Below, one piece after another: positions 1 through 64,000 of a stretch of DNA of 64,000 nt. The notes beneath the pieces are model-generated. The model saw nothing but the letters and a program-made list of their open reading frames with translations. It did not search any database and was not told the origin of the DNA. Within the stretch, counting starts at the first letter, position 1. Each line of letters begins with the position of its first letter. The position numbers and the translations under genes were made by a program. Source of the stretch: Megalobrama amblycephala (taxonomy: Eukaryota; Chordata; Actinopteri; Cypriniformes; Xenocyprididae); assembly GCF_018812025.1 (NCBI RefSeq), contig NC_063061.1, forward strand, positions 690,001 to 754,000, written 5' to 3'.

Positions 1-1840
1 TCTAATGAGACTGCTTTGGTTTAATTGGGGATCAAAAAAAGGAGTGAGTGAATTTTTATCATTATAGTATACAACACACATTTATGTCCAAACACCATGT
101 AAAAGTGAATTTTGCAAAATAGGTGCCCTTTAAATTAAAATGTGGCATGCAAATTAATCTTGCACCTTCAGACCCTCATGACTGTGTATCAAGGTCAATA
201 AGTCTCTTAAAATGTCAGATAATTTGACCTTTTTATGACAAGGCAATTCTAGTCAAGGTTTTAAAATGTCTTGGGGTGTGACTTCCCAAAAACTGAGTTT
301 TTTCTTCACTGTGGCCAGTGTTATTTGTCAGTCACCCTAAAGCCACTTTTTGTCTATTCTATGCTTTACTCATCTGCAGCAATACATATGATGTTAACTT
401 TAGTCTGTTTGTCATTTGCTGTTAAAGAAACCACAGAAGCTGTTTGAAATCTAAAATTAACACTTAATCCACTTCATGATGTGTAAATAGCTTACAGTGT
501 GCAGCTGTTATAAAAATGTATAGAGCAGTCATTCAGTACAAGTGTGTTTTTGAATTTGCTTGCCCTGAGGTCATTAACCAACACAGGTATATTGGATAGA
601 AAGTGGATTACATGCGCGAGAAGGGTTTTATGTAGCTGACACGGTCTTGTCCATTCAACAGGCATCTGTAGAATAAAACAAGAAAGACTTGACCTTTAAA
701 ACCTTAAGCTGAGGTTTAGATGAAAACTGAACAGCATTGGGCAATTGGATTATTGAACATTCCATCAGTTTCAAAATGACTTTCTTATCATTTAATAGAA
801 GCAGCTTTGGCCATCTGATTGCTTATGCACCTTATTGCAGCTGAAATAGAGGAGTGTGGGTAAATGTAAATTTGTTCCTGGGGAAAGGGTATCTGGAAAA
901 GTATACAGTACTCTCACTAAATTGCTGAGTGGATTTTTATATGCCTTCACATTTAAATATATATAAAATATTGAACATTTCTCCATGTTAATAGTTTATT
1001 AAAAACGTAAAGGTCATTCTGATGTTTAAAGGCCTTCAAATGCATCAGATTTTGATCTGACAATGTCATCTCTATTCACAGGTTAAAACATGGTGGGGTT
1101 TATGTTGCAGGAAACCATGCTTGCTCATTAATCTCAAGAAAAAACATACATACACACTGAATGTTGTGATTCATTTGCCAGATGTCTACATGAAAGGATC
1201 TTCTGAGTCCAGGGAACAGTAATCCTTTATGAAAATGTTCAAGCCATACTTTATGCAAATTTGTCTTTTAGCAAGACGTTTTGTTGATTTATTGATGTGG
1301 TAGCTGCTCAGAACTGGAACACATAAATATGCATGCTAGCTTAAGCATAGTAGGGTGAGCCCTCTATGCCCTCGTCAGCATCTCGTTAGGTTCCGGAGAG
1401 AATGTAATTCGGCACTATGGACAGATGCCAAATAAGGGTTCATGACTCATGGAAATGAGCCGCACCTGAAACCACTTGGCTGTCATCACCAGCGAGAATT
1501 AAAGGAGAGCCAGAGTCCCACCCAACACTTGAATATGCCTACTTCCCTACGGACCCTTATCACAGGAATGGAAGCGGAAATCGCCATGGTTGGGTAAACA
1601 TCTGTGGTGGTGAACAGAAACTGCAACAAAAATAATTTTGTAATCTCATTTGCTTTAGAAGCTAAAAATAAAATCCCCAATATTTATTCTATGTCTATAA
1701 AATAGAGAGAGAGAGAGAAAAAAATGGTCAAATGTGCCATCACTCCCTCAGCTGTTGTATTACAAACACTCATGCAGCAGCATTTACCTTCTGTAATTTA
1801 ATGCCAAGGGAACATAAAACAAAGTGTAGTGTTGTACATA
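1..1840. other. No recognisable feature
   Basis: This AT-rich stretch shows no convincing coding potential, repeat structure or transposon ends. Short open frames here are of chance length. It ends in an (AAT)n-type simple repeat at about 1,843-1,870. Confidence 0.5.
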
Positions 1841-2083
1841 ATTAAAAAAATAATAATAATAATAATAAAAATGAATATTAAAAAAATTGTTCCAAACCTG
1901 AAAGACTTTCGTTCATCTTCAGAACACAAATGAACATATTTAATGGAATCCGAGTCCCTTCTGTCCCTCCATTGACAGTCTACGCAACTACCACTTTGAT
2001 GCTTCAAAAAGTTCATAAAGAGATCGTAAAACTAATCCATATGAGTTGAGCGGTTTAGTCCAAAATTTCTGAAGAGACTCGAT

Positions 2084-2440
2084 TGCATTATACCTGAGTC
2101 GTAACAAAGCACTGTTCGCCATAGGAGAACTGGCCCCCCGACTAAGCCTGGTTTCTCCCAAGGTTTTTTTCTCCATTTTAACACCTGTTTGCCACTTGTT
2201 TGCCACCTGATGTCACCTGTTGGAGTTTGGGTTCCTTGCCGCTGTCGCCTTTGCCTTGCTTAGTTGGGGACACTTGACATTTGACTTAACATTTGATATT
2301 CAACAGTGCTTTGATCTGCCTGCATTGACACTATTCTTTAAGAGCTGCTGTGCAGCCAAAATAATCAATGTAAAGCTGCTTTGACACAATCTACATTGTA
2401 AAAAGCGCTATAAAAATAAAGGTGACTTGACCTGACTTGA
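2084..2440 (+). mobile_element. 3' tail of an L2-type LINE inserted in the foldback arm
   Basis: The segment breaks the left arm between GATTGCATTATA and TATGCTGAATAGG; the intact right arm reads across this point. A TATA duplication flanks it. It contains GGTTTCTCCCAAGGTTTTT, a motif seen in antisense at about 9,730 next to an L2 reverse-transcriptase remnant. It ends in AAAGCGCTATAAAAATAAAG followed by GACTTGAC repeats, typical of the 3' end of fish L2-like LINEs and seen again at about 46,930. It is a 5'-truncated, non-coding insertion, younger than the foldback element. Confidence 0.7.
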
Positions 2441-2540
2441 CTATATGCTGAATAGGTTGAATTTAGGCTTTTATTCACATAACATTCATCAACTCACAAG
2501 AGTTATGGTAAACAGAAGCTCAGACATGCTGGGTTGATGT

Positions 2541-3345
2541 GCAAGAACCAATGAGGTTCATTCTCGTGTTATGCATCACATTTGAGCTTCCGCAAGAACC
2601 AGTGAGGTTCATTCTCGTGTTATGCATCACATTTGAGCTTCCGCAAGAGCCAATGAGGTTCATTCTCGTGTTATGCATCACATTTGAGCTTCCGCAAGAA
2701 CCAGTGAGGTTCATTCTCGTGTTATGCATCACATTTGAGCTTTCGCAAAAGCCAATGAGGTTCATTCTTTTTCGTGTTACGCATCACATTTCAGCTTCCG
2801 CAAGAACCAATGAGGTTCATTTTCGTGTTACGCATCACGTTTGAGCTTCCGCAAGAACCAATGAGGTTCATTCTCGTGTTACGCATCACGTTTGAGCTTT
2901 CGCAAGAGCCAGTGAGGTTCATTTTCGTGTTACGCATCACGTTTGAGCTTCCGCAAGAGCCAGTGAGGTTCATTCTCGTGTTACGCATCACGTTTGAGCT
3001 TTCGCAAGAGCCAGTGAGGTTCATTCTCGTGTTACGCATCACGTTTGAGCTTTCGCAAGAGCCAGTGAGGTTCATTTTCGTGTTACGCATCACGTTTGAG
3101 CTTTCGCAAGAGCCAGTGAGGTTCATTCTCGTGTTACGCATCACGTTTGAGCTTTCGCAAGAGCCAGTGAGGTTCATTCTCGTGTTACGCATCACGTTTG
3201 AGCTTTCGCAAGAGCCAGTGAGGTTCATTCTCGTGTTACGCATCACGTTTGAGCTTCCGCAAGAGCCAGTGAGGTTCATTCTTGTGTTACGCAGCACGTT
3301 TGAGCTTCAGCAAAAACCAATGAAGTTTGTTCTTGTGTGTTAAGC
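2541..3345 (+). repeat. 51-bp minisatellite, about 15.7 copies
   Basis: Units begin GCAAGARCCARTGAGGTTCA and recur every 51 bp at 2541, 2592, 2643, 2694, 2745, 2800, 2851, 2902, 2953, 3004, 3055, 3106, 3157, 3208, 3259 and 3310. One unit (2745) is 55 bp because of a 4-bp insertion. Since 51 is 3 x 17, a stop-free frame runs through on both strands, giving open frames of up to 189 codons with a 17-residue period; I do not regard these as genes. The first five units carry TATGCATCACA, the later ones TACGCATCACG. Confidence 0.95.
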
Positions 3346-3630
3346 ATGTATGGTTGAGCTTCTGTCTTATGTTCACTCATCAATGTTTAATACATGAATA
3401 AAAGCCTAAATTCAATCTGTTCATCATATAAAGCGATCGAGTCTCTTCATAAAATTTGGACTAAACCACTCAATTCATTCACCCAACATATTTTACAATC
3501 TCTTTATGAACTTTTTGAGGCAACAAAGTGGTATTGGTGTAACTGTCATTGGAGGGACAGAGGTTTGGAATGACATGAGGGTGAGTAAATGTTGACATAA
3601 TTTTAATTTTTGTGTGAACTAACCCTTTAA

Positions 3631-5818
3631 TGATCAAGAAATTAGTTCTTCAGCAAATGCATAATCTGATGGTACACAAATTTGGATGCAGCTCCAGTGA
3701 TCAACATTGTGCATGGTTTCCCTCCTTTTGCATCACCAGGCAGCAACTGGACTAGGCTGTCGTACTTCAACTACTTCATCCAGCACAGTTTCTGCTGTAA
3801 ATATTATGATATAGTAATAGAGAATAAGACATAATAAGAGAATCGCACAGGCTGCATCCCAGCACACAGCCTACAAGGCCACTTCATTTATTAGAACATC
3901 ATAAAACGTCATAAAGTTTCAGAAGCACCACCCTGAGCAGCATTCATGCAACAAATAATTTATATTTTCATAGACCAATGTAATTTGAGGGTGAAACTAA
4001 GGACGGCACAGTTTTAGTGCATACAACACAGGCTCGTCTTGGTTTACAACTTGCAAATGGACAGTCTTTAATCAAACATTTATCACTATCATGTGTGCTC
4101 TCTTCCAGCATCCATAGACAAACCCTGGAAAAGCAACTATTCTCAAGGTTATTCTTAGAATAGTGCTATACATAAGGGACCGGATTAACCAGGTCATGCC
4201 ATTGGCCTGGGTTATATGATATAATCCCATTGTGCTCAGCAAGGAGTCTTAGGGCAGTTGTGACAAGTTCAGATATGTTTTTGGTTTCCTAAAGAGCACA
4301 TTCACTAAGAAGGTGGGATTGGGGACCTGGTTTTCTGGTCAGAAAGCACCTGTGTTTTCAGTTATCCGATGTTTTAAATGCATCTCCTGTCACCTGTTGT
4401 ATTTGGATTTACCCTCTTGTTTAGTCACATTCTATATCACTTTCATATCGAATAAGATTGAATGAATGAAGCCACTACACTGCTTATGAGTGAGTTGGAA
4501 AGGAAAGGATACAAATGGTAACAGTGATTTTAGTTGTAAATCGTGTAAGCGTTTTGGCACAACATAGCAAATTTGGAAATGACTTCTAAGCAACTGCAAT
4601 TGAGATGAATGAGAATGTGATGGATAGCTCTGTCCAGCTTTTGTAGATCTCTTTGAGTTTAGCGACACCTTCACTTAAAAACCATTAGATAGATAAATTA
4701 GTACAGCATGACAGCCACAATCCTCTAGAAGTCCTTATCAGGCAGTAGTCCTATTGGGTGCCAGAGTCTTGCTGAAGGCTATGGAAGAGGTAGTTGAGAA
4801 GACAGAAAAATAGGATTAACTGGGAAATCCAACACCTGATCCTGAAACCAGACAGCACTTTTTGTAGCAACTTTAGGAAGCTTAATTAAGTCTCAACCGT
4901 TGACAGTTCCTCCATGCCTTGGGTCAACAGTGTTACTGAGTGGCCAGTTTTATTAAGACTATAAATAAACTGAAACTGAAACTAAGCACATAATAATACA
5001 ACAATGTTGACCACAGTGCTGTACAAACAACAAGACAACATATAACGAACACAAATGACTATAAATAAAAGATTTACAAAACATCTACTCGCATACTCTT
5101 AAACTCTCATTATTAAAGACACTTAAAACACTGATTACTCAAAGACACCAATTTTCTGCACTGAAATGAACATCACTTCCTTTCACTCTCAACACTTTAC
5201 TCCCAACAAATAAACACCTTCCTGAGTAAAGAGAGAAAATGTGTGAACATCACCCAATTCATCCTATCAGAGCATATATAACTCTTCTCGTATTTCATAC
5301 AAACAGGTCATTTATAATCCGATGATTAATCTTTAGTGTTACGTCATGTTAAAATTGTAATAGATCAAACTGCTTAGAAATGAGCAGAGGTATATTAATT
5401 AGGACAGAAACAAAGTACAAAGTACCAAGGAAAATCCTCAAGGAAGCACCAGCTAATAGTCAAAATCTTGCTGTAAAAACAATAAACAAATAAGCATCAA
5501 AAACATTCCAAAAATTATGATAAAAAAGAATAATTTGGTGCCCCCAGGTTACTTGAAGGGCAAAAAAAACAAAGCCTTGGCAAACTTCATATTATCATGT
5601 CTTTGATGACGCAAAACATGAAAGTGGCTTCAACTGTGGCGGTGAAGATTTTCAGTGAATTTTAATGTTTCTCATCTATCATATGGCATCATAAGTCTTG
5701 GAATATAGAAAAATGTAAAGATTAATTTTATGGCGCATTTTATTTTTCACAGATGAGTTTTTTTTGTGTGTGAGTGAATGTGTTTTGACTCAAGTTACTT
5801 AAATGTAGAACTAGAGTG
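3631..5818. other. No recognisable feature
   Basis: AT-rich unique-looking sequence without coding potential or transposon ends that I can support. Confidence 0.45.
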
Positions 5819-5823
5819 ATGAT

Positions 5824-6476
5824 TGTAACATCTGTTCTGGGTTTGGGTTTTGTTTGAGTTGTTATCTTATTAGTTTTGCACTGTGCCCAGTTCTGTTTCC
5901 TTGGTCTTTGCCATGATTTGCCCTCATGCATCACACCTGTTTCTTGGTAAATTATCTTGTTTAGTCCCTAGTTTGTCCCTGTGTATTTATAGCACTGTGT
6001 TTGGTTGTCTTTTTCAGATCTTTTTATTTTATTCGTGTTGTTCTGTTTACCATTTTGTTTCCTGTGGTCTGTTGCATGAAGCCTGCTTTGTAAATCTTTA
6101 AATTCAAGATTTTTTTTACTTCAACACAAAAGTGATTTGCGGATGTTCTCTCACGAGAGACTCTCAAAAGGCTTTTTGCAGTACGTCACACTTTTTAGGT
6201 GCACATGCTCTACATTTTTATTACAAACTCTGGATCAAATCCTGAGTTGACAAAGAACGTTTATACCAAGCATTGTAAGCCAGCTGAACCCTATCTAATC
6301 CAGGTTGGATTTGTATGGTTTTGCTAACTCTAAACCTACTCTGAAATGTTTGTTCAGCAAGCTTCATGCAACAGGCCGCTGATATCTTGAGAAATTTAAT
6401 TTTTGAATTTTTCATTTTAACTGTTTGCAAATCTAGCTCTTCTATTTTCCATCTTTTATTCAACCCCTGCATGACA
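5824..6476 (+). repeat. 5' LTR, split by a MITE
   Basis: It begins TG and ends CA. The sequence CATCTTTTATTCAACCCCTG near its end is shared with the 3' LTR at 7931-7950. The MITE at 6066-6377 roughly doubles its length. Confidence 0.7.
6066..6377. mobile_element. MITE inside the 5' LTR
   Basis: The ends are inverted repeats: GTCTGTTGCATGAAGC at the left and GCTTCATGCAACAGGC at the right. The interior (CTCTCTCACGAGAG, AAACTCTGGATCAAA, GTTTATA, GTAAGCCAGCTGAACC) resembles one arm of the foldback element at 49.7-50.1 kb. No coding capacity. Confidence 0.65.
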
Positions 6477-7512
6477 GAAGATCTGACCCAAACTAATGGA
6501 TCTAGCAGCAGTTCAGATCCTCCTCCTCTCCCAGGGGGATCAGTCCCTCGAGGTGCACACACAGGGGTTTCTGGATTTGGTACCCTTCATGATTTAAGAT
6601 GACATCAGCCTCTGTGTGTTCTGTGGAGACTGCCCTCGAGGAACATTCCACGAGTTCATCGAGTTGGTATTACTGCAGTGAGGATCCCCCCAACACCATC
6701 TGAAAGAGTGAGGAGGACCCACTAGCACATGCCGCACCATCAACTACAGCCCCAATGATTGAGCCCACAGCAGACTCAGACCGTGAGCCTGCCACAACGA
6801 AAGAGCTAAAGCCCTGTGAGAATTAAGAGCCAGAGCTTAAAGCAGCCATATCTGACCAGGTGCATGAGCTGGCCCTGATTTCCCAAATTATCTACATGCC
6901 TGTTTTGTTGCCCAGTACCAAGTCTGTTTTATCACCCAACATCATTATCAGTGTGGTCTATGATGTTCCCACCCTGCCTCCAACTCCCATCTCTTCTGCC
7001 TGTTTTGATTCTGCCTGTTTTGAACTCTCTGCCTGTCCCGTATCGATCAAAGTGGTAGATTTTGAAATCTCTGCTTGTCCCATATCGATCAAGAAGGCCA
7101 TTTTTTTTTAAAAATTTTTAACTTTCTGCCTGCTCTTTCATGGCAAAGGAGGCCACCTTGTAACCCTCTGCCCATGCTATCGCATTCTTTGGCCCTGTCT
7201 CTGCTGGCTTTGACTCCTCTATCACTGCCTCCTATCAGCAGCTCAGATCTGACTTGGGCTTCCTGTTCTCCCATCACTCCACCTCTGCCTGTCGACCAGT
7301 CAGCTCCTTGCTCCCTTGGCTCCACCTGGGACCGCTGTCCTTACGGCTCCATCGGGTTTCCATTCCAATCATCGCTCTGCATTTTCCACGGACATCCGGG
7401 CCTTCGGCCGTGCCTCGTTCCTCCACCCCTTTGGCTCCATCGGGCACCTCCTATTCCCTCCTATTCCACCTCTGTCCACCATTGCACTGGCTCCACCTCA
7501 GTCCTCTGTGTT
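6477..7512 (+). pseudogene. Decayed proline-rich gag-like region of the LTR element
   Basis: This is the internal region of the 5.8-8.0 kb element. Open pieces in shifting frames give acidic then proline- and serine-rich peptides, for example around 6,860-7,110 (SDQVHELALIS, then repeated SACPVSIK-like segments) and around 7,140-7,520 (many Pro-Pro and Ser residues). The same order, DQVHE or DQVRE, acidic stretch, then a Pro-rich tail, occurs in the better preserved copy at 26.0-27.2 kb. In retrotransposons such a protein would be the capsid-like packaging protein, but no CCHC zinc knuckle is visible and several stops and frameshifts break it. Assignment as gag rests on position between the LTRs; the exact homology is not proven. 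Confidence 0.5.
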
Positions 7513-7957
7513 TGAGTTTTGTTTGAGTTGTTTGGTGTGTTCGACTTAAAGCGGTGCTGTGCAGACCGACTGGTGTATGACAAAGTACCACGAGAGAAAT
7601 TCAAAAGCATATAGAGCCATCTGCTTTCAAATCACTCTTGCGGTACTTTGATTTCATGCACTGATCGGTCTGCACAGCGCCCCTTCAAGTCGAACACACC
7701 AAACAACTTTTTTTGCTTCCCTTGTCTTAGTTCATGTGTTACCATATTTTTGCCCTCATGTTTCACACCTAGTCCCTAGTGTGTCCCTATGGTTTGTTTC
7801 GGTCTTTGTCAGATTTTGTCATTTTATAGGTGTACTGTTTATGGTGTTTTTGTTCTCTAATATCTTGAAGTGTAATTTGAGTTTGTTTTCATTAAAACCT
7901 CTTGCAAATAGATCCAGCTCTTTTATTTTACATCTTTTATTCAACCCCTGGGTGACA
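7513..7957 (+). repeat. 3' LTR, 5'-truncated and split by a MITE
   Basis: It resumes at AGTTTTGTTTGAGTTG, equivalent to about position 20 of the 5' LTR, is broken by the MITE at 7527-7707, then continues to GGTGACA. It shares TTGCCCTCATG, TCACACCT and CATCTTTTATTCAACCCCTG with the 5' LTR. Confidence 0.65.
7527..7707. mobile_element. 181-bp full-length foldback MITE
   Basis: The ends GTTGTTTGGTGTGTTCGACT and AGTCGAACACACCAAACAAC are perfect inverted repeats. Pairing continues inwards through GCTGTGCAGACCGA / TCGGTCTGCACAGC and CAAAGTACCACGAGAG / CTCTTGCGGTACTTTG, so nearly the whole element folds into one hairpin with arms of about 90 nt. No clear target duplication; the exact outer border is uncertain by a few bases. 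Confidence 0.8.
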
Positions 7958-7962
7958 ATGAG

Positions 7963-8795
7963 ACTGTTGATTTGAGTTTTTATTATTCAATAAAAATACA
8001 TTACACATTGCACTTGATGTGATTGCTTGTGTGCAATATAATTGCTTGTGACTGATTACTTGCATACTAATCTTTCAGCACTGCATCTTCGCATACTTCA
8101 GTACATTAAGAATCGAGAACAATCTCTTAATGTAGCGGGAAGCATACATTATGACCTTAATCTCCCTTGGTGGATAAGTAGATTAAAATTATAAAACCTC
8201 CCATTAATGTATTCTTATGGGCACATATGCTGATGGCAACATGAAACTCATAGGCAAACTCATACATCATTTAAAGTTTTTTTTCTACAAAGTCCCTTAG
8301 TGGGCCTCATACACATTTTATAATATGCTGAATAGCTAAGGATAAATAATGTAGAATTAAATGAGTGGAAATATACCACTCTGGCATGCTGGAAACACTC
8401 AGTGCAGGGCCTATTACTTTTTCTTTTGTCGCATCTTGACCAATTGTCTACTCAAAAATATATCAAACACATACTACATCAGCTACAACCAGGGTAGTCA
8501 ATGGAACATAGAGTTTCTTGGCATGGATGACAGCCAACATTGCTAAACATGCCTAATGGACCACATGAGTGGTAGAATGACAGCTGTTACACAGCCTGGC
8601 ATGTGAAGAACTCTAATGGATGCTTGCATGATATGGTGGGGAAAAAGACATGCCAGGTTCAAGCAAGCAAAACCCTCCAAACAAGCTAATTTGTGGGCAA
8701 ATTTTAAGAAAACATCACCTTTCACAGTGTTAACATGGCCTTTAAGATACAAAGGGGGTGTACATACTTGGTTTTGTTTGATTAAAATAAACTCT
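7963..8795. other. No recognisable feature
   Basis: No coding or repeat hallmark that I can support. Open frames here are short and give unrecognised peptides. Confidence 0.4.
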
Positions 8796-8945
8796 GTTAG
8801 TGCAGTTCATTTGAATAAGTTTGAATGCTGCCATTCGAACCTTGGTGCGCACCAAACAAGCAGAATGAGAGCCAAATTTTCAGGGGGTTCATTTAATTGT
8901 ACTATACAGTAGGTTTTGTTCAGTTTATAACAATTTGGTGTAGTG
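8796..8945. mobile_element. Fragment of a fish DNA-transposon repeat
   Basis: The block TTTGAATGCTGCCATTCGAA then CTTGGTGCGCACCAAACAAG is a palindrome-rich motif I recognise from common fish hAT/Harbinger-like repeats. Only a fragment is present, no terminal repeats could be delimited, and the family name is uncertain. Confidence 0.35.
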
Positions 8946-9073
8946 ACAAGCCTAATTACTATCTGGTGATGTGTATCACTGCAACGGTTAAAAGACATAT
9001 ATAAATGACAGGGTTAAAACTGCCCACACCATAATGCCTTAACTGAGGAGTTATTTTAAAGTCATTTCGTAAT

Positions 9074-9564
9074 TGTAACGAGTCATCACACGAAGTGGGA
9101 TCCATAAGCAGGCTTTTATTGACAAGTCTCGTGGTCAAACAGGCAGGGGTCAAACGGAGGCAAACAGGTATGGCAGGGATCATGCAGAATCGTAGTAGTA
9201 ATACAGGCAATAGATCAGGGCAGGCAGATATCAATCACAAGTCCAATAAACAATAAACAGTCCAAGGGCAGGCAGCAGAGAATCGTAGATGGGGAACAAA
9301 CTGGGTCAATAACAGGCAGACAATCAGACTAATAAACACTTAGAAAAGGAAACCGAAGTAATACAAGACCACACAATGATAGTGAGGTTGAGTGTGGCTT
9401 AAATAGTCCAGGTAATGCACAACAGCTGGGTGTGGTAATCAGCGCCAAGGTACGGGGCTTGTGGGAGATGTAGTGCGAGTGTGTGAGTGTGTGAGTGTCA
9501 GTATTCGGGTGACGGCGCCCTCTGATGGCCAGAGGAGGGAATCACAGAGTTTGTCTCTGTGACA
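9074..9564 (-). mobile_element. Solo LTR with perfect 5-bp target duplication
   Basis: On the plus strand it begins TGTAACGAGTC and ends CTGTGACA, flanked on both sides by GTAAT (9069-9073 and 9565-9569). Orientation is minus: read that way, a TATA-like TATTTAA lies near 9,400 and a polyadenylation signal CAATAAAAGCC lies near 9,110. Length is 491 bp, fitting a Gypsy/ERV-like LTR left by LTR-LTR recombination. No internal region remains. Confidence 0.88.
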
Positions 9565-9689
9565 GTAATACTAACATAACGCAGTAGTACATAATAGTAG
9601 TACATAATACTTTGTAGTACATTATATTTCAAGTCCCCTGTTGTGCAAGCCAAAGGCAACTGTGGAAAGGAATGAAAAATTCTATTTGA

Positions 9690-11300
9690 TGTTTGGATAA
9701 CAGAGAGAGAGGGAGAAAAAAAAAAAAAAACCTTGGGAGAAACCAGATAACACCAGGGGGCAGTTCTCCTCAGGCTATACAGTAAAAATATAATTTCAGT
9801 AATTAAGTAATTAAGTATAAATGTTACTACATTGATTGAACTGTAATATTAAGTGTTTGAGGTCAATCCAGGCACATCATGCTGGGCTGGAGCTGGATCT
9901 TGTAGACTATAGTACCCTCAGGATAGGTATCCCAAGGGTAGGAAGGAATGAACAAAAGACTGATACATTATTAGCATAGATGCCATTCATTTAAAGCTGT
10001 TGTGTGATATGAGAGGTGTTTGTGGTACTAGAAGCCATGAATAAAACTTAATAACCCTTAGTTGTAAGGTATGAGAGAATTAATTAGATGGATGCTTGAC
10101 TGAAAAAATAGGTCTTTAGTCTAAACAAACTGAGAGAATGTGGTCAAAACAGGGCTAGGAAGACTATTCCATAGTTAAGGAGCCAAGTAACAAAATAATT
10201 ATATTTTGAATCAGCTGAAGTTTACTTATTGAGCCTGCGGGACATCCATCCAGTAAGGCACTACAGTAATCTAATCTTAAGTTCTTGAACACACATACTG
10301 TATATTTTCACCATCAAACAGCATATGTTTAAGGTGGAAAAGGGCTGTTCTACAAACATTGGGAATATGATTGTCAAAGGACTGATAGGTATTAAATATA
10401 ACTCCATTGAGAAACACATTGTGTTCAATCAACCTATGTTCTGATTTTTAAAATCTAATTAATACTAAATTTGTCAGAATTTAGAAAAGGGAAATTACTA
10501 GCCATCCATCTCTGATATCACTAATACCCTCTGATGGCATGGCAAATTGTGAGGTGTTGCAGGGTCTGGAGAAAATAGAAAGCTGAGTATCTGCATAACA
10601 GTGGAAACTAATGCCATGGTTCCTGATAATGTCCCCCAATAAAAGCATATGCAAGGAGAAAAGTAAGGGACCTAATACCGAGCCCTGTGGAACTCCATAC
10701 TTATCTTGTGTTTGGTCTGACACCTCATCATTGACACAAACAAACTGGTGGTGCTGGATAGGTAGGACCTAAACAGTGCTCACGCCTGCCCAAAAATGCC
10801 AATGTAATTTTCGAGCCTATCTAAGAGAGCATCATGGTCTATAGTGTCAAAAGCGGCACTAAAATCTAATAGTGCTATGATGTGGCCCAAATCCTGACTG
10901 AAACTCTTCACATATGCTGTTTTTTGCACAAATGAACGTATTGGGAAGACATTCAATTTTCTAACATTGTATACATAAATAGACTATTTGAGGTTGGGCC
11001 ATAATTATCCAGTTCTCTTGGATCAAGCTAGGGCTTGATAAGGTATTTGATAACTGCCCGTTTTTAGGATGTGCTCTAAAGAAAGTGAAGAGTTAATAAT
11101 ATTCAGAAGAGGTTCTGAGATTACAGGTAACACCTATTTCAGTGGCTTAGAGTCACAGGGTAAAGACTGTAAGCTATGTTATGCCCTATAGAGAGGCATA
11201 TGACCCAGTTCAGGGGGGTGCTGAGCTTGCATCATTCCTTGATCTTAGTACTGAAAATAACCTGGAGCGCACATTCCTGTCTGATGGAGAGTGCTCTATT
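9690..11300 (-). mobile_element. L2-type LINE remnant, 3' half
   Basis: The reverse-transcriptase remnant at 10.48-10.9 kb is followed downstream (lower coordinates) by about 0.8 kb of 3' untranslated sequence ending near an A-rich run at 9,718-9,731. The antisense of GGTTTCTCCCAAGGTTTTT at about 9,730 matches the tail inserted at 2.1-2.4 kb. The 5' end fades out around 11.2-11.4 kb. Confidence 0.65.
10481..11000 (-). pseudogene. L2/jockey-type LINE reverse transcriptase fragment
   Basis: The frame 10723-10481 contains [17 protein letters not shown] followed by [12 protein letters not shown], the palm motifs of a non-LTR reverse transcriptase. The catalytic YADD box is damaged to YAD-T by loss of one Asp codon. 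Upstream on the same strand, after a frameshift, LLDFSAAFDTIDHDALL (about 10,800-10,880) is the preceding conserved block. Such enzymes copy the element's RNA at a nicked genomic target; this copy cannot. Only the central portion is recognisable, with no endonuclease domain seen. Confidence 0.8.
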
Positions 11301-11629
11301 AGAGCCAGCAAGAACTGCTCATTATGAAGAGTAGCACAACAGAAACTTACATTATCTCAAATTGCAACATACTGAGGCTACTCTGCCTGCCCTTGCTCTC
11401 TTGGTTTGTGCTGGATAATGGAATCATAAAGGTAGTAGCATAGTAGTGTGTCGCATAAGGTTCAAGGGTAGCTTGATAGTACTCCACGGTGGGCCAGGGA
11501 CCTCCACAATGTTCTTTCCATCAACATTAAATATTTATTCAGGGTGTTTCTGCCATCAGACTCAAGCATGTTTAACAATAACAAGTACGTGTACAGCAAG
11601 CAGTATTTGGATGCTGTTGGGGGAAAAAA

Positions 11630-12048
11630 AAATAGAAGTGCACTTAATTGTATTTAATATGCACTTGTAGTGTACTTCAAATCTTAAAAGTATATATATA
11701 TATGCTTGCAGATAATATAATAATAATAAAATAAAAGGCCAATTAAGTGTACTTAAAGAGAGTACAGTTTTAAAAAGGGCACTTTGTAATCATGTCAAAT
11801 TAGAAGTTTTACTTTAAAGTACATTTTAAATCATTATGTTTTAATATTTTTGTCTTACAAAGAAGTACACTTATTTTGATGTGTTGACTAACATAGTAAA
11901 ACACGTCAAAAATCTTGAATATTGAAGTATATTTTAGTTTACCATAAATGCTTGTTTTAAAGTATACATTTGACTGCAACAGAAGTAATAATGAAATTAC
12001 ATATATAGATGTACTTAAGTCCTATTAAAGTGGGTCAAAAAGCACTCT
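11630..12048. repeat. Probable fish MITE remnant rich in GTACTT/AAGTAC motifs
   Basis: Repeated motifs (GTGCACTT, AGTGTACTT, AAGTACACTT) resemble a common cyprinid MITE. A short (TA)n lies at 11,692-11,703. No clean termini were found, so this is a tentative call. Confidence 0.3.
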
Positions 12049-12340
12049 TAAAGGGATAGTTCAGCCAAAAATGAAAATTCTGTCATCATTTACTCACCCT
12101 CAAGTTGTTCCAAACCTATATGAGTTTCTTTCTTCTGCTGAACACAAAAGAAGATATTTTGAAGAATGTCGGTAACCAAACAGTTGATGGGCCCCATTGA
12201 CTTCTAATGATTTTTATACTGTAAACTGCATATTCTATCCCCTACCCAACCCCTAGACACAACCCTTACAGAAAATTTTCTGCATTTTACATTTTCAAAA
12301 AAAATAAAAATAAAAATCTGGTATACTATCCTTGTGGGAT
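12049..12340 (+). mobile_element. TTAA-type cyprinid repeat (Angel-like), partial
   Basis: It starts CTTAAAGGGATAGTTCAGCC, then ATTCTGTCATCATTTACTCA and GAACACAAAAGAAGATATTT, the highly abundant cyprinid foldback repeat. After about 12,215 it passes into a second familiar segment (CCCTACCCAACCCCTAGACA). The matching far end is missing. Non-coding and non-autonomous. Confidence 0.7.
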
Positions 12341-12499
12341 AGTAGCAATTTACAAAAGCAATTTCTCAAGGAGTGAAACAATACTCATAATATACTAGGT
12401 TTATTTGACAAATATATTAGGAAACAAGCTAGAGTGTTTAAATGCATTGGTTTAATGTTGTGGGGTGAGCTGCTTTTTGAAAGATGTGATTCTCAGAGT

Positions 12500-13130
12500 G
12501 ACTTTTTGCCTCGTTCTGAGGAAACAACAAGGTGTCACTCGTTCAGCGTTGAAGTAGGGAATTGAAGTAGGGAGGTGCTGTTCCAGAAAGCTAGCATCAA
12601 AACCTTAAATTTGATTCTGGCTTCAACTAGGAGCCAGTGGAGTGAGATAAGCAGGGGTGTGACGTCGGTTCGTTTTGGCTGATTGAAGACCAGATGTGCT
12701 GCCAGGTTCTGGATCATCTGCTGAGGCTTAGTCATGCTAGCTGGAAATCCTGCCAGTAAAGCACTGCAGTAGTTCAGTCCTTGGGCAAGAATTTGTGTCG
12801 CATAATCTTGACAGGAAGGGTCCGATTTTCCTGATAAAGCATGAACCTGTATGCCAAGGCCGTTGTTGAAATATATGTGGAAAAGATTTGTTGGTCAAAC
12901 AAAACCCCCAGGTTCCTCACTGTCCTGATTGGTGTTAGTGTTGTAGACCCCAGTTGCACAGGGATGTTGTGGTCAGCTCTGTCTTTGCAAGGTTGAGCTT
13001 TAGATGATGCTTCTTCATCATCCAAACAGAGATGTCTGAAAGACAGGCAGTGATACGAGATATGAGGTTGAAATGATTGATAGTTTTAATGTGCAATATG
13101 ATTGGTGGAAATGTACCCACTCGTCTTAGA
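12500..13130 (-). pseudogene. L2-type LINE reverse transcriptase C-terminal fragment
   Basis: Three frames on the minus strand give consecutive conserved blocks: LISRITACLSDISVWM and HHLKLNLAKTEL (12935-13120), RTVRNLGVLFDQQ (12774-13025), and MIQNLAAHLVF with TPLLISLHWLLVEARIKFK (12535-12735). These belong to the region after the reverse-transcriptase palm in L2/CR1-like LINEs. At least two frameshifts separate them, so the protein is dead. The same blocks appear, less damaged, at 15.9-16.5 kb. Confidence 0.82.
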
Positions 13131-13370
13131 TCAAGGTGTCAACTGCATTTATTTATTTTTGCATCATCTGGCCTAGTGGGAGCAGACTGTACAAGAACCC
13201 TAGGGTACATGTCATGGTGGTCCACAGATGTTCACTTAATAATCCCTGTCTTTAAAGTATGATTTGGTTAAACTTATTTTTTGAATTCCTTAATTCCATC
13301 AGATTTTGAATAACATTCTTAAAAATTAAATTAGGATAGACATCAGGGTTGCACTTTCTCCTACAGTATA

Positions 13371-13535
13371 CAATGGCTTGCGAAGGTATTCATATCCCTT
13401 CATTATTTCACACTTTGTCATGTAACAACCTGCCATGTGCTAAACTGCTTTAAATGATTATTTTTCACATCAATCTACATTCCATACCCAATAATAGCAA
13501 AGCAAAAACAAAATGTGTAATAACATTAACACTGC
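13371..13535 (+). mobile_element. Terminal fragment of a Tc1-like transposon
   Basis: After a TATA, the sequence CAATGGCTTGCGAAGGTATT then CATATCCCTTCATTATTTCA and CACATCAATCTACATTCCATA matches the terminal region of a well known fish Tc1/mariner family whose ends read GCGAAAGTATTCATACCCC. No transposase and no second terminus are present. Confidence 0.6.
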
Positions 13536-15600
13536 ATTAACAAGTATCCAAATCTTTATATCTCATTTGTAAAAGCTTTACGAGGCATAGCCCTCACTTT
13601 AGAGTAACTCACAAAAATAGTTAACTGATGACTACTAAATGTTTTATTACTACCTGAATTAATCATGAATTACAGTAGGAATATGTGTTAATAAAGCATT
13701 TATTAACACACTGAGTAACTATTATTATATGTATATAAATGTATATTTAAATAGTTAATTAATCATTTACTTATACTTTCGAAATGACCTTATAAACTAC
13801 TGAAAACCAATTAACTGGTTTGTAAATAATGTAATAATTTAGAAGTGATATATTGAAGTATGAAAATACAACTATTACACACATTATAGATATGCTTATA
13901 AATCAAGAATAAAGCATTTATAGCTGTATTCATAAACTGTTTATTAATGTCTATTAATGATTTATAAATGATGAATTAACTATTTAATAATGCTTAACTA
14001 ATTCTTCATATCATGCCGTTATTATAGCGTTACCAACAGTTTTATTTATTTATTTTTTTCACACAAAATTGCCAGTGTACAACAGGCAAAGTTTAAAAGA
14101 CTGAGGATGAAATGTTTAAAAAATGAAATGTTGTTTTAGAATAAATAATGAACATGTCCAGTGTCTTATTCTTGACATACTTTAAAGCGCTCATAGAAAA
14201 TACAATGTTTTACAATACATTATCATTGCAAAAAGGAAGGTTTGTCTGAAAGCACCATCCAGGACAGCATGCCACTCACGGTGAATTTGATTTCAGGCTG
14301 ATTTTCAGGAATATATCAGCTTTATTTATATTTCCCAAAGAGTTCATTGTTGCTGACTAAATTTGCATGATGGGATTTATTAAAGCTGAAGGGAGTAATG
14401 TCTGTGCCACCAAATGTAATTGCAAAAATTCAAACAGGTTTCCTGAACACTTCCCTCTTTTTGTTTGGGTTGGACATTTAGTTCCACACCCAATGCCACT
14501 GGTTGAGACAGCCTTGCTGGGTCAGATGTTCGAACAAACAGAGCAATGTTTTAAAAGCACCACCAAGTTACACTGTTTACTTTCCGGGTGAATAAACAGG
14601 CTACAAATTACTTACTAATAATTGTCTCTGCACATTAAACTGTGATTGGAGAAAGTATTCTAACGTCCAACAAATTACACACTTCCTCTTTAACATCGTT
14701 AACTGTTTTAACATCCAAAACACCTTATCATTTCATATGGCTCATGAATGGGACATGGTTACTGGAGGAGAGGCTGTGGGTCTCCTGATGAGGCAAACGA
14801 AATAAACATCCAACAGAGTTTAAGATGCCCGTGAGGCAGGTGGCAGTGTGGTGGAAATATTGAGTTAGGCAACCATAAGTTTTGACTGAACACTAGAAGC
14901 CAGCAGGCAATCATTTCCTCTGACTTCAGTCAGTGTGTCCTTGAGCACTTTTTATCCAATCTTTATCATGTGGTAAACCTTCAGGGTAAGCCTGTCACCT
15001 TCTTTCACCTCTTGAGTGTGCTCTCTAAATGATTCTTGATATCTTTCTCCTGGTCTGATGAATACTTCAGGACAGTGCACGATCTTTTGATCTTCACTAC
15101 TGTCATTCATCAGGTTAAACAAATAGAGACAAGGTTAAATAATAACCCTATTTGAGTGAAGGTTTGTGATGTTCGTTATTACATGGTGCTCCAGAATACT
15201 TGATTCTGATTTGTCATTTGCAGTATTGAGCACTCTAGTGTTTTTGAATAATGTAAATTTCACCATCTTGCCAATCATCAAATTAGTTGAAAAAAACTGC
15301 CTTTCAATATTAAGTTTCATGTTTGTACATCACTTAATTCCCCTAATTAAAGGGAAAAAAAATCAGCCACAAAAACAACAAACTGCTGAAATACAAAGAG
15401 ATGGAAGAGCTAGAACTCAAAATAGAGCAAAATACGTTAAATTGTACTAAATATATTGGTTAACTAGTTCAAAGATGATGCAGATTCATAATAATACATA
15501 AAATAATGTATTATAATGTTATTACAGTTCATCTTGTTGCTATGAGCTAATTGCTTTCTGTTGTAATAGACTGTTTTTAAGATAATCTAAGAAAATGAAA
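13536..15600. other. AT-rich stretch, no gene recognised
   Basis: 13,560-14,040 is very AT-rich and ends in GTTATTATAGCGTTACCAAC, a phrase common in fish DNA-transposon repeats, but I could not define termini. The rest (14,040-15,600) shows nothing I can support. Confidence 0.4.
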
Positions 15601-15604
15601 TACT

Positions 15605-16555
15605 ATTTACATTTATTCATTTGCCAGATGCTTTTATCAAAAACAACTTACAAGTGAGGAATACAACATGCGAGTCATCATGAAGAGGCAAATAGACACA
15701 AGAAGTGCTCACCATACAAGTTTCAGACATTGCTCAGAGTATTATAAGCTACAATAGAGAGGGATTAAAGGAAATGAAAGAATAGGTATTGAAAGGATTT
15801 ATATATATATGAAGTGTTAGGTTATATATAGGTTAAGTGCTCACGAAAGAGATGAGTTTTCAGCTGTCTTTTGAAGGCAGGAAGATCGTTCCACCAGCAT
15901 GCAGTATGTTCTGGAGAGTGATTTTGTGCCTCTCTGTGATGGTACCACGAGCCTTCGATCCTTTAGTGAGCGTAGGCTTCTGGTAGGGGTGTAGACTCAT
16001 AAAAATGAGTGGAAGTAGGGGGGTGCTGAGCCTGGGGTAGATCTGTAAGCAAGCGTCAACGCCTTGAACTTGATGCGAGCAGCAAGTGGTAGCCAGTGCA
16101 GAGAGATGAAGAGAGGCATGACGTGGGCTCTTTTGGGCTTGTTAAAGACGAGACGTGCTGCAGCGTTTTGAATCATTTGCAGAGGCTTGATTGTGCATGA
16201 TGGCAGTCCAGCCAGAAGAGCATTGCAGTAATCAAGCCTAGAAATGACCAGGGCCTGGACAAGAAGTTGTGTTGCATGTTCTGTTTGAAAGGGCCTGATT
16301 TTCCTGATGTTGTATAGTGCAAATCTGCATGACCGAGCTGTCTTCGCAATGTGGTCTTTGAAGGTCAGTTGGTCATCAAAGATTACTCCAAGATTTCTGG
16401 CCAAATTTGATGGGGTAATTGAGGATGTACCCAGCTGGATGGTGAAATCATGCTTTAGAGTCGGAAGACGAGAAGCTCAATCTTTGCCAGTTTGAGCTGC
16501 AAATGATGTTCTTTCATCCATGTCGAGATGTCTGCCTGACAGCAATATCAACTCT
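15605..16555 (-). mobile_element. L2-type LINE remnant, 3' portion
   Basis: It combines the reverse-transcriptase fragment at 15.99-16.5 kb with a 3' untranslated part. On the plus strand the end at 15,605-15,660 reads CATTTATTCATTTGCCAGATG then CTTTTATCAAAAACAACTTAC, the very common 3' motif of fish L2 LINEs. The 5' end breaks off near 16,555. Confidence 0.75.
15870..16500 (-). pseudogene. L2-type LINE reverse transcriptase C-terminal region
   Basis: The frame 16404-15997 is open for 135 codons and carries ARNLGVIFDDQLTF, SCRFALYNIRKIRPF, LVQALVISRLDYCNALLAGL, PLQMIQNAAARLVF and FISLHWLPLAARIKFKALTL, a continuous match to the C-terminal part of L2-like LINE reverse transcriptase. Upstream, KEHHLQLKLAKIE (about 16,500) is in another frame, and downstream YQKPTLTKGSKARGT continues after a frameshift near 15,995. 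The catalytic palm itself is missing, so the fragment is inactive. It is the best preserved of the three L2 pieces in the window. Confidence 0.88.
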
Positions 16556-16610
16556 GATCAATATTTTGTGGCCATATATTTATTTAATTGGACAGTAGCC
16601 TCCGAATATG

Positions 16611-16736
16611 AGGGGTAATGTAGTCTATTAGTCATTATCACAAAATAAACCCCATCAAGGTGATACAGTGACACAAGACTGATCACCCTGTCTTTGTTTA
16701 TTGTGTTCTAATGACTGACTCTACATTATCCCTTAC
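16611..16736. mobile_element. Small foldback MITE
   Basis: The left arm GGGGTAATGTAGTCTATTAG, TCATTATCACAAAATAAAC pairs with the right arm GTTTATTGTGTTCTAATGA, CTGACTCTACATTATCCCT. A second pair GGTGAT/ATCACC lies in the loop region. Non-coding; target duplication not resolved. Confidence 0.65.
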
Positions 16737-16759
16737 TTAGGGACTTATGTTACACAAAA

Positions 16760-17500
16760 TACACTGGAACTTGAGAACCTGGGGAATTATAAATGTGCAT
16801 TAAGACTTGTTATGACAGAAATTTGTGTGCATATGGAGGTGCATATGGAGGAGTTTTATTTTATACCTATTCTAACTCTCATTTTTTATTTACTAAGAAA
16901 CATCTAGGTCTTGTGAGTGTTAATAACATTAAGTCAAATGCAAATGCATCTAATTATGCAGTGAATAATTGGCAAATAAAAACAGCAATAATAGCTTGAG
17001 GCAGCAGGGTTTGAAAGTTGACCTGAAATTGAGCTGTATGGAATCGAGAGAGCAGGTTAGGCAGGTTAGGGCTAATGGAAATGCTTTTTATGGGATTGAA
17101 TTTGTCTCCAATGCCAAGGACATCAGCAGATATTCTCTGCTCTTATCTTGCCCTGGCACTCTGAAAGCCTCTTTAATGGAAATCTTTTAGAAAATTCTGA
17201 GAATTCTCCTTTACAGTTTTCCACATGTCTTTATCAGGGACTAAAAGAGGGAAAGAAGGACATTTTGCAAACAACAGTGTTTACTGCGATACCAAATACT
17301 AAAGAGAACAGCCATACGTTCCTTGAGATAAATCACCTGCAGAGTAAAACGTTGTGGAATGGCATTTTTGGAATTAAAAACACTGTTCTGTTATAATAAG
17401 ATTACATTTTGTTTGAAATGTTGTACTTGAGGCTGAAAATTAAGCAAACCTTTAATTGATGCTTCTACCATTTACAAAGGTTAATTGTGTATTGTAATAT
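16760..17500. other. No recognisable feature
   Basis: AT-rich sequence with short chance open frames only. Confidence 0.4.
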
Positions 17501-17508
17501 ATCTATTG

Positions 17509-17679
17509 CACATGTGTCAAACTCCTCTCCTGGAGGGCCACTGCAGAGTTTAGCTCACCTGCCTGGAAGATTCTAGTAATCCTGAAGTCCTTGATTAGCT
17601 TGTTCAGGTGTGGTTGATTAGGGTTGGAACTAAACTCTGCAGGACAGTGGCCCCCCAGGAACTGAGTTTGACACCCCTG
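17509..17679. mobile_element. hAT-like foldback MITE with perfect 8-bp target duplication
   Basis: It starts CACATGTGTCAAACTC and ends GAGTTTGACACCCCTG. Inner blocks CTGGAGGGCCACTG and CAGTGGCCCCCCAG pair. It is flanked by ATCTATTG on both sides (17501-17508 and 17680-17687), an 8-bp duplication diagnostic of hAT-type integration. Related copies lie at 32806-32999 and about 34,324-34,484. Confidence 0.88.
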
Positions 17680-17839
17680 ATCTATTGTGGCTATGTTACT
17701 GTATATACTGTATGCATTTTTCTTATTTTTATTTATTTGGATGACCAGAAAGAAAGTTTTATATACCCAATCCTAAGTGATCTTGGAAGCTTAGCAGAAA
17801 ACAGATCTGTCGTCCAGTTGCAAGCACAGTCTGTAGATC

Positions 17840-18300
17840 ATGGCTGCAGCTGCATACCTAGATAGCTGTCTTGCTGCTTCGCTACTTTATAAGACAATGA
17901 CTTGTATGGCAGCGTTTGTGCATGAAGGCACCTCACGAAACTGATTTCGGACAGACTTTTGAGGCAGCGTAACAGTTTAATGATCTACAGCAAAATAGCG
18001 CGAGTTTTGGTGAGAAATAAATATTTAATTTCTACAGTAGTAATTTCTCGCTAGAAATGACATCAACATTGGAAAATGTTGGTCAAACATAACGTACATT
18101 TATACACAAACTGACCAGCAAATGCAACTATTGGATGCCATCTTTGTTTTTGTTTTTTAGCTCAACTGACACAGAATGGAACACATTGTGGGATATCAAA
18201 GGCAGCTAAGAATACATCTTGGTCCCTATGTTTGGACATGCCTTCCTACCTTGAAATGTGTCCTCAGAAGGCAGTTTTTCCAGTTTTCGGATGCAGCCCA
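17840..18300. repeat. Possible MITE remnant
   Basis: The phrases CTGCATACCTAGATAGCTGT, TTTATAAGACAATGACTTGTA and, near the end, TGTCCTCAGAAGGCAG resemble a common fish MITE family whose ends read CTGCCT. Terminal pairing is poor, so this is tentative. Confidence 0.3.
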
Positions 18301-20117
18301 TGTGTAGAATGGTTACAGTAATTGAACGTTACTTTAAATCCAATTTTGGCTGTTATGACCTTTACCAGTAATTTCATACAGATCCAAATACAGACAGTTT
18401 TTTTTTTTTTTTTTTTTTTTTTACATCTTGCACTTGACAAATGTGGGTTTAAGATATCCACTAGTCTGTGACATGAAGTGTCCACTTATTTCCCCAGGGA
18501 AATTACAGGCCACACACAAAATCGAATCGCAACACAATGATCCAGTGAGAGCATCAATGAAGTCCAAATACCCAGCTGCTTCTGAATATCACAGCAGGAC
18601 GTGTGGCCCTTCTGCTGCGATGCCTCAGACCTTAAATCTGTCTTCTTTTGTTGTTTTAGACCACAATGGCATTTGGCAGCAATCTTGAACAGTCACACTT
18701 TGATTTACTGAAAGTTTCTAAGCATTTGGTAACACAGTAGGCGGCCGTATGAAATAAATAACAAAAATTAATTATGGGAGAATCTCATGGGAGACTCTCC
18801 TAAATGGGAGAATCTTATGAAACATATTCATGTTCACTCTAAAGTCAAAAGAAGAAAAAAAAATCACAATTTCATTTTACTTTGAAGTGACACATTCAGT
18901 TCCTTTGTAATAAAATCCACAAACTATTCTCACTCCCAATCATCTGATACAGCTGCCTTGGGAATGAGCGTGCATTGAATCCAGTATAATAGGAACACAT
19001 TTCAGGTTTTGTGCTAATGAAGGGGTACTTTAGCCTTACCATTTCAGATTTTAAGGTAGAAAAAAGGTGTCCCGTGCATTCTCCCCTTTCAACCAGGAGT
19101 TTGAAAGGACATATAGTTCTCATTGTTATGGACTTTATCTAATCTTGAACTGGAATTGGATTGGATGAAGCTGCAGAACTTTCCTCAGAGGAACAGGATT
19201 AGGTAGGTGGAGAGCTTGTTTATGAATGCCTAATGCGAGACAGAAGAATTAGAGGCGCCTGCTTGAATCAATATGTTCACCATCCATGTAATTAAGTGGC
19301 CTCTGAGCCCTACCTGTGGAATGCCCTTCCAGAACCTTCACCCCTTAATGCTTAGCATTGTCTGAACAGACAAATGGAATTACACTGTCCTTTTCTCCTT
19401 AATGATTCTAGGATGACTATATTATGGGCTTTGCCATCTCAGGGTAATGGATTGGAACACACTGATAGTATTGACCCTTTTATGGTGACCTCATCAATTT
19501 GGCATACCTGCTGTAGAATTGGTTCTCAGGTAGGTGCCTGGAGACACACTCGGAGCTACAAAGACAATGTTAGCATCCATTATATTTAATGTGACATATA
19601 TGTGCACTATAGCTCGCATATGTCAGCAGTGTGTCAATTATTTATGAGATTCTGTGGCCTTATCCTATGAGAATGCACTGTTTCATAATTATACATGACT
19701 CTTTGGCTGAACTTTTTCTTTGACATAACACTTCAAACAGTGAGTATATACCATACTGAAACGTGGGCCACAAGTGTGCATTGCATGGACCAAAAATACA
19801 AGACAAATTTCCCTCTGGGACAATAAAGTATACCTTAACCTTCCACTTAGACATGGGTGTACAATAAGCAGGGCATGAGGGGGACGTGATTAAAATTTTT
19901 TTTTGTGTGTTCACATTTAATTCAAAGAGACAAGATTGTCTATGCATGACCTGACGTTTTATTATTATCCAAAACAAGGCGATGTGAACATTAAACATTC
20001 TTGTTGTCACACTGGCTTGACTTAATAATCCAGATTCAAGAGGCTTGACACAGATGAAATAACATTTAAGAAACACAAGGAACCATTACAAGACATTAAC
20101 ACAAGACAAAGTCCAGA
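18301..20117. other. No gene recognised
   Basis: Contains a poly(T) run at 18,398-18,421 and otherwise unique-looking AT-rich sequence. Open frames of 60-140 codons here give no recognisable protein. Confidence 0.4.
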
Positions 20118-20952
20118 AGATAACGTCTTGGTTACTAATGTAACCCTTGTTCCTTGATGGAGGGAACTGAGACGTTGTGTCGAAACAGACACAACGTCGA
20201 AACAGACACAACGTCTCGAGATATTTCCTTTCTGTCGGTCACTTTCAACGTTGTGTCAAAACCAACACTAGGATCCCTATACTAAACACACTACTGAACT
20301 GTGTCATGGGGATTGGCGGTGCGCATGCAGGCAAGCCTTCATGTGCAAAAACAGGTGGAGCTATGTTACTTGCAACCTTCCAGCACCTAGGTATAATGAC
20401 CTCACTCTCCCTATCAAGGGGACCAGCTCAACTCGGAAGAGGTCACTGCAGCCGAAGGGCCTCTTCTGATTTTTTCAAAAGAGAAAAAAAAAATAAAAAT
20501 ACGGCTGAATACACCTGGTTGTTGGGAAGTGTTCTTCTTCTCACAGAGAAAACAACACTACAGAGATCACATCCTACCCAAAGGGGAGGTAAATATGTGG
20601 AAAATACCTTCTAAGGATTCACCAATGTGGAGTACTCATAGGGAAGAGTCCCTGTGGTGGGCTCCACCTGACAAGGGGGAGACTACCAGCCACAGCAACT
20701 GGTGACGGAGCCAGCTCCTTCGAGGGGAAGACACAGGGTTTACCAATAGGGAAACCAAACAGAGCAAAATACATCATATGGGGTCACTGTTAGGGAACCA
20801 CTACATACGGAGCACTTAGCCAGATTACGAAGGCTCACCTGAAAAGAGGCATACCACAAGTAATGGGTCTGGTGGGGGAGTTTCTCTGCCAAACTCACCA
20901 CCTATGAGTGCCAGGAGATGGAGGGGATGAAGCACTACACCCAACCAGCTGT

Positions 20953-21315
20953 TCAAGTTTTACCTGTCGTTACCCAAGACTCGAAACTAACTGGATGCAT
21001 ACAGACATTAAATCTCACAAAGGTGTTGGGTATAGCCCAGCTGGCTGCTCTACAGATGGCTACTAATGAAACACTGTTTGCTAAGGCTGATGAGGCTACG
21101 ATACCCCTAGTGGAGTGAGCTCTCACTCCCAAAAGGGATGGAGTACTTTGGGCCTGATAAGCCTGGAGAATGACGGCCACTATCCAGTGGGCCAATCTCT
21201 GTTTGGAGACAGCCTTCCCCTTCTGCTGACCTCCAAAGCAGACAATGAGCTGCTCAGACTTCTTGAAGCTCTGTGTGCAGTCCAGGTATATGCACAAAGC
21301 TTGCAGCAGACACAC
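20953..21315 (-). pseudogene. DIRS tyrosine recombinase C-terminal part, copy A
   Basis: The 120-codon frame contains YLDCTQSFKKSEQLIVCFGG, KGKAVSKQRLAHWIV, LLGVRAHSTRGIV and LADI/VAICRAASWAIPNTF-like blocks. RAHSTRG corresponds to the HxxR catalytic box of DIRS tyrosine recombinases, and SKQRLAHWI precedes it as in the family. Recombinases of this type splice the circular cDNA into the genome without a target duplication. Only the C-terminal half of the catalytic domain is open, and the active-site Tyr region after NTF is not preserved. This copy is in the downstream unit of a roughly 700-bp tandem duplication. Confidence 0.85.
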
Positions 21316-22390
21316 AACAGAGACAGGGCTGGGTCTTCCTCATCAGGAGGAATTGCTTGCAAGTTCACCATTTGGTCCCTGAAGGTCAAGCTTCCCCAAA
21401 GATCTGCCATCCACAATGTTGTGATTCACTGCTATAGTAGCTATGTACACCTTAATGATAAGGTGGAAAAGTGCCTCTTGAGACCCCGTTGAAGAAAGAA
21501 AATAACACAGAACTGACGCCACATCTCCATGGGTCCTCACCTCAGGATGAACACCATTTAGTGAAGAGGCGCCACTTTAAGGCCTGAGTGATCGCTCGTG
21601 ATAGGCCTCTGAATTCCTCCTCGTCACGTCCATTGGGACCTGACATGGAGGTTCTGGAGGTCTGGGCGCAGGTGCTAAAGGTGTTGTTACCCAAGACTCG
21701 AAACTAACTAGTTACATACAGACATTAAATCTCACAAAGGTGTTGGGTATAGCCCAGGCGGCTGCTCTACAGATGTCTACTAATGAAGCACTGTTTGCTA
21801 AGGCCGATGAGTCTACGATCCCCCTAGTGGAGTGAGCTCTCACTCCCAACAGGGATGGTGTACTTTGGGCCTGATAAGCCTGGAGAATGACGACCACTAT
21901 AGAGTGGGCCAGTCTCTGTTTGGAGACAGCCTTCCTCTTCAGCTGACCTCCAAAGCAGACGAAGAGCTGCTCAGACTTCTTGAAGCTCTGTGTGCAGTCC
22001 AGGTATATGCACAAAGCTTGCAGCAGACACACAACAGAGACAGGGCTGGGTCTCCCTCATCAGGAGGGATTGCTTGCAAGTTCACCACTTGGTCCCTGAA
22101 GATCGTGCTTCCCCATAGATCTGCCATCCACATTGTTGTGATTCGCTGCTATAGTAGCTATGTACACTTTAAAGATGGAGGTGGAAAAGTGCCTCTTGAG
22201 ACCCTGTTGAAGAAAGAAAATAGCACAGACCTGACGCCACATCTCCATGGGTCCTCACCTCAGGATGAACACCATTTAGTGAAGAGGCGCCACTTTAAGG
22301 CCTGAGTGATCGTTGGTGATAGGCCAATAAGTCGTCACGTCCATTGGGACCAGACATGGAGGTTCTGGAGGTCTGGGCGCAGGTGCCAAA
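20966..22390 (-). repeat. Internal tandem duplication of about 700 bp within the DIRS element
   Basis: Unit A (about 20,966-21,677) and unit B (about 21,684-22,390) start with the same GTTACCCAAGACTCGAAACT and end with GAGGTTCTGGAGGTCTGGGC then GCAGGTGC. They are collinear throughout with scattered substitutions and a small indel near 21,610 versus 22,325. The duplication covers the recombinase segment exactly once. Confidence 0.9.
21712..22032 (-). pseudogene. DIRS tyrosine recombinase C-terminal part, copy B
   Basis: The same protein segment as at 20,953-21,315, with few changes: SEQLFVCFGG, RKAVSKQRLAHSIV, GVRAHSTRGIV, DICRAAAWAIPNTF. Here the sequence DICRAAAW is closer to the usual family pattern than in copy A. 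Both copies keep the RAHSTRG box. Upstream on the minus strand (22,130-22,390) further recombinase-region sequence is present but split by stops. It lies immediately downstream of the RNase H region, the normal DIRS order, so copy B is probably the original position. Confidence 0.85.
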
Positions 22391-22649
22391 TTGTGCCCTG
22401 CCCCTGAGAAAGAAAAAACTTCTTCAGGGGAATTTGTTAGGGAGAAGCAGATGTGAGCTCTAAAAACCAAGTCTGGTTGGGCCAGTACGGTGGAGCCATT
22501 AGGCTCACTGGGGGAAATACGTACCTGGGTCCAGCTGTGCACTATGAGAGGATTCGTGGGAAGCAAACAGGTCTACCTATGCTTCGCCGAATTGACTCCA
22601 GATCAGCTGGATCACCTGGGGATGGAGTCTCCACTCTCCACAGAGCATT

Positions 22650-23072
22650 ACCTGTCGCAAGAGGTCGACCTTGGATGTGAGTGGCTCACAATGACTTCAG
22701 TCACTGCTGACTCCAGAGGAGGAGATGGCGGGCAAATTGTGACATGCGATAAGAGTGGATCCTGCCCTGGCGAATTATATACACCTCCATCGCTGTGTTG
22801 TCCATCCGGATCAACACATGCTTGCCCTGAATAAACGGTCAAAACCTCCTCAAGGCTAGAAGCACAGCAAGCAACTCAAGGCAGCTGATGTGCGAGTGCA
22901 GTTGGGGCCCTGTCCAAGACACTGAGGCTGCACACCCATTGCATACAGTGCCCCAGCCTGTCTTGGATACGTCTGTTGTGAAAACAACATGCCCGGACAC
23001 TTGTTCTAAGGGAACTCCTGCCAATAGAAAAGCAAGGTCTGTCCAAGGGCTGAGTGTGATGTGTGGTGACAC
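22650..23072 (-). pseudogene. DIRS RNase H region
   Basis: The frame 23072-22839 reads PWTDLAFLLAGVPLEQVSGH, then FTTDVSKTGWGTVCNG and LHSHISCLELLAVLLALRRF. TTDxSxTGWGxVxNG and the later CLELLAV block are the RNase H motifs following the DIRS reverse transcriptase; the first catalytic Asp is present. Downstream, in other frames (22,840-22,650), decayed LIRMDNTA-like sequence continues the domain. RNase H removes RNA from the RNA-DNA hybrid during replication. Frameshifts make it non-functional, and the reverse transcriptase that should precede it has been deleted. Confidence 0.8.
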
Positions 23073-23077
23073 GCCAG

Positions 23078-23323
23078 TGTGATGGAATACAGGTCTTGCA
23101 TTACCTTTGGATCAGGACTACCCTTGTGCAGATCTTTTAATGCTTTGGAAAGGTAGACTTGTAGGATTCTGCTCTGGCAGAATAAGATGCCACCCACAAC
23201 TCTGTGATTACCTCGTGCACTTCTGGAAAGAACAGAACCAGGGCAAAGCGTGACAGTGCATCTTGCTGACTCCAGGAACCAATAATCCAACCGTGAGCAT
23301 TTGGGACAGGACGGAGAAGCCAC
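23078..23323 (-). pseudogene. DIRS gag fragment
   Basis: The frame from 23323 contains YLSKALKDLHKGSPDPKVMQ and DLYSIT, matching the conserved KALKDLHEG-DPxVLxEL block of fish DIRS gag proteins. The frame then runs into unrelated sequence because gag is joined directly to the end of the reverse-transcriptase region near 23,075. The same gag block order (LALRATK after this motif) can be seen at 42.5 kb in the second DIRS element. Confidence 0.65.
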
Positions 23324-23330
23324 TAGTTTC

Positions 23331-23713
23331 TGATGTTTTTAAGTTAGTAATGTAGAATTGGACACACCATTTGCACTGGCAAAATCAGATCCGTGGCACA
23401 AGAAAATCATTCTACACAAATGGCCTTTTTTCCTTACTTACAGTTTGTTAAATTGCTGTACAAAGTAATATCAGCATGGCTGTGATACGGCCTGCACAAA
23501 TGAAAGCAGCTCTGCAATTATTTTTGCTCTACAGTTCATTATATAATATATTTGTGCATTTTTGTTGTGTGCAGTTATAGACTGTCGCATTCATTTGAAA
23601 AAAAAAAAAAATGTTTTCATACTGAAACTTCATTGGAGCAAAATAAAACTAGGACACAACACTTCTCTCTCTCTCTCTTCCTGCCTCCAGCTTTCCATAC
23701 ATATATTTTGTTC

Positions 23714-23748
<35 letters not shown>

Positions 23749-25455
23749 TGGGTGAGAACTGACATGCTGAAGCAGGGGTTCCAGGATACAGTTAAATATA
23801 TATTTTATTTAAAAATGAGGGTGGTTAAATAATGACAGTATTTTTATATTTAAGGTAACTTACAAACCAGTACTGTATGACTTCCTTTATTTGCCATTTT
23901 TAATTGCATTTTTAGAAGAAAGAAATTCATACAAATTTGGAACAACATGAGGGTGAGCAAATGATTGAATTTATATATTTGGATAACTTTTACTTTAACT
24001 GCTATAGTATTTCTTTTCATGAAACATCAAATACATCATTATCAACACTGTCTGGATTTTTAACACTTCAGTGCCATCACTTGTTTAATGTACCTAATAT
24101 ATCAGTTGAACATTGCTGTGAAACAGAAGCAAACATCTGGCAGCTTCTGTCCCATCTCCTAATTAAACATCTGCATCTGTTTTGTTTTATTATTTATTTC
24201 CTGCCATATTCAAATGAGGATAGTTAGGATTGTATGAAGCAATGAAAATTAAAAACAAAAAGTATTTCAAAAGTTTTATTTTTTTATTTTTTATTATTAC
24301 TTATTTTATTTCTGATGACAAAGCCATTTGTATGTTTGTGATGCACTCATGTTACTTTGCTGTGCAGTTTTTATTAAAGTAACCAGCCAAATGGCTGGTT
24401 GTTTTTATTGGTAACAGCTGCAATTTTTATGAGCAGTTCAGTTATGAAGAAATGCCAATTGGCTTTATTAATTTATTCCTCAGTAAGAAAGCTATCTCTG
24501 GTGTGCTAATAGTTTATTGCAATGCAGATGAAGTGTGAAAAAAAAAAAAAAAAGACCACCCTGCACTTTTGAGTAGAAAGTATTGCTTTTGTGTTTCATC
24601 TTATACAACCTTCATTGTACTCATATATTTATCATAAATTATCATGTGAGTCCTGGGGCATAAAAAGATAAATAGCAGTGACAATATCATTTTGTGACCT
24701 CATTTTGTATGGTTCTGTCTGGCATTTTCATCAAAAATGTGTACATAAACCTTGTCAGCGAAGGACACTTGTGTGGTTATTATACATTTCAAGGGGTCTA
24801 ATATATTTCAAAAAGCCAAAATTTCTGTCTTGCATATACATTTAGAATTATCTGTTAACATCCTTGTTGAAGGGCTACAGAAAATCCAAGTGCTATGAAC
24901 ACTCTAAAATCAGAGGATTAAATGGCCCCAAATGCTAAAGAGGCATTTGTTCAAAAGCCATGGGCACTTCTGAATACTACTCTCTATGTAATCACTTTGT
25001 GTCCTTCTTAAAGTTAGTTGCCCTCAACCTTACAGTATAACTTAAATAATAGAAGATAATTTTAAGTATTACCAAGTTTCGGGTAAGGGGTCGTGTTCAT
25101 ATATGGACATATGTCTGTCTTTTCCAGAACAAAAGTCATGCCAGGGCTCACATCGTTTTGCAACCTAAACTGGACTTGAAGTCCAAATATCTTTATGTTC
25201 CTACGCTTGTCATAACTTAAATTTGCTAAATGGTTAGCAATCCAAAGTACCCAATTCCATTTTTTGTTTAATTTTCTTATCAAATTGTCTTTTTAAATGT
25301 GGCCTCTATCAGACACTGTTCTGAACAAACAATGCTCCTAAACTGAGCCGACTTGCGTAAAACTTTTATTTTTTATTTGTTAAAATAAAAATTTTATTTG
25401 TTATATTTCATTGATTATAATCTATTAAAATGTATTGGTTTATAGTTTATAAAGT
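23331..25455. other. No gene recognised
   Basis: Holds poly(A) at about 23,599-23,611, a poly(T) run at about 23,719-23,745, a short Angel-like fragment (see 23,914) and a 20-bp palindrome at 24,381-24,400 (arms AACCAGCCA/TGGCTGGTT). Otherwise unique-looking AT-rich sequence. Confidence 0.45.
23914..23990 (-). mobile_element. Angel-like TTAA repeat fragment
   Basis: AGAAGAAAGAAATTCATACA then GGAACAACATGAGGGTGAGC is the antisense of the cyprinid repeat seen at 12,049 and 52,659. Only the outer part is left. Confidence 0.6.
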
Positions 25456-25655
25456 TTAAGGTAACTTAAAGCCATTATGTATAATGCATTATAAAGGCAT
25501 GCACAATTATGATACACTGTATCTTTTCATTAGTAATTGTAACCAAAGTTAAAATGCATAATAATATTTGCAGATTCCTTGTTACATTTTAAAATGGTTG
25601 TTTGTCTTCTTGTTTAATACATTATAAGTTGATAGATAAGTATTTAATGTATTAC

Positions 25656-25914
25656 TGCAACATGTATATGCTGGGTTCTGTTTTCATTGTGTTTTTGGTT
25701 CAGTCCCTGTGACCTAGTTTTCCCATGTTGTCTGATTAGTCATGCCATTCACTTGTGCCCTGTTTATCACTTATCTCATTTAGTTCCCTCATTTGTTCTA
25801 GTATATACAGTATACTTCCTGTGTCTTTCAGTGCCTTGTCCATTCTCGTCTATGTTTTGGACTACTTGGACTATTCCTGTTGTGTGCTTCATTCAACACA
25901 CACATTCCCTGACA
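25656..25914 (+). repeat. 5' LTR (259 bp)
   Basis: Bounded by TG and CA and collinear with the 3' LTR. It has a 9-bp insertion (TGACCTAGT region) and lacks the segment ATGTTTTACGTGG...TTGTTTATCAAATTC found in the 3' LTR (about 27,438-27,487). Confidence 0.88.
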
Positions 25915-26037
25915 GAAGAACAGACCAAGACAGTTATATTATTTGCGGCGTTTTCCCCTTTTATGTTTCTTTTGTTTTCTTTTCATGGACCTCCCTGCAG
26001 TTCAGGAAGCTCACACATGGGACTTTCTACATCTTAA

Positions 26038-27240
26038 GTGCCAGACGCACTACCCAGACACTACCGACTATTTTACCATGCGAGCCTGAGCAAGCGGTCG
26101 AAGGCATGCGCACCAGTGGACAGTCCAAAGAAGGATTTTGCCGTCTTCGTGGAGTGGGTACTGGTAAATAACAATTCGGCATTTACCATTGGCTGTACTT
26201 ACCAGTCCCACTCCACTGCTGCAAGAGACCAGCCATCCCCCATGGCCGCGACTGGCACAATGGAGTTTCCTGTGCCTGATGGAGTTTCCTGGGTTGGAAG
26301 GGGTCATCGCCCCAGAGCCTGGACCACTGCTAGAGTCTGACCAGGTGCGTGAGCCGTGCATCACTGAGGGAGTGCTTGTGGAGCTCGAGGGCTGGCAGGA
26401 AAGCCCTGCCCACTACCCCACCATTGTGAATGGGATGTCAGCAGTCTCTGGCATATATTTAGAGGAACTAAAGGACATTTTTGAGGTAAATTTGATGGAC
26501 TTTTTTTCCCCCCAGTCCCCCTGTATCTCCAGAGCTTCTATGAGTATCCTGAGTATCTCTGCATCTCCCACATGCTGTGAGGACCTGCCCAGTGTCTTCA
26601 GACCACCAGCTCCATCCAACACAGAGGATCCACTGTCTCCAACTTTAAACTTTGTGCCCATCGTTCCACCTTGGCCTGTCGACACATCGGCTCCACCCTG
26701 GCTTCTCCCTCCCTCTCTCGGCTCCACCAGAAACCATCGGCCATGTGGCTTCTCCGGGCTCCCTCATCCCTCCATCTTCGCCTTGGTAAGCCTACGACCT
26801 GTCTCCGCCTTGGGCTCCATCCGCCTTGCCCCCAGCCTCGCCTCCGTCCTCTGTCCCACTGGCTCCGCCTCTGTCCTTTGGTTATCTGGCTCCACCCCGG
26901 ACGCTCCCCTTCGCGGTCTCCAGTGGGCTCATCGGCCTGTCAGCTCCACCAGTGTCTCCATTTTCTGAAGCGGTATCTTCGTCAGTCGTCCACAGGGTGC
27001 ACTCCATCAAGACACCATGGTTACTCCCGCACTTCGACTCCACCTTGGGGCCTCGTCCTGGCTGGCCTCTGGATAAACATCTGGTTCCTCCTGCTCCTGG
27101 CTTCCCCTTGGCTACTTCCACCATCCACTCATCCTTGGACTAAGTTGTTTTTTCTGGACTCTTTTTTGATTTTCTTCTGTTCTTCGCCCTCTTCCAGAGC
27201 TCTCTCCCTAGCCCCTCAGTTGGTCTAGTTATGGCATGAG
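26038..27240 (+). pseudogene. Proline-rich gag-like protein of the LTR element, frameshifted
   Basis: Two overlapping frames give one protein. The first (26038-26340) has DFAVFVEWVLVNNNSAFTIG, an N-terminal motif I recognise from this repetitive cyprinid family. The second (26189-26968, open for 259 codons) has SDQVREPCITEGVLVELEGW, SGIYLEELKDIFEVNL and then a long Pro/Ser/Leu-rich tail with repeated PPWLLPPS- and PAPP-like segments; a third frame continues to about 27,228. It probably forms the particle or packaging protein. No CCHC knuckle or protease is visible. At least two frameshifts break it. The homology to true retroviral-type gag is inferred from position only. Confidence 0.6.
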
Positions 27241-27255
27241 GACACACCTTCTTTG

Positions 27256-27267
27256 GAGGGGGTGTAC
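27256..27267 (+). promoter_or_regulatory. Polypurine tract
   Basis: GGAGGGGGTGTAC immediately upstream of the 3' LTR is placed and composed as the plus-strand primer site of reverse transcription. Confidence 0.65.
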
Positions 27268-27544
27268 TGTAACATGTATATGCAGGGTTCTGTTTTCATT
27301 GTGTTTTTGGTTCAGTCCCTGTTGTCTGATTAGTCATGCCATTCACCTGTGCTTTGTTTATCACTTATCTCATTTAGTTCCCTCGTTTGTTCTAGTAAAT
27401 ACTCCCTGTGTCTTTCAGTTCCTTGTCCATTCTCATCTATGTTTTACGTGGTTGTGTTCTCCTATGTTTGGATTTGTTTATCAAATTCTTCTAACTTGGA
27501 CTATTCCTATTGTGTGCTTCATTCAACACACACGTTCCCTGACA
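27268..27544 (+). repeat. 3' LTR (277 bp)
   Basis: Begins TGTAACATG, ends CCCTGACA; collinear with the 5' LTR apart from indels. Confidence 0.88.
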
Positions 27545-27722
27545 ATTATAACTGTGAATACAATTACAATGCATTATAAGGTGCATTACAAGGCATAATT
27601 AATGCAGTAAAAAAAAAAAAAAAAATGTTATGTATTATATATGAAGGCTTTAATTAAAGTGTTACCAATATTTAAATAATAAAATCATTGAATATCAGTT
27701 AAAAGTTTGTCATAAATTACAA

Positions 27723-27724
<2 letters not shown>

Positions 27725-27814
<90 letters not shown>
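27725..27814. repeat. (TA)n microsatellite, about 45 units
   Basis: Uninterrupted TA dinucleotides; the next element begins directly at its right edge. Confidence 0.97.
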
Positions 27815-27816
<2 letters not shown>

Positions 27817-28365
27817 ACATGTTCTCCAACCAATACGACCATATAGGTCATTTGTCACTTCCCTGAAATACGACCCATAAGAGCGTTTACTAAAGTGGTG
27901 CCCCATCAACAACAGAACACTTTCATTTTAATGCATTGTTCCCTTTTATCTGCGTCATTTTTCGGGTTTCGCGTAGCTCAATTGGCAGAGCACTGCAATA
28001 ACGATATGCAATCGTGATCATGCAATCGTGGGTTCGATCCCAGGGAACACATGTGCTCATAAAGTATGTATGCACTATAAATCACTAAGGGTAGATTTAG
28101 GGATGGGGGTGGGTGTAGTCGTTAATAAAAAAATTGTTTTGCTAAATGGAAATAGGAGATATGGTGTAAAAAGTCCACACATTGCATTTAAATGAACGCG
28201 CATTTTGATTGGTAATGACAGTCATACGTAATTTCGTGACGACAGACGTAACACGACACTGTCATTATTTTTTACGGCCACTAGAGGGTGCATGACTTCA
28301 AAACGTAAATATAGGTCGTAATATGGTGCTTAGGGTCGTTTTTTTGGAGGACAGTCTGATATGAA
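27817..28365. mobile_element. Composite repeat with imperfect inverted ends around a tRNA-like sequence
   Basis: The left end ATGTTCTCCAACCAATACGACC and the right end GGTCGTTTTTTTGGAGGACAGT are imperfect inverted repeats. The motifs TACGACC and GGTCGTA recur inside each end. The interior holds a tRNA-like promoter segment. I could not tell whether this is a MITE that captured a SINE or a SINE-related family with palindromic flanks. Confidence 0.45.
27965..28052 (+). mobile_element. tRNA-derived SINE-like segment
   Basis: It contains an A box (TAGCTCAATTGGCAGAGCA, 27974-27992) and a B box (GGGTTCGATCCC, 28030-28041), followed by CAGGGAACACATG, a phrase that follows the tRNA head in a common cyprinid SINE. 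An 11-bp repeat ATGCAATCGTG occurs twice with a 14-bp period (28006 and 28020) in the anticodon/variable region, so it cannot fold as a normal tRNA. No acceptor stem closure or downstream poly(A) tail. Confidence 0.65.
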
Positions 28366-28370
28366 AAGTC

Positions 28371-31300
28371 GACACAAACCCTTGAGCAGTTAATTAAGTT
28401 TATTTTTTTTCTCTCTCTGAAATGTCACTTTGTTTTTCAGTGGCACTGGTTGTAATGTTTAATAAACAAAAATCACAAGACACAATGAACAATTTGATGT
28501 GAAAGATTTTTTTTTTTTTATACTTGTGAATCAGAATGTAAAATGTCAGATTTAGTATGATTTTCAGATTTCTGCCAAATGTAAGGAAAAAATTCAGATT
28601 TTGTTCCAGCCTAATATGATTTTTGACAAGGAGTTAACACTTTTGCTTTCAGAAACCCTGCAAAAAAATTTTTTACAGTCAGTTTCTCTCAAGATGGCAA
28701 TTTGCATGTCGCAATTCCCTCTGCTAGGCCGAGGAGAACGCGCTTGGCACATTGGGACTGCGCAGCATTACTGTGGTACTGACACCTGATCGGCCCTTAA
28801 AAATGAGTTTCTAGACATATGATTGTTCTTAATGTTCTTGACCATTTGACAAATAACCATGCGAATAAGGCATATTGTAAAATAAGTCTTATTTCCCTAC
28901 ACTGAAGGGAATCGCAGATAGCACCCACACAATCTGGATAGCGGGTGGTTTCTGAATAAGACACAGGTTTTTGAGCTTAAATACCACAGGCTAATATAGT
29001 GAAACTGAGTGGGTAATTTGCCCCAGAGTTTATGTGTCACAATTCATAAAATTGTCCACTCATTTCAGTTGGTCTCTCTGTAACCCCATACCGCATTAGC
29101 TTAGAGTGATGTATTGGCTTCTTTATAACCCATCAGGCTGTACTGTGTCCCTCCTGTGTGAGTTTAATATTGTATGAAATTATCCCCTACAAGCAAACGT
29201 TCATTAAGTCAGATGAGTTGTTATCTGGCTAACACTTTGCCTTTCATTAGACATTCCAACAGTCATCCATTGTAGGCTACGCTAATTACTGAACCCGGTG
29301 GCTGAAGACTTTCTTTTGGTCGCATCAGCGAGATTAAAGAGTGGCTGGGAAAACAGTACTTTTTTTTATGAATTTCTTAATTGCAGTGAAACCTACACAG
29401 CAGGTGGCGTTGAGAATTTGTGAGACCAACTTGGGTTGTCTAGTGCAGACACAGCAGCTGCTGCTGGCAAATGAAGAAAGATGGAGGAAATAAAAAATGA
29501 AGAAAAAACAGAAGGAAAAAAGAAAAGAGAAACGAAGGGCTAGACTGATCAAAGTATCTACAATCTGTTGAAAGGGGGCAGCTGGGAGATATCAAAGGTG
29601 CAGTTAACATGATGGTTAGAGGGTCTTTTATTTATAAAGCATGGTTGTGTTTAGGAGCTAAGTGGACAGGTGCAGTTTTCCCGGACAAGGGTCAGTCCGG
29701 ATTAAATGTGCTGATATTAAAAAAAGTACAAATCAATTAAATCGGTTTCAACTAAAGCAGTGCGGTCGCAGTAATTGAAGCAAGACAGGCTCGCTGCCAG
29801 GGGTTTCCATGACGACATTTATCTTCCGTTGGCGCAGTTTCTTTTTTTCCATTCTAGCTTAAGCTTCGTGTCTTAGACCTTCTAAATTCACATCGAACAG
29901 ATGGAGTGAGTGCTAGTAATATCCACCCTCCTGTGATGTGGGTGACAAGGGTCTGCAAAGTTTATTACATCATGATAAATGAGATTCGACCTCTGCTACA
30001 AACTGAGTTAACAACACTAGGACGTTTACACCACTCACTTGTCTGTGTTTGCTCTCTCTGTTCATACTATCATCATAGTATCGCACCCACATCGTGATAC
30101 ACTCATGATATACAGTTAACCCGTTTGAGAACTGAACAGAGAACACAACAGCATATCATCTAAAATCATCTGTTTTTATTGAAGTGTGATGTGTTTACAT
30201 CCTTTGCCTCTCACATAATGTATTTAGGTCATTATTCCCTTATTCATTGTCTTGCCCATGGGGACAGAATCCAACATTTTGTATTAAAAAAACTACATTA
30301 TTTCATTGACCAACGTGCTGAAGCATGCGTTCATATTGCATGCAATTTTATTGCTTCACTACAGTCTTTTTTATGTATAAAAAGGCATGCTGGAAAGGAA
30401 ATGAAGATGGGAAATCAATAGTGATTACATGCTCTAATTGGTTGTCTGAAAAGTATTTTTGAAACTCTGTTAGTTTGAATCACTTAGAGACAATGATTTT
30501 TATACTTTTCACATGGGAAACCTGACAGAAATCTTTTTACATAAGATTTGATACAAAAGAATATTATTTGGCTGATTTATAAAACTTTCAAAATGTTTCA
30601 CTCTATTTGTTCACTATAATTGTTGTCGGGATTTGCATGATTCATAATAAAAGCAACTATTAGCATTATGTTGTATATGATCTTTCAATTAATCATATAG
30701 ACAAAACAACTATATTGCCCTTTAATATACTTCCTTAATAAGGGGTTATTCGAGGATCTCAAGTGAGATCCCCAAACCCACCCCTAAACAAGAACCTGAT
30801 GTTTTGATCTAAGCCCTAGATACTGGCAGATGCCTCTGGCTTATGAAATCATATGGTTCAAGAAAAGCCTTATAAAACAAGATGCTGAAGATACTAGATC
30901 GTTAAGATGAGCAGCTAAAAATAACTTCAATGATGAGGAAAAGAAAGAGCAATGATGTGAATGCTCTGCGTCAGTTACACTAGCTAGTGTGCGGCAATCC
31001 TCTTCTCCTGATTAGCATTTCAAACATGACCTGAATTCAGACTTCAGCGAGTTCCTCTCTGTTCCAAAGCAAACCAGAGATGAGCAATTTATTTCATGGC
31101 TGATATTACCCAAAGCCATTTTTTTTTCTTTTCTTTTCCGATGGATTAGAGGTGAGTTAGCAGCTTGGCTTGTTCACACACACAACAACAACACACATTA
31201 GAGTTTATCACTGCCTGGATGAGTTGTGCAGTTAGCAGAGCACATTAGAGGGTCCCTCCTGAGCCCTGCCACTCAGTCTACGTTGAAATTATAACAGAGG

Positions 31301-31792
31301 CGAGACTGAACTGGCAGCTTTCCATGGGGAAAGAGTTTAAAACTGAGAACAGAACGGTTTCTCTATCTAGCCAACCCTGAATTTTAAGTCCCTTGCTGTT
31401 GGTGACAGCCTTTCCAGTCGTGATTAGGCCAGCGTGAGGTGATCGCAGCTGAGCTGTAATCACAGTAATGGGGTCGGCTTTCATTTCTGAACCAATCTGC
31501 CTACCTGATGAAATGCGGAGCTGTGATCAAAACCCCAAAGCTAGAGTATCAATAGCAGCATAGAATCCAATCAGAAAGAATATGGGAGGACTGCCATTAT
31601 AACAAGCAGAAGTGTCATGTCCATGCCAAAACTTCCAATAAAATTAGTTGTATCTTTGACGTATAGGTTGCAGGATGAAAAAGGTTTGTCTAAAACTTTG
31701 TCTAAAAAGATATCACATTGGAAAATGTCGAGTCACAGCTTCCACAGATCATTTGCTTTAAAGGAGTTATCAAACTTTTTAATACAACCAAA
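28371..31792. other. No gene recognised
   Basis: Mostly unique-looking sequence. 28,950-29,330 and 31,020-31,500 are less AT-rich than the surroundings and could hold conserved non-coding elements, but nothing in the sequence alone proves it. Short open frames give no recognisable protein. Confidence 0.4.
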
Positions 31793-32157
31793 ATACATTT
31801 GCTGCATCCCAATTCGCATACTATCCGTCCTAAACAGTATTCGAAAAAAGAATTAGTATGTCCCAAATCGTAATATTTTGAAACGAGTATTCCAAAGTTA
31901 CCCGGATGGTCTACTTTTTCTGGTTAGAATTCGAAATGCAGATCCGTGCACACTTCGAACCGCTAATATTGCCCATAACACATTGCGCTGTGGACGAGGA
32001 TTCAATTAGAACTACAAATACGAATAAAAAGTGTTAAAAAACTACAAATTACAAGCAGAGTGGTTAAAGGTGCTAAAGAGGATATTTTCGTCGACTGAGT
32101 ATTGGAACACGAGTGTTTACCACCGGCATTCGCTGTGTCGAGTTTTTTGGATTCATT

Positions 32158-32175
32158 ATGTCGGACTCACCGCAG
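32158..32175 (+). other. Candidate mini-exon (ATG plus splice donor) in a TTAA MITE
   Basis: ATG TCG GAC TCA CCG CAG encodes MSDSPQ and is followed directly by GTAACT, so CAG/GTAACT is a good donor. It parallels ATG exons with donors in three other TTAA elements of this window. Could be the relic first exon of the autonomous element. Confidence 0.35.
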
Positions 32176-32319
32176 GTAACTCATAATCTGCAGTTGTTAC
32201 TCCTGTCTCCTGACAAAAACATTGCATGCGGCGCCTGTGGAGTATGGAAAGTTACTGGAGCACGCAGCCGCGCTCGTCTCTCACGAGGAACGTCACGGCA
32301 GTGATTGACAAGCCAGAGG

Positions 32320-32356
32320 GCCAATCGTTTACGCGATGATCGCGTAAACGATTGGC
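32320..32356. promoter_or_regulatory. 37-bp near-perfect palindrome with opposed CCAAT boxes
   Basis: Arms GCCAATCGTTTACGCGAT and ATCGCGTAAACGATTGGC are perfect 18-bp inverted repeats around a single G. Each arm has CCAAT and CpG-rich TTTACGCG. It could be a bidirectional promoter element or a binding site; function is inferred only. Confidence 0.5.
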
Positions 32357-32805
32357 TGATGTTTATAAGGCCCTACCTCGTGCACAGATGATGTATATTA
32401 ATATTATTCATTTCAGTGCACCTAATAAATAGTCTTTTATCAGTTAGTAAAGACAGTTTCAAGTAATATTTCAAAAATGTATAAAACAAAACATCCTCTT
32501 TAGCACCTTTAAGATAAAGGGGCTTGAATGATTAATAATCAGTATTTAACCTGATGAAAAGATATTCATTAAATGTTATCCACATTATATTTCATCTGCA
32601 ACAGCATTGTGAACTTTTATAACGATGCGTTTGGTCATTAACTTTGAAATGCATCATTATGCAAAGATGAGGAGAGTTCTCCGCGTGAAAGACCCATGAC
32701 TGGCAGATAAACGTATGACTACATTTCTCTCCGAAACGGTAGGAAATTAAAATTAATTGAATGTGGAGGATTTTAACTGTGACATGATGATTTAAACAGT
32801 TACAG

Positions 32806-32999
32806 CAGTGGTCTCAAACTCAATTCCTGGAGGGCCACAGCTCTACACAGTTTAGCTCCAACCAGCTCCAACTCACACCTGCTTGGAAGTTTCTAGTAAT
32901 CCTGAAGACCTTGATTAGCTGGATCAGGTGTGTTTGATTAGGGTTGGAGCAAAACTGTGCAGAGCTGTGGGTCTCCAGGAATTGAGTTTGAGACCATTG
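32806..32999. mobile_element. hAT-like foldback MITE with perfect 8-bp target duplication
   Basis: It starts CAGTGGTCTCAAACTCAATT and ends AATTGAGTTTGAGACCATTG, flanked by AGTTACAG on both sides (32798-32805 and 33000-33007). Interior blocks CTGGAGGGCCACAGCTCT and AGAGCTGTGGGTCTCCAG pair. Same family as 17509-17679. Confidence 0.9.
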
Positions 33000-33224
33000 A
33001 GTTACAGGTTGCATAACTAAGCGACAGAACGTCTGTTAAAGACGCAATTATGATGAAGTTGTATGTCCCAAAGCTTGCATACTCTTCTGCTACACACTCA
33101 AAAGTATGTACTTTTTCTTTACAAAACAGGACGTAGTATAAGTAGGTGAATTGGGACGCAGCATACATTGTGATCGTTTAAATTCAGTTATATTTTACTT
33201 GTTTTGTAAAAAAAAGTTGCAGCA

Positions 33225-34070
33225 TTAACCCTTAAATGCATACCTCGGGTCTTTAGTGACCCGGGACATCATTCACTACCCTCCTCCTTGTTCATTTTTT
33301 TAAAGTTAGACATCAACCTTCTTGGTATTCCTCAATCAATTAATTATAAAGAATATAACAAGACAAAAAAATCATAAAATTATAAAAGAATGCATTTTTT
33401 TAATTCATTTTTTGTAAAAATTATATAGGGTCACTAACGACCCGAGGTGTGTATGAGTGTACGTATATTTTTTCTGCACAACAATAATTGAATCTTAGAT
33501 GATGGAATAAGTGCAATTCACCTTTATTCCACAAGGTGACAATGTCTGATGCACAATGCTGAAGTGACGACTCATTCAGACAGAAAACGAAATAATAAGA
33601 AAAACATTAAATGGCTCAGCGATTTACTGCAGAGCAAGTACTGAACGCAATCAAATATGACTGTAACTGTTACTGGATGGATCTGGTGAAGCTGTTAGCG
33701 ATCGGAATATTGATTTTGAATATGTTGAAAATTATATAGTTTTGAGAATACGTTTGAGATCGTGAATGGGCTCATATTTGTGACCTCAAACATAAAACTA
33801 GCCTATTATTTGCTGAATTTACTGGGAAATGAGCTCTGACGAGGACAGTGATGATGGCATAAAACATCTGCTCAAACTGAGCCTTTTCAAGCTCCAAAAG
33901 GTAACGAAATATGATTTATTTTATTCTTCTGTAATTGTTACTCTAATATCAGAGGAGTTTTATATTATCGCGACAGGTAGAGATCCTTCCGTGATAGATA
34001 TAGATCCGGGTCGATAAAGACCCGAATATGTAAGAATGATTGGCGAAACAGTCATGCATTTAAGGGTTAA
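33225..34070 (+). mobile_element. piggyBac-like non-autonomous element
   Basis: Bounded by TTAACCCTTAAATGCAT at the left and its perfect inverse ATGCATTTAAGGGTTAA at the right, with TTAA at both borders and CCC at the tips, as in piggyBac. It contains three copies of GGGTC-N6-GACCC (33247-33262, 33428-33443, 34008-34023) near the ends and a short acidic ATG exon at 33829-33900. Length is 838 bp between the TTAAs, too short for a transposase. It shares its right TTAA with the next element. Confidence 0.8.
33829..33900 (+). pseudogene. Acidic first-exon relic of a piggyBac-like transposase (candidate)
   Basis: ATG opens a 24-codon frame beginning MSSDEDSDDGIKHLL that ends exactly at AAG/GTAACG, a plausible splice donor. 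A short acidic N-terminus is common in piggyBac-like transposases, so this may be exon 1 left after internal deletion. No catalytic domain follows; beyond the donor the frame stays open for 38 more codons without recognisable content. The assignment depends on the element being piggyBac-like, which its termini support. It could also be chance. Confidence 0.4.
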
Positions 34071-34310
34071 AGGGGACATATCATGAAAATCTGACTTCTT
34101 CCATATATAAGTGCTATAATCGGGTGCATCTTCCAACCCAGAAAACGAGAAAAAGGACAATCCAGTAACTTTGTTTTGGCAAGCCTTTCTCTGCAAGCAT
34201 GAGCCGTTCAGATTTCGCTCCAATTGTGACTTAGGAATGGGATCTTATTATAATATTACCTCCCCTTAATTTGTATGTTTCCACCCACGGTGCCGCCATT
34301 ATGTTTTTAA
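34067..34310 (+). mobile_element. TTAA element fragment abutting the piggyBac-like element
   Basis: TTAAAGGGGACATATCATGA, AATCTGACTT and TGCAAGCATGAG match, in reverse, the right end of the element at 62267-62972. The TTAA at 34067-34070 is also the right border of the piggyBac-like element. The far end is lost or displaced by the hAT-like sequence at about 34,324. Confidence 0.7.
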
Positions 34311-34323
34311 CAGGGTACCAGTA

Positions 34324-34484
34324 ACACTGGTCCTGGAGTGCAGCTGTTCTACACAGTTTAGCTACAACCCTGATCAAATACACTTGAATGTCTTCAGGAT
34401 GACTAAAGCTATGTGAAGGAAGGTGAATTGTGTCAGAGCAAAACTCTGCAGGACAGCAGCACTCAAGGACGACCGTCCCTGAGC
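34324..34484. mobile_element. hAT-like foldback MITE remnant
   Basis: CACTGGTCCTGGAGTGCAGC and CTACACAGTTTAGCT at the left pair loosely with CTCTGCAGGACAGCAGCACT and CAAGGACGACCGT at the right. Diverged relative of 17509-17679 and 32806-32999; no clear target duplication. Confidence 0.5.
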
Positions 34485-34775
34485 TCATGATATGTCTAAA
34501 CATTATCACAGATCTGTTAACGGCTGTAATAGTAAACATACGAGTCTCCATAAACTCCTGGCATCTGACCCCCTAAGGACACAGTGGTGTAATTTTATTT
34601 ATGAAGGGAATGTGTCCAGATAAATTCATATACCAGTATGTGCATTTTACACCAGACTGCTTTGCACGTGAAGGTACACCTTTTTACTGCAAATCTATGA
34701 GATTTTTTTGTTGCCTTTTTGAAAGTATCACTAATATTATTACCATAATATATCTCAGGAAGTGGACTGCAGACT

Positions 34776-35039
34776 GTGTTGAAGGCTAATAATATCTTCC
34801 CTCAATACGCCATTTGGATTGGGTCTGTGATGATTTTTTTTTTTTTGCTTCTTATTGCATGGTTATTTAATTCCCACCGGTCCAGCTGTGTGGAGAGTGC
34901 TGTCAGTGGCTGCACGTGCATCATGGAGCTAAGGAGACATTCAGTGGGAGATCTGAACGCTCTCCAACAGAGGACTCATCCCACTCATAAGCCAAAACAC
35001 AGCATGCCAGAATGCCTGGGATTGGAGGAGGGATTCTGA
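34776..35039 (+). other. Unidentified open frame with one membrane-like segment
   Basis: An 87-codon frame: residues about 11-31 (AIWIGSVMIFFFLLLIAWLF) are hydrophobic, partly from a poly(T) run, and the second half, from MELRRHSVGDLNALQQRTH on, is polar and basic. A possible splice acceptor (CCGGTCCAG, about 34,885) precedes the polar half, which would then begin near the internal ATG at 34,923. I do not recognise the protein. It could be a chance frame; host-exon status is a guess. Confidence 0.2.
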
Positions 35040-36724
35040 GACTTTTTTCTGAGTTCACTTTTTTATTGTTTGCATGGGTGTAGTGTGCTGTGACAAGTAT
35101 TGATGATTTCCTGACGGTGTCTGGAGATTGCAGGTTTTCAAGGGTGTTGTGAAGGATGATCGGTGAGGAGAGTATTAAACTAGAAAAAGAGACTAATTAC
35201 TGCTCTAAACTTCTACTTAAGTAAACTGCTTATCTAAATGAATGTGCACGTCAGCAGGGGCACGGCAATTTGAATGTGAAAGGCATCATCTTAGCTCTTT
35301 CTTTCTTCTCAGGGAAGGCACTTACAATGAATTAAAAAGAGGGGGAATATTTAATTTCATAGCCCTTTTAGGTGTACATACTGTAGGATGCAAATGTTCC
35401 CAGTGATAAGATAAAGTTAAAATTTCTGCATTTCTTTTTTTTGTGTGTGTTTTTTTTTGGATAGCACAGGAAAGGTTTATAAGGCTGAGGCACTCACAAA
35501 AATGGTTGTTTGATAGCACTCTAGAGAGCCATAAATTCAGAACTTTACAGAACTAAAAAATTCAGCAAAAAAAAAAAAAATCTATATTTGCATAATCATA
35601 TTGAATCTAGTCTGTATGTGTGTGCAAGAGGAAAGGAAATGTTGCAAAAGTCTTGCAAAATTCACAACATTTCATGGAAATTACCAAATGATGAAAGTCA
35701 AATTACCAAAGGATAAAAGTCCTGTTTTTTTTTTTTTTCTTCTTCTTCTTCTTGAATTTCCTGTTTAAAATGGAAATTGTTCCATGTTTTGGAAATAAAT
35801 GGTTTGCAAATGGCAATTCATGTTGGCTTGTTGGAAAACTAAGTTATATAGTGGGTGCACATCCTCTCTGCACCTGTCCCCAGAACAGTTATTGAACCAA
35901 ACCAGTCAACATTAAAACAAATGTTTGACCATTTCTGTATAATCAAGTGATTATGGGTTGTTTTTCACAGGGAATTTGAAATGTAAACACTTGCACTTGT
36001 ATAAAAACACTGTACTAAAATATCACAGGACCCACTTCAAGCGATGCCCTACCCTAAACATAACCACTTCTCAAAAATATTCACAAGTAACAGGCAGATA
36101 AATGTACACTGACACATTTAGACTTACAACAAATGTCTAAGTTGATATGTAAAATACTTAAGTTTTTGATGCTGTCTGTGTTAATAATTTACATTTTTAG
36201 TGTATTATGCCAACGTACAAAAAAGGTATGTTGGAGTACTGGTAGCCATGTTCGACAAAGATATACCTAAATACTAAACATGGACATTTGTCATAATTTA
36301 CACAGACTTATAAGAGGAGATATCATAAACTGTGTAGTGGAGCCTACAAATACTAAGTGTGACAACTTTCAAGTACTTTCTTGAGTTGATTCACAACAAG
36401 AAAAAAATATGTGCGATGTTTCTGCCAGCTTTTGGAAGCTCATTACTGGCAACCATAACAGATTAATGGCACCACAGGTCCTCAGAACAAGTGTCTGTGT
36501 TTTTGTCTCCTCTAAAGAAAAGAGAAAAATGACATGGTAGGCACTCATTACAGCTGAAAATGTCGGTACTATGCACACCTTAAAGAAAACCAGTGTTTCT
36601 TCAGCAGAAACATGTATAAGATAGCATGAAATGAGCCGTGTGATCAAAAAACTGGATGCAACCCTGCTGCCCCCCTGATGAGACCCTACAGTAGCAGAAA
36701 ATAGGCCATTCTTGTTGAAATCTG
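35040..36724. other. No gene recognised
   Basis: AT-rich sequence with (TTC)n at about 35,738-35,755 and an A run near 35,567. At 35,752 CTTGAATTTCCTGTTTAAAA resembles CTTGAATTTCCTGTTTCAC at about 55,653; this may be a short shared repeat. Confidence 0.4.
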
Positions 36725-36850
36725 CCTCACCATTAGCCTGACGTGGTCATACTCAATTCTAGTCAGAATATGAGTCTGATACTGCTCCATTGGGCTTTGA
36801 TTATGGGGGCATATTTCAACCGATCCAGGAAAGTCCTCAATTGGATAGAC

Positions 36851-37120
36851 CTACAACCAATCAGAGCTACAGAGTAAGTGACGTATGTTGAGCGACGCGT
36901 AGTTGTCAACAGAACTCTTCTTAGCGACCATCGGGGCCAGCTGATAAATCAAACTTTTGCCGAATCCCGTAGGAAGGACGGCAAAGACATCTTTCCCATC
37001 GACAAATGCCTTGATCGCGGTCCTCTGTTCCTCTTTTAAAATTAATGCGCTGTCGATATCTTCTATAATGGACGCGATGGCGGAATCTACACATCTCAGT
37101 TCTTCAACAACAGCCATCAT
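36851..37120 (-). pseudogene. RecQ-helicase-like N-terminal fragment inside a transposon, copy 1
   Basis: The 89-codon frame starts MMAVVEELRCVDSAIASII and carries LKEEQRTAIKAFVDGKDVFA (motif 0/Q-like) and VLPTGFGKSLIYQLAPM (Walker A, helicase motif I), then loses similarity after VAKK. RecQ-family enzymes unwind DNA 3'-5' using ATP; here the DEAH box and all later motifs are absent, so no helicase activity is possible. A GC box and CpG-rich sequence lie just upstream (minus strand), as for a promoter plus first exon. It differs from copy 2 by one extra Val codon and a few substitutions. Either a captured host exon or the relic of an element-encoded helicase. Confidence 0.8.
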
Positions 37121-37129
37121 TGTTGTAAA

Positions 37130-37200
37130 CTAATTGACCTTTCGCAAAGACCCGCCCCCCTTAGTTACTGTTGCTTTGTCCGACAAGCCGTGGCGCTGTC
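37130..37200 (-). promoter_or_regulatory. GC-rich promoter-like segment upstream of the RecQ-like exon
   Basis: On the minus strand CTAAGGGGGGCGGGTC lies about 35-45 bp upstream of the ATG, preceded by GGCGCTGTGGC-type GC-rich sequence (CCACGGCTTGTCGG). No TATA box. Identical sequence is present in copy 2 (54,073-54,142). Confidence 0.45.
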
Positions 37201-37844
37201 ACGCCACACAGAGTGGAACATACATCGCGGAGCAAAGAGGAAACTGACAACACATCGACAGACGAGACAGAGCAGGTTACTTATGATATTAAACAAAGTC
37301 CCAGCTTTCAAACTGTGTAGTTATTAAAAAAATTCAAACAATAAAAACCGTTTTGTGGCTCTTTAATGTGTTGTGACCATGACCGTGACAGATTGCTGTA
37401 GCGCCTCAGCTCAAGAGGCTCGTTAACCGATCATCTCTTCCTACTAGTCCATTTATAGCATCAAATAAACATGAATGAACATGAGAATGAATGTTGTTTC
37501 AAACGCGGAAAGACGTCAATATGCACAATTTTTCAAGTTTAACTCCACCGATGTTAATCTTCTAACTCCTGACTGCTTTGTCGGACAAAATGGCGGATGC
37601 GGCGTTCTGATTGGTTAGATCGCTTGTCAATCAAACTCCCCAAGCGCTCTTTGATGACATGGGTGGTTACGTAACCGCAGATAGCCTGTCCATCATCGAT
37701 TAAAGCCCGCCCTGGCAATTTGATTGGCTTGGCCTTCTGGGAGCCGAGCATAATTACTCCACAATGGATCGAGTCCAGACCGAACTTCCCGTCCAAAAAA
37801 TGTTGTGGGCGGGGTTCGGGCTGGCACCCAGGCTACCTCACCAT

Positions 37845-38812
37845 GTAAGCACTGACAGAAACAGAAGAAGAGAATGGGGTAGTGTTAGAACTATAAGTCC
37901 GGATAAAACAAAGTTTTATAAAGGAACATGAGAAGACAGCAAAGAATGACTTGATGTAATTTAAAGTCCTATGTCAAATATACTGCCCGGCCCAAAAAAG
38001 AAAAAGAACAAAAGCTGTTTGCATTTAAATTTCAGCAGAATAAGTGACACAATCTAGTGGTTTAGACTTGTCTAAGAGTACAGTATGTGAAGAAAAATAT
38101 GTAAAAATGAAAAAAAAAAAAAAAAAAAAAACACTATGTAAGAACTACACAGTCAAAACCTTTAACATCTACAGTATAATGACTGCACTACAGTTCCAAC
38201 ACAACAGGGAATATAGAGAAGCTGGACTTCTGACAGTGCGTTTTAGCCACAGAAAAAGAAACACTACAAAAACTTAGTGAGAAATTTTCTAAATGGCCTG
38301 TACTGAATGTTCTGAAGATCTTGGATCTGTTACGGAATCTAAATCTTGTTAAATCTGAAGTGCTGCAGCTGCGGTGGAGATCAGTCTGACTGCTGCATTC
38401 TGTCATTTTTCTTACTGCTAGTTACTTGTAGATGAAAATAGAACTGCTCATTTGATCCATTACTGCTATAAAGTGAGTCTGCATATAGAACAGCACACAT
38501 GACTGGATGTAACATAATATTTAGTATTTGAATATATGAATATCTAGCCATGCTGTTGGAAAAAAATCTGTAGATGTTACTAAGGAGACCAGGGCTAGTT
38601 GAAACAGAGAAGGCATCACAAGGGTTGTATCTCACTCACTATAAAGTTAAAATGCTAGCATACAATAAGGGAATTACTCTCTTTCCAAATAATAAAGGTA
38701 CTGAATGACCGAACTGTGTTCTCAGGGTTTTTCTCAAGGGTTTTTCATAAAATATTTGGTTGGGGCCAATTGTCATGCGTTTCATAGGTTTCAATTTTAT
38801 ATAACACATTAT
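37845..38812. other. No gene recognised
   Basis: Contains an A run at about 38,110-38,130. Otherwise no support for genes or repeats. Confidence 0.4.
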
Positions 38813-39190
38813 GGCAACATTTTATTTTAAGGTAACATAGTTACACATGTTACATGCACTTACTAAAGCAATAACAGTAAATTATGCATAATGACAAGTA
38901 ACTAACCCTAAATCAAACACTAACCCTAGCATTACACATTAACCCTATAGTGAGTGCATGAAAAACAACAGGTTTCATGAATTTGCAACTGCCATGATAT
39001 CATTGACTTCGATGGTCCACTTTAGACATTCTACTAAATATAAAGTATCAATCAATCAATCAATCAATCAATCAATTGGTCAGTCAATCTGTAAGTAACT
39101 TTGCAACTACGTCAACTAACTCTTGTTAGAGTATTAGTAGACTGTTAGGTTAGGGTTCGAGTTAGTAGAATAAGCTGACATGTAGTTAAA
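38813..39190. repeat. Fish MITE-like repeats around a (TCAA)n microsatellite
   Basis: 38,813-38,965 (ATTTTAAGGTAACATAGTTAC, ACTAACCCTAA) and 39,010-39,180 (GGTCCACTTTAGACATTCTA, GTAACTTTGCAACTACG, TCAACTAACTCTTGTTAGAG, TATTAGTAGACTGTTAGG) match phrases of common fish DNA-transposon repeats. A (TCAA)n run occupies 39,048-39,076. Ends were not delimited. Confidence 0.5.
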
Positions 39191-39329
39191 AATGTGACGA
39201 TACCAGTTTTTCTGCAGTACTGGTATTACCAGCGATACCAGCTGATGGGCGGCTGCTTTGAAGCACTCCCGTGTGTATCTGTGTAAGTGCTCTGTGAAGA
39301 GAGCAAAAGGTTTAAATTTATAAAACGTT

Positions 39330-39560
39330 TTTTGAAGTGTTGATCATTGCAGCCAGTCACAGACATATCTGTTGAACAATGGCCAATCAAAGGTGTTTAA
39401 GTTATTCAGAATCGAATCAATAATACTGCTCAAAAAACAGCTTTTATGTTCACCGCAAGCTTTAGTGATTGACAGCTTTAGTGATTATAAAGGGAGCACT
39501 CTTTGCTTGCTTCCTGTTTACAACCCATATACAATATGAATAAAAGTTTTGTTTTTAATG
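39330..39560. mobile_element. Fragment related to the TTAA element at 57.5-58.8 kb
   Basis: The blocks ATCATTGCAGCCAGTCACAGACAT and GATTGACAGCTTTAGTGATT followed by ATAAAGGGAGCACTCTTTG resemble 57,935-57,962 and 58,089-58,133. No termini remain. Confidence 0.5.
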
Positions 39561-41655
39561 CTGATCAGTACATGGAAAAGTTTAAACTGTATTTAAATGC
39601 ATCATTGAATCTGAAACTGTCAAAAAAGATGTGCGTTAAGTCTTAGTGTGTAAATGCAAACTAATAGACCTGCTACCTGTACTTGTTCTATGTAATGTAT
39701 GTGTTTCTTTGCTCTTCATTTTATTACTAATTTTTCACTTGATCTTTTTATAAACAATGCTTGGGGCAAAGACTGTCACAACCTGATCCAGCAGGAAGTT
39801 TGAGAAGGTGTGGAAAAGGAGACAGTTAGTAGGGTGGCAGGGCTAAGGCAACAAAATGGGAAGGCACATCTCAGCGCAAGATCACCTGGACAAACATCAA
39901 GTAAGCAGAATACTTTAATGTCAAGTTCCTTGCTCAGGCTGTGTATGACGTCAAAATAAAATGTACTTTTTCCCCCCTAGGCAATAACAGTGGAAATGAA
40001 CTATAGCTTTTTGCAGCTAGGTCTTTAATGCATTTGCATTGGTCTTGAAGGTGTCTATAAAGAAAATGACTTTCAAATATAAACCTACCCTAAGAGATAT
40101 TCACTGGAGTAAATATGGTGTGACATCTAGACATAAATGTGTAGTTCCAGTATATTTGAAGGGAACTTTGGCCTTCTAAACATCATACAAATAGTGCATT
40201 TGCCCAGTGGTTAGTGTAGGATATGACCACGGCTACCAAAAAATATTCCACATCCCACAAATTCAAATAGCTACTCATTTGCAAGCATTAGTTACTCATT
40301 TCAGTTGCTCTCTTCACTGCGAGATGCCAAGCTGCAACATAATCTTGAGCAAAGTTTCAAAGACAACAAAAATCACAGGCATGAAGAGTCTAGGGAGTGA
40401 AGGTACATCTGATTCTACAGTTGATGGCTGCAAAACTGGCGTTCACATGTAAAATGATTTAAACTATTAAAACTAATGAACAGGATAGCCTATTTCTCAG
40501 TACATGGCATATCTCCCTCTTCAGACAAGGATTTATAAGTAATATTTTACTGGGGTACAACAAAGTTTGAATCTGCTATGGTTTTAACATTTAACATTTA
40601 TCAACATTCTTAATATGCAGCAAAATGCCAAGGGAACTTTTGAATGTTGCCCCCCCCCCACCCCCACTATAATTAATTTGTTAGGCTTTCTGCTTGCAGC
40701 TGTTTCTTCTTGGAGATACAATCAATATTTTATGTAGATCTTTTAACCAAACAAACTAAAAACTCTAAACTAATCCCTCACTGAACTGATTATCTGATTT
40801 ATTCTTTTCAGTCTCACCTTTAAGACATCTGTTCACACAGAAATACAAAAATGTTAGACATATTCATCAGCATGCCAAGAAAATACACTATTATCTAAGG
40901 GGACATAGTACAAAGGCTATCATTACAATTTATCCATGCTAATACCAAAAAGTGATTTTAAAATCAATTTTGTTCTGTAATAATGATAAAAACAGAACTG
41001 TAGATAAATTAATTTGATTGACCTCCTGGTTCCCTTTTAGTTGCAATCAGAAATACATAGTGGAAGATTTTGCATTGTGGTACAAGAAGAGCTAAGGAGA
41101 TCGTTCAATGTGTAGAGGCCTGGTAGACACATTCCACTAGTCTGTAACTGGCAGAAGGCTCTGCTGTGCTGTGGTCTGCTGGGAGAGCAGTGCCTGCTCT
41201 TAAGCTTGAACAAACTGGCCAAGAAGTCTACTTTAACTATGGCTTAATATAGCTACTGTAAGTTAATAGATTCCATCATTTCATTCCAAGTTTGGAAATA
41301 TGGTAAATAAGACTTGCCTCATGGCTATGTACTCAGACCGCTGACATTTCTAAAAGTACTGCTTATGTGTGTCAGTGCCGAATGTTCTTTGCATTTGCAA
41401 ATGTCACTGGGATAACTGTGCAACTTTGACAAGTAAAATATGACATAATATGATTTGCAGAATGAAGTAGAGACAGATACATATGAGAAAGTTAGTATTC
41501 AAACTGCCATAACAACTCAAATGGCCCTTCAGAAAAGAAAATAGACAGTACAGGGAGGTGTTTGTGAAGTGATAGGAACAGATCAATGCATGCTCATGCC
41601 AGATGCAAGCACAGAGGTGGATGATTAGGCAAAAGTGGTGAATGTTGAGCATTGT
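39561..41655. other. No gene recognised
   Basis: AT-rich unique-looking sequence; a C-rich run lies at 40,651-40,667. Open frames such as 40,207-40,452 give no recognisable product. Confidence 0.4.
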
Positions 41656-41699
41656 TACACAAGTTTTTCTTTCGAGTGGAACTTGAGGCTGTGTCATGA

Positions 41700-41865
41700 C
41701 GTCGATGCTACGGGAACGATGAGCCGGTGTCTGAAGCATGTGTCTAAATGCTCCAATTTGATTGTCTGTACGTATGGACGTAGTGGTGTAACGTGCCACA
41801 GAGTCTATAAATAGACACCAGAAATGTGCGTTGACAGCTTCTTTGTCTTCAGAAGCCGTATGTTT
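41700..41865 (+). repeat. DIRS left inverted terminal repeat
   Basis: Pairs as reverse complement with 45,745-45,915; contains ATAAATAGACACC, a TATA-like box conserved in both copies. Confidence 0.75.
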
Positions 41866-41918
41866 TTTGCGCATGTGTCTTGTGTGTTTGTGAGAAATTC
41901 AGGAGTCAAGCTGCCATC

Positions 41919-42658
41919 ATGTCAGGATCGAGATGTCACCTTGATCCCAATTTATAACATCAAATGATTCTCACCCGATGTGTGATGTGAATGTGAGAGG
42001 AGCATGCTAGGTCAGTCCTTGAGGGAGAAATTCCGCATTTACAACCTGGGGCATTGGCCCTCTTTTCGAGGGCTGAGGGCAGAGTCCCTGGACCCCGTGG
42101 TTTGACTTCAGGCATGGGGCTTTCAGGTTGAGTTAATGGAAGTTTTGAGATGGATAATTCCCTATCTCTGACTCTTTCCGCTGACTCAGAGGAACCCATT
42201 CTGGATCTTTAAGCTCACTCTCCCAATTCTCTGGCTCAGAACGAGGAACTCATGCATTCTGTATCCTCCCTTCCATGTTTGCCACTGAGGTGTCAAAATC
42301 ATGAAGGAATTCATAATCTGCTCATTTTCATACATAAGCATCATCAACATAATCTTAGTTGGTATGCATGAGCAGGGCTACAGGGCTGTTCCAAAGATGG
42401 AAGAGACACTTGCAGGTTATCTCTCCCCTTCATCGGTATTGTTGTGGAGAAAACCTGCTTTACCCACTAAGCCTTGCAGAGTGACCTGCTTAAAGATTTG
42501 GACCACTGTGAAGGGTTAGGGCCTAAGGCGGTAAAAGAGCTCTGCTGAGCCACAGACTTAGCCCTCCGGGCAACCAAGCAGACGGCCCGTGGCATAAAAA
42601 TATAATAAAAGAATAATAAAGGCCTTTCTCCTTGATGTCCCGATTTCACCCTCCAGCC
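41919..42658 (+). pseudogene. DIRS gag, first part
   Basis: ATG at 41919 opens MSGSRCHLDPNL. After several stops and frame changes the recognisable DIRS gag blocks follow: EGLGPKAVKELC, TDLALRATKQTARGI (about 42,520-42,595) and AFLLDVPISPSSL (42,622-42,660). ATDLALRATK is a strongly conserved phrase of fish DIRS gag. The protein is interrupted after PISPSSL by an inserted LTR and resumes at 43,076. It would have coated the element's RNA; here it is dead. Confidence 0.72.
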
Positions 42659-43075
42659 TGTCATGGTGCGCTCAACACCGTGACAAATAAGGGAGGCACA
42701 GAGAGTCACAATAAATAAAAAGAATTTATTATATATAAAAAAACAAAAACAAAAACAAACAAAAAGCTTTACAACAAATAATAATTAAATAAAAAACACT
42801 GCTAAACAAAAACATCTGATTGAAACATCAAGACAAATAATGAAACCATAACTAAATCAACTGCAAAAGAACAAAGTGAAAATACAAACATAACATACAG
42901 CCCTGCAAACACAACAAAACTCCCCAAAATAAACTACTAAACAAAGGACAACAGAGGAGGGTGAAAAACAGAGAAACAAACCTTTTATAATTCTCTGCAG
43001 ATGTTTTTCATTACAGTACCCCAAAGTCCCGCCCCACAGCCAGCTAAAGTGGTACAGGCCCAGAGGCACTTCACA
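42659..43075 (-). mobile_element. Solo LTR inserted in the DIRS gag
   Basis: Bounded by TGTCATGGTGCG and GGCACTTCACA (TG...CA), between AGCC and GGCC, a 4-bp duplication with one mismatch. Orientation is minus: on that strand TATAAAAGG (about 42,985) acts as TATA box and GAATAAATTC-like sequence (about 42,725) as polyadenylation signal. Insertion splits the gag phrase PISPSSL / GLFGDTVNTV, which proves the borders. Confidence 0.75.
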
Positions 43076-43300
43076 GGCCTGTTCGGTGACACAGTAAACA
43101 CTGTCGGCGACAGGTATCAGGATGGTATCTTCAGCCCAACTCTAGAAAGGAGAAAAGAGAAGAGCAGAAGGAGAGTATGCCAGTTCAGTGCTTCAATGCC
43201 TCAAGCAGACCGAACTTATAGAAAAACTGATTCCTTTGTCAGACTTTAAGTTTGCTTCCCGTCCACCTGGTTTCCAAGGCATCGTTGCAATGGAAGTACA
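43076..43300 (+). pseudogene. DIRS gag end and start of pol region
   Basis: GLFGDTVNTVGDRYQ (43,074-43,120) is the conserved gag block expected after PISPxGLFGD. A second phrase in another frame, LIPLSDFKFASRPPGFQGI (about 43,220-43,275), matches the beginning of the DIRS pol region where PPxFNGV is usual. Frames are broken between and after them. Confidence 0.65.
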
Positions 43301-43427
43301 CCTGTTAGGAGACAGGATATTTTCTTGATCAAGACCTGCACTGCCTACTGGAGAAAGGGGCCATAGAACATGTACCATAGAACATGAACTTGTACCTAGT
43401 GACCTAAATAGCAAAAAATGACAGCAA

Positions 43428-44400
43428 TTGAGATCACAAACAGAGTGCACGTGCAGAGTAAGCAACCAAAACGAGACATACAGTTTCAAGATGCTTAATC
43501 TCAGACTAGTGTCTCAAATTCAATCCGAGGATTGGTTTGTAATGATAGATCTAAAGGACACCTGTTTTCACATCAAAATTCTGCCAGAACACAGGAAGGT
43601 TCCCAGGTTCATTTTCAGGTGTGACGCTTAACAAAATTGAGTACTTCCTTTCAGCCTAGCCTTTTCCCCATGCACATTTACCAAGTGTATGGATGCTTCT
43701 CTGGCTCCTCTGCGACTCCAGGGCATCTGTGTACTGAACTACATAGATGACTGGTTCATTCTAGCTCATAACTCCTGTTGTGAGGAGTTAGCAGCACAAC
43801 ATTAAGATGAAGGATCTGGGACTTAGATTAAACTCCAAGAAAAGTGTTATTTCTCCCAAACAGAGAACCACTTTTCCAGGGGTAGTGTGGGATTAGACTA
43901 AGATGCAAGCACATCCATCTCCTACATGTGTGATTTCAATTTTGAACACTGTAAAAGGCATCAGGCTAGGTCAGGAGCTTTCTGTTTTGGAAATTCATAA
44001 ACTTTTAGGTCTCGTGGCAGCAGCTAATGTTATTGCTTTGGGTCTGATCAACATGATGTTGTCTCAGTTCTAGCTCAAGAGCAGATATTATTTTGATCCT
44101 TGGAATCATCCCTCCAGGGTTGTAGCTTTAGGGGCATGTTGCCGTCGCAAATTTCTCATGACGGACACCTCCCTCAAGGGATGGGGTGTAGTTCTCAATG
44201 GCCAACCAGCCAGTGGTTTGTGGAAGAACACATCTCTTTTGGCACATAAATTGCCTTGAGATGAGGGTAGTGTTTCTAGCCCTGAATTACTTTCTTCCGC
44301 AGCTGATGGGATACCATGTGTTAGTTCAGGCAGACAACACTTCGGTAGCCTCCTACATCAATCACCCGGGCGGGCTGCAGTCGCGCCCTTTTTCAGCAGA
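43428..44400 (+). pseudogene. DIRS reverse transcriptase and RNase H
   Basis: The frame 43428-43631 carries LVSQIQSEDWFVMIDLKDTC then FHIKILPEHRKVPRFIF, the first reverse-transcriptase block. After frameshifts come TKCMDASLAPLRLQGICVLN and YIDDWFILAH (about 43,680-43,770); YIDDW is the catalytic box, intact here. RNase H follows with LPQGMGCSSQ in a shifted frame and, in 44198-44400, FWHINCLEMRVVFLALNYFL and VLVQADNTSVASYINHPGG. The order is standard for DIRS pol. At least five frame breaks or stops make it inactive. Confidence 0.88.
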
Positions 44401-45332
44401 TCCTGCTTTGGGTGTAAACCAAATTCCTTTCTCTAAGAACAGTTCATATTTGGGGTCAGTCAAACATGGTGGCATACATCCTGTCGAGGCAGGGGCTGAG
44501 GCCCGGAGAATGGCTACTCCATCCACAAGTAGTGGAGTCCATATGGCATTAGTAGAATGCCTCATAGGAGACAACCCACTGTCCCACAATGTTTGGTTTG
44601 CCTTCACACCTCCAGCTCCTCTGGGGATGCCATGGTTCAGGCGTAGCCAAAGCTGCATCTGTACGCCTTTTCTCTGATAGCTCTTCTCCCAGCAGTTCTA
44701 ACAAGGGTTCGCCAGGACCAAGTTCACCTTCTACTAGTAGCTATGTTCTGGTTGGCCTGAGTATGATTAGCATGCCTAGTTGTCTCTCCTGGATGGCCTC
44801 TCCTGGGAGATCTCAGCAGGGCTGGCACTATCCACCATAAAGGTATTTGTGGCCACTAATTCTGTTAGCCAATCACTTTTAGATGGTACCTCGGCTGGGA
44901 GACATCCCTTAGTGTCTCGGTTCTTGTGCAGTGCCAGATAGCTGAGGCCTATATGCTGATCGTGAGTTCCCTCCTGGGACTTAGCATTTAGTTTTAGAGT
45001 CTGTTTCAGAGAAAATGTTGAGTCTTAAAGGAAGCTCTGTTGTTGCCGCTAATATCTCTTAAGAGAGTAAGAGACCTTCAGGCCCTTTCTGTAGCCTCTT
45101 CCTGCTTACATTTTGCACCGGGTGATGTCAGTTACATTTCACTCCAGACTGGACTACATCCCTAAATTTCCTTCTTTGGCTCTTCAGCCAGTTGCTTTGT
45201 AGGCTTTCTTTCCTCTGCTTTATGAATTGTATTAGCAGTAAACCCTTCACAATTTGTGTCCGGTCCATGCTCTGAGGATCTGTGTCCACTGCTCTGGCCA
45301 GTGGCTTAAATCCTCTCAGCTCCTAGTATGGT

Positions 45333-45563
45333 TTGGTGACCACAAAATTTGATACCAAGCAAAGGATATCGCACTGGATTACATATGTTATTGCCCTCTC
45401 CTATGAGGTGCTTGGTGTGGCTTCACCTCTTGGGGTTAGGGCCAACTCCACTAGGAGTGTAGAGCTCTTGCAAAGGGTGCACCTTTACAGGATGTCAATG
45501 CTGCGGCCAGCTGGTCCTCTCTGCACAATTTCAACCCCAGGATCTCATGTCCTTCAGGGTTAA
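45333..45563 (+). pseudogene. DIRS tyrosine recombinase C-terminal part
   Basis: This 76-codon frame has TKQRISHWITYVIALSYEVL, SPLGVRANSTRSVELLQ and MSMLRPAGPLCTISTPGSHV. It aligns with the recombinase block at 21.0-21.3 kb (SKQRLAHWIV, GVRAHSTRG). The conserved His of the HSTR box is Asn (NSTR) here, which alone would impair catalysis. The usual N-terminal recombinase sequence lies in broken frames at about 44,700-45,330. The terminal catalytic Tyr is not evident. Confidence 0.78.
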
Positions 45564-45744
45564 TCCAAATCTATTCTGTCCTCAAAAAGCATCTGTGCTC
45601 ATACACAGCCTTTTATGCAGGCTCTGGAGATGTTAGAATTAAAGTTCCCATAGCGTCAATGTCATGATGAAGCATTGAGTTCCACTCAAAAGGCAACGTC
45701 TCAGACTATGTATGTATCCTGGTTCCCTGAGAGAGGAATGAGAC

Positions 45745-45915
45745 GCTATGCCTGTGCATCTTCTTTAGACAAATTGAATCTGTCGACGTGCATTTTTTGG
45801 CGTCTATTTATCACTTGGTTGTGCGCTATGCTACATCACAATGTCTATATGTACAGTCAATCAGATTGGCTTGTTTAGATACCGGCTCACACAGAGGCGT
45901 TCTCATAGCATCAAC
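45745..45915 (-). repeat. DIRS right inverted terminal repeat
   Basis: Reverse complement of the left terminus: GGCGTCTATTTAT, CAGTCAATCAGATTGGC, ACCGGCTCAC, TCTCATAGCATC. The internal complementary region lies just inside at 45,658-45,700. Confidence 0.75.
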
Positions 45916-46109
45916 ATTTCTAGACAGCACTGATACTGTTTCATTAACCTGTTGGGAATTGAAATCAAATGACGAATTGAATCTCGTCAAACTTACCTCC
46001 ATCACCATCACAGCGGAGCTCAGCCAGTCCTCCAGCTCTGCCTCTGCTGGATGCTTGCTGCCCTTTGCCATCTTCTGGAATGCCATGCTGTGACATCGAA
46101 CAACCACCA

Positions 46110-46272
46110 TCAGTGCCTAAGCAAATGGATCTTGTGGCTCCACATCCGGCCTCTGATCACCTCACTCCATCTTGGCCCATCGACCTGTTGTCTTCGCCTT
46201 GGCTCCCCCCACCTTCGGCTCCACCAGGTTCCCTTGTCCCACCGGCTCCCCCTTGGAATCTTTTTTTCTTTT
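46110..46272 (+). pseudogene. Fragment of the proline-rich gag-like gene
   Basis: The frame around 46,130-46,270 reads SWPIDLLSSPWLPPPSAPPG and SLVPPAPPWN, matching the Pro-rich tail of the gag-like gene at 26.6-27.0 kb (PWPVDTSAPPWLLPPSLGST). No LTRs adjoin it. It is directly followed by an L2 3' tail, so it may have been brought in by rearrangement. Confidence 0.5.
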
Positions 46273-46274
46273 TT

Positions 46275-46965
46275 AAACTGATGAAGTTTGCAAGATCAAC
46301 ACTGTTATTGAATTAAACTGAATCAACAATGAACTGATTTGAACTGAATAATGATGCTATGATCTTCTACAGAATTTGAGCTTGTCTCGTATTTGATTGT
46401 CAGCCAACAGCTCAGTCACCTTCCCCGCACTACATTTCCCAGCATCCTTCCTGATCCACACCTGCGCCTAGTCAGCTCATCTCCTCGTTACATGGACTCC
46501 CTGCACCTGCACATCATCACCTGCACTCTCTATAAAGACTCACTTCTCCTGCATTTCCTTGTCTGGTCTCATCTATATGTTCCTTGTGTACACAACAGAC
46601 TTCTTTCCTGCTACTTACCTGTCCTTTGGAATCTTTACCTGTCTTCAGTCATCTGTCATCTGCCTTTTGTCTACTTCTGTTTCAGGCATCTTCAAGAAAG
46701 ACATTCCATTACCACAAGCTAAGTCATCAGTCTATCTACATATTGATATCTACTCACTATTTCTACACTCCTGTTCCAGTTCCAGTTATGTTTCAATAAA
46801 CACTGTTTCAATAAACTTACCCATCTGATCCCTTCTGTTGTGTGACATTGATGAAGTTTGCACCATTAGTTCTGTTACTTTCCTGTTTATTATTGTGTAG
46901 CTGCTTTGAAACTATTTCTATTGTATAAAGCACTATAAAAATAAAATTGACTTGATTAACCGACT
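46275..46965 (+). mobile_element. L2-type LINE 3' tail, split by a solo LTR
   Basis: 46,275-46,397 (TGAATTAAACTGAATCAACAA, TGAACTGATTTGAACTG) and 46,848-46,965 (GTAGCTGCTTTGAAACTATT, TATAAAGCACTATAAAAATA, AAATTGACTTG) form one tail interrupted at TTGAT. The end motif is the same as at about 2,405-2,440. Confidence 0.75.
46398..46847 (+). mobile_element. Solo LTR (450 bp) with perfect 5-bp target duplication
   Basis: Starts TGTCAGCCAACAGC, ends GTTGTGTGACA, flanked by TTGAT on both sides (46393-46397 and 46848-46852). Plus orientation: TATA-like CTCTATAAAGAC (about 46,530) and two AATAAA signals (46,794 and 46,810). Short open frames inside are incidental. Confidence 0.9.
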
Positions 46966-47003
46966 AACCTTACAGCACCAAAGTTGAGTTAATATTAGGC
47001 AAT

Positions 47004-47005
<2 letters not shown>

Positions 47006-47046
<41 letters not shown>
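47006..47046. repeat. (TA)n microsatellite
   Basis: About 20 uninterrupted TA units. Confidence 0.95.
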
Positions 47047-47049
<3 letters not shown>

Positions 47050-47050
<1 letters not shown>

Positions 47051-48480
47051 TATATCTTGGGGAAAATGCAGGTCTGGACCTCAGGGACCTCAGGTGGTAT
47101 GTTATTTTCAAATGTGATGGAGCATTAAACTTTTAGTGCCACTCACTGGACATTTCATTTAAGAACTGCAGCAAGATCTACAACAAACATCGCAATAAAA
47201 TGTTGCCGGATTCACATCTGTTTTGGATAAAACTGAACATGATTTTAGCGCCATTCACTGGACATTTCACTGTCCAGCATTTGAAACATGCAAGAAGCAA
47301 CACTATCATTTTGCCAATCCCAACCCTAATTTTTATTTTTTTTTTTTGCTTCCCCCCCCCCCCCTTCTTTTTCAGGTTGGTTTTATGACTCAAGTGACAG
47401 GTGTTTTGGGTGCTCTCTTTGGCCCATCTACTGCACAATATTTTACTGACTTGGGCAGCAAAAACACAAGAGAGCACATGCAGATAGGCAGAGACAGGAC
47501 GTCACAAACACCAGCACTCACTTGAAAATAATCGACGCCACAGGCAGAACATGCTGAAATTAAACGGTGACCTCATAAAATCTTCAACCTCAGGGTGAAA
47601 CGTGAGCGCGTGACCTTTGACTGTTGTCGTGATGATGAAATCGTATATATTTTTTAAAATAATAAAAAAAAAAATCTATAAGAGACAATGAGTGCCATTT
47701 CACTTATAAAATGGTACTACATAATAAAAATATTAAAACAAATTAAAGGCACAATATGATTACAAAATCCTAATTTTCTTGTTAGAAGTTAGTTACTGAG
47801 CCAATAAAAAATGTTCAGTACCATGCTCTTGCCCTGAGTGACCATAAGCATACTATATGATTTATTGAGCTGAAAGGTTTAATTTGGGAGGGAGATTTCA
47901 GGCTTCATCCTTGCATGTTTACACTATGTCGATTAATTAAAGAAAAGGTGGTCAATCTAGATGCATATATGGGGCTTACTTGCTCAGGCGAAATACCTAT
48001 TCTTATACATGTTTTATAAAAATTTCTTAGTAGCTAATGCTGATCTTGTCAGGATCTTTGGATTTATGTTTAGGTAATGGGTATTGTGATGTAAAGGGTG
48101 CTTCTGTCGATTGCTATTGATAAATTTAAGGGCATTGGTAGTTCGCTGCAGTCTGCTGTATTTGCATTTTTTTTTTATTTTTTTTTTTTTATGTGGCAGC
48201 ATTTATTGCTTTAGGTCAAGTTCTCATAACTGAAATATAGATGTGACGCATTTTGCTTGATGGCCATTTGGATCATTTTTTTTTTTTTTACAGATTTTGC
48301 ATGGTGTTATGATTAACTGTTTCACACTATGAATGTGAATGAGAATTAAAAAAAAAAAAACAGTCACTGGGAGCTACTGTACTGAGTTTTAGTGGTTGTG
48401 ATTGAGATCTTTTGTGTGACGCAGTCGAACTCAGGTCAGTGACTTGTACTGTTTTACAGTATGTTTACAGAATCTGCTTG
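47050..48480. other. No gene recognised
   Basis: A short direct repeat (CACTCACTGGACATTTCATT at about 47,140 and CATTCACTGGACATTTCACT at about 47,252) and homopolymer runs (T at 47,335, C at 47,353, T at 48,170, A at 48,349) are the only structures seen. Confidence 0.45.
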
Positions 48481-48489
48481 TTCTTGCAG

Positions 48490-48968
48490 TAAGCTCACAG
48501 CAAAAATCTCACGAGGAAGATGGATGCTACTGAAGAAACAAGGTTAGTTATATAGGGTCTTTTATGTGGGTAAAAAAGTTTTGTCATACCCTTGAGAAAC
48601 TCTCTACACTGAGGTTATTTATACTTCTGCATGTTTTAAAGGATGTCCCAAAGCAGTTTTATTTGACTGGTTTTTACAGTGAGGAATATAAGTAAATTAT
48701 GTTTTTGATATAAACAAACATCTAATTTGTGTGCTTTGAAAAGAATATGTGTTCAAAGCAAGAAGATAGACATATGCAGTTAGATTGTCCAAAGCAAATT
48801 TGTGTATTTAATCAGTTTTTATGTTTCCTAGCATCATTCTCTGGTTCTATCCATTGAAATACAGGAACTCTGTTTGCACATTAATTCAAAGTATTCTTGA
48901 AACTGTTGTTTGTGTTTTTCCAGAATGCTCTGCACATTGTCTTAGGAGTATCCTTTGATTTCACATCT
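48490..48968 (+). other. Candidate pair of small exons with good splice signals
   Basis: Exon 1 (48490-48542) follows a pyrimidine-rich acceptor (TCTGCTTGTTCTTGCAG), has an ATG in strong context (GAAGATGG, 48520) and ends at AAG/GTTAGT. Exon 2 (48924-48968) follows TTTGTGTTTTTCCAG and ends at TCT/GTAAGT. Spliced, the frame reads MDATEETRMLCTLS and stops, so the pair does not make a long protein; a second acceptor (TTGTCTTAG) inside exon 2 also gives a stop. It may be a 5' untranslated or non-coding RNA exon pair, a decayed gene, or chance. Confidence 0.25.
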
Positions 48969-49680
48969 GTAAGTAATTAATACATAATAAATTACCTCTG
49001 TAATTAATGAATCAAGATTGGACCTAATGTAGTTGCTGAAGTAAATTTAAAAATTGTATCTCTAGTGTAAGTTTGAGATTCTGTTTTTTTTTTTTTTTTT
49101 TTTTGTTTGTTTTTTTGGCCTCAAGAAAGTGGATTGGCCTTTAGCTGTGTGGGTGTACCCTGTTAGCTGTGTGGGATAACCTGCTGCGGAACAGGTTTTA
49201 TTCCAGGATTTTTATTCATCGCCATCCAAAACTGGACCAATCAGCTGTGAGCAAAGTGACATATATCTAATGCAATAAAGCCACTGACTCTGTATGTCTC
49301 ACAGTTTAAACAAGTTTATAGTGAAAGAATTTTAGAGACAAAATTGCCTGTATATTGTTGCAAATTATTCATTATAATTATATGAATTATTATTATTTAT
49401 AATTCATATAATTATATGAATTGACAATTAATATTAATCTTTGCATTTAAACTATTATAATTATATAAAACTATATAAACTTTAATATGTAAAGCTTATG
49501 ATATGACTAAGCTTAGACGTAATTCTTTTGAGCTCTTTGAGAACCTACATATAATTTAACATTCAAATTCAGTTGTTTCACTTGCATTGATATTTCAGCT
49601 GCCTTCTCAAACTTTTGCTGAAGCAGCAGTGTTTATTGCTGCCTTGTAAATGTGTTTAAATTCATGGCATTTTTTCTAAC
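48969..49680. other. No gene recognised; AT-rich hairpin
   Basis: Contains a T run at about 49,085 and a perfect 17-bp inverted repeat at 49374-49390/49399-49415 (ATAATTATATGAATTAT) with an 8-nt spacer. Confidence 0.5.
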
Positions 49681-50146
49681 AATCTTCAACAGAGAAGTGA
49701 ATTGTGCGGCTCTCTCACAAGAAGTGAATCAAACCGACTCTCCATGGTCCATGTGATTGGCTGTTCGCCGCTCATGTCACACTTTCATGTGCACGTGCTA
49801 ATCACAAACTCTGGATTAAACCCTCCGTTGGCAGAATGTTTATATTGAGTGTTGTGAGCCAGTTGAACCAGGGGCCTGTACCATGATGGTAGCTGAACAA
49901 ACTCAGGGTTATGGGAGTAGTTTCAAGTTGACAAATCAAAAACAATGCAATCAGGCTTTGTTGGTACCATGATGCTGATCATAAGCTTTCTCTGACAACT
50001 GTGATCCTGAGTTCATGGAGCGTGTGCACATGAAAGTGTGACATCAGTAGTGAACAACCAATCACATGCCTTTAAGCATAGAGAAACTGCCATTCACTTT
50101 TTATGAAAGAGTCAGTGCGATTCAATTCTCTTTTCTGCTGAAGATT
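49681..50146. mobile_element. 466-bp foldback element
   Basis: The ends AATCTTCAACAGAGAAG and CTTTTCTGCTGAAGATT are inverted repeats. Pairing extends inwards through CATGTGATTGGCTGTTC / GAACAACCAATCACATG, TGTCACACTTTCATGTGCAC / GTGCACATGAAAGTGTGACA and AAACTCTGGATTAAA / CTGTGATCCTGAGTT. The centre holds GGGGCCTGTACCATGATGG and a second GGTACCATGATG. A related sequence lies at 6066-6377. No coding capacity. Confidence 0.75.
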
Positions 50147-50419
50147 AAGAGATTGAATAATCTTATGAAGTATATAAATGCTTTTACACCGCAAGAATAA
50201 AATATATTGCTTTATCAGATCAAGTGAAGTTAGTTTATATAGTTGATAACACATACATGTATACAGTTTTTATGTAAAATGACATGTAGTCATTTTTATT
50301 CTGTCGATTTCAAATCTTATTTATATTACGTATTTTCTGTATATAATCGGTAATGCTGGTTTATGCTGGATTTTTCAGCTATTATCATATATAATAGTTA
50401 TATAGCTATAAAAAAAATA

Positions 50420-51788
50420 CAGCGGGTAAAATAAGTATTGAATACATATTTTATTATTATTATTATTAAACACTGTTCCAATGCAGCAATTCACATAAGA
50501 TTTTGAGCAGACATCAATATTAACTTAAATCTACACAGACAAAGAAATCATAATTTTACAACCCATAAAAAAGCTATGTGTAATAAAGGGAAATGACTCG
50601 GGAAGAAAGTATTGAACACACTAACTGAAATTGCATTTAATAGTTGGTGGAAAAGTCTTTTTTGCAGTGACAGCTTCAAGATGCATCCTGTATGACCAAA
50701 CTTTAAATCTTGAATATTCTGGGGGTCTCTCTTGTGGATTTTGATCTTCAGATCCTTCCACAAATGCTCTTTTGGGTTAAAGTCTGGTGATTTACTGGGA
50801 CATTCTAACAACTTCATTTTCTTCTTCTGGAACCAATTCAAACTCTCCTTTGCAGTGTGTTTTGGATTGTTGTCCTTTGGTCCACCAAAGTCTCATCTTC
50901 ATCATCCTGGTGGATGGCAACAAATTCATCTCAAGAATTCCCAGTACATGGCTCCATTCATCTTCCCTGCAATAGTATTGATTCTGCCAGTACCATGAGA
51001 AGAGAAACAGCCCCATACCATGATGCTTCCACCTTGAAAACATCACTGTTGGGTATTTTTAGGGTCATATGCAAAGCCATTTCTCCTCCAAACATGGCAT
51101 GTGGTATTGTTGCCAAAAGTGATTTTTGTCTCATCTGACCACACTAAATTCTCCCAGTAGTTCAAACCTTTCCAAATGTTGTGTAGAAAACTTCAAATGA
51201 GCTTCAATATGCCTTTTCTTCAATAATGGAGCTTTGTGTGGTGAGTGTTCATAGAGGCTGTGGCGGTGGTGTGCATTTCATAGTGTTTTCTCCTTTGCAT
51301 GGCCATATGATGGTGGAAAATGGCCCCAATGGTGCTTACAGGAACATTTAGGAGTTGGAAAATCCTTCTGTAATGAGTACCATTGTTATGTACGGCAAAA
51401 TTCTTGTTGTAAAAGTCTTGGGAGATCTCTTTGCCTCTACCCATCATGAGATAAGAGGTCAGTAAGCCTTTTTCTAACCTAACAACATGCACCAACCCAA
51501 CTGCTTCTAATCTGCTCAGGTAGGAGGTTGAACTACTTGAAGTGAAATGTGTTGCTTTCTTGACTTGCCTTAGTGTACTGCTTTTTCTTAGTGTGTTCAA
51601 AACGTTTTTTACCGTGTCATTTCACTTTATTGCACAACTTTTTTATGGATTGTAGTATTATGATTTCCTTATTTGTATTGATTTCTTGAGCTAATACCAA
51701 AGTCTGGTCAAAATTGTATGTGAATTGCTGTATTGGAACTTTGTATAGGCCCAATAAAAAACATATTCAATAATTATTTTACCCACCA
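50420..51788 (-). mobile_element. Tc1-like transposon, inactive
   Basis: The left end CAGCGGGTAAAATAAGTATT and the right end AATAATTATTTTACCCACCA are inverted repeats, each flanked by TA. Length of 1,369 bp fits Tc1. The transposase remnant lies on the minus strand. The TIR sequence GGGTAAAATAAGTATTGAA is that of an abundant fish Tc1 family. Confidence 0.88.
50548..51447 (-). pseudogene. Tc1 transposase, frameshifted
   Basis: From 51447 the frame reads MMGRGKEISQDFYNKNFAV, the start of a Tc1 transposase, then LLNVPVSTIGAIF, part of the helix-turn-helix. In other frames follow [20 protein letters not shown] (about 51,030-50,970), NPKHTAKE (second catalytic Asp region) and, in 50841-50548, LLECPSKSPDFNPKEHLWKD, the DDE-domain C-terminal block with the final acidic residue in EHLW. 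Several frameshifts and stops separate them. Tc1 transposases bind the terminal repeats and insert at TA; this copy cannot. Confidence 0.88.
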
Positions 51789-51789
51789 T

Positions 51790-52285
51790 ATATAAATACA
51801 TACAGTTTATAAGTGTGTTTGATTGTATATGTTTGAGTGTTTGAGATGCTTAAATTATTATTTTTAGTTATTTAATGTTAAATGTTTACTGTTAAAACTA
51901 TGCCATGGATAACGTGATTTGATACTGAATGTCTTTTGAAAGATACCTTTGAAAATTCAGAAGGTTTTTCAGCTTTTTTTTTTTTTTTTTTTGTCTTGAA
52001 CAAAAGCTGTTTTAGAAGCTGTTTTAATGACTTTATAAACTACTTAGTGCTGTTATATTATCCACATTTAGTCTTTTATTCAGTTTACATAAATAGTACT
52101 GTTTGAAATGATGAAAAGACAGCTAAGGGGATTAACTTCCCAAGCAGTGAAAAGGACATGAAAAGATACAGGAAGCAGGAAGATCTTTTCTTTCATAAAG
52201 TAATTCATGTTTTTACCAGGACTTTCAATTTATTTTCATTTAATTTAGTTATGGAAAAATAACTTGTTAAAATGATTTAACACAT
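51790..52285. other. No gene recognised
   Basis: AT-rich; a T run lies at 51,974-51,991. Confidence 0.45.
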
Positions 52286-52312
52286 TTAAAGGGATAGTTC
52301 ACCCAAAAATGA
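52286..52312 (+). mobile_element. Angel-like TTAA repeat, end fragment
   Basis: TTTAAAGGGATAGTTCACCC then AAAAATGAATA, followed by a short TA run; only the terminus is left. Confidence 0.6.
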
Positions 52313-52658
52313 ATATATATATATAATATTGTAATATATATTTGATGCTTTTCTCATTTAAGACAATAATGACTTTAAATGATCTTTTGGGGGTAATTTC
52401 TCCAGCCGAATTTGATGTGAGATTAAATTGTGATTAATTAGATTAACTAATAGGCACATCATGTGATTAATTAGATAAAAAAGTAATTGAATCAAACCCA
52501 TTGAATCACGTATGGAACATATAAGAAAACTGAAAAGAGATCTGATGGATTGTGGTGACCTTTAATGCAGCTTAATTCACCACATTTTTTCCCCTTGTTC
52601 GTTGGTACCTAGAAAAAAATTGCATAGTATATGATAAATGATAACAACACAGGCTAAA

Positions 52659-52829
52659 TTAAAGGGATAGTTCACCCAAAAATCTAATTTCTGTTATCAT
52701 TTACTCACCCTCAAGTTGTTCCAAAACTGTATGAATTTCTTTGTTCTGTTGAACACAAAAGAATATATTTTGAAGAATGTGGGAAACTGAACAGTTCTGG
52801 GGCAACTTTGACTTCCATAGTATTTTTAG
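52659..52829 (+). mobile_element. Angel-like TTAA repeat, half element
   Basis: TTAAAGGGATAGTTCACCCA, ATCATTTACTCACCCTCAAG, GAACACAAAAGAATATATTT, ACTTTGACTTCCATAGTATT. This is one arm of the abundant cyprinid foldback repeat; the other arm is missing, replaced by the next element. Confidence 0.75.
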
Positions 52830-52839
52830 GATCACACAC

Positions 52840-53634
52840 AGTTTTCTCATGTTAATCTTGAGTGCATATAGAGTAACAATGCTCTGAAATGTCTTAAGTT
52901 TTATTATATTCATAAAAGATAGATACGCTGTACTGAGTCTTTCTGAAAAAAGCAGAGCTCCTGGAGGCGTGTCTGCCGTCAGTGCCGTGGGCAGAGCTAA
53001 AGAGTCACGAGCACACGCAGCTTTTGCGTAGAGAACGTCTGCTAGCTGTGACATCATTATAAATAAAAAAGGAACAAAAAAACGTTCGTGTTGTTTACAT
53101 TATATGAACTTGCAATACTGTTATACTTTGCTCTCAAATTGTTAATGTTAACAACATCAGCGTTGCGTGACTGTGTATTAGCATTACCTGTAGATTTCAA
53201 TTTCTGTAGCCTCTCCAAAGTCCAAGTCTTTTGCTTTTTGGCTACGGGTGAATCACTGATGACTGTCATTTGGATCTTTCTGGATTATAATCCGCCATCA
53301 AAATGATAAATTTAAATATTTCAGCTGCTTTGAGAACAGGCTATAAATGATCCGCTACCAGCAGCGTCCTCATGTGATAAAACCGACTAGCCTGGACGCC
53401 TTCATTTCTGTTTACGGACGTGATGTAATGACGCACAGAGGAACTTCTGCATGCTCAAATTTCCCACGGAAATCCACCATGTCGCTCTTATTATAAAACA
53501 TTATTACAAGCTTACCGTTATGAATCAAGCTAAGATAATGAGATAGTTTTGAACACTGGCTGGTTATGTACTTGCTCAAAAATTGATTTTGGATAATATT
53601 AACCAAAAAACGTTATGGACTGCAGCTTAAAAAA
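52840..53634 (-). mobile_element. TTAA-bordered repeat with a possible captured first exon
   Basis: The right border GTTATGGACTGCAGCTTAAA contains TTAA, and the sequence (antisense AAGCTGCAGTCCATAACG, then GCATGCAGAAGTTCCTCTGT, GATAAAACCGACTAGCCTGG) is one I recognise as a recurring cyprinid repeat. The left border lies near 52,840, next to the Angel-like arm, but no matching terminus was found. The minus strand holds an ATG exon with splice donor. Confidence 0.55.
53188..53269 (-). pseudogene. ATG exon ending at a splice donor, inside a TTAA repeat
   Basis: On the minus strand ATG at 53269 opens MTVISDSPVAKKQKTWTLER, continuing LQKLKST and ending at CAG/GTAATG. KKQK could be part of a nuclear localisation signal. 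An earlier ATG (about 53,299) opens MADYNPERSK and stops at once, consistent with a frameshift between the two. The frame stays open for 43 codons after the donor but becomes low in complexity. I do not recognise the protein; it might be the N-terminus of the repeat's own lost transposase or a captured host exon. Confidence 0.35.
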
Positions 53635-53677
53635 CTTTTTTTTTTTTTCAGATTTAATAAGAATAAGATGTAATAAG

Positions 53678-54776
53678 TAGCCTGACGTGGTCATACTCAA
53701 TTCTAGTCAGAATATGAGTCTGATACTGCTCCATTGGGCTTTGATTATGGGGGCGTATTTCAACCGATCCAGGAAAGACCTCAATTGGATAGACCTACCA
53801 CCAATCAGAGCTACAGAGTAAGTGACGTATGTTGAGCGACGCATAGTTGTCAACAGAACTCTTCTTAGCGACCATCGGGGCCAGCTGATAAATCAAACTT
53901 TTGCCGAATCCCGTAGGAAGGACGGCAAAGACATCTTTCCCATCGACAAATGCCTTGTTCGCGGTCCTCTGTTCCTCTTTTAAAATTAATGCGCTGTCGA
54001 TATCTTCTATAACGGACGCGATGGCGGAATCTACACATCTCAGTTCTTCAACAGCCATCATTGTTGTAAACTAATTGACCTTTCGCAAAGACCCGCCCCC
54101 CTTAGTTACTGTTGCTTTGTCCGACAAGCCGTGGCGCTGTCACGCCACACAGAGTGGAAAATACATCGCGGAGCAAAGAGGAAACTGACAACACATCGAC
54201 AGACGAGACAGAGCAGGTTACTTATGATATTAAACAAAGTCCCAGCTTTCAAACTGTGTAGTTATTAAAAAAATTCAAACAATAAAAACCGTTTTGTGGC
54301 TCTTTAATGTGTTGTGACCATGATCGTGACAGATTGCTGTAGCGCCTCAGCTCAAGAGGCTCGTTAACCGATCATTTCTTCCTACTAGTCCATTTATAGC
54401 ATCAAATAAACATGAATGAACATGAGAATGAATGTTGTTTCAAACGCAGAAAGACGTCAATATGCACAATTTTTCAAGTTTAACTCCACCGAGGTTAATC
54501 TTCTAACTCCTGACTGCTTTGTCGGACAAAATGGCGGATGCGGCGTTCTGATTGGTTAGATCGCTTGTCAATCAAACTCCCCAAGCGCTCTTTGATGACG
54601 TGGGTGGTTACGTAACCGCAGATAGCCTGTCCATCATCGATTAAAGCCCGCCCTGGCAATTTGATTGGCTCGGCCTTCTGGGAGCCGAGAATAATTACTC
54701 CACAATGGATCGAGTCCAGACCGAACTTCCCGTCCAAAAAATGTTGTGGGCGGGGTTCGGGCTGGCACCCAGGCTA
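53678..54776 (-). mobile_element. 1.1-kb transposon with 9-bp target duplication carrying a RecQ-like exon, copy 2
   Basis: Begins TAGCCTGACG, ends CACCCAGGCTA, flanked by TGTAATAAG on both sides (53669-53677 and 54777-54785). Compared with copy 1 at 36,734 there are about 14 substitutions and one 3-bp indel by eye, so roughly 98-99% identity. Different flanks and different target duplications show independent insertions rather than segmental duplication. Confidence 0.9.
53795..54061 (-). pseudogene. RecQ-helicase-like N-terminal fragment inside a transposon, copy 2
   Basis: The 88-codon frame starts MMAVEELRCVDSAIASVIED, with LKEEQRTANKAFVDGKDVFA and VLPTGFGKSLIYQLAPM. It matches copy 1 except for one Val codon less, I to V, I to N (RTANKAF) and the last residue. 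The Walker A Lys-Ser is intact, but nothing downstream of motif I is present. Retention of an open frame in both copies over this span may only reflect their youth. Confidence 0.8.
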
Positions 54777-54785
54777 TGTAATAAG

Positions 54786-55640
54786 AATAAGAAAAAAAAA
54801 AAAAATGTATTAAACTCTCTTCAAATTCTTCAAAATTTGGCAACCCCAATTTGGCAATGAAACTACAACAATTGCAGAAAAATATTGCTTTAGTGCGAAA
54901 GCAAAGAGATATCATTTCAGATAACCAGCTGATTTCCTAGTTTGTGATGATAACAAAATAATCACCACACTCTTCCAGCAAGTTTCAACCAAACACTAAA
55001 GTCAATAAGAAAGAGTCCTGGGGTGCTTCTCTTTACTCAAATGGATGCTTCCTTGTTTCCTCGTTCCAAGTGTGCAGTAGTTTTCTGCACTAGGTTTTAG
55101 TAATAAAAACTTTTTTTAACTGTCACATTCCTACTTATAATCTAAGGGTATGGTACAGTATGAATGAATAATAAAAAGTTAGGGAAGATGTTCTCCTGTC
55201 TCCAGATCCAGAGTCACGACAAAACACTTTTTTTCTCATTAACAACAGCCTTAAAGTGGAGAAAAGAAAGTGTAGTTAATGAAAAAGAACATAGAACAGA
55301 TTTAGCTCAGGAACGCTAAAAACAAACAAAACAATCTACTAACTAGGGAAGGGGAAAACTAACTTACCTAAGAAACTACCTTTCACTACCCTTTCATCCT
55401 TTTCTGTACACAAATGAACAATACCTGACTTTTTGTGAGTGATTCATCTTTGTTATTCCATAGAAATGTTTGTCTTCATAATCGTTTATCGAAACTTGTT
55501 CTGCTTCTGAGGGAACTTTCATTTTAGACTGATGTCACCAATGCTTCGTATTGTTAAACCCCTCTCTTCCAATCATATGTCATACTGAAACATTTCACTG
55601 TGCAATCATATCCTGATGGATAAATAATTCAAGTCCAGCT
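54786..55640. other. No gene recognised
   Basis: AT-rich unique-looking sequence without supportable features. Confidence 0.4.
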
Positions 55641-55774
55641 CTACATTTTTTCTTGAATTTCCTGTTTCACTGGAAATATGTCACATCATTGAAGCAAAAG
55701 GGGTTTCAAATACTGTTTGATGTTGACTTCAAACGCCTTAAGAGATCGGAGAAAATATTTAACTTTTTACTATA

Positions 55775-55836
55775 ATGGTTTCCACATATGAAACAAAGTT
55801 TTCAAACGACATGCTGGATCAGAAGTGGTGTGAAAA
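55775..55836 (+). other. Candidate first coding exon of an unidentified gene
   Basis: ATG at 55775 opens a frame MVSTYETKFSNDMLDQKWCE that ends in phase 2 at AAAA/GTAAGTTT, a strong donor. The sequence upstream (TTCCTGTTTCACTGGAAATA, about 55,659) has ETS/IRF-like composition, but no TATA box is evident. No second exon was found in the following kilobase. The peptide is not one I recognise. The call rests on the combination of an ATG, an open frame and a near-consensus donor, which can occur by chance. Confidence 0.25.
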
Positions 55837-56755
55837 GTAAGTTTACTTTGTGGTGTTCAATCCTTTAAACATCATTTATACAACTTTGAGATTTTACATT
55901 CTTGTTTTTATTATATGCATATGCATTGTTTGAGAAATTTGCATCAAAACAAAAAATAATATGTTTTGACTTAATAGCTGGTACATCAGTCTTCCTGGTT
56001 TAGTTTCGCGTTCCTTCATAAATTTGAGCTGCCACAGACATTTAGAAGTCACAAACACTCAGTAAGCAGCAGAGGCAATTGCTGATGTCACAGCATGTAA
56101 CCTCCTAAAACCCTCTAGAGAAAAGCAAACAAACCACATCTATCCTCAGAGCGGGGCAACTAATGATGAGAATAAACACTGTCAGCTGCTTGCTTCGGGT
56201 CTGATAATTTAAAGGCTGACTGTGTATTTGAACTCCTGTGCACCAAAGCTTTAAAGAATGGCCTCTTATTAGGCACCTGTGTGTGAGAGAAAAGTGATGG
56301 AGAGAGAGAGAGCGAGAGCGAGATGGGAGCAAATCACTAAGAAGTAGAAGTCAATCCAGTAAAACAGGAAAGAAAATCTCTGTAAGCTCATACTAATTGG
56401 AATCCAAACAGAAATAATTGGTTTTCAGGCGTCTGTAAAAAATAGCTTTGAGAAATCAGGTATTTTGCAGCTGCTCTCTGTGACAGATATCCAGCTATAA
56501 GCCGTTGCACATAGAAAGGCAAAGACAGAAAGCCCTTCATGAAAGCAATTATGTTTGACACAGTGGTCAGGAGTCATACAGTATAGACGGTTATTTTTAG
56601 TTATAGACTTTTCCCTTTACTATCACACATAATATCCTATAAGAATAAAGACAAAAACAGTAGCATTACCAAATGCCTCATTTAAGCTTGCATAATTATT
56701 TAGACTCTCTGTCAAACTGTCATTGGCAGGGATTATAGTATATTTGAGGCTACCG
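55837..56755. other. No gene recognised
   Basis: No supportable feature; a GA-rich run (GAGAGAGAGAGCGAGAGCGAG) lies at 56,301-56,322. Confidence 0.4.
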
Positions 56756-56759
56756 ACTT

Positions 56760-57110
56760 CAGTGAGTTTGAGTAGCTTCTACCATTCCTTCTTGCAAATC
56801 CCTTAAAGCTCACTCAGATTGCTCTGGAAGAGTATGTGAACTGCAAACCTGAGGTCTCTTCGCAAATTTGCTGTAGAGTTCAAGTCTGGGCCAATAGGCT
56901 GCGTGACTCAGGGATGTTTACAGGTCTTGAAGCCCCTCCAGTATTGTTCCTGGTGTGTGTTTTATCTGGTTGCCATGCTGAAGATGAGCTCATCCTAGTT
57001 TGTAAGTCCTTAAAGAACTTCTCTGTATTTGGCTTGGTGAACATGACGCTACTTCTGCCATGATTTTGCACCATTGGTATGGTATTAACCAGCTGATGAT
57101 GAGCAGGCTC
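56760..57110 (-). pseudogene. Tc1-like transposon remnant, internal transposase part
   Basis: The plus strand phrases TTGCTGTAGAGTTCAAGTCT, GGGCCAATAGGCTGCGTG and GTATTAACCAGCTGATGATG are antisense phrases of a common fish Tc1-like element. On the minus strand, frame 57146-56880 gives AHHQLVNTIPMVQNHGRSSV, where HGxxSVM corresponds to the GGGSVMVWG-type transposase block before the second catalytic Asp. Heavily decayed, with no termini found. The family assignment is moderately sure. Confidence 0.5.
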
Positions 57111-57399
57111 TTGATTTGATCCCCTAAACAATAATAATATTCCCAATCATAATTTGTGAAATTAATCCTTAACTATTGGACTTTCAGTTCCATGACTTTG
57201 AAAATCTCAAAGTTTGGACATTTAGCATGCAGAGTAACGTCAAAATATAATCAGCATTAGCCAAATGAGGATTTGATGTGATATTTGAAGTGTAAATAAT
57301 TCTTCTTAATGTACACTGAGCATCAGAATATCTAGTCATGTGGAAAGGAGGATTATTTTGGGCTCAAAATTACTGCTCACAAAAAAAAAAAAAAGGCTC

Positions 57400-57535
57400 C
57401 CATCCATCCATCCATCCATCCATCCATCCATCCATCCATCCATCCATCCATCCATCCATCCATCCATCCATCCATCCATCCATCCATCCATCCATCCATC
57501 CATCCATCCATCCATCCATCCACCCATCCATCCAT
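57400..57535. repeat. (CCAT)n tetranucleotide microsatellite, about 34 units
   Basis: Perfect CATC/CCAT repeats except one CACC variant at about 57,521. All frames read Ile-His-Pro-Ser on plus and Trp-Met-Asp-Gly on minus, which explains the long repetitive open frames here; these are not genes. Confidence 0.98.
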
Positions 57536-57545
57536 CTTTTGACAT

Positions 57546-58772
57546 TTAAAGGAGTCATGAACTGCATTGTTTTATTTTTTCATAATGTTTCCTGGGGTGC
57601 ACTTATAATGTTAATATGCTTTTTACATAAAAAAAATGTCATAATTTAGAAATAAAAGGCATTTTAAAAGGCATGAATATGATTTTAGCCCTCTTATTTG
57701 TATGCTTGATTTTAAGGGACGTGTCTGCTGTGAGGGGCGTGTCTTCGGTGTAAACGCCCACTGCTGTGATTGGCTAACATCTTTCCATTTAAAATAGCTA
57801 AGTATTACTCTCTCGAAAACTTTTAGCATGTTTTTACTATTACAGATCTCAAGGTTAACTAATCATTAAAATGATTGCATTACACTTAAATCTATAGCAT
57901 TATATTTAGATTGTGGCATGAAAGGTTGCAGTGATGAACATTGTAGCCGATCACAGACATGTTGTCAATTTCTGCACACGAACGAATGCTTTCATCATAA
58001 CTAACAGTGAAAACTCGATGTAACTAAGAGATTTGTTGAATATAACGGGTGTTTTGGCGCGAGTTCAGAACTCAGTTACTGATAAACTTGATTGACAGCT
58101 CCAGCGATTGTAAAGGGAGCATTCTTTGATGGCTTTCTTTATATAATTTAATCACCATTTAAATAACAGGTTATTTTCATCCTACTAAAAAAAAACAACA
58201 AAACAAAAAAAAAAAAACAATGTGAAGTTGACCCTTTAGTCACTTGTTTGATTTACTGACACATAGACAAAGATCATCTGACTGTACATGAATAATTACA
58301 TATCAGATCAGGCATTAGAATTAACACAGTTACTTACATGTTGTTGCATTACTGTCGAGCCTACGCCAAAATGAGATTGATTTACTAAAGAATCCACAGC
58401 GAAATCGTGAATAGAAATAAATAAAGCTTAACTGAGACATTCACATTGTTAAAAATAAATAACCATATTCCTAGCATTAAGATCCTTTGAAAGGTAATGC
58501 TATTTTTAGTCCTGTATCGCTCTTCTCTCCTCCTCATCTTACGAACACACCAGTGGGCGGGGTTAACGTTGCAATGATGGAGTAGGCGTTGATTTCTTCT
58601 GCGGAGGCGGAGTTTCACTTGTCGTAGACAGGCACATTCCAGGATCAGTCGTTCACTGAGCCTGGTGTCAATAAAAGCTTTTATTGGACTAACAAGGAAG
58701 TATTCTTACAGTATGATGACCTGTTGAATATAAAAAGCTCAAGGAAAAGTTGATTTTTCATGACCCCTTTAA
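57546..58772. mobile_element. 1.2-kb TTAA element
   Basis: It begins TTAAAGGAGTCATGAACTGC and ends TTTTCATGACCCCTTTAA, inverted repeats of about 15 bp that include TTAA. The interior holds GC-rich promoter-like blocks (GGGGCGTGTCTTCGG, 57,735; GGGCGGGGTTAACG, 58,555) and CCAAT-type sequence (TGATTGGCTAAC, 57,766). A relative fragment lies at 39,330-39,560. No transposase frame is visible. Confidence 0.75.
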
Positions 58773-59849
58773 AGAGAAACATTTTCAGAGTCATGTGATT
58801 TTCTTTTAATTTCAAATATTTTTAATTACGCATCACTAAATTGAGATAGTTATCTCAATTCCTGGAATTTTTCTCAGTTCAATTTGTATGGTGCACAACA
58901 GGAATGGTAATTGCTGCTCATAAAGTAATGTACTTTTCAGTTTTTCGATCTGGGGACCCGAGATGACAAGACAAGAGGGTGTCTTTCTTTTTTTTGGTCA
59001 TGAGGAAAAAGAAGCTGTCATCTCTGACAATGCTTCAAATCAGCCTTCCACTGCTGAAGCCCCTGCATCTGTTCTGCTCTTGATCTTCTACCAATTTTTG
59101 TGGGAGCTAAAGTTAGCCCTGTCGAAGTTTCAACACAAAGTTTTCAAAGAGGTCTGAACTGTTGCCATGGGTACCAATGAAATATATATTTTATATAACA
59201 TATACCATTCTCAACATTTTAGTAAAACCAGACCATGAACATTCAATAGCTAAAAAAGTTGAAAGTGGATATCCCTTATTTAAACTAGTCTTCACTTTAA
59301 ATTGATTAGAAATCATTTTAAAGAAATGAGGAAAGACATCAATCATTATATCCTATGATCTTTATTTCATTGCCTTCGTTTCATACTTTTAAATAAAGTC
59401 TTTAATGCTAAATGCAAATAATAAAACACAACTAATCCTGCCATTGTGTATAATCAAGAGAACACAATAAATGGGTTTTAAAAAGGGAAGATATAAAACA
59501 CTTATCTCTTCTTGTGTTGTTGACCTCAAAGGACATGCATCTGATCAAAGTTCACTCTATTTTTTTGTACATTGGTAGAAACTACCCAGAGGTTATTAGG
59601 CACATGCCAAGATGGGCAGGTTCTGTGAAATCTTATCTGCTTTGGTTAATGTTCAGATTGTTCTCTGGTGTTCTGTTGTAGGGATTGTGGGTGTTATGGT
59701 CTTATGTTGAGGCAGGAGAGAACAGTGGGACTAGAGTTCATCTAGGAGACATCTGGTAAAGAAGTTGCTTCTGAGTCTGTTGGTGCTGGGGTGAGCCTGG
59801 GACACCTCGTAGAAGGTAACAAAAGTTTAGTTCTTTGGTAGACAGTACA
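58773..59849. other. No gene recognised
   Basis: AT-rich. The frame 58,963-59,157 (64 codons) contains no recognisable domain. Confidence 0.4.
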
Positions 59850-59851
59850 TA

Positions 59852-60063
59852 CAGTGCTCAGCATAAATAAGTACACCCCCTTTGAAAAGTAACTTTTTAA
59901 ACAATATCTCATTGAACACAAAAACAAATTCCAAAAAACAAGACTAAGTTTTATATAACATCTGTTTAACTTATAACATGAAAGTAAAGTTAATAAAATA
60001 ACTTAGAGAACACACTTTTCAGTTTTACTCAATTTAGGGTGATGCAAAAATGAGTACACCCCA
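59852..60063 (+). repeat. Left IR/DR repeat of the Tc1-like element
   Basis: Outer tip CAGTGCTCAGCATAAATAAG; inner motif GATGCAAAAATGAGTACACC at 60041. Two copies of the TACACCCC motif about 190 bp apart are the presumed transposase binding sites. Confidence 0.88.
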
Positions 60064-60221
60064 CTGAAAGTCTCTGGAGCAAAACTACATTTTAGACAAC
60101 AAATGTCTAATTTAACAAGAATTCAACCACATGTGAGTCTAATTATTCATTACACAGGTGTCCAGCAGACAGCTGACTATAAAAGGGTGTTAAAACCCCT
60201 TCCCATTTCATGCTGTCAGCA

Positions 60222-61190
60222 ATGGCTCTACATGGAAGAGAAATGTCACAAGATTTCTTTACACCAGAAAGGTGAAGGCTACAAGAAGATCAGCAAAGCT
60301 TTACTTATCAGTCAGAATACTGTAGCAAAAGAGGTACAAAAATTTAAAAAAGATGGAGCTTCAACCATCTCACAGAGACGTCCAGGTTGTCCACGGAAGT
60401 TAACACCTCGACAGTAACATCTTCTGATGAGAAGGGTTGAAGAAAATCGCCATGCAAGTTCACTGCAATTATCTAAAGAAGAAGAAAGCCAAACTATATC
60501 CCGTGACACAATATGGCGTACACTGCAGAGGAATGGCATGCATGAGTGCCGTCCACGAAAGAAGCCTCTCCTAAAGCCCAGGCACAAAAAAGCCCGCCTA
60601 GAGTTTGCCAGGGTCCATGCTGACAAAGATGAAGACTACTGGGACTCTATACTCTGGATTGATGAGACCAAGATAAATGTTTTTGGAACTGATGGCTTCA
60701 AAACTGTATGGCTTTGCAAAGGTGAGGAATACAAAGAAAAATGCATGGTGCCTACAGTGAAACATGGTGGTGTCAGTGTCCTTATGTGGGGCTGCAGGAG
60801 TGCTGCTGGTGTCATTTCACTGATGGCATCATGAATTCACAGATGTACTGCTCTATACTGAAAGAGAAGATGCTACTATCACTCTGTGACCTTGGTCGTC
60901 ATGCACTTTTCCAACATGACAATGATCCTAAACACACATCTAAGGCCACTGTTGGATTTCTGAAGAAGAACAGGGTGAAAGTGATTCAGTGGCTCCTGAT
61001 CTGAACCCAATCGAACACCTATGAGGAATTCTGAAGAGAGCATCAGTCTCCATCCAGCATCTCTAAAAGAGGTCATTCTTGAAGAATGGAAAAAGATTTA
61101 TGTTGCAAAATGTTGCCAACTTGTTCATTACATGCCTAGAAGACTTGGTGCTGTCATTAAAAGTCATGGAGGCCATACAAAGTACTTGAT
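60222..61190 (+). pseudogene. Tc1-like transposase, nearly complete but frameshifted
   Basis: ATG at 60222 opens MALHGREMSQDFF; the frame then shifts to KGEGYKKISKALLISQNTVA (N-terminal helix-turn-helix) and RRPGCPRKLTPRQ (linker). After a stop near 60,415 it resumes as ISRDTIWRTLQRNGMHECRP and RKKPLLKPRHKKARLEFARV. WIDETKINVFG holds the first catalytic Asp, and after another shift FQHDNDPKHTSKAT holds the second. The last block, DLNPIEHL, is out of frame near 61,005-61,020 and followed by a stop. About four frame breaks in roughly 340 codons; full catalytic core recognisable. DDE/D transposase inserting at TA. Confidence 0.9.
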
Positions 61191-61206
61191 GTAGTAGTTT
61201 TTGTTG

Positions 61207-61400
61207 TGGGGTGTACTCATTTTTGCATCACCCTAATTTGAGTAAAATGGAAAAATGTGTAATCTGAGGTGTATTATTAACCTTACTTTCATGTTATAAG
61301 TTAAACAGATGTTATATTAAACTTAGTCTTGTCAACATTTTGTGTTCATTGAGATTTTGTTTAAAATGTTACTTTTCAAACTCATTTACGCTGAGCACTG
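61207..61400 (-). repeat. Right IR/DR repeat of the Tc1-like element
   Basis: Inner motif GGGTGTACTCATTTTTGCAT at about 61,210; outer tip TTTACGCTGAGCACTG. The outer motif has lost ACACCCCC, which should weaken transposase binding at this end. Confidence 0.88.
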
Positions 61401-61402
61401 TA

Positions 61403-61875
61403 GATAACAGTTATATGTTGTGACTTGCACAGGTTTTCAGACTGATGTGCAGCAGTTGTATCAGACTGTGACACAGTCGTCCAATTGCTCTCTGCTGTAT
61501 TTATAGTGCAACAATGCCCACCCACTTTTTCAGCGGCGCTGCTTCTGAAAGCACTTTTTCCTTTCATTTTCCAATTAGGAATTAAAAAAGTCTTATATAT
61601 GCATATAGATTCAAATAAATAAGTATTTAGAGAGCCTGGGGAGACCAACTCAGTTATGTTTGTAGTGCTTCATGAGAGTAGGCAGAGCTAAAGAGCTCTT
61701 TTAGCATGTTTTGCCTTTTTTTTTTTTTTTTTTTTTTTTCAATTCTCTGATTGGTGGAATTTCCCCTACAGCATCAAGAATTCACCAAGAATTCCACTGT
61801 TAAACACCATTTAAAAAATAAGTTGAAATAATGCAGGCTAACGGCTTCAACAGAAGCAAATACCATCAATTAACA
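61403..61875. other. No gene recognised
   Basis: Contains a long T run at 61,717-61,739; otherwise nothing supportable. Confidence 0.4.
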
Positions 61876-61879
61876 CCCC

Positions 61880-62215
61880 GTTAATTTCCCTTGAAGAAAA
61901 TAAAGGAGCTGCTGTTTCTTTTTTTTCATGGAGGAGGTGTTGAGGGTCCATGAGAGGTCCCCTGTGAGGTGTATGCTAATGATCTTGAAACTGCTGACAC
62001 GTCTAGTTCCCACAGATGTAAATGAGGGTGTTTTCTGTAGCTCTGTGCTTCCAAAAGTCTGAAATGAGCTCCTTTTGAGTGCGATTTTTCTCAGCACACC
62101 AATGCACAATGTATTTGTTCTTTGCAGGCTGTCTTCTCATCGCTGGTGATCAGTCAGACCACTATTACATTATCTGTGAATTTGATGATCGAGTTAGTAT
62201 GGAACACCACATGTG
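61880..62215 (-). pseudogene. LINE reverse transcriptase fragment, not L2-like
   Basis: On the minus strand NSIIKFTDNVIVV (about 62,200-62,160) corresponds to the FADDT catalytic box (here FTDN). The frame 62109-61870 has VSSFKIISIHLTGDLSWTLN and TSSMKKKKQQLLYFLQGKL, matching the FKFLGVHIxxDLxW and KKAxQRLYFLRxLK blocks of another fish non-LTR retrotransposon group (Rex1/Babar or related, not certain). Stops and frameshifts inactivate it, and no 5' or 3' ends are present. Confidence 0.72.
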
Positions 62216-62266
62216 ACATCCTGGAAGAAGAAAAAGAGAGGGAAAAGGAGATATCATGGTCATGAA

Positions 62267-62972
62267 TTAAAGGGGAGCTATAATGCCCTTTGACAAGATG
62301 TAATATAAGTCTCTGGTGTCTGTGAAGTTTCAGCTCAAAATCCCCCACAGATCATTTATTATAGCTTGTCAAATTTGCCCCTATTTTGGTGTGAGCAAAA
62401 ACACACCGTTTTTGTGTGTGTCCCTTTAAATGCAAATGAGCTGCTGCTCCCTCCCCCTTTCCAGAAGAGGGCGGATCTTTAACAGCTCAACAACAACAAA
62501 GCTGGAGAATCTCACGCAGCCAAAATGACGAAAGTGTTCAGCCTTACATTGTTCAAACCGGAGTCGACACTGATGGAGAGACTCAGGAAGAAGTTACAAC
62601 TTTTAGAATGAAACTGGACGTTTCTGAATGGTTAGTGGATAAATTTATGTAGTTGCTGTGGAGTTGGTTCAACTCATCCACTAGCATGTGCCGTCATGTT
62701 CATCTTTTGTGTTGAATTGACCCTCGTTTGTGAAGCAGTTCGGCGTAAAATGACATCACATTAGTAGTCAAAGATGTTTTGAGGGCGAGTCATATGTAAC
62801 ACCTATACGTTTCTGTCAAACGGCTTGTTTTTTCACATGCTTGCAGAGAAAGGCTTACCAAAACAAATTTACTTGGTTGTCCTTTCTCACAAAGAAAGGT
62901 CGATGCACCAGGGACCTGATTATAGCACTTAAACATGGAAAAAGTCAGATTTTTATGATATGTCCCCTTTAA
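62267..62972 (+). mobile_element. TTAA element (706 bp)
   Basis: Begins TTAAAGGGGAGCTATAATGC and ends ATGATATGTCCCCTTTAA. The right end matches the fragment at 34,067-34,230 in reverse. The interior carries CCTTTAAATGCAAATGAGCT (octamer-like ATGCAAAT) and a short exon with a splice donor. This is an abundant cyprinid repeat, probably Kolobok- or piggyBac-related. Confidence 0.85.
62525..62630 (+). pseudogene. Exon relic with splice donor inside the TTAA element
   Basis: The second frame from about 62,536 reads VQPYIVQTGVDTDGETQEEV then TTFRMKLDVSEW and ends near GAATG/GTTAGT, a plausible donor. The ATG at 62525 is one base out of register with it, so a 1-bp deletion has probably separated start and frame. 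QEE-V...VSEW resembles the start of fish repeat proteins with a P2X7-type C-terminal cysteine-rich domain, but that domain is absent here and the link is from memory. No function expected. Confidence 0.35.
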
Positions 62973-63007
62973 GAATTTGTTCCCTCATTATTATTTTTTA
63001 AATTAAA

Positions 63008-63056
63008 TTAAATCATGTTATCAAAATGATATATATATATTGATAACATGATTTAA
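63008..63056. repeat. Perfect 17-bp inverted repeat with TTAA ends
   Basis: TTAAATCATGTTATCAA (63008-63024) and TTGATAACATGATTTAA (63040-63056) pair perfectly around a 15-nt TA-rich spacer. Possibly a minimal foldback element or replication-slippage product. Confidence 0.8.
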
Positions 63057-64000
63057 TGTGTACAAAAACGTATTTGTTAAAAGCAAGAAGCTCCACTCCT
63101 AAAGTGAACTTTAAGTGGGTCATGAGCATATCATCTGAAAACGAATTAATAAACATAAAAAACATAAAATAGTTACGAATTGGCAAGAGAGTGTGTTGTG
63201 CAGTACTGTTGCCACATGGGTTCAAAGTAAATGGGTCCTGACATAGCAGCAAAATATGATGGATTTCTCTGTCAGTTGCTGAGATTTTGACATTGATGCA
63301 TACAACAAAATAATTCAATGTCTGAGAGCAGTTGAAGCCTTTAAATGTTCTTTTAACATAATCTTGTTGCGCTTAAAAACTATGAGTAAAAATAAAATCA
63401 AGCAAACAAATCTTAAAATGAAGCCATTTTCCTGTAATTCTGTATCTCACAGTACATTGAATTTAACCTGACACCGAGGCATTATGCTGATGTTATATTG
63501 ACAAACGTCCTCAGTTAGAATGTCTATTGTCAGAAAAAGAGAGCAGCACAAATCCAGATCTTTCACTGTAAGGACCGGCTTAGACAGGATAAAGGGTTTA
63601 ACAATAGTCAATGAATAAACATGCTGACATATTGCTTTCCCATGTGTTCAGTAGTGCTTTTGTACCACAGCGGTCTGTTCCCATCGCTATGCAGACTGCA
63701 GAGATTCTGGAGTGAAGAGTGGATTGAAATATTGATGGACATGGCTGGTGTTTTGTCTTACTCCTAAGAGTAAAGATGACCTTCCAGTTTGAGTGAGTCT
63801 CACAAAATCTGCCATGAACATTTCCAGGTTATATTTCATCCCCCAAAAAATCACAATACAGAAATGCTTGACACTAATTTACACAGAATAAGCTTCAAAA
63901 TATTTCTCAGTTCCTTCTTTACACAGTGGCAAGACTGGCAGAATATTGAATGAAATTTCCCCAAGAGAGCCATGGCAATGTAGAACATCTATTATCAGGA
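63057..64000. other. No gene recognised
   Basis: Unique-looking AT-rich sequence to the end of the window. Confidence 0.4.

Follow-up and report, generated by a model that had tools for sequence, protein, structure and literature searches.

The DNA transposons that most resemble the elements described here belong to AcademH, a lineage of the Academ superfamily reportedly defined by Kojima in 2020 (Mob DNA 11:15) in a paper whose title is said to place it in animals and fungi. AcademH elements are given target site duplications (TSDs) of 9 or 10 bp and AcademX elements TSDs of 3 or 4 bp, these lengths being related to the encoded helicase and nuclease (PMC10045372), and Academ elements are reported from zebrafish, medaka and stickleback (PMC4746887). 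RecQ helicases are also carried by KolobokH elements, recorded only from fungi, and by a rhodophyte Kolobok on the complementary strand (PMC9587614).

The 64,000-nucleotide stretch of the Megalobrama amblycephala genome analysed here (NC_063061.1, positions 690,001 to 754,000; hereafter the window) carries two copies of a non-autonomous element of about 1.1 kb. Their coordinates and perfect 9-bp TSDs, as given in the original prediction, were upheld on re-reading (Table 1). Both copies have the predicted TAGCCTG and CAGGCTA tips, which constitute the whole 7-bp terminal inverted repeat (TIR), and 14 substitutions and a single 3-bp indel separate the two, an identity of about 98.7% where 98–99% had been estimated. 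They very probably represent a non-autonomous family generated by internal deletion of an AcademH-type DNA transposon, of which an element on contig C11 is a long relative. This kind of transposon is already known; the family itself may be either new or already catalogued, and none of the literature titles and abstract openings retrieved describes it.

Table 1. Features of the two window copies (window positions) and genes of the C11 element (positions within the element).
Feature	Position	Strand	Comment
Copy 1 (e1), non-autonomous element	36734..37835	.	1102 bp
Copy 2, non-autonomous element	53678..54776	.	1099 bp
TSD CCTCACCAT, copy 1, left	36725..36733		
TSD CCTCACCAT, copy 1, right	37836..37844		
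TSD TGTAATAAG, copy 2, left	53669..53677		
TSD TGTAATAAG, copy 2, right	54777..54785		
Left end, copy 1	36734..36916	+	96% identity to C11 left end (upstream flank of DUF6589 gene)
Helicase exon 1, first 68 codons, copy 1	36917..37120	-	truncated by the proposed internal deletion; no splice donor
Nested element of ~503 bp (putative separate MITE), copy 1	37136..37638	.	in helicase 5' UTR/right end interval
Right end, copy 1, second-subfamily (B) type	37639..37835	-	upstream flank of helicase gene
Helicase exon 1, first 67 codons, copy 2	53861..54061	-	
Nested element of ~503 bp, copy 2	54077..54579	.	placed by alignment to copy 1
C11 helicase exons	7490-7966, 7239-7328, 5665-6879	-	element orientation; homology to P0121
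C11 DUF6589 gene, start frame MSVNNLCRCCKKN	near 211	+	about 25 bp into the span missing from the window copies
C11 DUF6589 gene pieces	376-687, 1140-1967, 1996-2526, 2738-2953, 3999-4124, 4294-5271	+	homology, open frames

The family is present in at least 40 copies in the genome, 40 having been scored from 3226 first-look candidates, and 36 of these retain both ends. As the original prediction had proposed for elements of the form TAGCCTG...CAGGCTA, most copies are flanked by 9-bp duplications: the TSD is perfect in 33 of the 36 two-ended copies, matches at 8/9 positions in L003 and L032 and is absent from L021. Copies L018 and L019 share their flanks and represent one insertion on two contigs, such that the count by insertions is 32/35. 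None of the four truncated copies (L034, L036 and L037 at the left, L038 at both ends) shows a TSD. When duplication lengths of 6 to 11 were tried, exact duplications emerged only at 9, and the duplicated sequences are varied. Divergence from the consensus is low, with a median of 0.9% and values up to 1.6% in 34 of the 36 two-ended copies; L039 and L040 are 4.4–4.8% diverged and their TSDs are still perfect. Mid-size copies behave similarly, with perfect 9-bp TSDs in 7 of 9 two-ended examples and 8/9 matches in the other two, the truncated L071 being excluded from this count, and a further copy, L056 on contig C77, also has a 9-bp TSD (ATAAAAAGC).

The long relative, at C11:39783706-39791882, spans 8,177 bp and has the same tips as the window copies, with TIRs of 7 bp. 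It carries two convergent genes, one starting at the right end and encoding a complete RecQ-family SF2 helicase, the other a multi-exon gene of the PF20231 (DUF6589) family starting at the left end. The three helicase exons, defined by homology to P0121, a 596-aa helicase from Alosa, show 87%, 90% and 88% identity to it over residues 1-159, 160-189 and 186-596, respectively, and contain no internal stop codons. Pfam Helicase_C was found in the C11 open reading frame (ORF) itself, and P0121 carries both the DEAD and Helicase_C domains (Pfam); the best NCBIfam match of P0121 is TIGR00614 recQ_fam (E=1.8e-56), with a score of 192 bits that lies below the model cut-off of 220. The PF20231 match (E=2.2e-23) falls in the last piece of the second gene, on the opposite strand to the helicase. 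Further exons of this gene were located by homology, and the open frames at 1140-2526 probably also belong to it. Ten of the eleven C11 ORFs of at least 100 aa, one of them cut at the locus edge, were compared with Pfam, and nothing besides DUF6589 and Helicase_C exceeded the curated cut-offs; those two aside, the scanned ORFs gave no Pfam match at E<=0.1. The eleventh ORF is helicase exon 1. The original prediction had asked for longer copies with a transposase, and the C11 element, with its full helicase gene and a putative transposase gene, answers to that description.

A Kolobok-type element that encodes a RecQ helicase, such as KolobokH, would account for the helicase and, as in the rhodophyte example, for its position on the complementary strand. 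Kolobok elements duplicate TTAA on insertion, and here the duplications are consistently of 9 bp and of varied sequence. Together with the DUF6589 gene and the restriction of KolobokH to fungi, this makes a Kolobok origin scarcely tenable.

We take DUF6589 to be the Academ transposase, and the C11 protein is treated as a putative Academ-type DDD/E transposase; the word DUF6589 is absent from the literature searched. Among 12 of the 115 DUF6589 proteins found, all of them incomplete gene models, the region that carries the conserved EGDGxR and LxxE blocks is the only one to align throughout, and a GGD block occurs in the C11 gene and in 2 of the 12; the catalytic triad is accordingly putative. 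P0170, which is the database entry for this protein in Megalobrama amblycephala, gave a single genome match at E<=0.001, with all 5 candidates scored. In ENA, the longest contigs listed for P0035, a helicase N-terminus, and for P0215, a DUF6589 protein, have the same length, 7,691 bp, which suggests that they come from one element. The combination of a helicase with 9-bp duplications fits AcademH. An SF2 RecQ-like helicase is encoded by the C11 copy, and TSDs of the expected length flank the window-type and mid-size copies at the frequencies given above; at C11 itself no perfect TSD is present, the flanks matching at 1/9 positions in a 9-bp reading and 7/10 in a 10-bp reading. One could instead envisage a helicase-encoding superfamily distinct from Academ, with DUF6589 as an unclassified DDD/E transposase: the TIR is very short, the genes are convergent, and the Academ identity of DUF6589 is presumed here. 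We regard this as quite improbable, since a helicase with a 9–10-bp TSD corresponds to AcademH of animals and fungi (PMC10045372), and Academ is already known from the three fishes mentioned above (PMC4746887).

About 7.6 kb of sequence present in C11 is missing from the window copies, from approximately position 184 of copy 1 (e1) to helicase codon 68. The missing span begins about 25 bp before the start codon of the DUF6589 gene, and the junction shows about 2 bp of microhomology. Both ends are retained, together with the initial 67-68 helicase codons. Identity to C11 is 96% over e1 1-184 and 95% over the exon side (e1 183-402), and the left end and exon of copy 1 are up to 98–99% identical to those of mid-size copies. 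When the genome was searched with P0121, and 73 places scored of 916 candidates, C11 alone contained essentially the whole helicase; in 55 places the match stops at residue 69 or 72 of the helicase, as it does in the window copies, and eleven extend to residue 111-116 of the same gene.

These results bear directly on the two origins offered in the original prediction. The first was an animal counterpart of Pack-MULE gene capture, in which a Mutator-like element would have acquired the promoter of a host RecQ gene together with its first exon, and both the 9-bp TSD and the RecQ-like fragment are compatible with it. The fragment, however, adjoins the right end exactly where the longer element has its helicase gene, with 95% DNA identity to that gene (95-99% when the mid-size copies are included), and most of the scored places end at a few recurrent points within the same gene. 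Moreover, the scanned ORFs of C11, a relative of the exact parent, include no Mutator domain, the gene present being DUF6589, and AcademH accommodates 9-bp TSDs equally (PMC10045372). We consider capture very improbable: on the evidence of these alignments, the helicase fragment comes from a gene of the transposon itself and is not host-derived. The second proposal, that an autonomous element encoding its own helicase gave rise to the short copies by deletion, is supported by the C11 element.

The right end of the window copies has a different affinity. It is 97.5% identical to that of L056 and 74-76% identical to those of C11 and the mid-size copies, and the left end and exon of L056 show just 82-86% identity to the window copy. 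The window family thus looks mosaic, with a left end and exon of the C11 subfamily joined to a right end of another type, subfamily B, known from the one copy L056. The switch appears to lie somewhere between e1 402 and about 929, as judged from that single B-type copy. No transposase-bearing copy of subfamily B came to light. Since C11 lacks a perfect TSD, and its right end shares only 74% identity with that of the window family, it must be regarded as related to the parent element and not as the exact parent.

Between the exon and the right end lies a nested element (e1 403-905, window 37136-37638), not recognised in the original prediction and absent from this position in C11, L056 and the 9 complete mid-size copies. 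A solo copy (L066:252-742, 491 bp) is 85% identical and has ends TGACCCTTT/AAAGGGTCA with ATT on both sides, the nested copy in e1 lacking the last ~14 bases. These ends and flanks suggest a MITE of a type that we take to be Harbinger-like. The interval had been read as a promoter carried with the exon; with about 503 bp of it belonging to the nested element, it is not simply the helicase promoter. In L071, a different stretch of about 510 bp (2382-2892), with inverted ends ATGGTGCGTTCAAG/CTTGAACGCACCAT, occupies the exon/right-end interval.

The exon fragment lies in a minus-strand ORF (36851-37120) that comprises the 68 helicase codons of copy 1 and then reads through into the left end. The predicted open RecQ-like N-terminus with Walker A is supported by a match of this ORF to Pfam DEAD (E=7.7e-07) and by matches to solved RECQ5 helicases across 37 residues; P0029 (ENA), a longer protein with the same beginning, matches RecQ helicases over 130-150 residues, and the homology thus reaches beyond motif I, as the original prediction required. 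The description as a first exon holds for the RecQ-like start of exon 1 but not for its completeness, the fragment amounting to 67-68 of the 159 codons of C11 exon 1 and lacking the splice donor. The frame is open from the usual helicase start to the junction in 32 of the 36 copies, the exceptions being L022, L029, L035 and L039. Since the copies are only about 1% diverged from their consensus, this can be maintained without selection. Over 35 copies (L019 omitted as a duplicate) there are 27 synonymous and 41 non-synonymous differences; the synonymous share of 0.40 compares with 0.23 expected under uniform change, an expectation that ignores transition and CpG bias and a tally in which shared subfamily variants are counted repeatedly.

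A padded composite query retrieved 49 proteins at E<=1e-10 out of 1313 candidates; full-length relatives of the helicase, of about 590 aa, occur in Alosa, Misgurnus, Nothobranchius, Engraulis and Branchiostoma, and DEAD and Helicase_C were found in all three of the Alosa, Misgurnus and Engraulis proteins scanned. No relative was found among the viral contigs scanned with P0029. Within the present genome, helicase fragments at L073, L074 and C23:22657006 (L058) are 58-62% identical to P0121 and probably belong to further, or more ancient, families of this type; L073 and L074 gave only partial helicase matches (59-61%) and no DUF6589 match. Pieces of such a transposon helicase are also contained in three gene models, P0157 and P0162 of Pimephales promelas and P0146 of Platichthys flesus, which bear the names MITF, tripartite motif protein and CEP41-like; these models are likely to be annotation chimeras or cases of exonisation. 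Elsewhere in the window there are a minisatellite (2541-3338; 51-bp unit, 15.6 copies, two open frames) and two open frames that, by eye, resemble the remains of a non-LTR reverse transcriptase (15997-16476, minus strand) and of a retrotransposon pol gene (44192-44677, plus strand).

A plausible history can be outlined. The window copies would be internal-deletion derivatives of an AcademH-type DNA transposon with its own helicase, the deletion may have arisen during gap repair, and the mosaic structure could reflect template switching or recombination. The short copies would then have been moved in trans, by cut-and-paste, by the transposase and helicase of a fuller copy. It is unlikely that the single transposase-bearing C11 copy is still a working source in trans and that the helicase is needed for cut-and-paste; if both were true, the family would provide a vertebrate system for testing the role of the helicase in DDD/E transposition. 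The claim of gene capture in an animal is replaced by a plainer origin, in which the helicase exon belongs to the transposon. In its anatomy the family illustrates, for a vertebrate, how helicase-carrying transposons can give rise to short copies, by internal deletion, nested insertion and subfamily mosaicism, and some of the fish gene models called RecQ-like helicases are likely to be transposon genes.

In comparison with known systems, the family shares 9-bp duplications with Mutator and Pack-MULE elements but differs in showing no Mutator domain, in carrying a fragment of its own helicase and in having a TIR of 7 bp, against about 215 bp for Mu (PMC2774946). KolobokH is likewise a DNA transposon carrying a RecQ helicase, but it is reported only from fungi (PMC9587614). 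Its duplications are of TTAA and its transposase is a different one. AcademH is matched in the SF2 helicase beside a putative transposase, in the TSDs of 9 or 10 bp and in occurrence in an animal; the window family differs in that most of the copies seen have undergone internal deletion, contain a nested MITE and end, on the right, in sequence apparently derived from another subfamily.
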